A stretch of DNA of 64,000 nucleotides, from NCBI RefSeq assembly GCF_002563855.1, contig NZ_PDJQ01000001.1, positions 496,001 through 560,000 on the forward strand. Reading direction: 5' to 3'. The translations under genes and the position numbers were made by a program. Numbering within the stretch: position 1 is the first letter of the stretch; each line of letters starts with the position of its first letter. Below the pieces are notes generated by a model. It worked only from the letters and a program-made list of their open reading frames with translations. It ran no database searches and was not told where the DNA came from. Shown piece by piece: positions 1 through 64,000 of the stretch. Source of the DNA: Tepidiforma thermophila. Its GTDB lineage: Bacteria; Chloroflexota; Dehalococcoidia; Tepidiformales; Tepidiformaceae.

Positions 1-1
1 C

Positions 2-661
2 TCGGGGACACGGCGGCCCGGCCAGCTGACCGACCTCTTCGCGGAGCTGCTCCGGCGGGGGTACACGATCGCCGCGATTGACTACCGGCTCGCGCCGCAG
101 TACCCCTTCCCTGCCCAGTCGGTCGACGTGGCGAACGCGGTGGCGTACCTGAAGGCGCACGCGGCCGAGTACGGCATCGACCCGGCCCGGGTCGGGCTGA
201 TCGGCGGGAGTGCGGGCGGCCACCTGGTGGCGCTCCACGGCACGACCGGCGGGCAGGGGTTCGTCACCATCGGCGGCGATGCGGGCGTGGCCGCAGTCGT
301 GGACCTCTACGGCCCGGCCGACCTCTCGGACGAGTTCCCGGGCGCGAGCGCGGCTATCCTGCAGACGGTGTTCGGCGCCTCCAGCCGCTCCGACCCCGTG
401 GTCCGGGCGGCGAGCCCCATCACCCATGTCTCGGCGGGCGACCCGCCGTTTCTCCTGGTCCACGGCGAGGAGGACCCCCTGGTGCCGATTCAGCAGAGCG
501 AGGAGTTCGCAGCCGCGCTCCAGGCGGCGGGAGTCGAGGCGACGCTTGTGCGGGTGGCAAACGCCGGGCACGGGTTCGTGCCGGAGGGCGGGCAGCCGAG
601 CCCCTCGGGGGCGGAGCTGACCCGGATCATGGCCGACTTCTTCGACGCCCACCTCCGCTGA
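2..661 (+). CDS. alpha/beta hydrolase (esterase-lipase type), 5' truncated
   Basis: The gene enters from the left edge: the frame is open from base 2, so only the last 219 residues are visible. The nucleophile elbow GGSAGG, the acid in the segment EEDPLVP and the terminal GHGF give the Ser-Asp-His triad order of the hormone-sensitive-lipase/carboxylesterase branch of alpha/beta hydrolases. The segment IDYRLAPQ(Y)PFP is typical of that branch; the oxyanion HGG motif would lie upstream of the window. It is probably a cytosolic esterase on small acyl esters or peptide-like substrates. The true start and full length cannot be judged. Convergent with the AAA ATPase gene, 8 bp away. Confidence 0.85.
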   Translation, partial: SGTRRPGQLTDLFAELLRRGYTIAAIDYRLAPQYPFPAQSVDVANAVAYLKAHAAEYGIDPARVGLIGGSAGGHLVALHGTTGGQGFVTIGGDAGVAAVVDLYGPADLSDEFPGASAAILQTVFGASSRSDPVVRAASPITHVSAGDPPFLLVHGEEDPLVPIQQSEEFAAALQAAGVEATLVRVANAGHGFVPEGGQPSPSGAELTRIMADFFDAHLR

Positions 662-669
662 GGGGCGGC

Positions 670-1908
670 TCAGGCGCGCCAGAGGGCGTCGATCGGCAGC
701 GCGCAGAGCCGGTCGCCGGCGGGCAGCGGCTCGGGCGCGGGCGAGAGGACGGCGCCGGCCGCGAACCGGGGGCCGAGCTCGTCGCGGAGGGCGGCGAGGG
801 CGCGGAAGTCGCGGCGCGACGGCCGGGCGGCAGCCTTCACTTCGAGGGCGGCGACCCGGCCGTCCGGCGCTTCGAGGACGAGGTCGATTTCGAGGCCGCC
901 GTAGGTGCGCAGGTAGGCAACGGAGGGGCCGGTGGCGCTCCAGGCCGCCTGCTTCCGCACCTCGCCGACGACGAACGCTTCGAGCAGCTGGCCGGCGGCC
1001 TCGGGCACGAGCGGGACGCGGGCGGCGGCCGCCTCGGCGAGGGCGGCGGTCAGGCCGGAATCGGCGAGGTAGAACTTCGGGCTCTTCGTGAGCCGCGCCG
1101 AGAAGTTCGTGGACCAGGCCGGGAGCGGCGCGAGCAGGTAGAGCGTCTCGAGGTGGCGGAGGTAGCGGGAGACGGTCGAGACAGGGAGCTGGAGGTCCTG
1201 GGCGAGGCCGGCCGCGTTGGCGACGCTGCCGACCCTGCCGGCGAGCAGGCGGAGGAGCGCCGGGAGCGCGTGGACGTGCTCGATCGCGCTGAGGTCGCGC
1301 AGGTCGCGGCGGATGATGGTATCGAGGTAGGAGGCGAACCAGCGGCGGCGGCGCGCGGGCGAGGGCCGGCCGACGACCTCCGGGTAGCCGCCGACCTCGG
1401 CGCGGCGGAGGTACTCCTCGCGGGAGAGGGCGGAGGGCGGGAGGGCGCCGGGGAGCTCGCCGGCGAAGAGGGCATCGATGAACCGTTCGCGGGTGCCTTC
1501 GAGCTCGCCCTGGCTGAGCGTCTGGAGTTCGAGGATTTCGACGCGGCCGGCGAGGGAATCGGCGACCTTCGGGAGGGCGAGGAAGTTGGCCGAGCCGGTG
1601 AGGAGGAAGCGGCCGGGGCGGTTGTCGGCATCGACCGCCTGCTTGATGGCGAGGAGGAGCTCGGGCAGGCGCTGGGCCTCGTCGATGACGAGCGGCTGGA
1701 GGTCGGCCTGGCGGACGAAACCGGCCGGGTCGGCGCGGGCGAGGTCGAGGGTGAGCGGGTCATCGAGGGAGAGGTAGCGGCGGCCGGTCGCCTCGGCGAA
1801 GGCCCGGGCGAGGGTGGATTTGCCGCACTGGCGGGGGCCGGCGAGGTAGACGACGCGCGTATCGCTGAGGGCTTCGCGCAGGAGGGGCTCGATGTTCCGC
1901 CGGTACAT
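670..1908 (-). CDS. AAA ATPase with DUF4143 domain
   Basis: Protein of 412 aa. The N-terminal half has a Walker A (GPRQCGKSTL) and a Walker B-like segment (LVIDEAQRLPELL) followed by a sensor region (LLTGSANF). The C-terminal half has a winged-helix-like stretch and a nuclease-fold-like DUF4143 region (GGLEIDLVLE...VKAA), the usual architecture of the AAA_14/DUF4143 family. These proteins are widespread in bacteria and archaea and their role is not settled. I chose the ATG at 1908 (MYRRNIEP), where family similarity begins, although an in-frame ATG exists at 2022; the added 38 residues would be low-complexity Arg-rich sequence and would cover a candidate operator. It lies downstream of the phosphatase gene on the same strand but is separated by an inverted-repeat region. 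Confidence 0.8.
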   Translation of the reverse strand: MYRRNIEPLLREALSDTRVVYLAGPRQCGKSTLARAFAEATGRRYLSLDDPLTLDLARADPAGFVRQADLQPLVIDEAQRLPELLLAIKQAVDADNRPGRFLLTGSANFLALPKVADSLAGRVEILELQTLSQGELEGTRERFIDALFAGELPGALPPSALSREEYLRRAEVGGYPEVVGRPSPARRRRWFASYLDTIIRRDLRDLSAIEHVHALPALLRLLAGRVGSVANAAGLAQDLQLPVSTVSRYLRHLETLYLLAPLPAWSTNFSARLTKSPKFYLADSGLTAALAEAAAARVPLVPEAAGQLLEAFVVGEVRKQAAWSATGPSVAYLRTYGGLEIDLVLEAPDGRVAALEVKAAARPSRRDFRALAALRDELGPRFAAGAVLSPAPEPLPAGDRLCALPIDALWRA

Positions 1909-2043
1909 GGCGGAAATCTTACCACGGCGTGACCGATTTTCGCGCACAGGACGGCCGCGCCGCGCCCGCAGCGGGGCCGCAGGGGGCGAACCGCGGTCAG
2001 AGAATTCGCGAAAATTCACCACAGCGTGGCGGAAATTCCGTCA
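1908..2043. promoter_or_regulatory. imperfect 37-bp inverted repeat upstream of the AAA/DUF4143 gene
   Basis: The stretches 1908-1944 and 2007-2043 are inverted copies: 25 of 37 positions match when one is reverse-complemented, including a 9-base block CGCGAAAAT and the core CACnnCGTGG. The arms sit at the start codon and about 100 bp upstream of the ATPase gene, so they could be a pair of operator sites, perhaps for autoregulation, or the ends of a decayed small element. Which of these is true cannot be decided from sequence alone. Confidence 0.3.
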
Positions 2044-2044
2044 C

Positions 2045-2470
2045 TCAGCGGGCAGCTGCAAGCCCGCCGTCCTCCGCCATCCGCTCCAGCAGGTAGCGCA
2101 CCACCCGTCCCGTCCGGTCCATCCCCGCGCTGCAGTGCACCAGCACCGGCTTCGGCAGCTCAAGGAACGCCCGCCAGGCCGCTTCGTACTGCTCCGGGGT
2201 GTACGGATGGGTGAGCTGGTCCAGCGTCGGCAGGTGGAACACCTCGAAGCCGCTCCGCCGGTAGCGCTCCAGCAGCCCCTCCGGCGCAGCCTTCCGGTAG
2301 AGCCAGAGCTGGTCGTTCCCGATGAGGCACATAATCGACCGGATCCCGAACCGCCGCGCCTCCGCTATCCAGCGGTCGACCGCCTCGTCGTGGACGGTCA
2401 GCTCCGGCCCGGGGGCATAGCCCGGCCGCGGGCTCGTCGCAAGCAGCCCTTCGATCACCCAGTTCGGCAT
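2045..2470 (-). CDS. dual-specificity / tyrosine protein phosphatase
   Basis: 141 aa with the phosphatase signature HCSAGMDRTG near the C-terminus. Cys113 is the nucleophile and Arg119 binds phosphate (the CX5R loop). A short protein with only the core fold fits cyanobacterial/archaeal-type dual-specificity phosphatases; substrates could be phospho-Ser/Thr/Tyr proteins or small phosphate esters. The N-terminus (MPNWVIEGLLATSPRPG) looks like the usual beta strand of this family. It is transcribed divergently from the crotonase at 2539 with a 68-bp shared gap. No signal peptide, so cytosolic. Confidence 0.85.
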   Translation of the reverse strand: MPNWVIEGLLATSPRPGYAPGPELTVHDEAVDRWIAEARRFGIRSIMCLIGNDQLWLYRKAAPEGLLERYRRSGFEVFHLPTLDQLTHPYTPEQYEAAWRAFLELPKPVLVHCSAGMDRTGRVVRYLLERMAEDGGLAAAR

Positions 2471-2493
2471 CTTTCCAGTAGTCTACCCCGCAG

Positions 2494-2510
2494 CCCGGAC
2501 ACGGTCCGGG
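2494..2510. other. short perfect hairpin in divergent intergenic gap
   Basis: CCCGGAC-ACG-GTCCGGG is a 7-bp perfect inverted repeat with a 3-nt loop, in the middle of the 68-bp gap between the phosphatase and crotonase starts. It could be a protein-binding palindrome serving both genes. No clear -35/-10 pair was found around it. Confidence 0.25.
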
Positions 2511-2538
2511 TCCGAACGTCCGCTGCGAGGAGCACCCC

Positions 2539-3342
2539 ATGGCCGCCAGCTACACCCACCTCCAGGTCGACATCACCGACGGCATCGCGCTGGTCACCCT
2601 GGACCGGCCGGAGGTCTACAACGCCACGAACGACGTCCTCCACGGCGAGCTGACCCGCATCTGGCGCGACCTCGACGCCGACCCGGCCGTCCGCGTCATC
2701 GTCGTCACCGGCGCCGGCGACCGCGCCTTCTCCGCCGGGGGCGACCTCGGCGACATCGAAGCCCGGGCCGCCCTCCCCGCCGAGGAGCGGTTCGAAGCCG
2801 TCGTCCGGGTGATGAAGGAGGCCGAGGCGATCGTCTACGAGATGGTGAACTGCGAGAAGGTGATCATCTCGGCGATCAACGGCGTGGCCGTCGGCGCCGG
2901 GCTGGCCGTGGCGCTCATGGCCGATATCTCGATCATCGCCGAGGAGGCCCGCCTCACCGACGGACACGCCCGCCTCGGCGTGGCCGCCGGCGACCACGCG
3001 GCGATCATCTGGCCCCTCCTCTGCGGCATGGCGAAGGCGAAGTACTACCTCCTCACCTGCGACTTCATCGACGGGCGGGAGGCGGAGCGGATCGGGCTGG
3101 TGAGCCGCTGCGTCCCCCGGGCCGAGCTGATGCCCGAGGCGATGCGGATCGCCCGCCAGCTCGCCGATGGGCCGCAGCACGCGCTCCGCTTCACGAAGAA
3201 GGCGCTCAACCAGTGGCTCCGGCTAGGCGGGATTACGGCCTTCGACTACTCGCTCGCGCTCGAAATACTCGGCTTCTTCTCGGCGGCGCCGGCCGAGGGC
3301 GCCCGGGCCATCCAGGAGAAGCGGCCGCCGCGCTGGGGATAG
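2539..3342 (+). CDS. enoyl-CoA hydratase/isomerase family (crotonase) protein
   Basis: 267 aa, full length for a crotonase. It has the two oxyanion-hole strands ([10 protein letters not shown] and [18 protein letters not shown]) and ends with the usual trimer-forming helices and an EKRPPRWG tail. At the place where classical enoyl-CoA hydratases carry the two catalytic glutamates (rat Glu144 and Glu164) the sequence reads [12 protein letters not shown], so neither is present. It may therefore catalyse another crotonase reaction (isomerisation, hydrolysis, C-C cleavage) rather than simple hydration. The next gene, a VOC protein on the same strand 80 bp downstream, may be co-transcribed. Confidence 0.85.
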
Positions 3343-3422
3343 CCGGCGCCGGGGGCGCTGTCGCAGCCGCAGGCGAGCCGGTAGGATGGCGCCACCGATC
3401 CCCCTCCTTCCCGGAGCTGCGT

Positions 3423-4274
3423 GTGCTGCCGATCAAACGCCTCGACCATATCTCCATGGCCGCCGCCGACTACCGCGCCCAGGCTGCGAAGCTGGAGCGG
3501 CTGCTCGGCTTCAAGTACCTCCACGACTGGGAGGCCGGCCCCGGCCAGGATTTCGAAGGGTGCGTCTCCCAGGTGCGGGGCACCGGCATCGAATTCGAGG
3601 TCATCGCCCCCGCCACGCCCGACTCCTTCGTCCAGAAGTTCCTCGACCAGAACGGCCCGGGCCTCCACCACATCACGATGGAGGTGGAGGACATCCACGC
3701 CGCCGCGGCCGAGCTGGAGCGGCTCGGGATCACCCCCTTCGGCGGGGTCCAGGACGACGGCTCGTGGTACGTGACCTACATCCACCCGCGCGACAGCGGC
3801 GGCATCCTCTGGCAGCTGTTCGTCGCCCACCGGCCGGCGCCGGAGGTCGACCGGAACGCCGGCGGCGGCACCGTCGACCTCCAGCGGATGGACCACGTCT
3901 CCATGGCCGTGCCCGACCTCGACCGGCAGGTCGCCTGGCAGGAGCGGGTCTTCGGCATGGAGGTGATCTCCCGCTGGGAGGACGGGCACCTGGGCTACCG
4001 CGGCGCCGAGCTGACGATCCCGGGCAGCCTGCTCAAGTTCGAAATCATCGCGCCCACCCGGCCCGACAGCTTCGTGCAGAAGTTCATCGAAAGCCGGCGG
4101 CCGGGCATGCATCACATCACCTGCGAGGTCGCCTCAGTCGACCGGGCGGTGGAGGCGCTGCGGGCCGAGGGGATCGAGCCCTGGGGCGGCATCATCGAGA
4201 ACGACTGGAAGCGCCACACCTTCATCCACCCGCGCGATTCGGGCGGGGTGCTCATCCAGCTCTTCGAGGAGTAG
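3423..4274 (+). CDS. tandem VOC (glyoxalase-fold) domain protein
   Basis: 283 aa from a GTG at 3423 that has GGAG six bases upstream; the frame is open further upstream but without similarity. Two homologous VOC units follow each other (about residues 1-140 and 145-283). Each has a DHxSMA strand, a (L/M)HHIT strand and a HPRDSGG(I/V)LxQLF strand that would carry the metal ligands. The HPRDSGG element recalls methylmalonyl-CoA epimerase, which has one such unit per chain and works as a dimer; dioxygenases are the alternative. Following a crotonase, a role in acyl-CoA metabolism is plausible, but the substrate is not shown. Confidence 0.75.
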   Translation: MLPIKRLDHISMAAADYRAQAAKLERLLGFKYLHDWEAGPGQDFEGCVSQVRGTGIEFEVIAPATPDSFVQKFLDQNGPGLHHITMEVEDIHAAAAELERLGITPFGGVQDDGSWYVTYIHPRDSGGILWQLFVAHRPAPEVDRNAGGGTVDLQRMDHVSMAVPDLDRQVAWQERVFGMEVISRWEDGHLGYRGAELTIPGSLLKFEIIAPTRPDSFVQKFIESRRPGMHHITCEVASVDRAVEALRAEGIEPWGGIIENDWKRHTFIHPRDSGGVLIQLFEE

Positions 4275-4295
4275 GCAGGAGCGCCCGGTGAACCG

Positions 4296-5429
4296 CTAGC
4301 CCTCGCGCGGGAAGGGCACCGGCGGCACCGCGGGGGCGACGGCGATCGTCTCGCCCGGGGCGGCCAGCTCGCTGGAGGGGGCCGTCATCGCCAGCCGGAT
4401 GCCCCCGACCTCCAGGTCGAGCCGGGTCACCGCCCCCTCGAAACGCGCGGCGGCGACGCGCGCCGGGGCGCCCCCTTCGCGGATGCGCAGCCACTCGGGC
4501 CGGATGAGGAGGTCGCAGGGGCCGCGGAACGGCCGCGCCAGCCGGACCTCGCCGAGGGCGCACGCGGCGAACGGGCCGTGGCCCTCGCCCGGCAGGAACT
4601 GGGCATCGCCGCCGTAGCCGGCGGCCGTCCTGGCCGCGGGCTCGAAGTAGAGGGCGCGGGGCGTCGCCACCTCGATGATGGTGCCGGCGTCCATGACCGC
4701 GATCCGGTCGGCGATCGCCATCGCATCGGCCCGGTCGTGGGTAACGAGCAGGGCCGTCATCCCCTCGGCGCGGAGGATGGCGGCGACTTCGTCGCGGACC
4801 TGCACGCGCAGGCCGGCATCGAGGTTCGAGAAGGGCTCATCGAGGAGGAGGACGCGGGGGCGCGGCGCGAGCGAGCGGAGGAGGGCGACCCGCTGCTGCT
4901 GGCCGCCCGAGAGCTGGTGCGGGTAGCGGCCGCCGAGCCCCTCGAGGTGGGCCATGCGGAGGAGCTCCTCGACCCGGCCGCGCTCCTCGCGCTTCAGGCC
5001 GTAGCCGATGTTCCCCGCGACGGTCAGGTTCGGGAAGAGGGCGTACTCCTGGAAGACGAGGCCGACGGAGCGCCGGTGGGCCGGGACGTGGTGCGCGGGG
5101 CTTTCGATGACCTGCCCCGCGAGGCGGATTTCGCCGGCAGCCACCCGTTCGAAGCCGGCGATAGCCCGGAGGAGCGTCGTCTTGCCGCTGCCGCTCCGCC
5201 CGAGGAGGGCGACGAGCTCGCCCGGCGCGAGGGCGAGGCTGGCCCCGCGGACGGCGCGGAACCGTCCGTAGCAGACATCGACGCCGGAAAGCGCGAGGGC
5301 CTCGGCAGCGGGCGCGGGTTCAGGATTCGAGGGTCGCAGGGTCGCCTCTCCAGGCCAGGACCACGAGGGGGATGAGCGCGAGCCCGACGAGCACGAGCGC
5401 GGGCAGCGCAGCACCAGCATACAGGGCAT
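4296..5429 (-). CDS. fbpC: ferric iron ABC transporter, ATP-binding subunit
   Basis: About 340-377 aa. Walker A (GRSGSGKTTLL), signature (LSGGQQQRVALL) and Walker B (RVLLLDEPFSNLD), then an H-loop (LLVTHDRADA) and a C-terminal TOBE-like region. This is the layout of FbpC/AfuC-type ATPases of the iron/thiosulfate/spermidine import class. It energises import with the permease and binding protein just upstream. The start is unclear: family similarity begins near 5320, where there is no ATG/GTG/TTG, so translation either begins at the ATG at 5429 (or 5420), overlapping the permease gene by about 110 bp, or uses a rare CTG. Last gene of the fbpA-fbpB-fbpC operon. Confidence 0.85.
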   Translation of the reverse strand: MPCMLVLRCPRSCSSGSRSSPSWSWPGEATLRPSNPEPAPAAEALALSGVDVCYGRFRAVRGASLALAPGELVALLGRSGSGKTTLLRAIAGFERVAAGEIRLAGQVIESPAHHVPAHRRSVGLVFQEYALFPNLTVAGNIGYGLKREERGRVEELLRMAHLEGLGGRYPHQLSGGQQQRVALLRSLAPRPRVLLLDEPFSNLDAGLRVQVRDEVAAILRAEGMTALLVTHDRADAMAIADRIAVMDAGTIIEVATPRALYFEPAARTAAGYGGDAQFLPGEGHGPFAACALGEVRLARPFRGPCDLLIRPEWLRIREGGAPARVAAARFEGAVTRLDLEVGGIRLAMTAPSSELAAPGETIAVAPAVPPVPFPREG

Positions 5430-6915
5430 CGGAGGTTCGGCCCCAGGTGAGCCCCGGGAGCGTCTCGAACCCCGGCGGCGAAAGGAGCAGCGTGGCCGGC
5501 AGCTCCTTCAGGACCGTGAGGAAGACGAGCGCGGCAGCCGCGCCCATCCCCGGGCGGGCGAGCGGGATCGTGACGGTGGCGAGCACGACCAGCGGCCGCC
5601 GCCCGAGCGAGGTCCCGGCCTCCTCCAGGCGCGGCGGCAGGCGGAGGAGGTTCGCCCGCAGCGCCGAGAGCGCGTTCGGCACGAACAGCACCAGGTAGGC
5701 GAAGAGCAGCATCCAGGTCGTCTGGTAGAAGGCCTGGGCGTAGCGGATGCCGAAGAAGACGAGCGAGAGCGCCACCACCAGGCCGGGGAGGGCGTGGGTG
5801 AGGTAGGCGACCTGTTCGAGCAGGGAGGCGCCGGCGCCGCCGTAGCGCGCCGCGAGGATCGCGAGCGGCAGGGCGAGGGCGACCGTCAGCACGGCGGCAG
5901 CCAGCCCCATCGCCAGCGAGTGGCGGGCCGCCTCGCCGATGTCGGGGAAGTTCGCGCCGACCTGCAGGCCGCGGACGAGCCAGTAGCCGAGCACCCCGAG
6001 CGGAAGGGCGAGCGAGGCCAGGACGACGAGCGCGAGGAAGCCGATGGCGGGCCAGCGCCACCGCCCGAGCGGCACCGGCCGGGGCGGCGCCGTCCGCCGC
6101 GATGCCCGCCCGCCGGCGCGCCGCCGCACGGCCATCTCTGCCGCGAGGATGACGGCCGCAACGCCGACGAGGACGCAGGCAAGGACCGCCGCCCGGGTGC
6201 GGTCGAAGCTGGACTGGTACTCCAGGAAGATGTCGCGCGTGAAGGTGTTGTAGTTGAGCGTGGAGACGCCGCCGAAGTCGCTCAGCACATAGAGCACGAC
6301 GAGGAGCAGGCCGGCCGCAATCGCCGGAGCAAGCCCGGGCAGGACGATGCGGAAGAAGGTGGGCCAGGGCGGCACGCCGAGCGAGCGCGACGCCTCCTCC
6401 TCGGCGACGCTGGCTGTGCCGAGCGCGCCCCGGAGGACGAGGTAGACGTAGGGGAAGCTGACGGCCGTGAGGGTGAAGGCGGCGCCCCAGAGCCCGTAAA
6501 TCTCGGGCAGCCGCTCCACCCCGAGCGGTTCGAGCCACCCCTGCAGCATCCCCTTCGGCCCGAGGAATTCGACGACCGTCATCCCCATGACGTAGGAAGG
6601 GATGGCCAGCGGGGCGGCCATCAGCACCGACCAGGCCCGGCGGAAGGGGAGGTCGGTGCGGGTGGTGAGCCAGGCGGCGGGCAGGGCCACCAGGACGCAG
6701 GCCACGGCCACCACCAGCGCGAGCTGGAGCGAGCGGGCGAGCAGCGGCCAGGCGGCCTCGCGCAGCACCTCCTCCCAGGGGGCCCAGCCGCGCTCCGTGC
6801 TCCGCCGGAGCAGGTACCAGGCCGGCACCAGCGTGGCGGCAACGACGGCGAGCCCCGGCGGCCAGAGGGCCAGCGGGGCTCGCGACGCCGGGCGGCGGAA
6901 CGGGAGGGCGGCCAC
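5320..6915 (-). CDS. fbpB: ferric iron ABC transporter, fused permease
   Basis: 531 aa with about twelve hydrophobic segments arranged as two homologous permease halves, the typical FbpB/SfuB length and form. Each half has the cytoplasmic EAA loop that contacts the ATPase (first half around EEEASRSLGVPPWPTFFRIVL... and second around LEEAGTSLGRRPLVVLATVTI). The GTG at 6915 lies 15 bp after the stop of the binding-protein gene, so the two are translated from one message. It forms the inner-membrane channel for iron delivered by the lipoprotein. Confidence 0.88.
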   Translation of the reverse strand: MAALPFRRPASRAPLALWPPGLAVVAATLVPAWYLLRRSTERGWAPWEEVLREAAWPLLARSLQLALVVAVACVLVALPAAWLTTRTDLPFRRAWSVLMAAPLAIPSYVMGMTVVEFLGPKGMLQGWLEPLGVERLPEIYGLWGAAFTLTAVSFPYVYLVLRGALGTASVAEEEASRSLGVPPWPTFFRIVLPGLAPAIAAGLLLVVLYVLSDFGGVSTLNYNTFTRDIFLEYQSSFDRTRAAVLACVLVGVAAVILAAEMAVRRRAGGRASRRTAPPRPVPLGRWRWPAIGFLALVVLASLALPLGVLGYWLVRGLQVGANFPDIGEAARHSLAMGLAAAVLTVALALPLAILAARYGGAGASLLEQVAYLTHALPGLVVALSLVFFGIRYAQAFYQTTWMLLFAYLVLFVPNALSALRANLLRLPPRLEEAGTSLGRRPLVVLATVTIPLARPGMGAAAALVFLTVLKELPATLLLSPPGFETLPGLTWGRTSDALYAGAALPALVLVGLALIPLVVLAWRGDPATLES

Positions 6916-6930
6916 CCGGTGGGGCTCCGG

Positions 6931-8025
6931 CTACTGCAGGGCGCCGACCTTGCGGAGGAGGGCCAGCGTCCCCTGCAGGTCATCGAGGTCGGAGAGGTCG
7001 ATCGCCGGCGGCTTGAGCGACTCGAGCGCGGGCAGGCGCGGGTCGGCCTTCATGCCGGTCACCAGCGGATACTCGTAGGTCTGCTCCACGAAGTACTTCT
7101 GGCCGGCCTCGGAGAGGAGGTAGTCGATGAACGCCTGGGCGGCCGGCCTGTTCTTCGACGTCTTCAGCAGGCCGACGCCGGCCACGTTGACGAGGGTGCC
7201 CGGGTCGCCGGGGGCAGTGTAGTGGTTGCGCGCGGCAAAGCCTTCGCCCTGGTCCCTGATGAAGCCCCAGAGGTAGTAGTGGTTCACGAGGCCGAGCTTC
7301 ACTTCGCCGGCGGCGACGGCCGAGACGATCGCCCTGTTGTCCTTATAGACCTTCACGTCGTTGGCGATCATGTCCTTCAGCCACTTTTCGGCGGCGGCTT
7401 CGCCTTCCAGCTTGCGCAGGGCCGTGACGAACGCCTGGAAGGAGCCGTTTGTCGGCGCCCAGCCGACCTGCCCCTTCCACTTCGGGTCGGTGAGCTGCTT
7501 TACCGAGGACGGCAGCTCGGAGGCCGGCACGGCGGAGGGGTTGTAGACGATGACGCGTGCCCGGCCGGAGACGCCCACCCAGCTGCCGTCCTTCGCGCGG
7601 TAGATCTCGGGGACCTTCGCGAGGGTGGCCTCGGGGAGCTTCTCGAAGAGGCCGGCCTTGGCAATCGCGCCGAGCGCCCCGGCGTCCTGCGGGAAGAAGA
7701 TATCGGCCGGCGAGGCCGAGCCCTCTTCCGCGAGGAGGGTGGCGAGCTGGGCGGAATCGCCGTACTTCACGTTGACCTGGATGCCGGTTTCCTTCGTGAA
7801 CTGCTCAAAGAGCGGCTTCACGAGCGATTCGCCGCGGCCCGAGTAGACGGTGATCGCGCCGGAGGGCTTCGGCGTGGGCGACGGCGACTGGGCGGCCGTG
7901 GCGGCGCCCCCGGGCGCGGTGGCCGCAGGGGTCGGCTCCTCGTCATCGTCGTCGCCGCCGCAGGCTGCAGCGACGAGCGGGACGATGGCGAGCGCCAGGA
8001 GGAAGATCAGACGCAGGTGCTTCAT
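6931..8025 (-). CDS. fbpA: ferric iron-binding lipoprotein of ABC transporter
   Basis: 364 aa. An N-terminal signal ending in a lipobox (VPLVAAAC) puts the mature protein on the outer face of the membrane, followed by an acidic Gly/Asp linker. The body is an FbpA/Fut-type class II binding protein: TVYSGRGESL at the first strand, and near residue 245 an NHYYLW segment with the adjacent tyrosines that co-ordinate Fe(III) in this family. It captures ferric iron for the FbpB/FbpC importer encoded downstream. Expression is probably iron-repressed, as the promoter at 8068-8096 contains a DtxR/IdeR-like box. Confidence 0.9.
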   Translation of the reverse strand: MKHLRLIFLLALAIVPLVAAACGGDDDDEEPTPAATAPGGAATAAQSPSPTPKPSGAITVYSGRGESLVKPLFEQFTKETGIQVNVKYGDSAQLATLLAEEGSASPADIFFPQDAGALGAIAKAGLFEKLPEATLAKVPEIYRAKDGSWVGVSGRARVIVYNPSAVPASELPSSVKQLTDPKWKGQVGWAPTNGSFQAFVTALRKLEGEAAAEKWLKDMIANDVKVYKDNRAIVSAVAAGEVKLGLVNHYYLWGFIRDQGEGFAARNHYTAPGDPGTLVNVAGVGLLKTSKNRPAAQAFIDYLLSEAGQKYFVEQTYEYPLVTGMKADPRLPALESLKPPAIDLSDLDDLQGTLALLRKVGALQ

Positions 8026-8067
8026 GGGGCAGTGCGATGCCTCACTAACAGAGTTGTCACACTCGTG

Positions 8068-8096
8068 AGATTAGGTGTGGCTAACTCATGTGTCAA
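8068..8096 (-). promoter_or_regulatory. fbpA promoter with DtxR/IdeR-like iron box in the spacer
   Basis: Read on the minus strand: -35 TTGACA (8096-8091), a 17-nt spacer and -10 TAATCT (8073-8068), about 43 bp before the fbpA start. The plus-strand segment 8071-8089 reads TTAGGTGTGGCTAACTCAT and matches 14 of 19 positions of the DtxR/IdeR consensus TTAGGTTAGGCTAACCTAA. A repressor bound there would block RNA polymerase. Iron control is inferred from the motif and from the operon it serves. Confidence 0.65.
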
Positions 8097-8179
8097 ACCG
8101 GTCCTGCATCCCACGATTCGGGGGCACAGCGCCCAATTGCGCAGGCGCCTACGCACTCGCCACCGCGGGCCGGCGAACC

Positions 8180-8185
8180 TATAAT
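8180..8185 (+). promoter_or_regulatory. -10 element of the dnaN promoter
   Basis: TATAAT sits 38 bp upstream of the dnaN ATG. No good -35 hexamer is found at 16-18 bp, so it is a partial promoter call. No cluster of DnaA boxes is visible in the 200-bp gap. Confidence 0.35.
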
Positions 8186-8223
8186 CACGGCGGATCCGCG
8201 AAACGGATCAGGCGGGTGAACAC

Positions 8224-9372
8224 ATGAAAGTCCAGGTCCTCCAGGAAAACCTCCAGCGCGGCCTCGCGATTGTCGGCAGGGCCGTGGCCACCCGGGCCAC
8301 CATCCCGATCATTTCGAACGTGCTCCTCCAGACCGAGGATGGGAAGCTCCGGCTTGCTGCGACGGACCTCGACATCTCCATCGTCGCCTGGGTGGGGGCG
8401 AAGGTGGACGAGCCCGGCGCGACGACCGTCCCGGCCCGCCTGATCAGCGATTTCGTGGCGAACCTGCCCGCCGCCACCGTGTCGCTCGAGGCCCCGGCCA
8501 GCGGCCGCCAGCTGCGCATCGAGTGCGCCCGCAACGATTCGACCATCAATGCCATGGACCCGGCCGACTTCCCGCGCGTGCCGGAGATCCGCGACGGGGT
8601 GGCCGTGCGGTTCGACCCGAAGGCGCTCCGCCGGGCGATCGAGCGGGTGGAGTTCGCCGCCGCCACTGATGATTCGCGGCCGGTGCTCACCGGTGTTCAC
8701 ATGAAGAGCGACGGCCCGCGGCTGACGCTGGCAGCCGCCGACGGCTTCCGCCTGGCCGTGGCCGATATCCAGCTTGAGGAATCGCCCCCCGAGGCGATCG
8801 AGGTGATCGTCCCAGCGCGGGCGCTGCGCGAGCTCTCCCGGCTCATCGGCGATTCGACCCTGCCCGTGGAGATGCGGATCAACCCGCAGCGCTCGCAGGT
8901 GCTGTTCGAGTGGGACGACGTCCAGATGGTCTCGCAGCTCATCCAGGGGACGTTCCCGAACTACAACCAGCTCATCCCCGCGCAGTTCAACACGCGCGTC
9001 ATCGTCGATGTGGACGAGTTCAAGCGGGAGGCCCGGATTGCGGCGATCTTCGCCCGCGACGGGAGCGGGATCATCCGGCTGATCATGACGCCGGGCGAGG
9101 GCGGCATGCCGGGCCAGCTGAGCATCAGCGCGCGGGCCGATGAAGTGGGCGGCAACGAAGGCAAGCTCGACGCGGTGGTGGAGGGCGATGCTTCGAAGAT
9201 CGCCTTCAACAGCCGCTACCTGCAGGACGTGCTGAACGCGATGGGGAGCGGGCGGGTGGCGCTGGAGATGACGAGTCCCTCGGCCCAGGGCGTCTTCCGG
9301 CCCGTGGACGAGAACGGCACCCCGGAGCCGGGCTACGTCCACGTGGTGATGCCGATGTTCGTGCAGTGGTGA
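8224..9372 (+). CDS. dnaN: DNA polymerase III beta subunit (sliding clamp)
   Basis: 382 aa, normal clamp length, with the three repeated domains of about 125 residues each. The N-terminus (MKVQVLQENLQRGLAIV), the segment ATDLDISI in domain I, and the C-terminal VMPM(F/R) strand that forms the partner-binding pocket are all recognisable. It forms the dimeric ring that tethers polymerase III (DnaE is encoded at 56271) to DNA. It stands alone: no dnaA, recF or gyrB beside it, and the neighbour upstream is the divergent iron-transport operon. ATG at 8224 is preceded by GGCGGG-like sequence. Confidence 0.97.
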   Translation: MKVQVLQENLQRGLAIVGRAVATRATIPIISNVLLQTEDGKLRLAATDLDISIVAWVGAKVDEPGATTVPARLISDFVANLPAATVSLEAPASGRQLRIECARNDSTINAMDPADFPRVPEIRDGVAVRFDPKALRRAIERVEFAAATDDSRPVLTGVHMKSDGPRLTLAAADGFRLAVADIQLEESPPEAIEVIVPARALRELSRLIGDSTLPVEMRINPQRSQVLFEWDDVQMVSQLIQGTFPNYNQLIPAQFNTRVIVDVDEFKREARIAAIFARDGSGIIRLIMTPGEGGMPGQLSISARADEVGGNEGKLDAVVEGDASKIAFNSRYLQDVLNAMGSGRVALEMTSPSAQGVFRPVDENGTPEPGYVHVVMPMFVQW

Positions 9373-9791
9373 GGGCGGGGGGGGGGTTAGGGGGCGACCT
9401 CTTCGGGAGTCCCGCCGAGGTCGTCCAGCTCCTCCATCCGCGCGGCATTGCGGCGGATGGCGAAGAGCGTCGCCGGTTCGGCCAGGCCGGCCTCTTCGAG
9501 GATGTCTCCGCGCATTGCGGCGGACTGACCGATACGGTAGGCCGGGGGGCCGCTCCGCACACGGCGGCAGAGGCCAGGGTGGGATGCGGCGCCCACGAAA
9601 GGTGATGGACCCGCTGCGCCCCACCCGTAGGCGAGCTCGCCTTCCTACGGTCCTTGATTCTCAAACCACCGCCTATCAGCACCGACTGGCACCGTGCGCA
9701 CCGTCCGGTCCCCTACTCAAGAACCTTCACCCGCCGATCGCGGCATACCGCCCAGCGGCAAGCACCTGCCACGACCCTAGGAAGCGCCCAA
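9373..9791. other. intergenic region with a possible gene remnant
   Basis: About 480 bp separate dnaN from the helicase gene. It starts with a run of nine or more G after the dnaN stop. On the minus strand 9387-9515 a 42-codon frame (MRGDILEEAGLAEPATLFAI...) reads like genuine, well-composed protein sequence, but it has no ribosome site and no recognised family, so it may be the tail of a lost gene. The right half falls in GC toward the helicase and carries only its promoter. No RNA gene was recognised. Confidence 0.3.
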
Positions 9792-9820
9792 TTCACAACC
9801 CGCCCTAATCCCTTTATAAT
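9792..9820 (+). promoter_or_regulatory. sigma70-type promoter of the helicase gene
   Basis: TTCACA (9792-9797), 17 nt, TATAAT (9815-9820). The start of transcription would fall near 9827, only about 27 bases before the helicase ATG, and no Shine-Dalgarno is visible in that short leader. This suggests constitutive expression of a nearly leaderless message. Confidence 0.55.
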
Positions 9821-9853
9821 CCGCGGCGCCACAAAAGCTACCGCGACCCTGCC

Positions 9854-12502
9854 ATGAACCTCCACCAGAAGCTTGAGTCCCAAGGTTGGGACTTTGTCGC
9901 CCACATTCCCCTACCCGACCGGCCAGGCAGGTTCACTGATCCCCGCAACCTTCCATTGCGCCCAACAACCCTCTCGTGGCTGACGAAGCATTATTCATCA
10001 ATTTACAGCCACCAGGCCGAGGCCATACGCCACGTCGCAAAGCAGCAGAATGTCCTCTTGGCAACAGGAACCGCCTCCGGGAAGACATTGGTCTTTCATG
10101 TGGCAGCACTCGAACACCTCCAGACCGAACCGGATTCCCGGATTCTTGCGGTCTATCCCTTGAAGGCGCTCGCCGCCGAGCAAGAGCTCAGGTGGAAACA
10201 AGTACTCAACCACCTTGGCATTCAGGCCACAGTCGCACGCATCGACGGGAGCGTTCCGGTTGCAACCCGCACTAAGCTCATTGCAACACATCGCATCATC
10301 TTAGCAACGCCCGATGTCATCCACGCCTGGCTTTTATCTCATCTAGCTGACAAGGCCATAGTTAGGTTTCTCCGTCACCTCCGGCTCATTATTCTCGACG
10401 AATTACACACATACACGGGCGTGTTCGGCTCTAATTGCGCGTTCTTATTTCGCCGCCTCCGTCATGCTCTCCGGGAGCTGCGCTCTCCAAATCGTTTCCT
10501 CCTCGCTTCTGCAACCATCAACGACCCAGAAACAACAGTAAAGCACCTCCTGGGAATACCCTGCCATATCATTGCACCTGAGGACGACGGCTCTCCTCGC
10601 CATCCAACCGATATCTATTTATTGAAACCTCCCGGCGAACGGGACGCATTGACGGAAACAAGCAATTTCCTCCGCTCCCTCACTGCTGAACAAAGAGATG
10701 AAGCATTTATTGCGTTCGTAAATAGCAGGAAACAGACCGAACAATTGGCGGCTATCGCCCTGCGCTTCCAAGAGGACGAGGCAGATTGCAGCGACCAACA
10801 AATGGAAGTCCAAGTTCACGACGACGCTTTTTCCGAATTGTATTCTCCAAAGATTCTGCCATATCGTGCTGGATACGAAGACCGCGACAGGTCCGCAATC
10901 CAGCATGCGCTTACTTCGGGAACGATCAGCGGAGTAATTTCAACAAGCGCCCTGGAACTTGGCCTCGACATTTCCGGACTAACAACAGCTGTTCTTTTCG
11001 GAGTACCTCCCACCGCCACTTCGCTATGGCAAAGGATTGGGCGCGTCGGGAGGAATAAACCTGGTCGCGTTTACATCATCTATTCTGGTTCACCGTTGGA
11101 CGATCACGTTTTTGCCGAACCACAGCGCCTACTTGAAAGACCGCTCGAATCGCCTGCATTGTATCTCAATAATCAGAGGATCCAGTACATCCACGCTCTT
11201 TGCGTCGCGCGCCCAGGCGGCGAACATGATCAGCTGCACCAGTCACAGTCAACAGAAGAGTTCACCACTCACATCGAGTGGCCAGATGGATTCATAGATC
11301 TCTGCAACGCTGAACGTTCGGGAAACGTTCCGAAAGAACTTCTGCCCCTTAAGCACGAGGCAGGGGACGATCCGCATCATGCGTATCCCTTACGTGACGT
11401 CGAATCTCAGTATCAAGTCGAATATCGAATGGGATCAGAACTTCGAAGCCTGGGGCGGTTATCTTTTTCTCAGGTAATGCGAGAAGCTTATCCAGGGGCA
11501 ATCTACTATTACATTACGAGCCCTTATCGAGTATACCAAGTTCTTCCCCAGCAGCGACTGATCCGAGTGCGAAAAGAGCGACACTATTTCACTCAGCCAA
11601 TGGCTCTCCCATTTGGTCTATTTCCTCGGCTTGACCAGGAGTCTATTTTGCGAATTGGACGACTGGGGCGAATCTACCTCCTAGAGACCGAGCTGCTAGC
11701 TCGTGAATCAGTTGTCGGTTTTCGAGAACGTAGAGGGCTCAATACTTTCACTGTTAATTACCCGCTAGACGAAGAGCGGGGGTATCGATATTCTTTGACA
11801 AACTTTTCTCGCTATTTTTCGACTTCTGGATGTCTATTGTTTCATCCGGAATTTTTGTCGTACAAAGATTCACTGCACACAGTGAGTAAAATTCTATTTG
11901 AAGCGTTTATGATTTGCCTGCCATTTGATAGACAGGACATTGGTTTCGGTTCGGGAGACATCAAAGCCGATTTCGGTGAAATCAGGTCTGGTGATCGATT
12001 TCTCGCAATATTTGATCGAACATACGGGAGCTTGCGGCTTTCTGGTTCCTTATTTGACGGAGAGAACCTTTTAAATACTGTCTCGTTCGCCTTAGAAATA
12101 TCAAAACAACGACATTACTCTGGCGGAACAATTGAAGGTGAGCTTGTTGGTGAAGATCATGTGAAATTGCTTTCGGTCCTCCAGAATGAAGTCCGTTCTC
12201 ATTCAATCGAATGGTTATCGAAATCAAAGGAATCCTCGAAAAATTCCGATGCGGTTCGTGTCATCGTTCCTGGAAGCAAAGGAATCAACGTAGTAAACGG
12301 TCAGGAATTTTTAGTTGAGAGCGTATTTTTCCATCCTGGAACGGGAGAGTTGCGGTATCGCGGAAAGAATGAGTCATCGAAAGATCATGTAGACATACTT
12401 AGCATTGGCTTGGTCAGTGAGATCCCTGGGGTGTCAACTATCGGATTTTACGATCTCGATCTTGGCACCATAGTTGAGGCGAGTGATTATTTTCAATCAT
12501 GA
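9854..12502 (+). CDS. Hrq1/YprA(MrfA)-like superfamily 2 helicase, zinc-cluster cysteines lost
   Basis: 882 aa. Motif I (GTASGKTL), motif II (DELHTY), motif III (SATI) and motif VI (QRIGRVGR) define an SF2 DExH helicase. The C-terminal third has a divergent MZB/DUF1998-like layout (TSGCLLFHPE..., FDRQDIG, IFDRTYGSLRLSGSLF) as in Hrq1/YprA/MrfA, but the four-cysteine zinc site that normally closes that domain is absent. Base composition is unlike its neighbours: sampled 60-bp lines give about 63% GC near the 5' end and about 47% in the 3' third. It has its own promoter, no partner gene and no transposase nearby. Likely horizontally acquired; a DNA-repair or anti-phage role is possible but not shown. 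Confidence 0.8.
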   Translation: MNLHQKLESQGWDFVAHIPLPDRPGRFTDPRNLPLRPTTLSWLTKHYSSIYSHQAEAIRHVAKQQNVLLATGTASGKTLVFHVAALEHLQTEPDSRILAVYPLKALAAEQELRWKQVLNHLGIQATVARIDGSVPVATRTKLIATHRIILATPDVIHAWLLSHLADKAIVRFLRHLRLIILDELHTYTGVFGSNCAFLFRRLRHALRELRSPNRFLLASATINDPETTVKHLLGIPCHIIAPEDDGSPRHPTDIYLLKPPGERDALTETSNFLRSLTAEQRDEAFIAFVNSRKQTEQLAAIALRFQEDEADCSDQQMEVQVHDDAFSELYSPKILPYRAGYEDRDRSAIQHALTSGTISGVISTSALELGLDISGLTTAVLFGVPPTATSLWQRIGRVGRNKPGRVYIIYSGSPLDDHVFAEPQRLLERPLESPALYLNNQRIQYIHALCVARPGGEHDQLHQSQSTEEFTTHIEWPDGFIDLCNAERSGNVPKELLPLKHEAGDDPHHAYPLRDVESQYQVEYRMGSELRSLGRLSFSQVMREAYPGAIYYYITSPYRVYQVLPQQRLIRVRKERHYFTQPMALPFGLFPRLDQESILRIGRLGRIYLLETELLARESVVGFRERRGLNTFTVNYPLDEERGYRYSLTNFSRYFSTSGCLLFHPEFLSYKDSLHTVSKILFEAFMICLPFDRQDIGFGSGDIKADFGEIRSGDRFLAIFDRTYGSLRLSGSLFDGENLLNTVSFALEISKQRHYSGGTIEGELVGEDHVKLLSVLQNEVRSHSIEWLSKSKESSKNSDAVRVIVPGSKGINVVNGQEFLVESVFFHPGTGELRYRGKNESSKDHVDILSIGLVSEIPGVSTIGFYDLDLGTIVEASDYFQS

Positions 12503-12542
12503 CCAAGATGGGGCTGTGGCCTGGTTGCCCAGGGCGGCCCCT

Positions 12543-13106
12543 TCACCGCCGCCGGTAGCGCCCTGCCAGCTCGCCGGCGGCGATGGCGTGCCGGGCGATC
12601 TCCCGCTCCACGTCGTCCCGCGGGGCGCCCGGGCCTGCCGCGAGCGGTGCATCGAGCGCATAGATGAGGAAGCGGTAGCGGTGCTCCTTCCCCCGCGGGG
12701 GACACGGCCCGCCGTAGCCCGCGCGGCCAAAGTCGTTCTTCGCCTCGATCGTCCCCGGCGGCATCGGCCCGCCCGGTGAGGCGCCGGAATCGAGCGCGTC
12801 CACCTCCGCGGGCAGGTTCCAGGCCAGCCAGTGCACGAACCCGCCGGCGTCGGGGTCATCGACGACGATGGCGAAGGCAACTGTCCCCTCGGGCGCGCCC
12901 TCCCAGCGGAGCGGCGGCGAGCGGTCGGGGCCGTCGCACGTGTACCCAGGCGGGATGGCTGCGCCGTCGGTGAAGGCCGGGCTCGTCACCGCCAGGCGGC
13001 CGGGCGGCTCCGGCAGGTCGAGCGGCTCGCGGCCGCCGCAGGCCGGGGCGAGGAGCGCGGCAGCGGCGAGGGCGCCGAAGGTCAGCCAGGAGCGGAAGCG
13101 TTCCAT
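12543..13106 (-). CDS. YbhB/YbcL-family (PEBP/RKIP-like) lipoprotein
   Basis: 187 aa from the ATG at 13106 (MERFRSWLTFGALAAAALL), which gives a signal peptide ending in the lipobox LLAPAC; an in-frame start ten codons earlier would spoil the signal. The mature part is a phosphatidylethanolamine-binding-protein fold with the conserved ligand-site strands: SPPLRWEGAP, DDPDAGGFVHWLAWN and the GYGGPCPP loop. Bacterial members are small ligand-binding proteins of uncertain function. Its coding end faces the helicase end, 40 bp away, and it is divergent from the heliorhodopsin gene, so the pair share a 145-bp gap. Confidence 0.87.
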   Translation of the reverse strand: MERFRSWLTFGALAAAALLAPACGGREPLDLPEPPGRLAVTSPAFTDGAAIPPGYTCDGPDRSPPLRWEGAPEGTVAFAIVVDDPDAGGFVHWLAWNLPAEVDALDSGASPGGPMPPGTIEAKNDFGRAGYGGPCPPRGKEHRYRFLIYALDAPLAAGPGAPRDDVEREIARHAIAAGELAGRYRRR

Positions 13107-13153
13107 GGCGTCATCACCCCGGGCTGGAGGGTACACCGGCAGGGGCCGGCGTG

Positions 13154-13185
13154 TTGACGCATCCCCCGGCCCGGGGGGCTATACT
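13154..13185 (+). promoter_or_regulatory. heliorhodopsin promoter with long spacer and central palindrome
   Basis: TTGACG (13154-13159) and TATACT (13180-13185) are separated by 20 nt, too long for unaided sigma70 recognition. The spacer holds a perfect palindrome CCCCCGG-C-CCGGGGG (13163-13177). Nineteen- to twenty-base spacers with a central dyad are the mark of promoters remodelled by MerR-family activators, which include the light sensors LitR/CarH. The link to light is inference. Confidence 0.4.
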
Positions 13186-13251
13186 CCGCCCGGCCCCGCG
13201 GCGCGGGGGCGCACGGCGCCCCGGCTTCCCGCGGCGGACCGGAGGGAGCGC

Positions 13252-14016
13252 ATGGCACCAGACGAGCCCTCGCCCGTTTACCGGCGGCTGCGCCGGTACA
13301 ACCTCGTCATGGGGCTGGTGCACCTCGCGCAGGGTGCGGCGGTCCTCGCCCTCAGCAACGATTTCGCGCTGCCCGTCCACGCCACCTTCATGGAAGGGCC
13401 GCCGGGCCGGGAGCCGCCGCGCCTCGAGCACCTGTTCGACCTGCGCATCGGGCCGGCTGTCGCCGCCTTCCTCTTCCTCTCGGCGGCGGCCCACCTGCTC
13501 CTCGTGCTCCCGGGCGTCTTCGACTGGTACCGGCGGAACCTCGAACGCCAGCGGAACGATGCGCGCTGGATTGAGTACTCGGTCAGCGCCTCGCTGATGG
13601 TGGTGCTGATCGCGATGCTGACCGGCATCGGCGATATCGCCGCGCTGGTCGCCATCTTCGGTGTCAACGCCGCGATGATCTTCTTCGGGCTCGTGCAGGA
13701 GCACAGCGAACGCCCCGGCGAGGGCCGGCTCCTGCCGTTCTGGCTCGGGTGCATCGCCGGCGCGGTGCCGTGGCTGGCGATCGGCATCTACCTTCTCACG
13801 CCGGGGTCGCCGGGCGAGCCGCCGGCGTTCGTCTACGGCATCTTCATTTCGCTGTTCATCTTCTTCAATGTGTTCGCGCTGAACATGTGGCTGCAGTACC
13901 GGCGCATCGGCCCCTGGCGGAGCTACCTGTTCGGCGAGGCGGTCTACATCTTCCTCAGCCTGGCGGCGAAGTCGGCGCTGGCCTGGCAGGTCTTCGCCTC
14001 AACCCTGGTCGACTAA
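13252..14016 (+). CDS. heliorhodopsin
   Basis: 254 aa with seven hydrophobic segments and the family hallmarks: RWIEYSVSASLM in helix 3 and FLSLAAKSALAWQVF in helix 7. Lys240 is the retinal Schiff-base lysine, Glu108 the counterion, and His24 and His81 match the inner-cavity histidines (His23/His80 of heliorhodopsin 48C12). The ATG at 13252 follows GGAGG with proper spacing; an upstream open frame has no similarity. Heliorhodopsins bind retinal, insert with the N-terminus inside, do not pump ions and occur in organisms without an outer membrane; signalling or enzyme control is suspected. No carotenoid cleavage or retinal genes lie in the window. The stop overlaps the next convergent gene by 4 bp. 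Confidence 0.93.
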   Translation: MAPDEPSPVYRRLRRYNLVMGLVHLAQGAAVLALSNDFALPVHATFMEGPPGREPPRLEHLFDLRIGPAVAAFLFLSAAAHLLLVLPGVFDWYRRNLERQRNDARWIEYSVSASLMVVLIAMLTGIGDIAALVAIFGVNAAMIFFGLVQEHSERPGEGRLLPFWLGCIAGAVPWLAIGIYLLTPGSPGEPPAFVYGIFISLFIFFNVFALNMWLQYRRIGPWRSYLFGEAVYIFLSLAAKSALAWQVFASTLVD

Positions 14017-14513
14017 TACTTCCGAACGCCGTACGCCGAGATGCGCTCCCAGGCGCCGGCGGTCCACCAGCCAAGGATGCTGCTGATGTGGTAGGCCACG
14101 GCGTCGACGTCCACGCGGCGCTCCGGCGTGCTGTGGACCAGCCCCACGGCCTCCACGCAGCCGTCGTCGGTCAGCCGGTAGGGGATGCGCGTGACGATGT
14201 ACCGGGTCCAGCTCCGCGCGATGAGGAGTTCGCCCTCGGCCATGATGCCGAGCCACTTGTCCTCCATCTCCCGCGGCAGGAGCCCGCGGCGCAGCCAGCG
14301 GGATTCGACCGGGCTGAAGATGTGGTGGAAATCGAACTCCACCGTCTTCCAGCCGGGGTACGGCTGGAGCTCCTTGCTCCAGTGGATGAGCCGCCCGAGC
14401 CACTCGGACGTGGGCGGGGGCGGCTCGGGGATCGGCTCCCCGGCGAGGCCGTACCAGCCGCGGGCCTCCTCAATAACGTCGAGGTCGAGGGTGACGGTGC
14501 GGCGGCGCGGCAT
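14013..14513 (-). CDS. hypothetical protein, convergent with heliorhodopsin
   Basis: 166 aa, not recognised. It is rich in aromatic residues (Trp/Tyr/His), has no signal peptide or membrane segment, and contains short charged strands (PGWKTVEFDFHHIF, RSWTRYIVTRIPYRLT). The ATG at 14513 opens with MPRRRTVTLDLDVIEEARG. Its stop codon overlaps the heliorhodopsin stop in tail-to-tail orientation, so the two cannot be one transcript but may interfere. Codon use is like its neighbours. Confidence 0.65.
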   Translation of the reverse strand: MPRRRTVTLDLDVIEEARGWYGLAGEPIPEPPPPTSEWLGRLIHWSKELQPYPGWKTVEFDFHHIFSPVESRWLRRGLLPREMEDKWLGIMAEGELLIARSWTRYIVTRIPYRLTDDGCVEAVGLVHSTPERRVDVDAVAYHISSILGWWTAGAWERISAYGVRKY

Positions 14514-14573
14514 GCGTCGACGATACGCCGCCGGGGCGACAGGTGGCGTCGCGCTGGCGCCGCCGGGGCCGGC

Positions 14574-16187
14574 CTACGATGCCGCAGCGGCACCGCTGCC
14601 GGCGGGGAGCGCCTCCGTCTTCCGCCGGCGGCGGCCCATCGCCTTCGCCACCGCCGCCACAAAGTTCGGGGCCGTGCCGACGTAGTCGTGCGGGAGCTTC
14701 ACCATCGGCCGGCGGAACTTCGGGTGGCGCTCCACGTAGGCCTGGACCTCCTCGAGCGTCACGCCGTACTCGTCGAGCGCCCGCTGGAGCTCCTCGCGCG
14801 CCTTCTGCTTCGCCTCGAAGAGCTTCATCTGCACGCGGCTCTTCACGTTGACCTCGCTGTCGCCGGAGGTCTCGATCGGGATGAAGACGCTGTCCGCCAG
14901 TTCGCTGACGACCTTCGACTGGACGCCGTCGGACTGGGTGCTGGGCATGCAGCCGAACGGCTTGATCGAGGTGACCATGTGCGCCTTGCGGTGGAGCACA
15001 GCGTGGAAGTGCTTGCCGACTTCCATATGCCCTTCGCCGCCGCCGATGCGGACGTTGTAGTAGTCGCCGGCGTACTCGGCGAGCTGCTTCTGGGAGACGA
15101 GCGGGTCGGTCCGGAAGGTGAGGGCCGAGCGATAGAAGTTGTAGAAGCTCTTGTAGGCGCAGAGGGCGATCCAGAGGGCGAGGAGCCGGCGCCGGGCGCC
15201 CTGGCGGATGCCGATGCTCTCCTTCGTGCGGGAGAAGGCGCTCCAGAGGATGTAGTCGATCCAGGTTCCGACCGGCTCGGCGACCACCTCCGCGCCTTCC
15301 GCCACGAGCCACCGCTGCAGGTGGTAGCTGCCGTCGCCCTCCGTGGTCTGGGCCCAGAACTCGCCGGTGATCTTGACCTTCGGGCGGACGCGGAGGAAGT
15401 CGACCTCGATCTCGTTGAAGCGGGAGCGGATGCGGCGCAGCGCCAGCCAGAGCGAGCGGCCGTTGCGGAACGTTTCGCCGAGATGTTCCCGCGCCCAGTG
15501 GAGGACGGCGTCGGTCGCGCCGGGCTCGACTTCGTACGGGCGGATGCGGTGCGCCATCGTGTTGACGATGTCGGAGGCGATGATGGCCCGGAGGATCGCG
15601 AGGTAGAAGGAAGTATCGAGGACGAGGCCGTCGTGTTTCGGCCCGGCACCGAGGAGGCCGTTCTCCTCGAGGCCGCCGGTCTGCTGGAAGATGAGCACCC
15701 GGAAGTTGGGGAAGCCGGCCTCCGTGAGCGCCTTGCGGTACTCCGATTCGTACATTCCGAAGCGGCAGGGGCCGCAGGCGCCGGCGGTGAGGAACACGTA
15801 CCGGTCTTCGATATCGGTTTCGCCGGCGGCGCGCAGTTCGAGCAGGTATTTCACGAGGTTTCCGACCGTGTAGTAGGTCGGGTTGCACTGGCCGCGGTTG
15901 CCGTACTCCTTGCCGAGGGCCATGGCGGCGTTATCGGGCACCGGCAGGGGGCGCACGCGGTAGCCGAGCCCCTCGGCGGCGGCGCCGATCAGGTCATCGT
16001 GCGTCCGCGTCAGGCCGCCGAAGAGGATGGTCACCCTGTCGCGCTCCTCCCGGGTGAAGGGCCGCTCAACGGGGCGGCGGAAGTGGCGAACCTCCCTGGC
16101 CGGTACGCCGAGGGCCTCGCGGAGCTCGGCTTCGTAGGCGCGCGTCTTCTCGAGGATGTCGTCTTCGCTGATGAACTGCTGCTGCAT
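14574..16187 (-). CDS. 2-hydroxyacyl-CoA dehydratase D-component-like / double-cubane cluster protein
   Basis: 537 aa, ATG at 16187 behind a clean GGAGG. It resembles the HGD-D fold that carries an iron-sulfur cluster: cysteines in GNRGQCNPTYYT and TAGACGPCRFGMYESEY could be ligands. In related bacteria this region is the C-terminal part of very large BcrA/BadF-type activase proteins; here it is a separate gene 49 bp after the 1183-aa activase, so the pair are co-transcribed. Known relatives use ATP-driven electron injection to reduce difficult substrates (2-hydroxyacyl-CoA, benzoyl-CoA, small molecules for double-cubane proteins). The substrate here is unknown. Confidence 0.8.
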   Translation of the reverse strand: MQQQFISEDDILEKTRAYEAELREALGVPAREVRHFRRPVERPFTREERDRVTILFGGLTRTHDDLIGAAAEGLGYRVRPLPVPDNAAMALGKEYGNRGQCNPTYYTVGNLVKYLLELRAAGETDIEDRYVFLTAGACGPCRFGMYESEYRKALTEAGFPNFRVLIFQQTGGLEENGLLGAGPKHDGLVLDTSFYLAILRAIIASDIVNTMAHRIRPYEVEPGATDAVLHWAREHLGETFRNGRSLWLALRRIRSRFNEIEVDFLRVRPKVKITGEFWAQTTEGDGSYHLQRWLVAEGAEVVAEPVGTWIDYILWSAFSRTKESIGIRQGARRRLLALWIALCAYKSFYNFYRSALTFRTDPLVSQKQLAEYAGDYYNVRIGGGEGHMEVGKHFHAVLHRKAHMVTSIKPFGCMPSTQSDGVQSKVVSELADSVFIPIETSGDSEVNVKSRVQMKLFEAKQKAREELQRALDEYGVTLEEVQAYVERHPKFRRPMVKLPHDYVGTAPNFVAAVAKAMGRRRRKTEALPAGSGAAAAS

Positions 16188-16236
16188 CTCTGCAACCTCC
16201 CAACGGCTGATGGGTGAAGGGCCCGGCGGCCCCGGA

Positions 16237-19200
16237 CTAGAGCGAGGTGATGTCGATGAGCTGGCGCTGGCCGGCGGGAGCGCAGCCCGTGGCGCAGGCA
16301 CCCCCGGCGCAGCCGCCGCAGGCTGCCGCGGCAGCCCCCGAAGAGCTCATGGCGATGCCGAGCGGCACCAGCCCCTCCCAGTTCCGCGGCGCGGGCACGT
16401 CGGCGGCCGGGCGCGCGCGCCCGTATCCGCTGCGCAGGGCGGCCTCATAGGCGCGCACGGCCTCGCGGATGCGGACCTCGGCCTCCGCTTCGGCGCGGAG
16501 CCGGTCTTCATAGCGGCGGAGGAAGTAGGCGATCGTCTCGACCCGGATCTTGATCGAGCCGGAGGGGCGGTTTTCGTCGATATCGTGGAAGGTGAAGTAC
16601 GGCGTCCCCGTCGCCGCCACGATCTCCTCGACGACGTTGTAGATCGGGGCATCGTGCCCGCACTTGAAGTTCGAAAGGTCGAGCGCGACGAGGTTGGGGT
16701 GGCGGGCGACGTACTTCGCGCCCCAGATCTTCCGGCTGGAGTTCTCGGAGTAGGCGTTCTTCCAGGCGTCGCGGATATCGCGCGGGCTGCGGATGACGCC
16801 CTGCCGCACCTCCTCGCCGAAGAGCCGCTCGAGGATGTCCTCGTCATCCGGCAGCGTGTCGACCGTGAAGATCGGGTAGCCGCACTTCTGGATCTCTTCG
16901 AGGATGCCGTGGTTGAGCCCGGGGTCGTTGTGGTAGGGGCGCCCGAGGAGGACGACGCCGACCCGGTGCTCGCGCTCGAGCTGCTCGAGGACGGCGCGGG
17001 CGCGCGCGCGGAGGCTTTTCCGGTGCCGTTCGAGCGCGAGCCAGCCCTGCCGCACGGCGAACGCGTTCTCCTCCCGCGAGACGTCGCCGAGGGCGGCGCG
17101 GGCGAACTGGAGCAGCTGGCGCTCGAGCAGGGGCGGGTCGGCCATCGCGAGCACGGGGTCGAAGTACCGGATGCCGAACCCGGCGAAGACGTCGCCCTCC
17201 TTGGTGAACGCCGCGCGGACGACGTTCGGGGTCGCGGCCACGGTCGGGCAGGCGGCCGAATCAAGGGTGTGCTCCAGCTCGGAGGGGAGGCTGATGACCG
17301 ACGGGAAGAAGATGATGTCCGGCTTCCGCCGCCCGTAGACGAGCTGGTGGACATGAGCGAGGGCGACCTTGCTCGGGAAGCACTGGTCGATCGACCCCCG
17401 CCGGGAGCCCTCCTTCCACATCGTCTCGTTCGTGAACTCGGAGAAGAAGATGCTGGAGGGCTTGAGGCCGAGGCTCTCGAAGTAGGCCGTGAAGAACGGC
17501 GCGAGCGAGTACATGTTGAGCACCCGCGGCATGCCGACGGTGAGCTCGGCGCGGCGGGCCCGGTCGCCCCGGCTGCCCCAGGGGCGTTTGCGCAGCCAGC
17601 CGCGGCGCGGCTCCGGGGCCTGCTCCGCCTCCTGGGAGCGGAACGCCTCCCGGGCTGCGAGGTCGGCAAAGTCGGGGTGGGCCCGGCGCAGCTCATCGAG
17701 GCGCGCCTTGATCGCCTTCATATCGGTCACGTCTTCGACGGCGCCCTTTTCGCAGGTGGCGACGATGTAGCGGCGCGCCTCGCCCTGCGGCGTCTTCGTA
17801 TCGATGAAGGTGCGGAGGCAGCTGTTCTTGCAGAAATGGCAGCGGGTCGATTCATCCCTGCGGGCGGTGAATTCGAGCTGCTCGGCCGCCTCGAAGCCGA
17901 TAAAGGAGGTGGAGCGCACGCCGGCCACGCGCATCGCCTCCAGCGCCGCCCCGATGGCGCCCGATTCGCCGCAGTAGCGGTGGACGAAGACCTCGGCATC
18001 CGGCACCCGCGAGCGGATGAAATCGACCTGGGCCTTGACGGCGGCGAGGTTGTACTGGGTGCCGCCCTGGAGGAGGAAGCGGCGCCCGAGCCGGGCGAGG
18101 TTCGGCTCCTGCACCACATAGAGCCAGATGTTCTTCGGGAGGACGGCGGCCAGGCCGGCCATGATCTCCTCCCGCGTCCAGCCCAGCTGCTGGAAGTTCA
18201 CGATGTCGGATTCCATGAACACCGCGCAGCCGTAGCTGAAGACCGGCGTCCGCCGGGCCGTGAACGCCGTCTCGGCGTACTGCTCGACCCGGTAGCCGAA
18301 CCGCTGCGCCGTGGACTGGAGGAAGTAGCCGTTGCCGGCCGAGCACTGGGTGTTCAGGCGGAAGTCCTTCACCTTCCCACCCTGGAGCATGATGACCTTG
18401 ATGTCCTGCCCGCCGACATCGCAGATGACATCGATGTCGCGGTAGTAGTGGAGCGCTGAGAGGGTGTGGGCCACCGTTTCGACGACGGCCACATCGGCCC
18501 CGAGGGTCTCCTTCAGCATGTCCTTGGCGTAGCCGGTCGTGCCGATGGCGCCGACTTCGAGGCGGGCGCCCTGCGCTTCCACCTGGCGGCGGAGGTCGGC
18601 GAGGATGGCGCGCACGTCGTCGATCGGGTTGCCGGCCGAGAGCCGGTACGCCCGGGCGAGGAGGGTGCCGTCCCGGTCCATCACCACGCCCTTGGTGGAG
18701 GTCGATCCGCCGTCGACGCCGATGAAGCCCTCGACCACCTGGCCCGGGCGGAAGGCCGGCGGCCCGAACGGCGGCAGCCGGTACCGCTCAGCGAAGGCAG
18801 CGGCCTCTTCGGGGCTGCTGACGAGCGGCGGGCCGCCCGTCGCCTCGCGGAGATGGTCGCGGCCGTGCTCCACATACGCTTCGAGGGCGGCGCGGCCACG
18901 GTACCGCCCGACCCCGTCTTCCTCGGCGAGGCCGTAGCGGGCAGCGCCCAGGGCCGCGAAGTACTGGGCATCGGGCGGGACGACCACGAGCTCCCGGGGG
19001 TCGACCCCTTCCGGCAGCGGGAAGCGGCGCTCCTCCCAGAGGCGGGGGATGTGGTTCCGCCAGGCGTCGCGGAGGCCCGGCAGGAAGGTGTTCGGGCCGC
19101 CGAGGAGGAGCACGCGCGGGCGGAGCGTATTGCCGCGCGTCAGCACGCTCAGGTTCTGCTGAACAATGGCATCGAAGAGCGAGGCGATGAGCTCTTCGGC

Positions 19201-19788
19201 CGGGACGCCCTGCTTCTGCAGCCCGTTGATGTCGGTCTCGGCGAAGATGCCGCACTTGCCGGCGACCGGGTGGATGCGGATGCCGTCGTAGCGCAGCTCC
19301 GCCAGCGCTTCGGGGGAGATGCCGAGCTTGGCCCGGATCTTGTCGATGACGGCGCCGGTGCCGCCCGCGCACTTATCGTTCATGCTGGGCAGCTTCCGCT
19401 TCCGCCCCGTGGCCGGGTCTTCGACCCAGATGATGATCTTGGCGTCCTGCCCGCCGAGCTCGATGACGGAGCCCGTGCCGGGTTCGAAGTGCTCGACGGC
19501 GAGCGAGACGGCGTTCACCTCCTGCACGAACTTCGCGCCGATCAGGTCGGCGAGCGCGTTGCCGCCGCTCCCGGTGATGAAGACCCGGAACCGCTCCGGC
19601 GGGCCGCCGAACGCGGCCTCGATCCGCTCGAGGAATTCGAGCACCTTCTCCGGCTGGCGGGTCTCATGGCGCTGGTAGTCCTTCCAGAGGATCGCGAACG
19701 AGGCCGGGTCGACCACCACCGCCTTCACCGTCGTCGACCCGACGTCGAGGCCGACGAGCAGCTCACCGCGTGCTCGTTCGTCGTTCAT
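16237..19788 (-). CDS. giant acyl-CoA dehydratase activase: two BcrA/BadF ATPase domains plus DUF2229, Cys-rich tail
   Basis: 1183 aa. Domain 1 (about 10-290) is an ASKHA-fold activase with GLDVGSTTVKAV, the ELGGQDAK phosphate loop and Cys140 (NDKCAGGTG) and Cys179 (GKCGIFAETD), the cysteines that bridge the [4Fe-4S] cluster between subunits in HgdC-type activators. Domain 2 repeats the fold (GVDGGSTSTKGV, DVGGQDIKV, TQCSAGNGYF, YGCAVFMESD). A CHFCKNSC motif links to a DUF2229 region. The last 35 residues hold a Gly/Ala-Cys tail (ACGGCAGGACATGCAP) that could bind metal. It should hydrolyse ATP to drive low-potential electron transfer to the partner encoded next. Confidence 0.88.
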   Translation of the reverse strand: MNDERARGELLVGLDVGSTTVKAVVVDPASFAILWKDYQRHETRQPEKVLEFLERIEAAFGGPPERFRVFITGSGGNALADLIGAKFVQEVNAVSLAVEHFEPGTGSVIELGGQDAKIIIWVEDPATGRKRKLPSMNDKCAGGTGAVIDKIRAKLGISPEALAELRYDGIRIHPVAGKCGIFAETDINGLQKQGVPAEELIASLFDAIVQQNLSVLTRGNTLRPRVLLLGGPNTFLPGLRDAWRNHIPRLWEERRFPLPEGVDPRELVVVPPDAQYFAALGAARYGLAEEDGVGRYRGRAALEAYVEHGRDHLREATGGPPLVSSPEEAAAFAERYRLPPFGPPAFRPGQVVEGFIGVDGGSTSTKGVVMDRDGTLLARAYRLSAGNPIDDVRAILADLRRQVEAQGARLEVGAIGTTGYAKDMLKETLGADVAVVETVAHTLSALHYYRDIDVICDVGGQDIKVIMLQGGKVKDFRLNTQCSAGNGYFLQSTAQRFGYRVEQYAETAFTARRTPVFSYGCAVFMESDIVNFQQLGWTREEIMAGLAAVLPKNIWLYVVQEPNLARLGRRFLLQGGTQYNLAAVKAQVDFIRSRVPDAEVFVHRYCGESGAIGAALEAMRVAGVRSTSFIGFEAAEQLEFTARRDESTRCHFCKNSCLRTFIDTKTPQGEARRYIVATCEKGAVEDVTDMKAIKARLDELRRAHPDFADLAAREAFRSQEAEQAPEPRRGWLRKRPWGSRGDRARRAELTVGMPRVLNMYSLAPFFTAYFESLGLKPSSIFFSEFTNETMWKEGSRRGSIDQCFPSKVALAHVHQLVYGRRKPDIIFFPSVISLPSELEHTLDSAACPTVAATPNVVRAAFTKEGDVFAGFGIRYFDPVLAMADPPLLERQLLQFARAALGDVSREENAFAVRQGWLALERHRKSLRARARAVLEQLEREHRVGVVLLGRPYHNDPGLNHGILEEIQKCGYPIFTVDTLPDDEDILERLFGEEVRQGVIRSPRDIRDAWKNAYSENSSRKIWGAKYVARHPNLVALDLSNFKCGHDAPIYNVVEEIVAATGTPYFTFHDIDENRPSGSIKIRVETIAYFLRRYEDRLRAEAEAEVRIREAVRAYEAALRSGYGRARPAADVPAPRNWEGLVPLGIAMSSSGAAAAACGGCAGGACATGCAPAGQRQLIDITSL

Positions 19789-19939
19789 GCTCTGCCTCCA
19801 CAGCGCGGAACTGTCCCTTGCTGGGGAAGGCTAGGGAGGGCGCGCCCGGCTGATTACGCGCGAACGTCCCTGCATTACTGGTCCATTCGTTCCTCGTTGG
19901 GGCAACCGGTGTCACCAGTTTGCGGCGAACCGGGCCCGC

Positions 19940-23436
<3,497 letters not shown>

Positions 23437-23465
23437 GGCGCAGGCCGTTCACGCAAGGAACCGCG

Positions 23466-23490
23466 GGGCCCGGGCGCGCTGCCCGGGCCC
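23466..23490 (+). terminator. intrinsic terminator after katG
   Basis: GGGCCCGGGC - GCGCT - GCCCGGGCCC is a 10-bp perfect stem with a 5-nt loop, 30 bp after the katG stop, followed by a pyrimidine-rich T-containing tract. Confidence 0.75.
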
Positions 23491-23676
23491 TGCTGCTTCT
23501 CCTTATTGTCGGCGCAGCTGGAGGCGTGGGTGCGGCAGGCGGCGGCGCTGGAGGGGTTGGGGGTGGTAGGGGGTGTCCGGCCCCGCTACAATCCCGAACA
23601 CCGTTCGAGCGCCGGGGCCGGAGCGCGCCCCTACCTCACACTCCCCGGCTCGACATCACACCGGAGGAGTTCCACC

Positions 23677-24450
23677 ATGCAGTTCACCAGCGAAACCACC
23701 GAACAGGGCGTCACCGAGCGCGGCTTCGACCTCCACGTCGAGGGCGAACGCGTCCCCGGCATCCTCTGGCTGCCCGAGGGCGCAACCGGCCCCCGCCCGC
23801 TGCTCCTCCTCTGCCACGGCGGCATGCAGCACAAGCGGGTCGACACCATCCTCGCCAAGGCCCGGAGCTTCGTCCGTCACCTGGGCTACGCCTGCATCAG
23901 CATCGACAACCCCGGCCACGGCGAGCGCGCCAGCGAGGCCGAGCTGGCGCAGGCCCGCGCCCTCCGCGGTGCCACCAGCCTCCCGCCCATCGACCCCGGG
24001 CGGATGAAGCAGCTGGCAGCGCGCGTGGCCCGCGCCGTCGGCGAATGGAAGGCCGTGCTGGATGCCGCGCAGGCCCTGCCGGAGGTCGGCGACGGCCCCG
24101 TCGGCTGGTGGGGCCTTTCCATGGGCACCGCCATCGGCGTCCCGTTCGTCGCCGGCGAACCGCGGGTTCGCGCCGCCGTCCTCGGCCTCGCCGGGGTCCG
24201 CAACGAGGAGTTCGGGCGGCTCGCCCGGCAGATTACCGTCCCGGCGATGGTCATGTGCCAGTGGGACGACGAGGTGGCCCCGCGCGATTCGGTGCTCGCC
24301 CTGTTCGATGCCCTCGGTTCGAGCGACAAGACGCTCCACGCCAACCCCGGCCGCCATGTGCAGGTGCCGCCCTACGAGCGCCAGGCGTGGGAAGAGTTCT
24401 TCGCCCGCCACCTCGGCCGGGCCAGCTCGCCCCCGGCGCCCGGTGCGTGA
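23677..24450 (+). CDS. alpha/beta hydrolase, dienelactone-hydrolase/prolyl-oligopeptidase-like
   Basis: 257 aa. The ATG at 23677 follows GGAGGAG; the frame extends upstream but similarity starts here. The oxyanion strand LLLLCHGGMQHK, the nucleophile elbow GLSMGT, an acid in QWDDEVAP and a late His (ANPGRHVQVP) make a complete Ser-Asp-His hydrolase. Family members with this layout cleave esters or lactones; the substrate is unknown. No signal peptide. It follows katG after its terminator, so it is probably an independent unit. Confidence 0.8.
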   Translation: MQFTSETTEQGVTERGFDLHVEGERVPGILWLPEGATGPRPLLLLCHGGMQHKRVDTILAKARSFVRHLGYACISIDNPGHGERASEAELAQARALRGATSLPPIDPGRMKQLAARVARAVGEWKAVLDAAQALPEVGDGPVGWWGLSMGTAIGVPFVAGEPRVRAAVLGLAGVRNEEFGRLARQITVPAMVMCQWDDEVAPRDSVLALFDALGSSDKTLHANPGRHVQVPPYERQAWEEFFARHLGRASSPPAPGA

Positions 24451-24530
24451 GCCCCCTTGCCGCGCCCCGCCGCCGGCAGGCATCCTCGAACCGCGCCGGG
24501 CGCCGGCAGCACCGCTACGGGAGGAGCAGG

Positions 24531-24590
24531 ATGGAACTCGCTGGGAAGGCCGCCGGCATCACGGTCGACCTCGGCTGGACGGCGGCGTAG
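24531..24590 (+). pseudogene. remnant of a short-chain dehydrogenase with an internal deletion
   Basis: A 19-codon frame (MELAGKAAGITVDLGWTAA) behind a perfect GGAGGAGC ribosome site. The first eight residues look like the N-terminus of SDR enzymes (MELxGKxA...) and the last ten like their C-terminus (...ITVDGGWTA), as if the middle had been deleted in frame. Expression of the peptide is possible but function is unlikely. Confidence 0.4.
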
Positions 24591-24701
24591 GCGGCGCGGC
24601 GGGGGACGTCCGGGCCATCACGTCTTTCCCCAGCCTGTCCGGGGCATCTGCGGGGCTGAACGTACAATGAATGCGCGGGCCGCTCCGCCCGCGGGTGTGC
24701 T

Positions 24702-25247
24702 ATGGAGTCCGAACCGTACGTTTCTCCTGTTCTTGCGGCGGGCGCGATCGCGACGGTCTTCGCCGTGCTGTTCGCTATGCTCGCCGCCGAGCACCCTGCC
24801 GCCGCGGCCATCCGCCGGCTGGTCACGGTCCACGGGCAGAAGCTGATGTTCGGCATCGCCGGGATCGCGATGGCCGGGTCGCTCTATTACTCCGAATACG
24901 TCCACTTCACGCCGTGCGAACTCTGCTGGTTCCAGCGGATCGCGATGTACCCCCTGGCGATCCTGCTCGGCGTGGCGCTGGTCACGCGCAGCCGGCTCGA
25001 TGCCCGCTACGTGGTGACGCTGGCCGGCGCCGGGCTGGCCATTTCCATCTACCACTACCAGCTCGAACTCTTCCCCGACCAGGCGGCGCTCTGCACCGGC
25101 GAAGCGGTTTCGTGCACGGTCCGCTTCGTGGAGGAGTTCGGGTTCGTGTCGATCCCGTTCATGGCGGGGTGCGCGTTCCTCTCGGTCCTGCTGCTGCAGG
25201 CCGCGGCCTGGCGGGTCCGCTACCTGGAGGAGCGCGGCCTGGTGTGA
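24702..25247 (+). CDS. disulfide bond formation protein DsbB/BdbC-like
   Basis: 181 aa with five hydrophobic segments, one more than the four-helix DsbB core. The first cysteine pair is Cys72-Cys75 (PCELCWFQR), the quinone-side CxxC, and the second pair is Cys131 and Cys138 in the outer loop, the pair that re-oxidises the thiol oxidase. It should pass electrons from a DsbA/BdbD-like partner to membrane quinone; menaquinone would fit the MenA encoded at 39650. No DsbA gene lies beside it. Confidence 0.9.
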   Translation: MESEPYVSPVLAAGAIATVFAVLFAMLAAEHPAAAAIRRLVTVHGQKLMFGIAGIAMAGSLYYSEYVHFTPCELCWFQRIAMYPLAILLGVALVTRSRLDARYVVTLAGAGLAISIYHYQLELFPDQAALCTGEAVSCTVRFVEEFGFVSIPFMAGCAFLSVLLLQAAAWRVRYLEERGLV

Positions 25248-25494
25248 GGGGGCGGCGAGGCTGAGGCGGGGCCTTGCACCGTTACATCGTCTCTGCCCCG
25301 CCCCTCGCCGCCCGGTGCGCTGCCTTGTCGCCGCTTGAATCCGTACGATGGCCCTGACCAAGCCGACCAGTTACTCTTGTCTGTTAGTCAATGCCATAGC
25401 CTCAATATCAGTGTCTTCAATATTCACCCAAACCTCATGACGGTACATATGTGTCGTCTGAGAGTTAGCGATGAAACGACTCATCGCATATTAA

Positions 25495-25806
25495 TCAACG
25501 ATACTTATGCAAGCAAGGGCAGCTTTGACAGCCACGACTCATGCAATTGAGCATTCGACGAGCGATATCTTTCCAAGAAATCCCAAAAGCTTCAACGAAT
25601 TCTCGTACTTTGAATTGATCCCATCTGGAATTATGGTTCTCCAGTTGCGATATATACGATTGAGAATAATCCATCATTGTTCCAATCTCCCATTGAGTAA
25701 GACAAGCACGTTTTCTTTTCGATTTAATCTCCTTCCTTAACCACGTGAGCCAGCATTTTTCTAAATCGTATGCATTACTACCAGGGACGTCAACTCCAAA
25801 AATCAT
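25495..25806 (-). CDS. XRE-family helix-turn-helix regulator in AT-rich island
   Basis: 103 aa. A helix-turn-helix around LTQWEIGTMMDYSQSYISQL followed by a helical segment typical of Cro/C1-type regulators. Of two ATGs, the one at 25806 is preferred because the upstream ATG (25818) overlaps the GGAGG that serves it with 6-nt spacing. A Cys-rich tail (NCMSRGCQSCPC) ends the protein. Local GC is very low (about 37% in a sampled 60-bp line) against a GC-rich background, so it is recently acquired. A palindrome at 25837-25855 just upstream is the likely autoregulatory site. No restriction, methylase or phage gene is next to it. Confidence 0.75.
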   Translation of the reverse strand: MIFGVDVPGSNAYDLEKCWLTWLRKEIKSKRKRACLTQWEIGTMMDYSQSYISQLENHNSRWDQFKVREFVEAFGISWKDIARRMLNCMSRGCQSCPCLHKYR

Positions 25807-25836
25807 AATTACCTCCATTAGGATAAAAATTAACTC

Positions 25837-25855
25837 AGATGACTGTAAGTCATCT
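25837..25855. promoter_or_regulatory. 19-bp palindromic operator upstream of the XRE gene
   Basis: AGATGACT-GTA-AGTCATCT is a perfect 8+3+8 palindrome 31 bp before the regulator's start. Its core GACTnnnAGTC equals the half-site layout known for controller (C) proteins of restriction-modification systems. Only one copy is seen; C-boxes usually occur as a tandem pair. Confidence 0.55.
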
Positions 25856-26223
25856 CACTCGCGAAGTGTAGCCGCTTCGCCGGCGACTGTCAAGTGCCGC
25901 CGGGTTGAGACTGCCCGGCGGGACAGGCGCCCAACAGATGGGGCATGGGGCAAACTGCGTTGCGGGAGCAGGCCTGCCAATGCCGTCCCGGTTTTAGGCG
26001 CGACGAGAGATGCCGCGGCAGATTTGGCTCCTCATCATGCGCCAAGAAATCCGGTCGGCCGGACCCGGCAACCGGGTCGCCCAAGCGCCCCACCTGCGCT
26101 GTTCAGCATCGATTGATATGCCCGGGACGCCGCGCGCGACCGGGATAGGAGTGGGACGCCGCCGTCGGGTACAGTACGCTTCTCACCCGGGCCGTCATTC
26201 CAGCCCGCCGGAGTCTGGCCTTC
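25856..26223. other. intergenic region with two hairpins
   Basis: About 370 bp without a credible gene. It begins with two hairpins: 25861-25880 (GCGAAGTG-TAGC-CGCTTCGC, 8 bp with one wobble) and 25897-25921 (CCGCCGGG, 9-nt loop, CCCGGCGG). Composition returns from AT-rich to GC-rich at about 25870, marking the right edge of the acquired island. Neither hairpin is followed by a T-run. No repeats matching the island's left edge (near 25350) were seen. Confidence 0.4.
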
Positions 26224-27096
26224 ATGCGCGAAGATGGTGCAGCAATTCACTTCACGCTCGAGACTCCCAATACGGAGCCCGGGCAGGTCGGTGTGCCCGA
26301 GCTGGCGGCGTTCCTCGACGGCATCCAGCGCGCAGTGACCGTCCTGGTCGAAGACGCATGGGGGCGGGCGCACGGACGAGGCCGCATTCCGGAGGCCCTC
26401 CGGGCGGCGGCCGTCCTGGTCCTGTCCGACGCAGGTGCCGGCAGCTTCTCCGCCACGCTGCGCATGGCCCGGCCGCAGGGGCTGTGGGACGCCAGCATCG
26501 CCGAACGCACCATTGAGCGCGCCCTCGGCGGATTCGCGGCCATCGCCCGCGGTGAGCGGCCCGACCTCCCCCGGGCTGCAGCCGACCACCTCGTGGCGGC
26601 GGTTCGGCCCGTTTGCCGGGCGGGCGGCCGGCTGGAGGTCAGCGGCACCGGACTCGACCGGGTGATCACCGTTGATGCACGGACGAAACTCCCCGCCGAA
26701 GCAGCACCCGGGGGGGCCGGCATGGTGCGGGTCGCCGGCGAACTCCTCGAGATCGACTATCGCGACAGCACGGCCGAGCTCTGGGCGGCAGACGGCACAC
26801 GCACCACGCTGCTCCTCGGACCCGGGCAGCTCGACGCCGTTGACGAGCACCGGCGCGGGTACGTCGCGGTCCGCGGGACGTGGGAGGACCGCCGCCGCCG
26901 GCGCCTGCGGGTCGCCGAGGTTCTCCCGCTCGACGGCGCCGCAGCGTTCTGGAGGGCCCCGACGCTTGAGGAGCTCGAGGCCCGGCAGGGCGTCGCCCCG
27001 GTCCACAGCCTCGCGGCGCTGCGGCTTCCCTCATGGGAGGGCGAGGACGAAGACGCCTTCCTCGAAACCCTCCGGCGGTGGCGCGAAGCATCGTGA
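26224..27096 (+). CDS. hypothetical protein paired with a PIN-domain gene (candidate antitoxin-like partner)
   Basis: 290 aa, no named family recognised. The first half is Ala/Arg-rich and helical (VPELAAFLDGIQRAVTVL); the second half has a beta-rich, SH3-like stretch (VRVAGELLEIDYRDSTAELW ... RGYVAVRGTWEDRRRRRLRV). Its last codon overlaps the GTG start of the PIN-domain gene (GTGA), so the two are translationally coupled. That coupling and order are typical of toxin-antitoxin pairs, although 290 aa is long for an antitoxin. No DNA-binding motif is obvious. Confidence 0.6.
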   Translation: MREDGAAIHFTLETPNTEPGQVGVPELAAFLDGIQRAVTVLVEDAWGRAHGRGRIPEALRAAAVLVLSDAGAGSFSATLRMARPQGLWDASIAERTIERALGGFAAIARGERPDLPRAAADHLVAAVRPVCRAGGRLEVSGTGLDRVITVDARTKLPAEAAPGGAGMVRVAGELLEIDYRDSTAELWAADGTRTTLLLGPGQLDAVDEHRRGYVAVRGTWEDRRRRRLRVAEVLPLDGAAAFWRAPTLEELEARQGVAPVHSLAALRLPSWEGEDEDAFLETLRRWREAS

Positions 27097-27540
27097 CCGA
27101 CCCCGCCTCGCCATCAGCGCCGCTGCCTGCCCGGGTGCTGGTCGACACCGACGTGCTCTCCTATCCTGCGCAACGACTCCCGCGCGGCGCAGTTTGCCCC
27201 GCTCCTCGAAGGGCGCGTCATCGTCGTCTCGTTCCAGACGGTCGCCGAGCTGTACCGCTGGGCGAAGGAGCGAGGGTTCGGCAAACGGCGCGTGCGTGAG
27301 CTCGAGGAGCTGCTCCGGCGGCTCGTTGTCGTTCCGAGCTCGAACGCCCTGTGCGCGGAATGGGCCGCAATCCACGCCGAGGCGCGGCAGCGCGGCCTGG
27401 GCATCTCGCCGCAGGACGCCTGGATCGCGGCCACGGCCCGCCTCTACGACCTTCCCCTCCTGACGAACAACCGTCGCGACTTCGAGCAGGTCGAGGGTCT
27501 TACGCTCCTGGAGCCCCCTCGCCCAGCGCCTCCCGGATGA
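27093..27540 (+). pseudogene. VapC-like PIN-domain ribonuclease gene with a frameshift
   Basis: The reading starts at GTG 27093 and gives ARVLVDTDVLSY, the first acidic strand of a PIN domain. At about 27162-27166 the frame breaks; the rest continues in another frame as ILRNDSRAAQFAPLLEG ... SFQTVAELYRW ... SPQDAWIAATARLYDLPLLT, supplying the remaining PIN acids. Restoring two bases (TAT-ATC read as TATC) rebuilds a normal protein of about 148 aa. Either the toxin has been inactivated, or this is a sequencing error or recoding site. The end overlaps the lon 3' end by 41 bp, tail to tail. Confidence 0.7.
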
Positions 27541-29932
27541 CTTCGCTCGCGTCCGTCACGAAGACGAAGCGCAGCTCCTTCCGCGCCTCCTCCGGCACGT
27601 CCTCGGTGTCGCGCTCGTTCTCCTTCGGCAGGATCACGGTGCGGATGCCGGCCCGGTGCGCCGCCAGCACCTTCTCTTTGATGCCGCCCACCGGCAGCAC
27701 CCGCCCGTGCAGCGTAATCTCGCCCGTCATGGCGACATCGCTGCGCACGGGCCGCCCGCTGGCGAGCGACACGAGCGCCGTCGCCATCGTCACGCCCGCC
27801 GAGGGGCCGTCCTTCGGCACCGCGCCCGCCGGCACATGGACGTGGACCGCCTTGTGCTCGAAGAAGTTCGGGTCGATGCCCAGCTTCGCCGCGTTCGAGC
27901 GGACCCAGGTGAGCGCGGCCTGCACGCTTTCGCGCATCACATCGCCGAGCTGCCCGGTCAGGATGAGCCGCTCCTCGCCGGCAGGCATGGCGGCGGCCTC
28001 CACCTGGAGCACGTCGCCGCCCGCGGGAGTCCAGGCCAGCCCCGTCGCGATGCCCGGCCGGTCGATCCGGATGAACGCGTCCTCCGGGATGCGCGGCCGG
28101 CCGAGGTACTGTTCGACTGCAGCGACGTCGATGGTCACCGGGGTCGCTTCGCCCTCGACCACGCGCCGGGCAACCCGGCGGACGACGCCGGCGATCTCCC
28201 GTTCGAGGCCGCGCACGCCGGCTTCGCGGGTGTACCGCCGGATGATGTGGCGGAGCGCATCCGCCTCGAACACGATTTCGCCGGGCTTGAGCCCGTGGGC
28301 GCGGAGCTGGCGCGGCACCAGGTACCGCTCGGCGATGTGCAGCTTCTCGTCCTCGGTGTAGCCGGAGAGCTGCATCACCTCCATCCGGTCGCGCAGCGGC
28401 GGCGAGATGGTATCGAGCGTGTTCGCCGTGGCGATGAAGAGCACGGCCGAGAGGTCGAACGGCACGCCGAGGTAGGTATCGGTGAAGCGGTGGTTCTGGG
28501 CCGGGTCCAGCACCTCGAGCAGGGCCGCGGCCGGGTCGCCGCGCCAGTCGCTGCCCACCTTGTCGATCTCGTCGAGCATGATGACGGGGTCGCGCGTGCC
28601 GGCCTGGCGGAGGGCCTGGATGATTCGGCCGGGCATCGCGCCGATGTAGGTGCGCCGGTGGCCGCGGATCTCCGCCTCGTCGTGCACGCCGCCGAGCGCC
28701 ACCCGGGCGAACTTCCGGTCGAGCGCGCGGGCGATCGACTGCCCGAGGCTCGTCTTGCCGACGCCGGGCGGGCCGACGAAGCAGAGGATCGGCTCGGCGG
28801 CGGCGCGCTCGGTCGGCGGCAGGTCGGGACCGTCGCCGTCCGCGGCGGCGCGCTCGGCCCGCAGCTTGCGGACGGCGAGGTAGTCGAGGATGCGGTCCTT
28901 GATCTTGTCGAGGTCGTAGTGGTCTTCGTCGAGCACCGTGCGGGCGCGTTCGATATCGATGGCGGAGCCGCTGAGCTTCTGCCAGGGCAGGTTCGCCAGC
29001 CAGTCGAGGTAGGTGCGGATGATCCCCTGCTCGGGCGAACCGGCGGGCAGGAGGGCGAGCCGTTCGAGCTCGCGGTCGGCCTCGGCGCGGGCTTCCGGCG
29101 GGAGGCCGGCCTCATCGAGGGCGCGGCGCAGCTCGGCGAGCTCTTCGCCTTCACCCTCCCCCAGCTCTTTCTGGATGGAGCGGAGCTGCTCGCGGAGGAA
29201 GTACTCGCGCTGCGATTTCGAAAGCCGCTGCTCCGTCTCCTGGGCGATCTTCCGGCCGAGCTCGCGCACGGCGATCTCATGCTGGATGAACTCGATGAGC
29301 TTGCGGAGCTTGGCCTCGACGCTGTCCAGCTCGAGCAGCTCCTGCCGCTGGGCGCCGCTGAGCGGCATCGCCGCACCGACCAGGTAGCAGAGCTGGAGCG
29401 GGTCGGTCAGCGCTTCGGCGGCGGCGACGAACTCCTGCGGCAGCTGGATGACGGCGACGAGCTTCGCGATCAGTTCGAGCACCGCCCGGCGGAGCGCTTC
29501 GCCTTCCGGGCCGTCGGCCGGCCGCTCTGGCGCGCGCTCCACCCGGGCCTGGAGGTACGGCTCGGTCCCCGTGAACTCGAGGATCCGGACGCGCTCGATG
29601 CCCTGGACAACGACCTGCAGGGTCCCTTCCCCGGCGCGGGCCAGGTGGTGCACGACGCCGATCGTGCCGATGCGGTACACATGGTCCGGCCCGGCGAGGT
29701 CGACATCGTCGGTGTTCTGGGCGACGAAGACGAGCCGCCGGTCGGCGCGCATCACGTCATCGATCAGCCGGATGGAGCGCGGCTGGCCGACCGCGAGGGG
29801 AACGACGGCGAAAGGGAAGACGACCGTCCCGCCGCGGAGCGGCATGACGGGAAGAACCTCGATGCCGCCCTCATCGGGGGACGGGGGAACGTCGGCGGGA
29901 ACGCCGGGCGCCTGGAACGGTTCGCTGCTCAT
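27500..29932 (-). CDS. lon: ATP-dependent protease Lon
   Basis: 810 aa, standard for bacterial LonA. N-terminal substrate-binding domain (LPVMPLRGGTVVFPFAVVPL), AAA+ module with Walker A GPPGVGKTSLG and Walker B VIMLDEID, and the C-terminal Ser-Lys protease domain (KDGPSAGVTM with the catalytic Ser, and GGIKEKVLAAHRAG with the Lys). It degrades misfolded and regulatory proteins in the cytosol. The ATG at 29932 overlaps the hsp20 stop (ATGA), so chaperone and protease are made together from one message; a much longer upstream frame is spurious. Confidence 0.96.
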   Translation of the reverse strand: MSSEPFQAPGVPADVPPSPDEGGIEVLPVMPLRGGTVVFPFAVVPLAVGQPRSIRLIDDVMRADRRLVFVAQNTDDVDLAGPDHVYRIGTIGVVHHLARAGEGTLQVVVQGIERVRILEFTGTEPYLQARVERAPERPADGPEGEALRRAVLELIAKLVAVIQLPQEFVAAAEALTDPLQLCYLVGAAMPLSGAQRQELLELDSVEAKLRKLIEFIQHEIAVRELGRKIAQETEQRLSKSQREYFLREQLRSIQKELGEGEGEELAELRRALDEAGLPPEARAEADRELERLALLPAGSPEQGIIRTYLDWLANLPWQKLSGSAIDIERARTVLDEDHYDLDKIKDRILDYLAVRKLRAERAAADGDGPDLPPTERAAAEPILCFVGPPGVGKTSLGQSIARALDRKFARVALGGVHDEAEIRGHRRTYIGAMPGRIIQALRQAGTRDPVIMLDEIDKVGSDWRGDPAAALLEVLDPAQNHRFTDTYLGVPFDLSAVLFIATANTLDTISPPLRDRMEVMQLSGYTEDEKLHIAERYLVPRQLRAHGLKPGEIVFEADALRHIIRRYTREAGVRGLEREIAGVVRRVARRVVEGEATPVTIDVAAVEQYLGRPRIPEDAFIRIDRPGIATGLAWTPAGGDVLQVEAAAMPAGEERLILTGQLGDVMRESVQAALTWVRSNAAKLGIDPNFFEHKAVHVHVPAGAVPKDGPSAGVTMATALVSLASGRPVRSDVAMTGEITLHGRVLPVGGIKEKVLAAHRAGIRTVILPKENERDTEDVPEEARKELRFVFVTDASEVIREALGEGAPGA

Positions 29933-30348
29933 CGCGCGGCACCTCCGCTGGTCTTCGGGAATTCGAGCAGCAGGAGGCCGTTGTCGTACGTTGCGCGCGT
30001 GCCTTCGGGGTCGATGCTGCACGGGAGCGGCACTTCGAGCCGGAACGGCCCCTGGCGGACCTGGGCCGCGTGGTAGCGGGCATCGACGGGCGGGGGCGGG
30101 AGCCGCCGCTGGCCTTCGATGACGACCGCGTCGTCGTAGAAGAGCAGGTCGATATCTTCGACCGATACGCCCGCCAGCTCGACGAGCACGGAAAGTGCGT
30201 CGGCGGTTTCGGTCACGTCGGCGGCGGGCCGCCACCAGGGCTGGGCAAGGCGGACGCGTTCGCGCGCGGGGAGCACGCCCGCGGCGAGCGGCTCCGGGCC
30301 GGTGCGGACGAGCAGGGCGTAGCGGTAGCTGATACGGCGGTAGCGCAC
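29929..30348 (-). CDS. small heat shock protein, Hsp20/alpha-crystallin family
   Basis: 139 aa. The alpha-crystallin domain spans roughly residues 40-130: PAADVTETADALSVLVELAGV, the DAVVIEGQRR strand, and the closing NGLLLLEFPK strand. The N-terminal arm is short. It would hold unfolding proteins for refolding or for Lon, whose gene overlaps it by 4 bp downstream. No CIRCE element was seen; the upstream gap instead has GC-rich hairpins (30366-30388 and 30408-30481). Confidence 0.9.
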   Translation of the reverse strand: MRYRRISYRYALLVRTGPEPLAAGVLPARERVRLAQPWWRPAADVTETADALSVLVELAGVSVEDIDLLFYDDAVVIEGQRRLPPPPVDARYHAAQVRQGPFRLEVPLPCSIDPEGTRATYDNGLLLLEFPKTSGGAAR

Positions 30349-30407
30349 GGGGCCTCCTGCGCGGCGCCCGGGCCGGGGGGCCCCGGGCTATCGTTCCTTC
30401 AGCATGG

Positions 30408-30481
30408 AGCCGGCGCCGCGCGACGGACAAGGGCCGATCGGTCCCCCCAATTCGCCGGAGAGCGGGCGCGCGGCGCCGGCT
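30408..30481 (-). terminator. long inverted repeat at the end of the small-membrane-protein pair
   Basis: The arms 30408-30422 and 30467-30481 are 15-bp perfect inverted repeats around a 44-nt loop that itself contains a near-palindrome (GGGCCGATCGGTCCC). One arm covers the stop codon of the 30480-30692 gene. A second GC hairpin lies at 30366-30388, just before the hsp20 start. Together they could terminate the upstream unit or act as a leader structure for hsp20-lon. Confidence 0.45.
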
Positions 30482-30692
30482 ACTCCTCCCGCCCGCGGCG
30501 GCCAAAGAGCCGCAGGACCTCGTCGACCGGGAAGGCGAGGGCGTGGAGGGAGACGACGAGGATGGCAGCGGTGACGGCGGTCAGCTCGTCGGGGCCGGCG
30601 CCGGTCACGTCCTGCCAGGTGAGTGCGCCGGCGGCGAGCACGGCCAGCACGGCAGCCAGGGTGGTGCGGACCTTCGCATGGTAGCCGTTCAT
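30480..30692 (-). CDS. small two-helix membrane protein
   Basis: 70 aa: two hydrophobic segments (about residues 8-27 and 40-57) with charged ends (...VDEVLRLFGRRGREE). Its ATG overlaps the stop of the preceding 56-aa gene (ATGA), which supports real translation. No family is recognised; size and layout are holin-like, but no phage genes are present. Confidence 0.55.
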   Translation of the reverse strand: MNGYHAKVRTTLAAVLAVLAAGALTWQDVTGAGPDELTAVTAAILVVSLHALAFPVDEVLRLFGRRGREE

Positions 30693-30859
30693 GCGAGCCT
30701 CCGGGCGAGCGCGGCGGCGAGCACCGGCGGCAGCCCGAGCGCCGCGGCGGCGACGAGGCCGCCGAGCGGGCCGGTGGCCGCGGCGATGAGGGCTGCACCG
30801 GCGCCCTGGGCGAGGACGACGGCCGCGCGGCGCGGGAGCGGGCTGGTGGGCCGGGTCAT
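30689..30859 (-). CDS. very small hydrophobic protein, coupled to the next
   Basis: 56 aa from ATG 30859 with GGAGG at good spacing. After a short basic start (MTRPTSPLPRR) nearly the whole chain is hydrophobic Ala/Leu/Gly, enough for two short membrane helices, ending in ARRLA. It overlaps the 70-aa membrane protein by 4 bp. Function unknown. Confidence 0.5.
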   Translation of the reverse strand: MTRPTSPLPRRAAVVLAQGAGAALIAAATGPLGGLVAAAALGLPPVLAAALARRLA

Positions 30860-30968
30860 AGGACGAACCTCCGGGTGTGCGGGATGTTCCCCAACCCTCG
30901 CGCGCCGGCCGGCGAGCGCCAAGCCGCGGCCGTCACCGCCATGCGCCGTGCCCCCGGGCAGCAACGAA

Positions 30969-30995
30969 CGGGCCCGGGGATGTTCCCCGGGCCCG
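30969..30995 (-). terminator. intrinsic terminator after the liv operon
   Basis: CGGGCCCGGGGA - TGT - TCCCCGGGCCCG is a perfect 12-bp stem with a 3-nt loop, 29 bp after the livJ stop; the minus-strand sequence beyond it reads TTCGTTG. Confidence 0.8.
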
Positions 30996-31024
30996 CCGAG
31001 CCGTGCCGGTTGAGCCGGTTTTGG

Positions 31025-32344
31025 CTACTTCTTCTTGCTGACGTCGATGACCTCGCCGAAGAGGTCCCACTTCTTGGCGGAGGGGTTGTACTTCGCCAGC
31101 TGCTCGGCCTGGATCGGGTAGTAGTCCGGGTTGGGCGAGTCGACCGGCGAGGTGTTGATGAGGATGCCCGGCAGGAGCACGTCGACCCGCAGGTCCTTGA
31201 TGCTGGTCGCCTGCTTCAGGATGTTCTCCCGGGTCAGGTTGTTCCCGGCCCGCTTCAGCACGCCCTCGACCAGCGTCTGGGCGACGGCGTAGCCGTAGAC
31301 GTTGAAGCCGTCGTTGGGGTTGCCGTCCGGGTAGTACTTCTTCATGAAGGCCAGGTAGTCCTGGATGGCCTTATCGTTGGCCCACTGCGGGTCGCCCGGG
31401 TCCTTGATGTAGATGGTGGTGATGACGTCCGAAAGGTCGGCGCCCTGCTGAGCCGCCGGGTCGACCACGGCCGGGATCGACTGGGAGACGGAGTTCAGCA
31501 GGATGGTCGGCTTCCAGCCGACCTGGCTCGCGGCGATGAGCGCCTGGGTGGCAAACTTCGGCGTTGCGATGATGTAGAAGGTGTCGGCGCCGGATTCCTT
31601 CAGCTGGGTCACCTGGGCGCTGACCGAGGCATCGGTCACGGCGTAGCTGGCTTCCTTGACGATGACCTGCGAGGCCTTTGCGCCGAGCGCCTTCTTGAAG
31701 CCCTCGAGGTAGTCCTTGCCGTAGTCGTCGTTCTGGTAGAGGATGGCGACTTTCGCGTTCGGCTTCTCCTTCGAGAGCCACTCGACGTAGATGGCCGATT
31801 CGGACTGGTAGTCAGGCTGCCAGCCCATCGTCCACGGGTGGCTCTTCGGGTCGGCGCCCCACTTCGAGGCGCCCGTCGCAACAAACAGGTGCGGGATCTT
31901 CTGCTGGTTCAGGTAGTCCCAGATTGCCGTGTTCGAGGGCGTGCCCAGCGTGTTGAAGATGAAGAGCACTTTCTCCTGCTCGACGAGCGAGCGGGCGCAC
32001 TGCACCGTCTTGTCCGGCGAGTACTGGTCGTCCTGGGTGATGAAGGTGATCTTGCGGCCGTTCACCCCGCCCTGCTCGTTGACCATCTTAAAGTAGGCTT
32101 CGACGGACTTGCCGATGGTGCCATAGGCCGCCGCCGGGCCCGAGAACGGGTAGCAGCTGCCGATTTTGATCTCGGTGTCGGAAGCGCCGGGGTCGTACTT
32201 CTTGACGTCCTGCTGCGGCGTCTCGCCGCCGGTCGCCGGCGTCTCCTCCTCGTCGTCGTCATCGCCGCCGCAGGCGGCAGCGAGGACCATGGCGACCGCG
32301 GCTACCAGCATCAGCAGCGCGGTCCAGCGTTTCGGTTTCCTCAT
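31025..32344 (-). CDS. livJ: branched-chain amino-acid ABC transporter, substrate-binding lipoprotein
   Basis: 439 aa from the ATG at 32344 (MRKPKRWTALLM). A signal peptide ends in the lipobox VLAAAC, then an acidic linker (GGDDDDEEE). The rest is a two-lobed periplasmic-binding fold of the Leu/Ile/Val family: IKIGSCYPFSGPAAAYG, FNTLGTPSNTAIW, and YQNDDYGKDYLEGF. In related systems this class also binds aromatic acids, amides or urea, so the ligand is uncertain. Last gene of a five-gene operon; a 64-bp gap and its own GGAGGG ribosome site precede it, and a strong terminator follows. Confidence 0.9.
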   Translation of the reverse strand: MRKPKRWTALLMLVAAVAMVLAAACGGDDDDEEETPATGGETPQQDVKKYDPGASDTEIKIGSCYPFSGPAAAYGTIGKSVEAYFKMVNEQGGVNGRKITFITQDDQYSPDKTVQCARSLVEQEKVLFIFNTLGTPSNTAIWDYLNQQKIPHLFVATGASKWGADPKSHPWTMGWQPDYQSESAIYVEWLSKEKPNAKVAILYQNDDYGKDYLEGFKKALGAKASQVIVKEASYAVTDASVSAQVTQLKESGADTFYIIATPKFATQALIAASQVGWKPTILLNSVSQSIPAVVDPAAQQGADLSDVITTIYIKDPGDPQWANDKAIQDYLAFMKKYYPDGNPNDGFNVYGYAVAQTLVEGVLKRAGNNLTRENILKQATSIKDLRVDVLLPGILINTSPVDSPNPDYYPIQAEQLAKYNPSAKKWDLFGEVIDVSKKK

Positions 32345-32408
32345 TCGGTGCGTTCCCTCCTTGAACCAGGGTTCTGCCTTCACATGCCCTGCGGGCATGG
32401 GAATGCCG

Positions 32409-33674
32409 TCAGGATTGGCCTGCGCCGGCCTCGCCTGGCCGGGCGGCGGAGACCGGGGTCCCGCCTTCGGTCACCACCGGCTTTCGCAGCCGGAGGCCGG
32501 TGCGCGCGTACCGCCAGGTCTGTTCCAGGAAGCCGGCTACGCCGTGCCGCATCACGTACATGAATACGATCAGGATGGCGGCCTGGATTGCGTCGGGGGC
32601 CGACTTGTTGATGGACACGGTGATATCAGGCACGAACTGCTGGAACAGCCCGCCGATGATCGCGCCGTTGATCGTCGCAATCCCGCCGATGACGGCGCCG
32701 ACGAGGAAGCGGATGGAGAGGAGCACGGAGTACTGGTCCGGGGAGACGAACTGGATGACCACGCCGTTGAGGGCGCCGGCGAGCCCGGCAAAGGCCCCGG
32801 CGATGCCGAAGACGGTCATCTTGTAGAGCGCCACATTGACGCCCATCGCCGCGGCGGCGGTCTCATTGTCGCGGATAGCGACCAGCGCCCGGCCGAACCG
32901 GCCCCGCCGGATGTTCGCCGCCAGCACGAAGACGAGCAGCGCGAGGACGGCCGTGAGGTAGTAGAAGAACCGGTCGGGATTCGTCTCCCAGAACGGGAGG
33001 TTCAGCTTCCCGAACATGGATACGCCCTGGACGCCGCCGGTGTAGTGCTCGAACTTCTTGGCCAGCGGGGCAACCGTCACAGCGAGCGAGAGAGTCGCCA
33101 GGGCCAGGTACGGCCCCTTGAACCGCAGCGCCGGGATGCCGATCAGGAACCCGGCGACCCCGGCGATAAGCGGCGCGAGCAGCAGCGACCAGCCCCACGG
33201 CATCTCCCACTGGCGGAAGCCGACGCCGAGGGTGTAGCCGCCGATGGCGAAAAACGCACTCTGCCCGAGCGAGATCTGCCCGCCGAAGCCGGTCAGCAGA
33301 TTCAGGCCGACGATCACGATCATGAACTGAATGGCGACCGTCATCTTCAGCATCGACGCATGCGGAATCCGGTCGACGTACAGGGGCATGAAGACGAAGA
33401 ACGCGATGATCAGACCGTAGCCGACCCATCGGACCGCGCGCTGCGCCGCGGGCCCGCGGTCGAGGACGGGCGCGAGCGCAAGCGCGAGGACGACGGTGGC
33501 GATGGCGGCCAGGCTCAGGAGCGCAGCGAGGCCCGCAGCCGGCCGCACCAGGGCGCCGACCGCCGGGAGATCCGCGATGTTCGTCTGCGGCTCGACCAGC
33601 CAGACGAGGCCGGCGACGATGAGCAGCGGGATGAACCAGTTCTTGCGATAGTCGAACGTTCGTACGAAGTCCAT
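32409..33674 (-). CDS. livM: branched-chain amino-acid ABC transporter, permease
   Basis: 421 aa with about ten to twelve hydrophobic segments. LLTGFGGQISLGQSAFFAIGG is the family-specific signature of LivM permeases. The long N-terminus (about 80 residues, three hydrophobic stretches) precedes the conserved core. It pairs with LivH to form the channel. It starts 3 bp after the livH stop, a sign of coupled translation. Confidence 0.92.
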   Translation of the reverse strand: MDFVRTFDYRKNWFIPLLIVAGLVWLVEPQTNIADLPAVGALVRPAAGLAALLSLAAIATVVLALALAPVLDRGPAAQRAVRWVGYGLIIAFFVFMPLYVDRIPHASMLKMTVAIQFMIVIVGLNLLTGFGGQISLGQSAFFAIGGYTLGVGFRQWEMPWGWSLLLAPLIAGVAGFLIGIPALRFKGPYLALATLSLAVTVAPLAKKFEHYTGGVQGVSMFGKLNLPFWETNPDRFFYYLTAVLALLVFVLAANIRRGRFGRALVAIRDNETAAAAMGVNVALYKMTVFGIAGAFAGLAGALNGVVIQFVSPDQYSVLLSIRFLVGAVIGGIATINGAIIGGLFQQFVPDITVSINKSAPDAIQAAILIVFMYVMRHGVAGFLEQTWRYARTGLRLRKPVVTEGGTPVSAARPGEAGAGQS

Positions 33675-33677
33675 CGG

Positions 33678-34565
33678 CTACACCCTCTGCACGGCCTGGC
33701 GCCCGAAGAGACCGGCCGGGCGGACCAGGAGAACGGCAACGATGACGACGAGCGCGAGCACGATATCGAGCTGGGTGCCGATGAACTCGATGTAGCGCCC
33801 GCCGAGGGCCACGATGTTACCGAGCGCAATCCCGCCCACGACCGCGCCGGGCGGCGAATCGAACCCGCCGAGGGTGGCCGAAGCGAAGGAGAAGATCAGC
33901 ACCGTGGCCATGAAGTTCGGCTCGAGCTGGACGATGGGCGCCGAGAGGATGCCGGCGAGCGCCCCGGCCGCGGCGGCAATCCCCCAGCCGAGCGCCAGCA
34001 TCAGGTTCACGTTGATGCCCACGAGCTGGCTCGAAACCGGCTGCGCGGCGGCGGCCCGCAGCCCCAACCCGAGCTTCGTCCGCTGGAAAAGCACGTAGAG
34101 GGCCAGCATGAGGGTGATGAGCACCACGAAGATGAACAGGTGGTAGGGGACGATGAAGATGTCGCCGACCTGCCACGAGGCCTGGCGGACGCCCGTCGGC
34201 AGGGGGAACGGCTTCGGAACGCCGGAGTAGATCCAGAGCGCGAGCGAGTTAAAGAACAGGTAGAGGCCGAGCGTCACGATGACGATGGTCAGCTCGGGCG
34301 CATTCTGAACCGGCCGGATCAGCACCCGCTGGACGGCGAGGCCGGTCGCGAACGCCAGGATGAGCGTGAGCGGGACCGCGACCCAGTAGCCCATGCCGGC
34401 ATTGAGAAACGACCAGCAGATATAGGTCGAGAACATCGCCATCTCGCCCTGGCCGAAGTTGATGATGTGGGTCGACCGGTAGATGAGCACCAGGGCGAGC
34501 GCGAGCAGGCCGTAGATGCACCCGTTCGCCGTACCGGCCAGCACCAGCTGGATGAATTCGGTCAT
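33678..34565 (-). CDS. livH: branched-chain amino-acid ABC transporter, permease
   Basis: 295 aa, the usual LivH length, with about eight membrane helices. It starts with MTEFIQLVLAGTANGCIYGL and has the INFGQGEMAMF signature. The late loop AFASATLGGFDSPPGAVVGG is the conserved segment that meets the ATPases. Located between livF (27 bp upstream) and livM. Confidence 0.93.
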   Translation of the reverse strand: MTEFIQLVLAGTANGCIYGLLALALVLIYRSTHIINFGQGEMAMFSTYICWSFLNAGMGYWVAVPLTLILAFATGLAVQRVLIRPVQNAPELTIVIVTLGLYLFFNSLALWIYSGVPKPFPLPTGVRQASWQVGDIFIVPYHLFIFVVLITLMLALYVLFQRTKLGLGLRAAAAQPVSSQLVGINVNLMLALGWGIAAAAGALAGILSAPIVQLEPNFMATVLIFSFASATLGGFDSPPGAVVGGIALGNIVALGGRYIEFIGTQLDIVLALVVIVAVLLVRPAGLFGRQAVQRV

Positions 34566-34592
34566 GCGTGCCTCCTCTCTGGACCCGGGTCG

Positions 34593-35302
<710 letters not shown>

Positions 35303-35306
<4 letters not shown>

Positions 35307-36091
35307 GCCTCCACCCCCAGGTACGCGCGGATCACCTCCGGGTCGCGCTGGACTTCCGCGGGCGTGCCCTCGGCGATCTTCTTGCCGAAGTCAAGCACCA
35401 CGACCTTCTCGCTGATGCTCATCACCAGCCCCATGTGGTGTTCGACGAGGAGGACGGTCACATCGAACCGCTCGCGGATGTCTTTGATGAGCGCGCCGAG
35501 GGCGCTCACTTCTTCGTGGTTCAGGCCGCCGGCCGGCTCATCGAGCAGGAGGAGCTTCGGCTTCGCCACCAGCGCCCGGGCCAGTTCGATCCGCTTCAGG
35601 GTGCCGAACGGCAGCCCGGCGGCGGGGTGGTCGGCCACCCGCTCCAGCCCGAGATACGCGATCGCTTCGCTGACGGCAGCCTCGGCCTCGCGCTCCTCCC
35701 GGCTCACCCACGGGAGCCGCAGGGCCTGCGAAAAGACGTCGGATTTCGTCCGGGCGTGGGTGCCGACGCGGATGTTGTCGCGCACCGTCATTGAGGCGAA
35801 CAGCGCCAGGTTCTGGAACGTGCGGGCGATACCGAGGCGCGGCACCTCGTGCGCCGCCAGGCTGAGCAGATTCCTGCCGCCGTACCAGATTTCGCCTGCC
35901 TGCGGGTGGTACAGGCGGGTGATGGCGTTGAACATGGTCGTCTTGCCGGCGCCGTTCGGCCCGATGAGCCCCACGATCTGCCCGGCAGGGACGTCGAATG
36001 AGACATCGTCGAGGGCCACCAGCCCGCCGAAGCGCAGCGTGATATTGCGCACGCTGAGGAGCGGCTGGGACCCGTTGGTGGAACTCGTCAT
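35303..36091 (-). CDS. livG: branched-chain amino-acid ABC transporter, ATPase
   Basis: 262 aa from ATG 36091, which has GGGGAGGG directly upstream; a longer upstream frame is spurious. Walker A GPNGAGKTTMFNAI, the LivG-type signature LPFGTLKRIELARAL in place of LSGGQ, Walker B KLLLLDEPAGGLN and the LivG-specific C-terminal extension ending in VIRAYLGVEA. First gene of the livG-F-H-M-J operon; the order with ATPases first differs from the common livJ/livK-first order. Confidence 0.94.
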
Positions 36092-36117
36092 CCCTCCCCC
36101 CTTCCGTTTGCGGCCGG

Positions 36118-36147
36118 AGTCTAGCCGCAGCCCAGCGGTTAGGGCAA
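36118..36147 (-). promoter_or_regulatory. candidate promoter of the liv operon
   Basis: On the minus strand TTGCCC (36147-36142), an 18-nt spacer and TAGACT (36123-36118), about 27 bp before the livG ATG. No operator-like palindrome was seen around it. Confidence 0.4.
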
Positions 36148-36290
36148 GGGAAAGCCGCGGGCGCGCCGTTCGACCATCGTGAATACTTAGCGGATGACCA
36201 GCAAGCGGCGCAGCGGGCGGCCCGCGTTCGCGCCCGCAGCGGCTTCGGCACGCCCGCCCGGGGAAGCTGGACGCCTGGCCAGCCCGCGGG

Positions 36291-37517
36291 TCACGGCCGC
36301 CAGATCGCCGTCTCCGGGTGGAAGGCCGCCCAGGCGAACCAGAACTCCGTGGTGTGCAGCACCGGGGCCAGCTGCTGGCCGGCCAGCGGGCCGGCGATCG
36401 CCCGCCCGAAGATGTCCCAGGTCGACCCTGTCGCATCGTCAACGAACGTGCCCGGTTCCGGGCCGGGCGCAAAGCGGAGCGTCCGCCCGCCCTGCCGGGC
36501 ATCGTAGGCCGCGGCCGCGCCGATATCGCGCGACTGGGCGATCTCCCGCTGGTCGAGGGCCGAGGCGGCGCCGGGCATCCAGAAGACCGCGACCGGGGTG
36601 CCGCCGGCCTCCACGTTCGCCACCTGCGCGGCCGCCAGCGCCTCCATCGGCACGGCCAGCCCGCGGCCGGCACGGTCGAGCGCGACTACCCGTTCGAGCG
36701 CGGGCAGGCGCGGGTCGGGCGTGCCCTGGAAGAGGAAGGGCTGGCTCGTGGCGTCGTAGAACTCGTAGGGGTTGATGCCGTAGGCCCGATCGAAACCGGT
36801 GTCTTCCGTGAGCGCGGGCGCCTGCGGGAAGGCGCGGCGGAACTCGCCCCAGGGCACGATGCTCGCCGGGAGCGGCTCCAGCCGCTGCCCCGCGTGCGCG
36901 CCGACGATCCCCTCGCCGGTCGCCTGCTGCCACCAGCTCTCCGTCTGCCGGTCCCACATGACCAGGTCGGAGTGGCGGAGGTTGCCGGAGACGCCGAAAT
37001 CGAGCACCTGCGCGCCGACGCGCCGGTCGAAGGCGATCGCCGTATTGCACAAGGGGCAGAAGGTGACGACCACCGGCCGCTCGCCGAAGCGGTCGTTCAC
37101 CACCTCGTGCCAGGTGAGGATGTGGAGCGGGTAGCCCTTCGTGACGCCGTCGACGGTGACCACCGCGACGGGCAGGCGGTCGGCGTAGCCGAGCGTTTCG
37201 GCCGGGGCGAACCTGGCCCGGCCGCCGCGCGGCGCGGGGATGGTCACGGCGCCCTCGGCATCGAGCGGCGGGATGCAGTCGCGGACGGGGCAGCCGCGGA
37301 GGATTTCGCGCGGGTCGACGGTCGCGCGGGAGAAGTCGGTGTTCGGCCAGTCGGGGAACTCGGACTGGAAGCTGATCAGCCGGTCGACCGGCGAAAGGGT
37401 GGCAGTCGGCGTCGCGGCCGGGGGCGTCGCTGCGGGTGGGGAGCCGCTGCTGCAGGCCGCAGCCAGGGCGAGGAGGGGCGCAAGCAGGGCCGGGACGTGC
37501 CGTCGCATGTGCGCCAT
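36291..37517 (-). CDS. DUF3179 domain lipoprotein
   Basis: 408 aa from ATG 37517, which has GAGGGG seven bases upstream; in-frame ATGs at 37550 and 37508 are alternatives. The signal ends in a lipobox (LLALAAAC), then a Pro/Ala/Thr linker. The body has the DUF3179 hallmarks: YPLHILTWHEVVND, VVTFCPLCNTAIAFDR and WQQATGEGIVG. The HEV and CPLC segments look like a metal or redox site, but the family has no established function; it is frequent in haloarchaea and Chloroflexota. Anchored outside the membrane. Divergent from the membrane protein at 37571. Confidence 0.88.
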   Translation of the reverse strand: MAHMRRHVPALLAPLLALAAACSSGSPPAATPPAATPTATLSPVDRLISFQSEFPDWPNTDFSRATVDPREILRGCPVRDCIPPLDAEGAVTIPAPRGGRARFAPAETLGYADRLPVAVVTVDGVTKGYPLHILTWHEVVNDRFGERPVVVTFCPLCNTAIAFDRRVGAQVLDFGVSGNLRHSDLVMWDRQTESWWQQATGEGIVGAHAGQRLEPLPASIVPWGEFRRAFPQAPALTEDTGFDRAYGINPYEFYDATSQPFLFQGTPDPRLPALERVVALDRAGRGLAVPMEALAAAQVANVEAGGTPVAVFWMPGAASALDQREIAQSRDIGAAAAYDARQGGRTLRFAPGPEPGTFVDDATGSTWDIFGRAIAGPLAGQQLAPVLHTTEFWFAWAAFHPETAIWRP

Positions 37518-37570
37518 ACTCTGACCCCTCGAACGGAAAGACCCGGTCATGCCCGGTATGATCCCCGGCC

Positions 37571-38104
37571 ATGACGCTGGAGATGTGGGTCATCCTCGCC
37601 GTGCGGGTTGCCGGCTCGCTGCCCGTCCTCCGCTGGGCCTTCGCGGGGGCGATCATCGCCATCCTCGTCGACCTCTCCGACCTCTTCCTCCGCGCCTACC
37701 TCGAACTCGGCGGCGTGCGCAACTACCAGTCCTTCGACAAGTGGTGCGACCAGGTCTACCTCGCGCTCTTCCTGGTGGTGGCGCTGCGCTGGGAGGGGCC
37801 GGCCCGGGCGGTCGCCGTGGCGCTCTACCTGTTCCGGATGGCGGGCTTCGCGCTCTTCGAGCTGACCGGCGAGCGGTGGGTGCTGATGCTCTTCCCGAAC
37901 GTCTTCGAGTTCTGGTTCGTGTTTGCGGCCTTCACCCGGCACTGGTGGCGGTCGTTCTCCTGGCGGCCCCGCGCCACGGCCCTGGCCCTGGCGGGCGCCA
38001 CGGCCGCGAAGCTGTTCCACGAGTACAGCCTGCACGTGGGCCGCTGGTTCGACAGCTTCACGCCGAAGGATGTGGTCGCCTGGCTGCTCGGGCCGTTCGG
38101 CTGA
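37571..38104 (+). CDS. hypothetical integral membrane protein
   Basis: 177 aa with about five hydrophobic segments. Conserved-looking polar patches include ELGGVRNYQSFDKWCD, FPNVFEFWFVF and KLFHEYSLHVGRWFD. No family name can be given. The last 27 codons plus the stop lie inside a 92-bp segment (38025-38116) that is repeated at 39081-39172, so part of this gene's 3' end has been duplicated downstream. Confidence 0.7.
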   Translation: MTLEMWVILAVRVAGSLPVLRWAFAGAIIAILVDLSDLFLRAYLELGGVRNYQSFDKWCDQVYLALFLVVALRWEGPARAVAVALYLFRMAGFALFELTGERWVLMLFPNVFEFWFVFAAFTRHWWRSFSWRPRATALALAGATAAKLFHEYSLHVGRWFDSFTPKDVVAWLLGPFG

Positions 38105-38116
38105 CGGCTACCGGGC
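38025..38116 (+). repeat. 92-bp direct repeat, copy 1 (3' end of the membrane protein gene)
   Basis: Matches 39081-39172 at 91 of 92 positions; the only difference is T at 38071 against C at 39127. It encodes the last residues (SLHVGRWFDSFTPKDVVAWL...) and stop of the membrane protein, and its far end provides the GCCCGGTAG stop for the minus-strand frames on the other side. Confidence 0.95.
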
Positions 38117-38247
38117 TCCGGTCAGCTCGCGGACCTTTTCGAGGGCTTTCTTCGGGTCACGCTCGCCCGGGACGGTGACCGTCACCGTGACACCCCCGCC
38201 TTCCCGGACGATGGGGCGCGCAGGCGGCCGCTGAGCCTCGCGCTCAT
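38108..38247 (-). pseudogene. small frameshifted reading frame after the 259-aa gene
   Basis: An ATG at 38247 overlaps the stop of the 259-aa gene (ATGA) but soon hits a stop; one base out of frame the sequence reads EREAQRPPARPIVREGGG then VTVTVTVPGERDPKKALEKV, well-composed protein sequence ending in LTGAR at the repeat boundary. It looks like a coupled 46-codon gene with an early frameshift. Evidence is weak. Confidence 0.3.
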
Positions 38248-39023
38248 CGGCTGAGGCGGTACCGGCGCTCGTGCCGGATGTCCTGCGGTGACCAAACCAG
38301 TTCCAGGGCACCGTGCACCTCCCGCAGCTGCTCAGGCTTGCTGAACAGCCCCTGATATCGAACATCTTCGACGATAACGCGCAAGGACGTCAGCCCCTGC
38401 CGCAACCGGCAAATCTCGAAGGCCGTCGTCTGACCCGGGGCAACGTAGGCAAAGTTGAGCTGGATACGGCACTGGCCGCCATCCTGTTCCGCCAGTGTCC
38501 ACTCGAGGAGCAGTTCGACCACGACATCGTACGCAATCCCAAGCGGGGCGTTCTGGAGGTTCCTGACGTACAGGCGGACCTCCCGGGGGCTTTCGCCCTG
38601 GTGCAATCCCTCGAGCGCATGGACGAGGTCATCGCGGCCGAAATCCCACGCGCTGAACACCCGCAGCGGCTTTGGGGCATCGAACGACGACGGTACCGGG
38701 TAACCTCCTTCGACGAGATCGACGTCGACCCGCAGGTACGGCTGCCGCGCGACCCGGTCGGCCTCCTCCTGGAGGCGCAGCTCCTGGCTGGCCCAGACGA
38801 TGGTGAGCGCAGCGACGAGCGTGGCAGCCGCCGACGTCGCGCTGGCCAGCGCCGAGACCACGCCCCAGTCGAGGTGCGGCCCGCTGAGATCCACGCCGCC
38901 AGACAGGACGGCGATGCCGAAGACCGCGGAGGGGACGGCGAGAACAAAACCAAAGACGAGGATCACGCGCCCCCGGATGCCCGGTGCGCGGCGCTGAAGG
39001 TCGCTGCCGCCTCTCGGCTCCAC
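38244..39023 (-). CDS. hypothetical protein with two N-terminal membrane helices
   Basis: 259 aa. Two membrane segments (about residues 20-42 and 52-76) then a soluble, beta-rich cytoplasmic domain (RQPYLRVDVDLVEGG ... EVRLYVRNLQNAPLGIAYDV). No family is recognised, though the two-helix plus beta-domain layout is common in accessory-gene cargo. It lies wholly inside the segment between the two 92-bp repeats, so it arrived or was rearranged together with that duplication. Confidence 0.65.
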   Translation of the reverse strand: MEPRGGSDLQRRAPGIRGRVILVFGFVLAVPSAVFGIAVLSGGVDLSGPHLDWGVVSALASATSAAATLVAALTIVWASQELRLQEEADRVARQPYLRVDVDLVEGGYPVPSSFDAPKPLRVFSAWDFGRDDLVHALEGLHQGESPREVRLYVRNLQNAPLGIAYDVVVELLLEWTLAEQDGGQCRIQLNFAYVAPGQTTAFEICRLRQGLTSLRVIVEDVRYQGLFSKPEQLREVHGALELVWSPQDIRHERRYRLSR

Positions 39024-39036
39024 GGCCCGCCATTCT

Positions 39037-39064
39037 CACCCCCGCTGCAGCCGCGCCGCAACGC
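39037..39064 (+). repeat. 28-bp direct repeat, copy 1
   Basis: Identical over 28 bp to 39580-39607. It ends 16 bp before copy 2 of the 92-bp repeat, so each cargo segment is bounded on the left by the 92-bp repeat and on the right by this one. Confidence 0.9.
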
Positions 39065-39080
39065 GGCTCATCGCCAGGTC

Positions 39081-39172
39081 ACAGCCTGCACGTGGGCCGC
39101 TGGTTCGACAGCTTCACGCCGAAGGACGTGGTCGCCTGGCTGCTCGGGCCGTTCGGCTGACGGCTACCGGGC
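39081..39172 (+). repeat. 92-bp direct repeat, copy 2
   Basis: Second copy of 38025-38116 (one mismatch). Here it is only a fragment of the membrane-protein gene without its 5' part, which shows that this copy is the duplicate. Confidence 0.95.
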
Positions 39173-39523
39173 GGGGAGCGGCAGGCGCATCTGGTGGGGC
39201 TTCGCTTCGGGGAGCGCAGTGGACGCTCCGCCGGCCGGTTTCCCGGACACAGATGCCCCGCCGACCGCCCGCAACCCGCCGACCCGGGTCCCGGCCTGCC
39301 AGCACCCCGCGCCGGCCAGGTTCGACCCCCGGGCGTGCTCGAGGAGGTCGGCGAGCGTCAGCAGGGCGGCGTGCCGCTCCGCCCACCGCTCGGCCTCGTC
39401 GGCCGAGAAGACGTGGCCGTACTCCGGGTCAGGCTCCCCCATGAGCGTCATAAAGAACACCCGGTCCCCCAGCCGCAACACTGGCACCTCGACGGGTTCA
39501 AGTCGGCGCGCCTGGCTGTCCAA
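39164..39523 (-). CDS. hypothetical protein between repeat copies
   Basis: 119 aa if started at the TTG at 39523, which has GGAGGAGG eight bases upstream; an earlier in-frame TTG (39544) lacks a ribosome site. The first 60 residues are well ordered (EPVEVPVLRLGDRVFFMTLM, SADEAERWAERHAALLTLADLL); the remainder is low-complexity and Gly/Ala-rich, ending inside copy 2 of the 92-bp repeat, so the C-terminus may have been replaced by the duplication. Not recognised. Confidence 0.5.
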   Translation of the reverse strand: MDSQARRLEPVEVPVLRLGDRVFFMTLMGEPDPEYGHVFSADEAERWAERHAALLTLADLLEHARGSNLAGAGCWQAGTRVGGLRAVGGASVSGKPAGGASTALPEAKPHQMRLPLPAR

Positions 39524-39579
39524 TGCAGTGACCTCCTCCGTCAATCATAGTCGGCATCGCGCCAGAACTGGGTTACCAG

Positions 39580-39607
39580 CACCCCCGCTGCAGCCGCGCC
39601 GCAACGC
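39580..39607 (+). repeat. 28-bp direct repeat, copy 2
   Basis: Identical to 39037-39064; lies 43 bp before the menA start. The 10 bases GGCTCATCGC that follow copy 1 also occur near the menA start (39669), suggesting copy 1 was once followed by the beginning of menA. Confidence 0.9.
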
Positions 39608-39649
39608 CGCCCTTCCCCTCCCCCACCCGGCCCCGTACGCTCCCCGGCG

Positions 39650-40549
39650 ATGCCCTCGCCCCGCACCTGGCTCATCGCTGCGCGGCCGGTCTCCTTCACC
39701 GCGGCGGCCGTCCCCGCCCTCGTCGGGACGCTCCTCGCCGCGCCCGAATCGTTCACCTGGTGGACGGCCCTCCTCGCCATCCTCGGCTCCGTCCTCTTCC
39801 TCGCCGGGACCAACTTCGTCAACGACTACTACGACCACCGCAAGGGCACCGACGGCCCCGGCTCGCTCGCCCCGCCGGGCGCGATCCGGCAGGGGCTGCT
39901 GACGCCCCGGCAGGTGCTGGCCGGCGGCATCGCCTGCTTCGCCGCGGGTGCGGCGATCGGGATCGTGCTCTGCTGGGCCGTCAGCTGGCAGCTCCTCTGG
40001 GTCGGCGCGGCGAGCCTCCTCGCCGGCTTCTTCTATACCGGCTGGCCGCTCCACCTCGCCTACCGCGCCCTCGGCGAACTGGTCGTCTTCGTGTTCATGG
40101 GGCCCGTCATCGTGACGGGCGCCGCCTTCGTGCAGACGGAAACCTGGAGCCGCGAGGCGTTCATCGCCTCGCTGCCGCTCGGCTTCCTCGTCGCCGCCAT
40201 CCTCCACGCGAACAACCTGCGCGACCTCGAGCAGGACCGCGCCGCCGGCAAACGCACCCTCGCCACCATCCTCGGCCGGCGCTGGGCCGAACGGGAGCTC
40301 TGGCTGCTCATCGCTGCTGCGTTCGCTGCGCTCGCCGGGGCCGTCGCGGCCGGGGCGCTGCCGTGGCCGTCGCTGGTCGCATTTGCCGCCCTGCCCGGCG
40401 TCCGGCCGATGGTCCGCACCGTCCGCGCGGTGAACGCCGGGGCGAACCCCCGCCGGCTGAACTTCGTCCTGCGCGATGCCGCGCTCCTCCACCTGCGCTT
40501 CGGGCTGCTGCTTGCGCTCGGGCTGGCGGTCAACTGGGCGCTCGGCTGA
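39650..40549 (+). CDS. menA: 1,4-dihydroxy-2-naphthoate polyprenyltransferase (UbiA family)
   Basis: 299 aa with about eight to nine membrane helices. The first Asp motif NDYYDHRKGTD and the second, NNLRDLEQDRAAGKRTLA, bind the prenyl diphosphate through Mg2+; both match MenA rather than UbiA/COX10. It attaches the polyprenyl tail in menaquinone synthesis in the membrane. No other men genes are adjacent. ATG at 39650, preceded by GGCG only. Its stop lies 8 bp from the convergent ruvC end. Confidence 0.88.
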   Translation: MPSPRTWLIAARPVSFTAAAVPALVGTLLAAPESFTWWTALLAILGSVLFLAGTNFVNDYYDHRKGTDGPGSLAPPGAIRQGLLTPRQVLAGGIACFAAGAAIGIVLCWAVSWQLLWVGAASLLAGFFYTGWPLHLAYRALGELVVFVFMGPVIVTGAAFVQTETWSREAFIASLPLGFLVAAILHANNLRDLEQDRAAGKRTLATILGRRWAERELWLLIAAAFAALAGAVAAGALPWPSLVAFAALPGVRPMVRTVRAVNAGANPRRLNFVLRDAALLHLRFGLLLALGLAVNWALG

Positions 40550-40557
40550 GCGCCGGC

Positions 40558-41046
40558 TCAGCGCGGGAGCCGGCCCTGCGCCCAGTGGGTGATCGCCACG
40601 GCGAGGGCATCGGCCGCGTCGGCCGGCGAAGGGGGCTCCGCAAGGCCGAGCTGAAAGGCCACCATCCGGGCGACCTGCTCCTTCTCGCCGCGGCCGAACC
40701 CGGCGACCGTCTGCTTCACGAGGAGCGGGGCGTACTCGGCAACCTCCAGCCCCGCATCGGCCAGGCCGATGATCGCGGCCGCCCGCGCCTCACCAAGGGC
40801 CATCGCGCTCCGGGCGTTGTCGCCCACGAAGCCCGCCTCCACGGCGGCGGCGGCGGCGCCGGTCTCCCGGGCGATGGCGCACACCCGCTCCCGCAGCGCG
40901 ACGAGCCGGGCCGCCCGCGGGTCCGACGCGCGCGTGCGGATGACGCCGTGGCAGACGTGCAGGGCCCGCCCGCCGTCCACTTCGATGACGCCGTAGCCGG
41001 TGACGCCGAGCCCGGGGTCGATGCCGATGATGCGCACGCCGCCCAT
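40558..41046 (-). CDS. ruvC: Holliday junction resolvase RuvC
   Basis: 162 aa from ATG 41046 (MGGVRIIGIDPGLGVTGYG). Catalytic acids are visible: Asp10 (GIDPG), Glu70 (VEAGF), Asp143 and Asp146 (SPADAADA). The DNA-binding segment FGRGEKEQVARMV is intact. It cuts Holliday junctions as a dimer, normally with RuvAB, whose genes are not in the window. An upstream in-frame extension has no similarity and is not part of the gene. Confidence 0.95.
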   Translation of the reverse strand: MGGVRIIGIDPGLGVTGYGVIEVDGGRALHVCHGVIRTRASDPRAARLVALRERVCAIARETGAAAAAVEAGFVGDNARSAMALGEARAAAIIGLADAGLEVAEYAPLLVKQTVAGFGRGEKEQVARMVAFQLGLAEPPSPADAADALAVAITHWAQGRLPR

Positions 41047-41083
41047 GGTGCCTCGCCCGTGCGCGGAGCGCGAACCCGGGCTG

Positions 41084-41680
41084 TCACCCGGCCGCGGGCG
41101 TGTGCTCCGGGCACTCCATCGCGGCCTCCGCCGCGCCGAGGGCGCGGTCGATGAGGGCGCAGTGGTGCGGCCGGTCGCTCCCCGGGTGTGCGCCGGGCCG
41201 GAAGTGGACGCAGCCGGCGCAGGGCGCACTGACCACCAGCCGGCCGGCCCGCACCTCGGCGGCCACCACCTTCGCGAGCACGGCTTCGAAGGCGGCCAGC
41301 TCGGCAGGGGGGAGCGCCGCCAGCGTCTCCTCCAGCCCGGCCTGCCATCGCTCGAGCCGGCCCCACGCCTCCCAGCCCGCGGCCGTCAGGGCGAGCACCG
41401 ACTGGCGGCCGTCGAACGGGTGGGGCCGCCGCTCGATGAGCCCGCGCTCGACCAGCGGGTTCACGATGCCCACCGCCGTCGGCGGGCGCACGCCGAGGAG
41501 CCGCGCAAGCTGCCCGGGAGTGGCCATGTCGGGCCGGGTCTTCGCGGCGAAGCGGAGCACGGCCGCCTGCGCGGGCGTCAGCCCCTCGGCCTGCCCCTGC
41601 TCGCGGGCCTCCGCCTCCGCCGCCCGGGCGAGCCGGAGGAGGGCCATGGCGATGCCGGCCGCGCGCTGCCGCGGGTCCAC
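41084..41680 (-). CDS. MarR-type winged-helix regulator with a four-cysteine C-terminal domain
   Basis: 198 aa, GTG start at 41680. Residues 30-100 form a MarR-like winged helix (TPGQLARLLGVRPPTAVGIV as recognition helix region, FDGRQSVLALTAAG as wing). A long helix follows, then a tail with Cys154, Cys157, Cys174 and Cys190 (C-x2-C-x16-C-x15-C) and three histidines, absent from ordinary MarR proteins; an Fe-S or Zn site is plausible. It is divergent from a protoglobin gene, and the shared promoter holds two matching palindromes (41695-41734), so it probably represses or activates that gene in response to a redox or gas signal. Confidence 0.8.
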   Translation of the reverse strand: MDPRQRAAGIAMALLRLARAAEAEAREQGQAEGLTPAQAAVLRFAAKTRPDMATPGQLARLLGVRPPTAVGIVNPLVERGLIERRPHPFDGRQSVLALTAAGWEAWGRLERWQAGLEETLAALPPAELAAFEAVLAKVVAAEVRAGRLVVSAPCAGCVHFRPGAHPGSDRPHHCALIDRALGAAEAAMECPEHTPAAG

Positions 41681-41682
41681 GG

Positions 41683-41734
41683 TTGACAGCGTACTGTAGG
41701 ATGCCTACATTCTGCATCCGGTAGGAGTCCTACA
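41683..41734 (+). promoter_or_regulatory. protoglobin promoter with twin palindromic operators
   Basis: TTGACA (41683-41688), 17 nt, TACATT (41706-41711): a strong sigma70-type promoter. Two boxes share GTAGGnnnCCTACA: TGTAGG-ATG-CCTACA (41695-41709, across spacer and -10) and GGTAGG-AGT-CCTACA (41720-41734, downstream of the -10), centres 25 bp apart. The positions suit repression by the dimeric regulator encoded divergently. Confidence 0.75.
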
Positions 41735-41754
41735 TCTTGCCAACGGAGGAACCG

Positions 41755-42342
41755 ATGTCGACCACCGCCATTCCCGGCTACCGCTACGGCGACCCTGCCC
41801 TGCCCCCGGCCCCCATCGGCGCCGACGGCCTGCGCGACCTGCGCGCCGCCTGCCTGCTGAGCGACGACGACCTGGCGGCCCTGAGCGAGGCCGCACCGAT
41901 CATCGAGCCGCAGATCGAGGAGATCCTCGATACCTGGTACGGGTTCGTCGGCTCGCACCCGTTCCTGCTCGCCTCATTCAGCACCGCCGAGGGCCCGCAC
42001 CAGGGCTACCTCGCGGCCGTCCGGGCCCGCTTCGGCCAGTGGATCCGCGACACCCTGCGCGCCGGGTACGATGACCGCTGGCTCGCCTACCAGCGGGAGA
42101 TCGGCCGGCGCCACGCCTCCGGCAAGGGGGAGGCCGACGGCATCACCGGGACGCCGGAGGTGGTGCCGTACCGCTACCTGGCCGCGCTGATCGTGCCGAT
42201 CACGGTGACGATGCGCCCCTTCCTCGCGAAGGGCGCGCGGGACGCGGAGCACCTGGAGCGGATGCACCAGGCCTGGTTCAAGGCTGTCGTCCTCTCCGTC
42301 GCGCTCTGGTCGGAGCCGTACGTGCGGGAGGGCTGGTGGTAG
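41755..42342 (+). CDS. protoglobin (haem gas-binding protein)
   Basis: 195 aa from ATG 41755 with GGAGG six bases upstream. The sequence follows protoglobin along its whole length (IPGYRYGD at the N-terminus, IGRRHASG in helix F). His120 is the proximal haem ligand, the same number as in Methanosarcina protoglobin, and Trp61-Tyr62 match its distal Trp60/Tyr61 pocket. No signalling domain is fused, so it is a single-domain globin that could bind O2, CO or NO or transform reactive nitrogen species. Control by the divergent Cys-rich MarR protein is likely. Confidence 0.88.
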   Translation: MSTTAIPGYRYGDPALPPAPIGADGLRDLRAACLLSDDDLAALSEAAPIIEPQIEEILDTWYGFVGSHPFLLASFSTAEGPHQGYLAAVRARFGQWIRDTLRAGYDDRWLAYQREIGRRHASGKGEADGITGTPEVVPYRYLAALIVPITVTMRPFLAKGARDAEHLERMHQAWFKAVVLSVALWSEPYVREGWW

Positions 42343-42352
42343 GCCGCTGCGC

Positions 42353-44473
<2,121 letters not shown>

Positions 44474-44690
44474 ACGAACCAGTGTAGCCGACCGGCCCGA
44501 CGCCGGCGTCGGGCGACGAGGAGGAGAGAAGCGGGCGCATCCCGGCCTGCGCCCGCGACGGTCGGCCCGCAACGCGCCCCGATCGCTCCGTTTGCCCCTG
44601 GGGTGATCGGCGCCGGGAACCGGGTGCGCATCCTGCGCGCCGTGTGTAAACGGCGGGGGAACGGGCGATGATCGCCCCGATCAGACCTGC

Positions 44691-45488
44691 TCAGCGCCCC
44701 CTGAACACCGGCGGCCGCTTCTCGAGGAAGGCTGCCCGCGCCTCCCGGCCGTCTTCACTGGCGAACGCCATGCGGATGCTGGCCAGCTCCAGCCGGCACT
44801 GCGCCTCCAGGTCGATGGGCGTGGTCGCCTTCACCACCGTGCGCTTCGTCAGCCGCATGGTGATCGGCGAAACCGCCGCGCAGAGGCGCTGGCAGTACTC
44901 GGCGACGCGCGCCTCCCAGCGGTCATCGTCGACCACTTCGCCGACCAGCCCGAGGCGGAGCGCCTCCTCGGCATCGACCGTCTTGTTCTCGAGCAGGAAG
45001 CGCATGGTCTGCTCGTAGCCGATCGCCTGGGAGAGGGTGAAGGTCATGCCGCCGTCGGGCGAGCCGCCGATGCGCGGGTAGCCGGCGAGGATGCGGGCGC
45101 TCCGCTTCATCAGCCGGATGTCGGTCGCGAGCGCGAGGGAGAGCCCGGCGCCGACGGCCACGCCGTTGATGGCGCCGACGATCGGCTTCTCGCATTTCTG
45201 CCGGAGGGTGAGGAGGAACTGGGAGACCCAGCCGAGGTCGTCGAGCTGGGTGTTGAGCGGCGACTTCGGGCTGTAGTCGCCGGGCCCGCGGAGGTCGAGG
45301 CCGGAGCAGAAGGCGTCGCCCGTGCCCGTGAGGCAGATGAGCCAGACGTCGTCGACGTCCATCGCCTCCTCGATGGCGGTGACCACGCCCCAGGCGAGCT
45401 CCTGGCTGAGGGCGTTCTTCACCTCGGGACGGTTGAGGCGGATGGTCCGGACGTGGCCGGCGTCTTCGATGGCGATGAGGTTGGACAC
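44691..45488 (-). CDS. enoyl-CoA hydratase/isomerase family protein
   Basis: 265 aa from GTG 45488, with GGAGGG about nine bases upstream. Oxyanion-hole segments TGDAFCSGLDLRG and [18 protein letters not shown] are present. The catalytic region reads GYPRIGGSPDGGMTFTL, which differs from the usual PE-I-x-LG-x-xPG-x-GG, so the exact reaction is open. It would act on acyl-CoA thioesters in the cytosol. It shares strand with the small STAS-like gene upstream, 79 bp away. Confidence 0.85.
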   Translation of the reverse strand: MSNLIAIEDAGHVRTIRLNRPEVKNALSQELAWGVVTAIEEAMDVDDVWLICLTGTGDAFCSGLDLRGPGDYSPKSPLNTQLDDLGWVSQFLLTLRQKCEKPIVGAINGVAVGAGLSLALATDIRLMKRSARILAGYPRIGGSPDGGMTFTLSQAIGYEQTMRFLLENKTVDAEEALRLGLVGEVVDDDRWEARVAEYCQRLCAAVSPITMRLTKRTVVKATTPIDLEAQCRLELASIRMAFASEDGREARAAFLEKRPPVFRGR

Positions 45489-45567
45489 GGGGGCTGCCCT
45501 CCGGTGCTGGTGATGCCCGGACGATACACGCGTCGGTTGCAGGAAGCTACTCACCGGCGCACAGGGG

Positions 45568-45918
45568 CTACTTCGCCGCTCCTTCCCCGCCCAGCAGCCA
45601 GCGCAGCGCCGCCTCCCGCTCCCGGAAGACGGCCATCGTCACCCCCTCGGCCACCCCGGCCAGCTGGAGCGCCTGCCGCGCCAGCCCGAACGCGAGGTCC
45701 CCCGGCGCGTAGACCGCGATCCGCCCCGCCCGGGCCGCGAGCTGCTCAGCCGCAGCCGCGAGGGCGCCCGCCTCCATCTCCGCCGTCTCGAGTGCCGCGG
45801 CATCGACGAGGACGCGTCCCCCGGCGGGCACCTTCAGCCACTCCCCCGCTGCCAGCCACGCGCCCGTTAGCCGCGCCGGCACCTCGACGACGGTGTAGCA
45901 GGCGTGTTCACCGGCCAT
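45568..45918 (-). CDS. SpoIIAA/STAS-like small protein
   Basis: 116 aa from ATG 45918. The alternating strand-helix order (VLVDAAALE ... RIAVYAPGDLAFGLARQAL ... TMAVFREREAALRWLLG) matches the SpoIIAA-like fold found in many short bacterial proteins, including the typical VFxxxxEALxWL ending. The phosphorylatable serine of true anti-anti-sigma factors is not evident. Its role is unknown; divergent from the SDR gene, with a 211-bp gap. Confidence 0.6.
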   Translation of the reverse strand: MAGEHACYTVVEVPARLTGAWLAAGEWLKVPAGGRVLVDAAALETAEMEAGALAAAAEQLAARAGRIAVYAPGDLAFGLARQALQLAGVAEGVTMAVFREREAALRWLLGGEGAAK

Positions 45919-46129
45919 GCGCTGCCTCCGCTGCCCGGGCGTATGGCGGGGATACTGCCAAGGCTGGCACGAAACGTACGACAGCTGCCCCGCGCCGCGA
46001 TCAGCGCCGGGGTTGGGACGGTACTCTGCCGGTCCCCCTCTCGCGGGCCTCTCGCGGCGGGCAGGTCGCCCGTCATCGCCGCGGCCCGTAGACTCGCGCC
46101 CACCACACCGTTCCGGAGGATTCCCCACC

Positions 46130-47002
46130 ATGGGCAGGCTCGAAGGGCAGGTCGCCATCGTCACCGGGGGCGCCAGCGGCATCGGCGAACAGACGGTCCG
46201 CACGTTCGTCGCCGAGGGCGCGCGCGTCGTCATCGCCGATGTCCAGGAGGAGCGCGGCCACCACCTCGCCGAGGCGCTCGGCACCCAGGCCAGCTTCCTC
46301 CGCACCAACGTCGCGGAGGAGGCCGAGGTCGCCGCCGCGGTCGACCACGCCCTGGGCCGCTGGGGCCGGCTCGATGTGATGTTCAACAACGCCGGCTTCG
46401 GCGGCGTGTCCGGGCCGATCGACGAGCTCGACATGGCCGCCTACGACCAGACGATGGCGGTCCTCCTCCGCGGGGTCTTCCTCGGGGCGAAGCACGCCGC
46501 CCGGGCGATGAAGCCGGCCCGGCGCGGGGTCATCCTGAACACGAGCAGCGTCGCCGGGCTGCAGGCCGGCTTCGGTCCGGTGGTCTACAGCGCGGCGAAG
46601 GCCGCGGTCGCCCACCTGAGCCGCTGCCTCGCGGTCGAACTGGCGGAGTTCGGCATCCGCGTCAACGCCATCTGCCCCGGCGTGACGGTCACGAACATCT
46701 TCGCGGCCGGCATGGGGCTGAGCGGGCCCGCCGCGGAGGCGCTCCTGCCGCGGATCGATGCCGCCCTCGCCGACTGGGCGCCGCTCCGCCGCTCCGGCCA
46801 GCCGGCCGATATCGCGAACGCCGCCCTCTGGCTGGCGAGCGACGAAGCGAGCTACGTCACCGGCCAGGCGATTGTCGTCGACGGCGGGCTCACGGCCGGG
46901 CGGTCGCTCGAGGAGTTCGGGCAGCGGCTCGCCGCCGCGCTGGGGCTGAGCGCCGAGCAGTGGCAGGCGATGCGCGACGCCGCCCGCCGCGGCCAGGGCT
47001 AA
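46130..47002 (+). CDS. short-chain dehydrogenase/reductase
   Basis: 290 aa from ATG 46130, with GGAGG upstream. Classical SDR: NAD(P)-binding TGGASGIG, structural NNAG, and the Ser (NTSSVAG)-Tyr-x3-Lys (YSAAK) catalytic set, then the C-terminal VTGQAIVVDGG. Asp in the second strand (VIADVQ) favours NAD(H) over NADP(H). About 30 additional residues at the C-terminus go beyond the usual 250-aa enzyme. Substrate unknown; convergent with a crotonase (4-bp overlap), so hydroxyacyl-CoA oxidation is one possibility. Confidence 0.88.
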   Translation: MGRLEGQVAIVTGGASGIGEQTVRTFVAEGARVVIADVQEERGHHLAEALGTQASFLRTNVAEEAEVAAAVDHALGRWGRLDVMFNNAGFGGVSGPIDELDMAAYDQTMAVLLRGVFLGAKHAARAMKPARRGVILNTSSVAGLQAGFGPVVYSAAKAAVAHLSRCLAVELAEFGIRVNAICPGVTVTNIFAAGMGLSGPAAEALLPRIDAALADWAPLRRSGQPADIANAALWLASDEASYVTGQAIVVDGGLTAGRSLEEFGQRLAAALGLSAEQWQAMRDAARRGQG

Positions 47003-47781
47003 CGGAACTTCGCGGGCCGCTTCTCCTGGAAGGCGGCCACCGCCTCGCGGTGCTCCGGCGTGCTGTAGCACTCGGCGATCCGGCCGTGCTCCAGCCGCAT
47101 CACCTCGTTGTAGTCCGGGTTCGCGCCGTTCTTCGTGATGAGCTCCTTGATCCAGCCCATCTGGCGGTCCGGGTTCTGCGCCAGCATGTTCGCGTACTCC
47201 ATCGCCGCGTCCATCAGCTGCTCGTGCGGGACCACCTTCTGCACCAGCCCGGTGCGCAGCGCCTCCTCGGCATCGACCAGCCGGCCGGTGAGGCACATAT
47301 CGCTCGCCATGCCGAAGCCGACCCGCTGGGTGAGGAAGTAGGTGCTCGCCAGCTCCGGCACGAGGCCCATCTTCACGAAGAACATCCCGAAGCGGGCCTG
47401 GTCGGAGGCGATGATGATGTCCATGGGCAGGATCGACGTGAGCCCCACGCCGACGCACACGCCGTTCACCGCGGCGATCATCGGCTTCGAGGTGCGGACC
47501 AGCTCGACGTAGTTCGTCGTGTCGCGCTCCTCGCGGCGGGCCTGTCCCTGCGAATCGAGGCCGCGCTGGAAGGCGTCGCGCACGTCGGCGCCGGCGCAGA
47601 AGCCGCGGCCCGCCCCGGTCAGGATGATCGAGGCGACCTCCGGGTCGGCGTTGGCGCGCCGGAAGGCGTCGTTCCGCTCCGCGGCCATCTTCCAGGTCCA
47701 GGCGTTCAGCCGCTCCGGGCGGTTCATCGTGATGATGACGGTGTGGCCCCGCTTCTCGTAGAGGATCTGCTCGTACTCCAT
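46999..47781 (-). CDS. enoyl-CoA hydratase/isomerase family protein
   Basis: 260 aa, complete. Oxyanion strands GRGFCAGADVRD and VNGVCVGVGLTSILPMDI; the active-site region ARFGMFFVKMGLVPELAST has one glutamate (VPELAS) at about the second catalytic position. The family tail EKRPAKFR is present. It resembles the crotonases of fatty-acid or aromatic-ring beta-oxidation. Its stop overlaps the SDR stop by 4 bp tail to tail. Confidence 0.87.
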   Translation of the reverse strand: MEYEQILYEKRGHTVIITMNRPERLNAWTWKMAAERNDAFRRANADPEVASIILTGAGRGFCAGADVRDAFQRGLDSQGQARREERDTTNYVELVRTSKPMIAAVNGVCVGVGLTSILPMDIIIASDQARFGMFFVKMGLVPELASTYFLTQRVGFGMASDMCLTGRLVDAEEALRTGLVQKVVPHEQLMDAAMEYANMLAQNPDRQMGWIKELITKNGANPDYNEVMRLEHGRIAECYSTPEHREAVAAFQEKRPAKFR

Positions 47782-47849
47782 GGCATTGCTCCCCGCGATG
47801 GTGGTGCGGGGAGCCTACGCCCCCGGGCGGCGCCTGTGAAGGCGCCCGT

Positions 47850-49109
47850 TCACCCTTCCCAGGCGATCTCGACGTCGTCGAAGACCACCACGTCGCCCGG
47901 CTTAATGCCGAGCCGGCGCAGCTCCTTCGCGATGCCCCACCGCTCGAGCCGGCGCATCACCTCGTCGAGCGCCCCGGGCATCCCGGTGTCCATCATCTTC
48001 ACGAAAGTGACCGCCGTGTAACCATCGACCACGTACCGGCCGTCTTCGTCGATGGTCACGACGAACCGGTCGACCGGCGCCGGCCGGATGACCGGAACCT
48101 CGGCGGGCGGCTGGCTGGCGGCCCGCGCCCGTTCGGCCTTCACGAGCGCCATCAGCTCCTCCTTGAGCGGTCCGAGGCCGGTGCCGTCGTGCGCCGAGAT
48201 CACCCTGACGGGCCGCCCGAGGTGTGCCGCGAGCGCCTCCGCGGAGCGCTCCGCCGCGGCATGGTCGAGGTCGGCCTTCGTGACGGCCACCACCCGCGCG
48301 ACGTGCTCCAGCCCGGGGTCGTAGGCGCGCAGTTCGCCTTCGATCAGCTCGTAGTCGGTGACCGGGTCGGGCGATTCGCAGGAGACGACATGGAGCAGGA
48401 CGCGGCACCGCCGGACGTGCTTCAGGAACTCGAAGCCGAGCCCGTACCCCTCCGACGCGCCTTCGACCAGCCCGGGCAGGTCGGCGAGGGTGAACCGTTC
48501 CCAGCCGACGTTGACGACGCCGAGCATCGGCTCGAGGGTGGTGAACGGGTAGCTCGCAATCTTCGGCTTCGCGTTCGAAACGGCCGCCAGCAGGGTGGAT
48601 TTGCCGGCGTTCGGCAGGCCGATCAGCCCGACATCGGCGAGGAGCCGAAGCTCGAGCCGGAGCCGCCGCTCTTCGCCCTCCTGTCCCTTCTGGGAGTAGC
48701 CGGGCGTCTGGTTGGTCGGCGTGGCGAACCGCTTGTTCCCCCAGCCGCCGCGGCCGCCGTGGGCGACGAGCACCTCCTGGCCAACCTCCGCCAGGTCGGC
48801 CAGCAGGTCGCCGGTCTCGGCATCGTAGACGACGGTGCCGACCGGCACCTCGAGGTAGAGGTCCTGGCCGTTGGCGCCGTGGCGGAGGTTCGGGCCGCCG
48901 TTGCCGCCGGCGCCGGCCTGGAACCGTTTCCGCGAACGGTACAGCTCGAGGGTGTAGACATCATCGACGGCGCGCAGGAAGACGCGCCCGCCGCGGCCGC
49001 CGTCGCCGCCGTCGGGGCCGCCCTGGGGCACGAACTTCTCCCGGTGGTAGCTCACGAGGCCGTGGCCGCCGTTTCCGCCCTTCACCGTGATTTCGACTGC
49101 ATCAAGCAT
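47850..49109 (-). CDS. obgE: ribosome-associated GTPase Obg
   Basis: 419 aa. Glycine-rich N-terminal Obg domain (MLDAVEITVKGGNGGHG, GGDGGRGGRV), G domain with GLPNAGKSTLL and DLPGLVEGA, and a C-terminal OCT domain (about the last 70 residues), the full three-domain form seen in Gram-positives and Chloroflexota. It takes part in large-subunit assembly and stress control. Divergent from the LmbE gene with a repeat-rich 277-bp gap. Neither rplU nor rpmA is next to it. Confidence 0.96.
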   Translation of the reverse strand: MLDAVEITVKGGNGGHGLVSYHREKFVPQGGPDGGDGGRGGRVFLRAVDDVYTLELYRSRKRFQAGAGGNGGPNLRHGANGQDLYLEVPVGTVVYDAETGDLLADLAEVGQEVLVAHGGRGGWGNKRFATPTNQTPGYSQKGQEGEERRLRLELRLLADVGLIGLPNAGKSTLLAAVSNAKPKIASYPFTTLEPMLGVVNVGWERFTLADLPGLVEGASEGYGLGFEFLKHVRRCRVLLHVVSCESPDPVTDYELIEGELRAYDPGLEHVARVVAVTKADLDHAAAERSAEALAAHLGRPVRVISAHDGTGLGPLKEELMALVKAERARAASQPPAEVPVIRPAPVDRFVVTIDEDGRYVVDGYTAVTFVKMMDTGMPGALDEVMRRLERWGIAKELRRLGIKPGDVVVFDDVEIAWEG

Positions 49110-49171
49110 CCCGATCCCATGGAACCATGCCCTTTCATGGATTGGAAGATCTGATCAGGAGCAGTACCAGG

Positions 49172-49338
49172 CCGTTGGGAGCGTTGGATTCGAATCCGGG
49201 AGCCGTTGGGAAACCGTTCGAGATCCGGGCGGCGGGCGTTGGAAACGCGATGCGGCCGGCCCCGGTTTCGGCGGCAGCGGTGGGTTCGCGCGGGCCAAAC
49301 CCAACGGCTGCGGGGCCAAACCCAACGGTTTCCCAACG
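49172..49338. repeat. cluster of CGTTGG motifs with a 15-bp inverted repeat
   Basis: Between obgE and the LmbE gene the word CGTTGG occurs four times on the plus strand (in 49172-49241) and three times in reverse (49300-49338). Within it CGTTGGGAAACCGTT (49204-49218) and AACGGTTTCCCAACG (49324-49338) are perfect 15-bp inverted repeats about 105 bp apart, and GGCCAAACCCAACGG occurs twice in tandem. It could fold as a long hairpin or bind a protein at several sites. Confidence 0.6.
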
Positions 49339-49386
49339 CCGCGGGGTAGGATGGTTGCACGATGCAACGTTCGAAGGAGGCCTCCC

Positions 49387-50130
49387 GTGACCGCAACCGA
49401 GTTCGTCCCGCCCAGTGCGATGGTGGTGGTCGCCCACCCGGATGACGCCGAGTTCCTCTGCGCGGGGACGGTGGCGAAGTGGGCCGCCCGCGGCTGCGAG
49501 GTGACCTATGTGGTCATCACGAAGGGCGACAAGGGCAGCGACGACCCGGAAATGACGACCGAGCGGCTGGCCGCCATCCGCGAGGCCGAGCAGCGCGCCG
49601 CCGGCGCCGTCCTCGGCGTGCAGAACTTCGAGTTCATGGGCTACCCCGACGGCTACCTCCAGCCCACGCTCGAGCTGCGGCGCGACCTCGCCCGGCTCAT
49701 CCGGAAGTACCGCCCGCACTCCGTCATCACCTTCGACCCGACCAACCGCTTCCTCTCCGACACCTACATCAACCACCCGGACCACCGCGCGGCCGGCGAT
49801 GCGGCCCTCGACGCCGTCTTCCCGGCGGCGCGCGACCGGCTCACCTTCCCGGAGCTGCTGGTCGACGGCTACGAACCGTGGAAGGTGCGGCAGGTGTGGC
49901 TCGGCGCGGCGGCCCACCCGAATGCGTGGGTCGATATCTCGGAGACGCTGGAGCTGAAGAAACAGGCCCTCCTCTGCCACCCGAGCCAGCTCGCGCCGGA
50001 GGTGGCGCTGTTCGTCGAGGGGATGGCGCGCATGGCGGGCGAGCCGAAGGGGCTTGCCGCCGCCGAGGCCTTCCGGCGGTTCATCATCGAAGCCGACCCG
50101 GTGCACGAGGCGCCGCCCGCCTGGCGCTAG
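49387..50130 (+). CDS. LmbE/PIG-L family zinc deacetylase
   Basis: 247 aa from GTG 49387 with GGAGG six bases upstream. AHPDDAEF (His17, Asp19, Asp20) and the later NHPDHRAAG form the zinc site of LmbE-fold enzymes such as MshB, BshB and GlcNAc-PI deacetylase. It should remove an N-acetyl group from a sugar conjugate; low-molecular-weight thiol synthesis (mycothiol or bacillithiol) or glycolipid processing are options. No thiol-pathway partner genes are visible here. Confidence 0.87.
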   Translation: MTATEFVPPSAMVVVAHPDDAEFLCAGTVAKWAARGCEVTYVVITKGDKGSDDPEMTTERLAAIREAEQRAAGAVLGVQNFEFMGYPDGYLQPTLELRRDLARLIRKYRPHSVITFDPTNRFLSDTYINHPDHRAAGDAALDAVFPAARDRLTFPELLVDGYEPWKVRQVWLGAAAHPNAWVDISETLELKKQALLCHPSQLAPEVALFVEGMARMAGEPKGLAAAEAFRRFIIEADPVHEAPPAWR

Positions 50131-50251
50131 CGCAACTGGCCGGCCGGCCAGCGCGCGGGCTATACCACCCATACCGGCCGTCTATGGCAGAATACGGTCC
50201 CGGCGCGCGGGCGGCCGCAGCGCGCCGCATCTCCTGCCCCTGGAGGCCTCC

Positions 50252-51985
50252 ATGAAGCCGTGGGTGGTCGGCACCCGGCCGAGCAAACGGTACCCGCTCT
50301 GGACCCGCGCCAACGTCGGCGAGGTCTTCCCCGACCCGGTCGCACCGCTCTCCTTCTCGCTCCTGATGGAGAAGGACACGGAGGGCGCCTGGCGCGACGC
50401 GCTCGTGCGCATGGGCGCGTTCACGTACGACGAGTTCGACCCCGACAACATGGAGACGCTCGGGATCTTCGGCTCGTACTGCTACCTGAACGCGCAGGTG
50501 ACGCGCATCCTCGGCGAGCGGGCGCCCGGCCTCTCGGCCCAGGCGATGGACGACCTCTTCTACGGGGCCCAGCCGGGCGTGCCGCCCTACGAGCCGGCCC
50601 CCGGCGACCACAACGAAGAGCGGACCGCGGCGCTCGCGAAGACGTTCGAGTGGGCGATGACGGTGCAGCACCTGGAGCGGCCGGCGCTCGATGCGAAGCG
50701 CGTCGCCGGGCTGCGGGCGGCCCGCCCCGAGCTGGAGAACCTCTCGAACGAGGCGCTCTGGGCCTACGGGAAGGGGGTCGCGCTCGCCAACCACCGGCGC
50801 CTCTTCTCCGAGCACATCTTCACCACCTTTATCTCCACGGTCCCGGTCGGCGCGGTGACGCAGATCTGCGCGGCGGTGGGCCGGCCGGCCGATGCCCTCC
50901 GCGTCATCCAGGGCGTGGGCGACGTGGAATCGGCCGCGCCCTCGCTTGCCATGTGGAAGCTCGGCCGGATGATCGCCGCCGACCGCGAGCTGACGGCCGC
51001 CTTCGACGCCGGCGTTGAGGGTGTGCTCGACCGGATCCGCGGCCTCGGTGAGAACGGCCAGCGCTTCCTCGAGGCCTTCGATGCCTTCCTCTACGACTAC
51101 GGCTGCCGCGGCCCGAACGAATGGGAGAGCCGCTGCCACACCTGGGAGACGAAGCCGGAGCTCGCCCTGGCCGCCATCGACCGGATGCGGCTCGCCCCCG
51201 AGAGCGCTTCGCCCGAGGCGCGCCAGAAGGAGCTCGCGGCCGAGCGCGAGCGGGTCACGCAGGAGATCGCCGCGATGCTCGCCGGCGACCCGCAGAACCA
51301 GGGCCTCTTCCTCGCCGCCGCCAATGCCGCCCGCGGCTTCCAGGCCGGCCGCGAACGGACCAAGACGAACAACATCCGGATGATCCACGAGGTCCGGATG
51401 GCCCTCCACACCATCGGCCGGCGGATGGTCGCCGCCGGGCACCTCGACGACGTCGGCGACTACGCCTTCCTCCTCGCCGAGGAGTTCGACGACTGGCTGC
51501 AGCACCCGGCGAAGTACGGTTCGACCATCCGCGAGCGGAAGGCGCTCTACGAGGAGTACGCCAGCCGGCAGGAGCCGTTCGTCTTCTGGGGCGAAATCCC
51601 CGACCCGGAAACCTGGCCGAAGAAGGCCGACGTCACCACCGAGCCGGTGAAGCCGGGAGAGGTGCTCCAGGGCTTCCAGGGGTGCGCCGGGAAGGCGACC
51701 GGCCGCGCCCGCGTTGTCCTCGACCCGCTCGATCCGCGCGGCCTCGAACCGGGCGACATCCTCGTGGCGCCGATCACCGACCCTTCCTGGACGCCGCTCT
51801 TCGTCCCCGCCGCGGCCGTGGTGGTCGATGTCGGTGCGGCTCAGAGCCACGCCATGATCGTGAGCCGCGAGCTCGGCATCCCCTGCGTGCCCTCCGTGAC
51901 CAACGCCACGAAGCGGATCCCCGACGGCGCGACCATCACCGTCGACGGCGACGCCGGGACCGTGACGGTCGTGGCGCTGCCCTGA
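50252..51985 (+). CDS. PEP-synthase-like protein with swivelling phosphohistidine domain, no ATP-grasp
   Basis: 577 aa from ATG 50252 (GGAGG upstream). The C-terminal 110 residues are a phosphohistidine swivelling domain: DVGAAQSHAMIVSRELGIP with His533, after KPGEVLQGFQGCAGKATGRA. The first 450 residues are helical and resemble the middle part of rifampicin phosphotransferase or the alpha subunit of phenylphosphate synthase, without an ATP-binding module. The next gene, 10 bp downstream, supplies an ATP-grasp domain, so the two probably form one phosphotransferase acting through His phosphorylation. The acceptor is unknown. Confidence 0.8.
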   Translation: MKPWVVGTRPSKRYPLWTRANVGEVFPDPVAPLSFSLLMEKDTEGAWRDALVRMGAFTYDEFDPDNMETLGIFGSYCYLNAQVTRILGERAPGLSAQAMDDLFYGAQPGVPPYEPAPGDHNEERTAALAKTFEWAMTVQHLERPALDAKRVAGLRAARPELENLSNEALWAYGKGVALANHRRLFSEHIFTTFISTVPVGAVTQICAAVGRPADALRVIQGVGDVESAAPSLAMWKLGRMIAADRELTAAFDAGVEGVLDRIRGLGENGQRFLEAFDAFLYDYGCRGPNEWESRCHTWETKPELALAAIDRMRLAPESASPEARQKELAAERERVTQEIAAMLAGDPQNQGLFLAAANAARGFQAGRERTKTNNIRMIHEVRMALHTIGRRMVAAGHLDDVGDYAFLLAEEFDDWLQHPAKYGSTIRERKALYEEYASRQEPFVFWGEIPDPETWPKKADVTTEPVKPGEVLQGFQGCAGKATGRARVVLDPLDPRGLEPGDILVAPITDPSWTPLFVPAAAVVVDVGAAQSHAMIVSRELGIPCVPSVTNATKRIPDGATITVDGDAGTVTVVALP

Positions 51986-51995
51986 GGTGCCGGCC

Positions 51996-54164
51996 ATGGA
52001 TGTCGTCTGCCTCGCTGACCCCCTCCCGGCGGGCGCCGATGCGACACGCCTGCTCGGCGGCAAGGCGGCCGGTCTCGTCACGATGACGCAGGAGCTCGGC
52101 CTGCCCGTCCCGCCGGCCTTCACCGTCACGACGGAGGTCTGCCGCCGGTTCCTTGCGGAAGGGTGGCCCGCCGGCCTCGACGACGCGGTCCGGGCCGGCC
52201 TCCGCCGGCTCGAGGCGGCCACCGGCCGCACCTTCGGCGGCGGCGAACGCCCGCTCCTCGTCTCGGTCCGCTCCGGTGCCCCGGTGTCGATGCCGGGGAT
52301 GATGGACACCCTGCTCAACGTCGGCATGACCCCGGCGGTCCGCGAGGCGCTCACCCGCGAAAGCGGCGACCCCCGCTTCGCGGCCGATACCTGGCTCCGG
52401 TTCGTGCGCGGCTACGCCGCCATCGTCCTCGGCCTGCCCGAGGACGAGGTGAACCATGCGGCCATGCACGATGACACGCCCGAAGGGCTGCTCGCCGCAG
52501 CCGGGCGCGTCTGCGCCCTGGCCGACCGGTTCGGCGGCATCCCCGCGGACCCGTTCGCGCAGGTGACCGAGGCGATCCGCGCCGTCTTCCGCTCCTGGGA
52601 GTGCGACCGCGCCCGGGTCTTCCGCGAGCGGGAGGGGATCGACGGCACGCTCGGCACGGCCGCCACGGTGCAGGCGATGGTCTTCGGCAACCTCGACGAG
52701 CGCTCGGGCACGGGCGTGGCCTTCACCCGCGACCCCTCGACCGGCGCGCGCGGCGCCTTCGGCGACTACCTCGCCCGGGCCCAGGGCGAAGACGTGGTCG
52801 CCGGCACCCACGCCGTCAGCGGCCTGGAGGCGCTGCGCAGCCAGCTCCCCGCGGTCTACGACGAGCTGCTCCGCCACCTCGACCGGCTGGAGCGGCACTA
52901 CCGCGACATGTGCGACGTCGAATTCACCGTGATGGGCGGCGCGCTCTACATCCTCCAGGTGCGCGTCGGGCGGCGCAGTCCGCTGGCGGCGGTTCGGATT
53001 GCGGTCGACATGGCCGAGGACCCGGCCTTCCCGCTCACCCGGCGCGAGGCCGTCGAGCGGGTTGGGCCGGAGACGCTCCAGGCCCTCGCCAGGCTGGGCG
53101 GGGTCGACGCGGCGGCCGCGCCGATCGGGCGGGGGCTCGCCGTTTCGCCCGGCGTCGGCGCCGGCGTGCTCTGCTGCGATCCCGATCGGGCGGCCAGCCT
53201 CGCCGCGCAGGGCGTGAGCGTGGTGCTGGCCCGGCCCGAGACCTCGCCCGCCGACGTGCACGGCATGGTGGCTGCGGCCGGCCTCGTCACCACAACGGGC
53301 GGGGTGGTGAGCCACGCCGCGGTGGTGGCCCGGGGCTGGGCGATTCCCGCCGTCTGCAGCCTGCAGGACGCCGTCGTGGAGGAGGACGCCCTCGTGGTCG
53401 GCGGGCGCCGTATCGCCGAGGGGGAGTGGGTCACCGTCGACGGGACGCGCGGGCTGCTGTTCGCCGGCGATTGCCGGGCCGACGGCGCCGCCGACATCCC
53501 GGAGGTGCGGCTGCTGCGCCAGTGGGCCGCCGAGCTGGCCGAGGCAGGCCCCGGCGATGGCGTCGCGGCTGTCCCGCCCGGGGCCCGGCCCGTGAGCCGG
53601 TTCGACGTCCTGCGGGCGCTCGGGCTGAAGGGGCTGGCCGCCGCCGAGCGGGTCGCCGCCGTGCTCGAAGCCGACGTTGCCGCTGTTGAGGCGGAGCTGC
53701 GCGCTGCAGCCGGGGCCGGGCTGGTGCGGGAGACGCCGCGCGGCTTCGCCATGCTGCCGGCCGGGCGGGATGCCGTGCTCGAAGCCCTCGCGGCGGAGCG
53801 GGCAGCCATCGACCCGGCCGCGATCGATGCGGCCTTCACGGCCTTCGATGTGCTCGACCGGGAGTTCAAGGCGCTGGTCAGCAGCTGGCAGCAGGCCGCG
53901 CCGGCCGAAGCTGACGCCGCCTGGGCTGCGGCCCTGTCCGGGCTCGAACAGCTGCACGCCCGGCTGGGGCCGGTGGTCGCGCAGGCTGCGGCGCTCGTGC
54001 CGCGGCTGGCGCCCTTCGCGGGGCGGTTCGAGCAGGCGCTGGCCGCCGTGCGCGCCGGCGACCGGTCGATGCTCGCCTCGCCGCTCAAGGAGAGCTACCA
54101 CACCATCTGGTTCGAGCTGCACGAAGAGCTGATCGCCCTGAGCGGGCGCCGCCGGGAGGAGTAG
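51996..54164 (+). CDS. truncated PPDK/PEP-synthase-like protein with novel C-terminus
   Basis: 722 aa (ATG 51996 with GAGG eight bases upstream; a GTG at 51987 is possible). Residues 1-350 are the ATP-binding module of pyruvate phosphate dikinase (LLGGKAAGLVTM, SVRSGAPVSMPGMMDTLLNV, GTGVAFTRDPSTG). A swivelling domain follows with His440 (GGVVSHAAVVARG). The PEP/pyruvate TIM barrel that should come next is absent; instead there are about 230 Ala/Glu-rich residues, partly winged-helix-like (RFDVLRALGLKGLAAAERVA) and partly helical. So it can be phosphorylated by ATP but lacks the usual acceptor site. Co-transcribed with the 577-aa partner. Confidence 0.82.
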   Translation: MDVVCLADPLPAGADATRLLGGKAAGLVTMTQELGLPVPPAFTVTTEVCRRFLAEGWPAGLDDAVRAGLRRLEAATGRTFGGGERPLLVSVRSGAPVSMPGMMDTLLNVGMTPAVREALTRESGDPRFAADTWLRFVRGYAAIVLGLPEDEVNHAAMHDDTPEGLLAAAGRVCALADRFGGIPADPFAQVTEAIRAVFRSWECDRARVFREREGIDGTLGTAATVQAMVFGNLDERSGTGVAFTRDPSTGARGAFGDYLARAQGEDVVAGTHAVSGLEALRSQLPAVYDELLRHLDRLERHYRDMCDVEFTVMGGALYILQVRVGRRSPLAAVRIAVDMAEDPAFPLTRREAVERVGPETLQALARLGGVDAAAAPIGRGLAVSPGVGAGVLCCDPDRAASLAAQGVSVVLARPETSPADVHGMVAAAGLVTTTGGVVSHAAVVARGWAIPAVCSLQDAVVEEDALVVGGRRIAEGEWVTVDGTRGLLFAGDCRADGAADIPEVRLLRQWAAELAEAGPGDGVAAVPPGARPVSRFDVLRALGLKGLAAAERVAAVLEADVAAVEAELRAAAGAGLVRETPRGFAMLPAGRDAVLEALAAERAAIDPAAIDAAFTAFDVLDREFKALVSSWQQAAPAEADAAWAAALSGLEQLHARLGPVVAQAAALVPRLAPFAGRFEQALAAVRAGDRSMLASPLKESYHTIWFELHEELIALSGRRREE

Positions 54165-54176
54165 GCAGCCGGCGCG

Positions 54177-55733
54177 TTACCCCTGGCGGGCCTGGCCGGC
54201 TTCGCGGAGCAGGCGGAGGAACTCGGGGTCGCCCTGGAGGATGGCGAGGCGCGGGTCGGCGGCAGCCTCGCGGGCGTAGCCGCGGTCGAGGGCGAGCGCC
54301 CGCTGCACGTGGCGGAGCGCCTCCTCGCGGTTGCCCATCACAGCAGCGGCCTGGGCTGCGCCGTAGTGGGCGGCGGGGTCGTCGGGGTCGAGCCCGGCGG
54401 CGGCGACGAAGTCGAGCAGCGCCGCCGCCGCGTCGCCGCCGTGGAGGTGGGCGAGCCCGCGGTTCACCATCACCGTGGTATCGCCGGGGTCGACCGCCAG
54501 CGCGGCGTCGAAGTCGGCGAGGGCAGCCGCGCTGTTGCCGCGGTAGAGGTGGAGCATGCCGCGGTTGTTCAGGGCGTCGGGGTCGTTCGGCTGGAGCTCG
54601 AGCGCACGGTTGTAGTCGGCCAGCGCCTTCTCGAACTCGCCGGAGCGGGTGTATGCGTTGGCGCGGTTGTAGTAGGCGGCGGCCAGGCCGGGGTCGAGTT
54701 CGATGGCGGCCGTGTACCGGTCGATGGCGAGCGCGAACTGCCCGACGTTGAAGTAGACGTTCCCCTCGTCGACGTACGACTCGGCGGTGCGCCGCGGGGG
54801 CCGCTGGATGGGCGCCGGCTGGAGGTCAGCCAGCGCCTCTTCGAGGCTGGCGGGGAGCGGCTCCTCGGGGCCGGCCTCCTGGACCGCCGGACCGGCCGAG
54901 GGTTCGGCAGCGACGTTCGCGCCGGACGCATCGCGCGCCTCGTCGACCGGCGGCGCACCCGGCGGCGGCGCCATGCCTTCATTGGCGGCGTCGGCGGCCT
55001 GGCGCTCGAGCTCCTCGGCGGCGGAGGGCGCGGGCGGCGCCTCCGGCTCGGGCATGGCGGCCAGCTCTTCGAACCGGCTGAGGATGATGTCGGGCTCCGC
55101 CGGGGCGGGCGCCTCCTCCGCGGGGAGCGGCTCGGCCGCCGGTTCGGCCTCGTCCTCGATCGGCAGGATGAGCGGCCCGGCGCCGGGTTCGCTCGCGGCG
55201 AGCATGGCGGCGAAGTCGAGGTCCTCGCGCGCCTCTGCCGTTTCGGCGGGTGCGATGCCGCCGAAGGTGCCCGCGAACGCCTGCTCGAGCTGTTCGAACT
55301 CGGCGACGGCGCGCTCCAGCTCGGCAGCCTCGGCGAAGAGCTGCCGCACGGCCTCGTCGCTGAGCTCCTCCGGCGCCCCGGGCTCCTCCGCGTCAGCAGG
55401 CCCGGCGGCGGGAGCGGCTCCTGCCTGCGGCTCCTCAACGATCGCCGGTTCGGCGGGCGGTTCGGGCTCGACCACGTGGCCCGTCTCGTCGATGGCGACG
55501 TCGGTGGCCGGCTCCCAGTCGGGGGCGCGCATCCCTTCGGCCTCGGCGTCCGCGATCTCCTGCTCGAGCGCCTCGTCCTCCTCGATCGTGACGACCGGCT
55601 CGACGGCGGGCGGCGTCCAGCCCGGTTCGGGGGCCGGCCAGCTCCGCCCGCGCCGCCGGAAGGCCTGCACGGCGACGTACGCCGCCCCGGCGAGGATGGC
55701 AGCGACGATGACGAGGCGGAGCAGGCGGCGCAT
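54177..55733 (-). CDS. membrane-anchored TPR protein
   Basis: 518 aa. One membrane helix at residues 4-24 (LRLVIVAAILAGAAYVAVQA), then about 270 residues of Ala/Glu/Pro-rich, acidic linker, then five or six TPR units from about residue 320 (NVGQFALAIDRYTAAIELDPG, NRANAYTRSGEFEKALADYN...). The linker is low-complexity and likely unfolded. TPR arrays hold protein partners; which ones is unknown. Its ATG shares a base with the stop of the 136-aa gene (TGATG), so they form an operon. Confidence 0.8.
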   Translation of the reverse strand: MRRLLRLVIVAAILAGAAYVAVQAFRRRGRSWPAPEPGWTPPAVEPVVTIEEDEALEQEIADAEAEGMRAPDWEPATDVAIDETGHVVEPEPPAEPAIVEEPQAGAAPAAGPADAEEPGAPEELSDEAVRQLFAEAAELERAVAEFEQLEQAFAGTFGGIAPAETAEAREDLDFAAMLAASEPGAGPLILPIEDEAEPAAEPLPAEEAPAPAEPDIILSRFEELAAMPEPEAPPAPSAAEELERQAADAANEGMAPPPGAPPVDEARDASGANVAAEPSAGPAVQEAGPEEPLPASLEEALADLQPAPIQRPPRRTAESYVDEGNVYFNVGQFALAIDRYTAAIELDPGLAAAYYNRANAYTRSGEFEKALADYNRALELQPNDPDALNNRGMLHLYRGNSAAALADFDAALAVDPGDTTVMVNRGLAHLHGGDAAAALLDFVAAAGLDPDDPAAHYGAAQAAAVMGNREEALRHVQRALALDRGYAREAAADPRLAILQGDPEFLRLLREAGQARQG

Positions 55734-56143
55734 CAGGCGCCTCCGCGGGCGGCTTCGCGTTCGAGCAGCTCCTCCGTCACCAGCCGGAGCGCCTCGTAGA
55801 GGTAGAGCACCTGGTCGCGCGGGTGGAGCTCCACCTTCTTGAGCGTCTCCTTGCGGGCAGTGACCGGGTCCCAGGAGCCGGTCAGCTCGATGCTCTCGTG
55901 GTCGATGCCCATCTGGAGTTCGTACAGCTCGCCGTCTTCGGCGACGACGATGCAGCCGACATCGGGGTTGTTGGCGAGCGGGCCGATATCGACCTCGATC
56001 GCGTTCGTGAAGAGGGCGTTCGGGAAGGGCGGGAAGGGGCGGAGCTCGGCCGCTGCCTCGCGGAGGAGGTCGGCGAGCTGGAAGGCTGCCCGCTCCAGGA
56101 TGGCATCGGCCTGCGCTTTGCGGCGGAGTGCTTCACTGGCCAT
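55733..56143 (-). CDS. hypothetical protein, operon partner of the TPR protein
   Basis: 136 aa from ATG 56143. Helical N-terminus (ADAILERAAFQLADLLREAA), a central beta region (AIEVDIGPL, GCIVVAEDGELYELQMG) and a helical C-terminus. No family recognised, no signal peptide. Overlaps the TPR gene start by one base and is divergent from dnaE with a 127-bp gap. Confidence 0.65.
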   Translation of the reverse strand: MASEALRRKAQADAILERAAFQLADLLREAAAELRPFPPFPNALFTNAIEVDIGPLANNPDVGCIVVAEDGELYELQMGIDHESIELTGSWDPVTARKETLKKVELHPRDQVLYLYEALRLVTEELLEREAARGGA

Positions 56144-56270
56144 ACGGCCGCAGTATACGTCCCGGCTGCGGCCGGGTCTGCGGGCTATTGCGGCCTGCGA
56201 AGGGCGGGGTTGGCAGGCTGTCGTCCGCTGATGCGGCCGGCGGGTGTAGACTGGGGCACCCGGGCAGGAA

Positions 56271-59200
56271 ATGTTTACCCATCTGCACACCCACACCGAA
56301 TACTCGCTGCTCGACGGCATGAGCAAAATCGGGCCGCTCATGGACCGGGTGAAGGCGCTCGGCCAGGTGGCCATCGCCATGACCGACCACGGCGCGCTCT
56401 ACGGCGCCATCGACTTCTACCGGGAGGCCGTGGCCCGCGGCATCAAGCCGATTATCGGCGTCGAGGCCTACGTTGCGCCCGGCAGCCGCTTCAGCCGGGA
56501 GAAAAGCGAGAGTTCGCCGTACCACCTCGTCCTCCTCGCCCGGAACCTGTCCGGCTACAAGAACCTAATCGCCCTCGTGACGAAGGCGAACCTCGAAGGC
56601 TACTACTACAAGCCGCGCATCGACCGGGAGCTGCTCGAAAAGCACTGCGAGGGGCTGACCGTGCTCTCCGGCTGCCCTTCCTCCGAATTCCACCGGCGGA
56701 TCCAGGAGGGCGACCGCGAGGGAGCCATCGCCGTCGCGAAGTACTACCGCGAGGTGTTCGACGGTCACTACTACCTCGAAGTGCAGGACCACGGCGACGA
56801 GAAGTTCACCCGCCTGAACCCGGTCATCGCCGATATCGGCCGCGAGCTCGGCATCCCCGTGGTGGCCACGAACGACAGCCACTACACCTTCCCGGAGGAT
56901 GCCGAGGCTCACGACATCCTCCTCTGCATCGGCACCAACGCCACGGTCGACCAGCGCGACCGGTACCGGTTCGACGGCCACGGCTACTACCTGAAGAGCG
57001 AGGAGGAGATGCTCCGGCTCTTCCCCGAGAACCCGGAGTTCATCACCAACACGATGCTCGTGGCCGACGAGTGCGACCTCGAGCTGAAGTTCGACCGGCA
57101 GCTCCTCCCCGAGCCGCCGGTGCCGCCCGGCCGCACGAGCGACGACTACCTCGCCGAGCTCTGCTTCCGCGGCCTGCGCGAGCGGTTCGAGGTCGTCACC
57201 CCGGAGCTGGAGGAGCGGCTCCGCTACGAGCTCGATGTCCTCCGCCAGACCGGCTTCACCGACTACATGTTCGTGGTGAAGGAGATCGCCGATTACGCCC
57301 GCAAGTCGGGCATCCGGATGGGCGTCCGCGGCTCGGCGGCGGCCTCCCTTGTGCTCTACGTGCTGAAGGTCACGGATATCGACCCGGTGGCGAACCGGCT
57401 CGTCTTCGAGCGGTTCCTCAACATCGAGCGGCGCGAAATGCCGGACGTGGACTTCGACTTCGCCGACGACCGGCGCGACGAGATGATCCGGTTCGCCTAC
57501 GAGCGGTACGGGCGCGACCGGGTGGCCCAGATCATCACCTTCGGGACGCTCGGCGCGAAGGCGGCGATCCGCGACGTCGGGCGCGCCCTCGGGCTCTCCT
57601 ACGCCGAGACCGACCGGGTGGCCCGGCTCGTGCCCGATGTGCTCCACATCACCCTGCCGGAGGCGCTCGAACAGTCGCCCGAGCTGCGCGAGGCCTACGA
57701 GGAGGACCCGAAAGTGCGCCGCCTCGTCGATACGGCGAAGCGGCTGGAGGGCGTGGCCCGCCACGCGAGCACCCACGCCGCCGGCGTGGTCATCTCCCGC
57801 GACCCGCTCATCGAGCACGTGCCGCTCCAGCGCCCCACCCGCGGCGACGAGGACAGCATCCCGATGACCCAGTACGCCATGGAGCAGGTGGCGAAGATCG
57901 GGCTGCTGAAGATGGATTTCCTCGGCCTCTCGAACCTCACCATCCTCCAGCGGGCCACCGACCTCATCCGCGAAACGACCGGCGAGGTGATCGACCTCGT
58001 CCGCCTCCCCGACGGCGACCCGAAGACGATGGAGATGCTCGGCAAGGGCGAAACGTTCGGGGTGTTCCAGCTGGAATCGGCCGGGATGCGGCGGTACATC
58101 CAGGAGCTGCAGCCCACGAACATCGCCGACCTCTGCGCGATGGTCGCCCTCTACCGCCCCGGGCCGATGCAGCACATCCCGCGCTATATCGACGGCAAGC
58201 ACGGCCGCGTGCCGATCACCTACCCGCACCCCGACCTGGCCGACATCCTCGACGAGACCTACGGCGTCATCGTCTACCAGGACCAGGTGCTCCTCATCGC
58301 CCGGAAGTTCGCCGGCTACACCCTCGGCCAGGCCGACATCATGCGGAAGGCGATGGGCAAGAAGAAGGCCGAGATTATGGCCGAGGAGCGGGGCCGGTTC
58401 ATCGCCGGGGCCGTCGCCAAGGGGTACCGCGAGGAGGATGCCCGGGCCGTCTTCGACCTGATCGAGCCGTTCGCCGGCTACGCCTTCAACAAGGCGCACA
58501 GCTGGTGCTACGGCCACATCGCCTACCAGACGGCCTACCTGAAGGCGAACTACCCGGTCCAGTACATGACGGCGCTCCTCCAGCTGGCGAAGAACGCGCC
58601 CGATACCCACGCCCGCATCGCCGCGGCCGTGGCCGAGTGCTCGAAGCTCGGCATCGAGGTGCTCCCGCCCGATGTGAACGCCAGCCAGGACAACTTCGTG
58701 GTGGAGCGCCGCCCGGACGGTTCGATGGCGATCCGGTTCGGGCTCGGCGTCATCAAGAACGTCGGCTCGGCCGCGGTGGAGGGCATCATCGCGGCCCGGG
58801 AGCAGGGCGGCCCCTACCGCGACATCGAGGACTTCTGCCGGCGGGCCGACCTCTCCTCGGCGAACTCCCGCGTCCTCGAACACCTCGCGAAGGCCGGCGC
58901 CTTCGATATGCTCGGCGGGCCGCCCGGCCCCTACAACCGCGCGACGCTCGCCGCCCACGCCGAGCGGCTCATCGGGCTCGCGAAGCGCGAGCGCGAACTG
59001 CGCGCTTCGGGCCAGGCGACGATGTTCGACCTCTTCGGCAGCCAGGTCGAAACGCCGCTGCCCGCGCTCGACCTCGAGCCGGTGCCCCAGAAGCGGGAGG
59101 ACCTCCTGGCCTGGGAGAAGGAGCTGCTCGGGGTCTACGTCTCCGACCACCCGTTCAAGTCGGTGGCCGCGGAGGTGGCCCGCTACACCACCCACAGCGT

Positions 59201-59987
59201 GGCCGACCTCGGGCCGGAGCTGGCCGGCCAGGCGGTGACCATCGCCGGGATGCTCACCCGCGTGCAGGCTCGCTTCACCCGCGACGGCCGGAAGTTCTAC
59301 CTCGCCGAGCTGGAGGACCTCTCGGGCACGGCCGAGCTGACGGTCTGGAGCGACACGATCGAGCTCACCGGCGAGGAGGCCTGGGCCGAGGGGCGCGTCC
59401 TCGTCTGTTCGGTCGAGGTGCGCGACCGCGGCGACCGCGGGGTCAGCTACGCGGTCCGCAAGGCGGCCCCGTTCGACCCGGAGACGGGGACAGCGGCCGG
59501 GTTCGCGGCGAGCCAGTGGCAGGTGGAGGCGCCCCCCCGGCGCCCGCAGGCCGGCTCCGCGCCGGCAGCGCCCCCGGCGCGGGCGAACGGCCAGGCTTCG
59601 GCCCGCCCGGCAGCGAACGGCAGCACGCCGAACGGTGCGAACGGGAACGGCGGCTATCGTGCCGCGGGCCCCGCGGCCGAAGCGAGCCGCCCGGGGGTGA
59701 CGCCCCCGGTCGAAGGCGAGGCCGTCCGCCTTGCGATCACGCTCATCGAGACCGACGACGTGCTGGCCGACGAGGCGCTGCTGAAGGCCGTGGTCGACCT
59801 GCTGAAGCAGCACCCGGGCAACGATGAGGTGCGGGTGGTGATCCGGGATACGGCGGGCGAGGAGACGGAGTTCGACTTCCCCCGGGCGGATGCGACGGAG
59901 GAGCTGGCGCGGAGCCTCCGCAGCCTGCTGGGGCAGCGGGGCACGGTCCGCCTCACCGGCGGGACGAAGGTCGCCGGGGCGGCGTAG
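56271..59987 (+). CDS. dnaE: DNA polymerase III alpha subunit
   Basis: 1238 aa. PHP domain at the start (MFTHLHTHTEYSLLDG, MTDHGALYG, intact metal-binding residues), palm with PDVDFDFADDRRDEM carrying catalytic aspartates, fingers, the helix-hairpin-helix region, and an OB domain (VTIAGMLTRVQARFTRDGRKF). A Gly/Ala/Asn-rich linker (about 1090-1150) and a small terminal domain (residues 1150-1238) complete it. This is the main replicative polymerase working with the DnaN clamp. An intact PHP site may give proofreading, since no dnaQ is near. Confidence 0.97.
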   Translation: MFTHLHTHTEYSLLDGMSKIGPLMDRVKALGQVAIAMTDHGALYGAIDFYREAVARGIKPIIGVEAYVAPGSRFSREKSESSPYHLVLLARNLSGYKNLIALVTKANLEGYYYKPRIDRELLEKHCEGLTVLSGCPSSEFHRRIQEGDREGAIAVAKYYREVFDGHYYLEVQDHGDEKFTRLNPVIADIGRELGIPVVATNDSHYTFPEDAEAHDILLCIGTNATVDQRDRYRFDGHGYYLKSEEEMLRLFPENPEFITNTMLVADECDLELKFDRQLLPEPPVPPGRTSDDYLAELCFRGLRERFEVVTPELEERLRYELDVLRQTGFTDYMFVVKEIADYARKSGIRMGVRGSAAASLVLYVLKVTDIDPVANRLVFERFLNIERREMPDVDFDFADDRRDEMIRFAYERYGRDRVAQIITFGTLGAKAAIRDVGRALGLSYAETDRVARLVPDVLHITLPEALEQSPELREAYEEDPKVRRLVDTAKRLEGVARHASTHAAGVVISRDPLIEHVPLQRPTRGDEDSIPMTQYAMEQVAKIGLLKMDFLGLSNLTILQRATDLIRETTGEVIDLVRLPDGDPKTMEMLGKGETFGVFQLESAGMRRYIQELQPTNIADLCAMVALYRPGPMQHIPRYIDGKHGRVPITYPHPDLADILDETYGVIVYQDQVLLIARKFAGYTLGQADIMRKAMGKKKAEIMAEERGRFIAGAVAKGYREEDARAVFDLIEPFAGYAFNKAHSWCYGHIAYQTAYLKANYPVQYMTALLQLAKNAPDTHARIAAAVAECSKLGIEVLPPDVNASQDNFVVERRPDGSMAIRFGLGVIKNVGSAAVEGIIAAREQGGPYRDIEDFCRRADLSSANSRVLEHLAKAGAFDMLGGPPGPYNRATLAAHAERLIGLAKRERELRASGQATMFDLFGSQVETPLPALDLEPVPQKREDLLAWEKELLGVYVSDHPFKSVAAEVARYTTHSVADLGPELAGQAVTIAGMLTRVQARFTRDGRKFYLAELEDLSGTAELTVWSDTIELTGEEAWAEGRVLVCSVEVRDRGDRGVSYAVRKAAPFDPETGTAAGFAASQWQVEAPPRRPQAGSAPAAPPARANGQASARPAANGSTPNGANGNGGYRAAGPAAEASRPGVTPPVEGEAVRLAITLIETDDVLADEALLKAVVDLLKQHPGNDEVRVVIRDTAGEETEFDFPRADATEELARSLRSLLGQRGTVRLTGGTKVAGAA

Positions 59988-59996
59988 GGGCCGGGC

Positions 59997-60653
59997 TCAG
60001 CCCTTCAGCAGTCCCGCCTTCCGGGCGTCATCCAGGAACCGTTCGATGCCCACGTCCGTGAGCGGGTGCTTCAGCATCTGCGGGAGGAGCGAGGGCGGGA
60101 TGGTCGCAATGTGGGCGCCGGCCAGCGCTGCCTGCGTCACGTGCAGCGGATGGCGGAGGCTCGCCGCCAGCACCCGCGCCTGCAGCCCGTGCGTCTCGAC
60201 GATCTCCACGCACTGGCGCACCAGCTCCATCCCGTCGTGGCCGACATCGTCGAGCCGACCCACGAACGGCGAGAGGTAGGCGGCCCCGGCGAGCGCCGCG
60301 AGGAGCGCCTGGTTCGCCGAGAAGATGAGCGTCACGTTGACCCGGATGCCCTCTTTGCTGCAGCGGTGAATCGCCTCGAGCCCCTCGGCGTCGATCGGGA
60401 TCTTCACCACCACGTTCGGGTGCCAGCTGGCGAGCTCGCGCGCCTCGGCGACCAGCTCGTCGGCCGTGCGCGAGATGCACTCCGCCGAAATCGGCCCATC
60501 GATGACCGCGGCGATCTCCTGGATGCGCTGGCGGTAGCTCACGCCGCCCTCCTTCGCAAGCAGGCTCGGGTTGGTGGTCACGCCGCTGATGACGCCGTAG
60601 CGGGCGGCGGCGCGGACCTCGTCGATGGAGGCGGTATCGAGGAAGAGCTGCAT
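59997..60653 (-). CDS. transaldolase-like fructose-6-phosphate aldolase (TalC/FSA subfamily)
   Basis: 218 aa, the short TalC/FSA type. MQLFLDTASIDEVRAAARYG at the start, GVTTNPSLLAKEGG, Schiff-base Lys84 (VVVKIPID), and FVGRLDDVG. Short transaldolases transfer dihydroxyacetone units or cleave fructose 6-phosphate; which activity holds cannot be told from sequence. ATG 60653 is chosen over one three codons earlier by family alignment. A structured leader of about 230 nt and a promoter with an iron-box-like operator precede it. Its end faces dnaE, 9 bp away. Confidence 0.93.
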   Translation of the reverse strand: MQLFLDTASIDEVRAAARYGVISGVTTNPSLLAKEGGVSYRQRIQEIAAVIDGPISAECISRTADELVAEARELASWHPNVVVKIPIDAEGLEAIHRCSKEGIRVNVTLIFSANQALLAALAGAAYLSPFVGRLDDVGHDGMELVRQCVEIVETHGLQARVLAASLRHPLHVTQAALAGAHIATIPPSLLPQMLKHPLTDVGIERFLDDARKAGLLKG

Positions 60654-60888
60654 GGCGGGCATCCCCGGGCTGGCGTTGCGTGCTCCCTGCATGGTACGGG
60701 AGCAGCAGATTACGGGGATGACGGCCGACCCGCCGGGCAAACGAACGGCCCCCGCCGGAGAAGGGAGCGGGGGCCGCCGTCGGGAGTCCAGGTGTCCGCC
60801 TGAGGGGAACGCAGCAAGAGGAGGGCGTCGACCTGGTGCCTGCGGGCGGCGCAGGGGCCCTGGAACCCTGAGCCGCGCCACACCGTGC
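60654..60888 (-). ncRNA. structured leader RNA upstream of the transaldolase-like gene (candidate attenuator)
   Basis: The predicted transcript from about 60882 runs about 230 nt before the gene. It can form a CCAGGU/ACCUGG-closed stem-loop over about 60790-60840 and then a 10-bp GC hairpin with an 11-nt loop (60746-60776) followed by TTCGTTTG, like an intrinsic terminator placed before the coding region. This layout suggests attenuation or a riboswitch. It matches no class I can name. From 60918 to the lipoprotein start at 61072 I see nothing further. Confidence 0.4.
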
Positions 60889-60917
60889 ATATTAGGCAAA
60901 GCTAACCGGTCGTGCAA
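60889..60917 (-). promoter_or_regulatory. transaldolase-gene promoter with DtxR/IdeR-like box
   Basis: On the minus strand TTGCAC (60917-60912), 17 nt, TAATAT (60894-60889). The plus-strand segment 60892-60910 (TTAGGCAAAGCTAACCGGT) matches 13 of 19 DtxR/IdeR consensus positions and fills the spacer, exactly as in the fbpA promoter at 8068-8096. Confidence 0.6.
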
Positions 60918-61071
60918 GAGGCTGCTGAAAAATGTTTTCGGTTTGCCCGAAATCGCCCCGGGAGCGGGCCGCCCGCGCCCGGCTCGACCTTCCCGAATCT
61001 TTCGCCGTTTCTTCCGCGAACCCGTGGGCGCCCGTACACTCGGACGAGCAACGCCCCCGGGAAGGTTCGGT

Positions 61072-61821
61072 ATGCCCCGCGTCCCTGCGCTGGCCCTGTG
61101 CGCCATCGCGTCCCTCCTGCCCCTTGCCGCGGCCTGCGGCGACGGCGCCGCCGATACCCCGGCAGCGCCCGGCAAGACGCCGACCGTCGAAACCACGAAC
61201 CCGGGCGTGAGCCCCCGGCTCGACCCGCCGGCGAGCAAGTACGTCGTCCGCGTCGAAGACCTCGGGACGAACTGGATTACCGATATCCCCAGCACCCTCA
61301 CCGTCGATGCCGCCGCCTACGCCCAGACGGCCGTCTTCAAATCGTCCGGAGATGGCGAAAAGCTGCTGAAGGACTGGGGCTACCAGGGCGGCTACCAGAC
61401 CGGCTACTCGCCCGAGGGACGCGACACCGCTGTCCTCAACGGCGCCTACTACATCCGCACCGAATGCCACCTCTTCGCCCAGGAGGCTGGCGCGAAGCAG
61501 GCCTACGACTACTTTGTGAAGTTCGCCGCCGGGCAGCCCGGCATGCAGCCGGTGAGCATGGCCCGGGTCGGCAACCAGAGCGCCGCCTACGTGATGACCC
61601 TCGGCACAATCGGGAAGTCGAGCATCGCCGCGGTCTACCACCAGGTCATCTTCCAGCGGGGCAACCTCGTCTGCGTGGTCCTCACCAAGGGGGCCGAGCC
61701 GTTCATGAAGGTGGACGCGGCCCGCGATATCGCGCTCATCAGCGACAAGAAGGCGCTCGGCCAGCTCGATGCGCCGGTGCCGACGCCGACGAGCAACTAC
61801 ACGCCCGCGGCCGGGAACTGA
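61072..61821 (+). CDS. hypothetical lipoprotein, paralogue of the next gene
   Basis: 249 aa from ATG 61072. Signal peptide with lipobox LLPLAAAC, then a Pro/Thr-rich linker. The folded part (residues 55-235) is not a named family; it shares with the following protein the pattern Q-x-(G)-GYY/AYY, a YDY segment, GNQSAA, a TIG strand and a YHxxxFxRGNxV strand, so the two are diverged duplicates. It would sit on the outer face of the membrane. First gene of a probable three-gene operon with that paralogue and a subtilisin. Confidence 0.75.
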   Translation: MPRVPALALCAIASLLPLAAACGDGAADTPAAPGKTPTVETTNPGVSPRLDPPASKYVVRVEDLGTNWITDIPSTLTVDAAAYAQTAVFKSSGDGEKLLKDWGYQGGYQTGYSPEGRDTAVLNGAYYIRTECHLFAQEAGAKQAYDYFVKFAAGQPGMQPVSMARVGNQSAAYVMTLGTIGKSSIAAVYHQVIFQRGNLVCVVLTKGAEPFMKVDAARDIALISDKKALGQLDAPVPTPTSNYTPAAGN

Positions 61822-62627
61822 TGGCACGCCGCAGGCGCCCCGCGCAGCCGGTCCTCGTGCTCCTTGCCGGGCTCGCCGTCATCGCGGCGGCCGCAGTCGG
61901 CACGCTCCTCCTGGCCAGCGGCGGCGATGGGAACTCCGGGGGCGGCTCGGGCGTTGATACGAACGTGAAGGAGCCCACGCCAGCCAGCACCGGCGGCCTT
62001 GCCGGCGGCCCCGAGCCGACCGTGGCGCTGCCGGCCAGCAAGTACGCCCCGCTCCTCTCGGAGATGCCGCCCGAGATGCAGGTGAATGTCTCCGAGACGT
62101 TCGCGATGAACCTCGGCACCTTCTCCGCCTCCTACTGGTTCGACACGAACGCCCAGGGCGAGGAGCTGGCGAAGCAGTGGCGCATCCTCGACGGCTACCA
62201 GGTGCAGTACGACCCTGTCGGCCTGGCAGCCCAGGTCGCCCAGGGCGGCTACTACGCCTGGGCCGAGGTCTACCTTTTCGAAACCCCCGCCGGCGCGAAG
62301 CTCGCCTACGACTACCTCGAAGGGCGGCTGGCGGCCCGCAAGGGGAGCGAGCGCGCCCAGGCGAAGCCGCTCGGCAACCAGTCCGCCGCCTTCCGCTACC
62401 TGGGCCCGACCATCGGGACGACCGACATCCCCTCGGTCTATCATCGCTTCGTTTTCCGGCGGGGCAACGCGGTGGTCGCCATCCAGACCTTCGGCGCGGT
62501 CCCGTACATGTCGACCGACCGGGCACGCGAACTCGCGCTCCTGGTCGATGCGAAGCTCCTCGGCGAGGCGCCGGCCGTGGAGCCCACGCCGATCCCGACG
62601 CCGGCCATCGGGGTGATCGGCAACTGA
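61821..62627 (+). CDS. membrane-anchored paralogue of the lipoprotein
   Basis: 268 aa; its ATG shares the A of the upstream TGA stop (TGATG). One membrane helix near the N-terminus (VLVLLAGLAVIAAAAVGTLL) without a lipobox Cys, then a Gly/Ser/Pro linker and the same domain as its neighbour (GGYYAWAEVYLFETPAGAKL, GNQSAAFRYLGPTIG). Function unknown. The overlap of the genes argues that both are made in equal amounts. Confidence 0.75.
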   Translation: MARRRRPAQPVLVLLAGLAVIAAAAVGTLLLASGGDGNSGGGSGVDTNVKEPTPASTGGLAGGPEPTVALPASKYAPLLSEMPPEMQVNVSETFAMNLGTFSASYWFDTNAQGEELAKQWRILDGYQVQYDPVGLAAQVAQGGYYAWAEVYLFETPAGAKLAYDYLEGRLAARKGSERAQAKPLGNQSAAFRYLGPTIGTTDIPSVYHRFVFRRGNAVVAIQTFGAVPYMSTDRARELALLVDAKLLGEAPAVEPTPIPTPAIGVIGN

Positions 62628-62652
62628 CGGCCTGAGGGCGGAAGGAGGCCCC

Positions 62653-64000
62653 GTGCGACGACGCTGGTTTGCCATTCTCCTGGCGGTAGCGGGGATCAGC
62701 GGCGCAGCGGGTGCAGCGGGCAGCAGCCCGGCCCCGGCAGGGGCCGACCCGGCGCAGCCGCCGGCGGCCTACATTGCGGTGCAGTTCGATACGGCCCTCC
62801 GCGCCCAGGCCCGCCGGGAGTGGATGCCGCCGCCCACCCTCGCCGAGCAGGGCTTCGCCTCCATCCCCGTACCGCCCGGCCGCGACCCCGCGGAGTTCGC
62901 CGCCGAGCTCTCCCGCGCACCGAACGTCGTGAGCGCCGTGCCCGATGCCCCGGTCCGCGCGGCCGAAATCCCGAACGACCCGTACTACCTCGGCTCCGGC
63001 AACGGGCCGAACCAGGCGCAGTACCTCGCCGCCATCGGCGCGCCCGCCGCCTGGGACCTGCACACCGGCTCGCGCGAGGTCATCGTCGCCGTGATCGATT
63101 CCGGGCTCGATGTGCGCCACCCGGAGTTCGCCGGCCAGCTCTGGGAGAACCCCATCGATAACCGCAGCGACGGCATCGACCGTGACGGCAACGGCTGCAT
63201 CAACGACCGCTACGGCTGCCGCTTCATCAACCTGACGCAGGTGAACGCGGCGATGTGCGGCTACACCACCTCGACGCCGACCGGCGCCATCCTCGACGAC
63301 ATGCCGAGCAGCCACGGCACGCTGGTGGCCGGCATCATCGGCGCAGCGGGCGATAACAGCATCGGCGTCGCGGGCGTCGCCTGGAAGGTGCGGCTGCTGA
63401 CGGTCAAGGCGCTCGACTGCCGCGGCGAGGGTTTCATGACGCGCATCGCCGAGGCGATTGTGTACGCGGTGCGGCAGGGGGCGCGCGTCATCAACATCAG
63501 CATCGCCTCCGACCCGCCCCACACCCAGGCCGACATCCCTGCGCTGCGGGCGGCGCTCCAGCTCGCGCAGGACAGCGGCGTCATCGTCGTGGCGGCGGCC
63601 GGCAACCACGTGCCCGGTCAGCCGGCCGGGGTGGCGTATCCCGCGGCCTACACCCAGTACCCGAACCTGATCGCGGTCGGCGCAGCGAACAACCTGAATG
63701 GCATGACCTGGGCGAGCTACAGCAACTACGGCCCGGCGGTGGACTTCGCCGCCCCTGGCAACCGGCTGCTCTCGACCACCCGCACCGATATCGGGCTTTC
63801 GAACCCCTACGCCGAAATCGGCGAGCCGAACGGCGGCTTCCAGGGCGGCACCAGCTTCGCGACCCCGCTGGTGAGCGGGATGTTCGCCCTGCTCATCTCC
63901 CGCAACACCAGGCTGAGCGCCGATGACTACATCGCCGCCGCCCGGGCTGCGGCCACGCCGGCGCCGCCCGCGCCCCACGGCCAGAACTGGGCTGGAAGCG
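62653..64000 (+). CDS. subtilisin-like serine protease (S8), 3' truncated
   Basis: 449 codons from GTG 62653 (GGAGG four bases upstream) to the window end with no stop. A signal peptide (RRRWFAILLAVAGISGAAGA) is followed by an inhibitor-like propeptide (about 35-105) and the S8 domain with all three catalytic motifs: VIDSGLD (Asp), SSHGTLVAG (His) and GGTSFATPLVSG (Ser), plus the oxyanion Asn in AAAGNHV. It is exported and self-activated, degrading proteins outside the cell, or it processes the two surface proteins encoded just upstream. Its C-terminal part lies outside the window. Confidence 0.93.
   Translation, partial: MRRRWFAILLAVAGISGAAGAAGSSPAPAGADPAQPPAAYIAVQFDTALRAQARREWMPPPTLAEQGFASIPVPPGRDPAEFAAELSRAPNVVSAVPDAPVRAAEIPNDPYYLGSGNGPNQAQYLAAIGAPAAWDLHTGSREVIVAVIDSGLDVRHPEFAGQLWENPIDNRSDGIDRDGNGCINDRYGCRFINLTQVNAAMCGYTTSTPTGAILDDMPSSHGTLVAGIIGAAGDNSIGVAGVAWKVRLLTVKALDCRGEGFMTRIAEAIVYAVRQGARVINISIASDPPHTQADIPALRAALQLAQDSGVIVVAAAGNHVPGQPAGVAYPAAYTQYPNLIAVGAANNLNGMTWASYSNYGPAVDFAAPGNRLLSTTRTDIGLSNPYAEIGEPNGGFQGGTSFATPLVSGMFALLISRNTRLSADDYIAAARAAATPAPPAPHGQNWAGS

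Follow-up and report, generated by a model that had tools for sequence, protein, structure and literature searches.

A genuine, full-length and canonical bacterial heliorhodopsin (HeR) is encoded at positions 13252-14016 of the window, the 64,000-nucleotide stretch of DNA analyzed here. The gene is notable mainly for its host, which, unlike nearly all related carriers, has genes that could make retinal. We suggest that the protein probably binds all-trans retinal and, rather than pumping, acts slowly as a green-absorbing light sensor or regulator, with retinal that is possibly home-made.

The window encodes a canonical heliorhodopsin

The gene was identified from profile matches, a search of the PDB, a family alignment and a structural model:

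13252..14016, + strand, heliorhodopsin gene (254 aa)

The protein matched the Pfam family PF18761 over the entire profile (1-242 of 242; 346.8 bits, E 7.4e-104, cut-off 26.7) and the NCBIfam equivalog NF038020, "heliorhodopsin HeR", at 329.5 bits (cut-off 100). Matches returned by phmmer from the PDB were all heliorhodopsins, the best being 48C12 HeR (E 7e-77). An AlphaFold2 model built from a 48-row alignment (pLDDT 88.7, pTM 0.85) has the seven-helix heliorhodopsin fold, with modeled helices at residues 8-34, 66-84, 87-98, 103-123, 129-152, 161-182, 192-217, and 225-251. It superposed on HeR crystal structures with Z-scores of 30-33 (33 for the 48C12 structures, which share about 50% identity), compared with about 22 or less on type-1 rhodopsins. 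A type-1 microbial rhodopsin was considered and ruled out, with 11-18% identity to the type-1 structures and the phmmer matches confined to HeRs. Profiles, PDB search, and superposition thus agree on the identity proposed by the earlier note, and both the profile searches and the predicted structure place the protein in no other seven-helix family.

We then mapped key residues through an alignment of 149 HeRs. The residues that the earlier note had paired with those of 48C12 are its counterparts here as well: K240, E108, H24, and H81 correspond to K241, E107, H23, and H80 of 48C12. E108 and K240 are invariant across the 149 sequences; both cavity histidines, H24 and H81, are present in the window HeR, and this pair is not universal in the family. 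The retinal-binding lysine of TM7 lies in the expected SxxxK motif (S236-xxx-K240), and the TM3 counterion E108 is accompanied by the Schiff-base-region serines S77, S112, and S236. The whole set of proton-path and hydrogen-bond residues taken from work on 48C12 (PMC9726877) is kept (N17, H24, Q27, S77, H81, Y93, R105, E108, S112, E150, E229, S236, K240, and W245). Positive charges are concentrated in an Arg-rich N terminus (RRLRR) and in the B-C, D-E, and F-G loops, and the C-D and E-F loops are short and have no Arg or Lys. From these charges and the model, the N terminus is predicted to lie in the cytoplasm, in the inverted topology.

The window HeR resembles 48C12 (PDB 6su3, 6su4, 6uh3) in full-length homology, in its key cavity and counterion residues, and in a GPPG loop; it differs in having M212 at the color-tuning site occupied by Q213 in 48C12, in its Chloroflexota host, and in its gene neighbors. 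TaHeR of the Thermoplasmatales archaeon SG8-52-1 (6is6, 7u55) has the same fold (Z 33, 47% identity) and the same key residues, but is archaeal and has YDEI in the A-B loop (PMC9385722) instead of GPPG.

Another comparison comes from Dehalogenimonas alkenigignens, a strict anaerobe of the same class as the host. Its protein, DaHeR, has been expressed and absorbs at 539 nm (PMC7807009); the loop reads FDEI in DaHeR (PMC9385722) and GPPG in the window HeR. HeR genes are also found in a cultured Chloroflexota strain, SAR202 strain JH545, which unlike the window host is marine and has two HeR copies, with a proposed role in light sensitivity (PMC10444878).

Heliorhodopsins in the host and its class

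The window corresponds to C1:496001-560000 of a single-contig genome of 2,743,337 bases that is 98.6% complete. Tepidiforma, the probable genus of the host, belongs to the Dehalococcoidia; colonies of Tepidiforma flava are pale yellow, and neither rhodopsin nor carotenoid is mentioned in that description (PMC10284905). Named relatives of the window HeR come from Chloroflexi, Dehalococcoidia, and Actinomycetota, the nearest being Chloroflexi MAGs at 80% identity, in line with the Chloroflexota host that had been suggested from the sequence. That HeR occurs in Chloroflexota, and in this class, was already known, and surveys list Chloroflexi among the carriers (PMC8612252, PMC11109279). We detected HeR in 76 of the 393 genomes sampled from the class, and a viral collection yielded only three HeRs, all distant. 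Three HeR genes (L099:4046-4780, G115:C239, and G389:C110) have an in-frame stop and are possibly decaying genes or assembly errors. HeR is also present in small complete genomes (1.4-1.5 Mb) of family f14 (G013, G049, and G098) and in g77 genomes; COX1 and phytoene synthase stay below cut-off in these f14 and g77 genomes, with the exception of G211 (COX1 1e-79).

The host genome has candidate genes for retinal synthesis

The earlier note had remarked that no retinal genes are adjacent to the HeR gene. This is true of the neighborhood but a poor guide to the genome, which carries a carotenoid cluster and an RPE65-type oxygenase elsewhere. The cluster (C1:2375-2381 kb) consists, on one strand, of crtB, crtI (TIGR02734, 584 bits), a cytochrome P450 gene, a CarR-type lycopene cyclase gene (CarR domain, TIGR03462), and a family 2 glycosyltransferase gene; a profile search of the genome found a single phytoene-synthase-family gene. 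The P450 and the glycosyltransferase suggest that the main product of the cluster would be a modified carotenoid.

We searched the genome for a carotenoid 15,15'-dioxygenase. The Blh/BCD retinal synthase (PF15461) had no match in the host genome, and a full-length RPE65-family carotenoid oxygenase is encoded at C1:974300-975691 (PF03055, 504 bits). In an alignment with a solved carotenoid 9,10-dioxygenase, its closest solved relative, all four iron-ligand histidines are present (168, 226, 290, and 475). Apocarotenoid-15,15'-oxygenase, whose product is retinal, also matched. Because the host enzyme is most like 9,10- and 13,14-cleaving enzymes and reaches 361 bits against a curated equivalog cut-off of 675, it may make other apocarotenoids.

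Across the 393 genomes of the class, Blh exceeded the cut-off in none; the same search, run on six actinobacterial genomes as a positive control, found it in three. RPE65-family genes occur in 12 of the 393, 11 of which belong to the host's family. Three genomes of the host's genus (G129, G141, and G173) have an RPE65-type oxygenase and no HeR, so HeR cannot be the sole reason for its retention. Within the family, HeR is present in 5 of the 11 oxygenase carriers, roughly as expected by chance. A phytoene/squalene synthase over the cut-off is found in 11 of the 70 HeR carriers searched, and in three of these 70 it is joined by an RPE65-type oxygenase: the host (G000), its sister species G060, and G288. 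Judged by gene content, the host could make its own retinal, and most HeR carriers in the class seem not to.

Many carriers in the class also have no terminal oxidase, and the role of HeR in genomes that appear unable to make retinal is a puzzle. The host genome does contain terminal oxidases, so the organism probably uses oxygen. It seems to be a thermophilic aerobe that can be grown in culture, and it has both carotenoid genes of its own and an oxygenase that is a candidate for forming retinal; for these reasons it is suited to asking whether a cellular HeR carries retinal natively and how light affects the cell.

Predicted photochemistry and alternatives

Chromophore binding, photocycle, sensor role, and color are assigned to the window HeR by analogy with characterized HeRs. 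All-trans retinal would be bound on Lys240 with Glu108 as its counterion. Light would isomerize the retinal, and the Schiff-base proton would move to Glu108 and on to the cavity formed by His81 and His24. Trp245 (W246 in 48C12) and the cytoplasmic cavity would rearrange, and the resulting conformational change would act on a partner protein, so that HeR would not pump but would sense light or regulate, on a slow time scale. The light-driven proton route and the rearrangements in 48C12 were described by QM/MM and mutant work (PMC9726877). As to supply, crtB, crtI, and the CarR-type lycopene cyclase would produce a cyclic carotenoid that the RPE65-family oxygenase would cleave in place of Blh.

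The color-tuning positions of the window HeR are Q149, M212, and A239. In an Ornithinimicrobium HeR that absorbs at 556 nm, a Q-to-M change at the M212 position shifts absorption by -5 nm and a change at the Q149 position has no effect (PMC7807009). On the basis of these residues and shifts, we expect the window HeR to absorb green light at about 545-551 nm.

Two alternatives bear on this reading. The retinal might be taken up from outside, from mat or sediment phototrophs, with the host oxygenase serving another purpose. We regard uptake as a serious possibility, though somewhat short of an even chance: HeR is common across a class in which known retinal pathways are scarce, as the Blh and phytoene/squalene synthase counts above attest, and a rhodopsin-bearing bacterium that has no known retinal gene has been described (PMC7734400); against this, few HeR carriers combine the two gene families as the host does. 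The other alternative concerns what the protein does with light. The earlier note took the function of the family to be still unknown, which is partly out of date, as regulation of glutamine synthetase (PMC9529153), of photolyase (PMC9769723), and of an ABC transporter (PMC11109279) by HeR has been reported, and a viral HeR is reported to transport protons (PMC9448325). The window HeR shares family, fold, counterion, and lysine with the viral transporter V2HeR3 and might likewise be a light-driven proton transporter. Transporting HeRs are, however, marked by E191 in TM6 and by the tryptophan W195 (PMC9448325). TM6 of the window HeR (192-217) has no Glu at all, which makes the transporting type unlikely, and 48C12 itself gave no light-induced pH change (PMC9726877); we therefore give transport hardly any credence and retain the slow sensor or regulator as the probable role.

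Gene neighbors do not identify a partner

Two genes flank the HeR gene in the window:

12543..13136, - strand, PEBP (YbhB/YbcL-like) protein with a lipoprotein-type N terminus (PF01161 3.7e-39, TIGR00481 1.1e-34)
14013..14513, - strand, 166-aa open reading frame with no Pfam or NCBIfam match

The arrangement is as first described: the PEBP gene is divergent from the HeR gene, and the HeR stop and the convergent 166-aa frame overlap by four bases. Both had been named as potential partners, and the retention of the 166-aa gene in related genomes had been put forward as a check. The idea that either protein is a dedicated signaling partner of HeR draws on G060, a sister species of the same genus, in which the PEBP-HeR-166-aa block is kept (identities of 92% for HeR, 80% for the 166-aa protein, and 78% for PEBP). 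Other evidence points away from it. Given the divergent and convergent orientations, neither gene can belong to an operon that includes HeR. Members of the 166-aa family turned up in 3 of the 38 genomes of the host's family; HeR is lacking in one of these three (G173, 31% identity), and the remaining HeR carriers of the host's family have no member of the 166-aa family. PEBP adjoins HeR elsewhere in G060 only, and the HeR-less G129 has a 57% PEBP homolog in the same variable segment; distant homologs of both proteins are found in this segment of HeR-less genomes. We consider a dedicated partnership with either protein very improbable.

The segment itself is variable. G173 and G129, both of the host's genus, have other content and no HeR in the interval bounded by dnaN and the gene at 21226-23430. 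A DEAD-box helicase gene (window 9854-12502) lies between dnaN and the PEBP gene, is missing from that place in G060, and is apparently a strain-variable insert. Also missing from the matching place in G060 is a pair of genes at window 14574-19788: a smaller one without a Pfam match and a larger relative of the 2-hydroxyacyl-CoA dehydratase activases (BcrAD_BadFG, DUF2229).

Homology clustering of all open reading frames at 39 HeR loci of the class, with flanks of up to ~8 kb, found no universal HeR neighbor. Recurring neighbors at subsets of these loci are SDR, MerR-B12, DUF2177, DegV, NAD epimerase, and DUF1295 proteins, none of which is present at the window locus, and HeR neighbors in other families of the class are quite unlike those in the window.

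Two proposed natural states of the heliorhodopsin cavity

Among the 149 distinct HeRs, the positions of 48C12 His23 and His80 are His/His in 119 and Leu/Leu in 30, and no sequence is mixed. The Glu counterion and the Lys are kept in all, Leu/Leu proteins included. Leu/Leu rows include L060, L061, L067, L070, L072, L110, L112-L114, L126, L127, L131, L140, L141, and L160. Two genomes (G052 and G126) each have one His/His and one Leu/Leu copy.

In a tree of 119 rows, a single clade (SH-aLRT 99) contains 23 of the 24 Leu/Leu rows, and the group nearest to it, which has a weak support of 87, includes the window HeR. L140, from Actinomycetota, is Leu/Leu yet stands apart and has almost none of the other signature residues of the clade. 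By parsimony, the Leu/Leu state needs two changes in the trees of 119 and of 149 rows, also with the His columns masked. We did not adopt two separate origins, as a single origin was not rejected by the AU test (p 0.34). A strong COX1 match is rarer in Leu/Leu genomes (3 of 18, versus 27 of 52; p 0.012 by Fisher's test, without correction for kinship).

When the cavity histidines of 48C12 are mutated, the protein still forms M and cycles slowly (PMC9726877). We tentatively propose, as an idea that we hold to be possible and somewhat doubtful, that the HeR cavity has two natural states, His/His and Leu/Leu, switched jointly; that the Leu/Leu clade, common in oxidase-poor Dehalococcoidia, would cycle without the proposed His23/His80 acceptor; and that retinal in the window host would come from an RPE65-type oxygenase and not from Blh. 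The natural Leu/Leu double mutants are ready-made variants for the disputed terminal proton acceptor.

Start and upstream region of the HeR gene

Two short elements upstream of the gene were read from the sequence:

13241..13245, + strand, GGAGG, likely ribosome-binding site of the HeR gene
13180..13185, + strand, TATACT, possible -10 element (TATACTCC, kept in G060)

The start at 13252 is backed by the same-length homolog in G060 (92% identical) and by the GGAGG just upstream. A consensus scan found no promoter of standard spacing ahead of the HeR gene. TTGAC lies 20 nt upstream of TATACT in the window, versus 15 nt in G060, and we are unsure of its assignment as the -35 element. A MerR-type promoter was considered and rejected: the 20-nt TTGACG-TATACT spacer and a CCCCCGG-C-CCGGGGG dyad resembled a MerR operator, but in G060 the spacer is 15 nt and a complete dyad of this kind is missing. 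Elsewhere in the host genome, a regulator with MerR and B12-binding domains (CarH/LitR-like; G000:C1:1852672-1853604, L215:6673-7605) adjoins a CrtI-like gene of the amine-oxidase family, and similar regulators adjoin HeR in G288 and G314.
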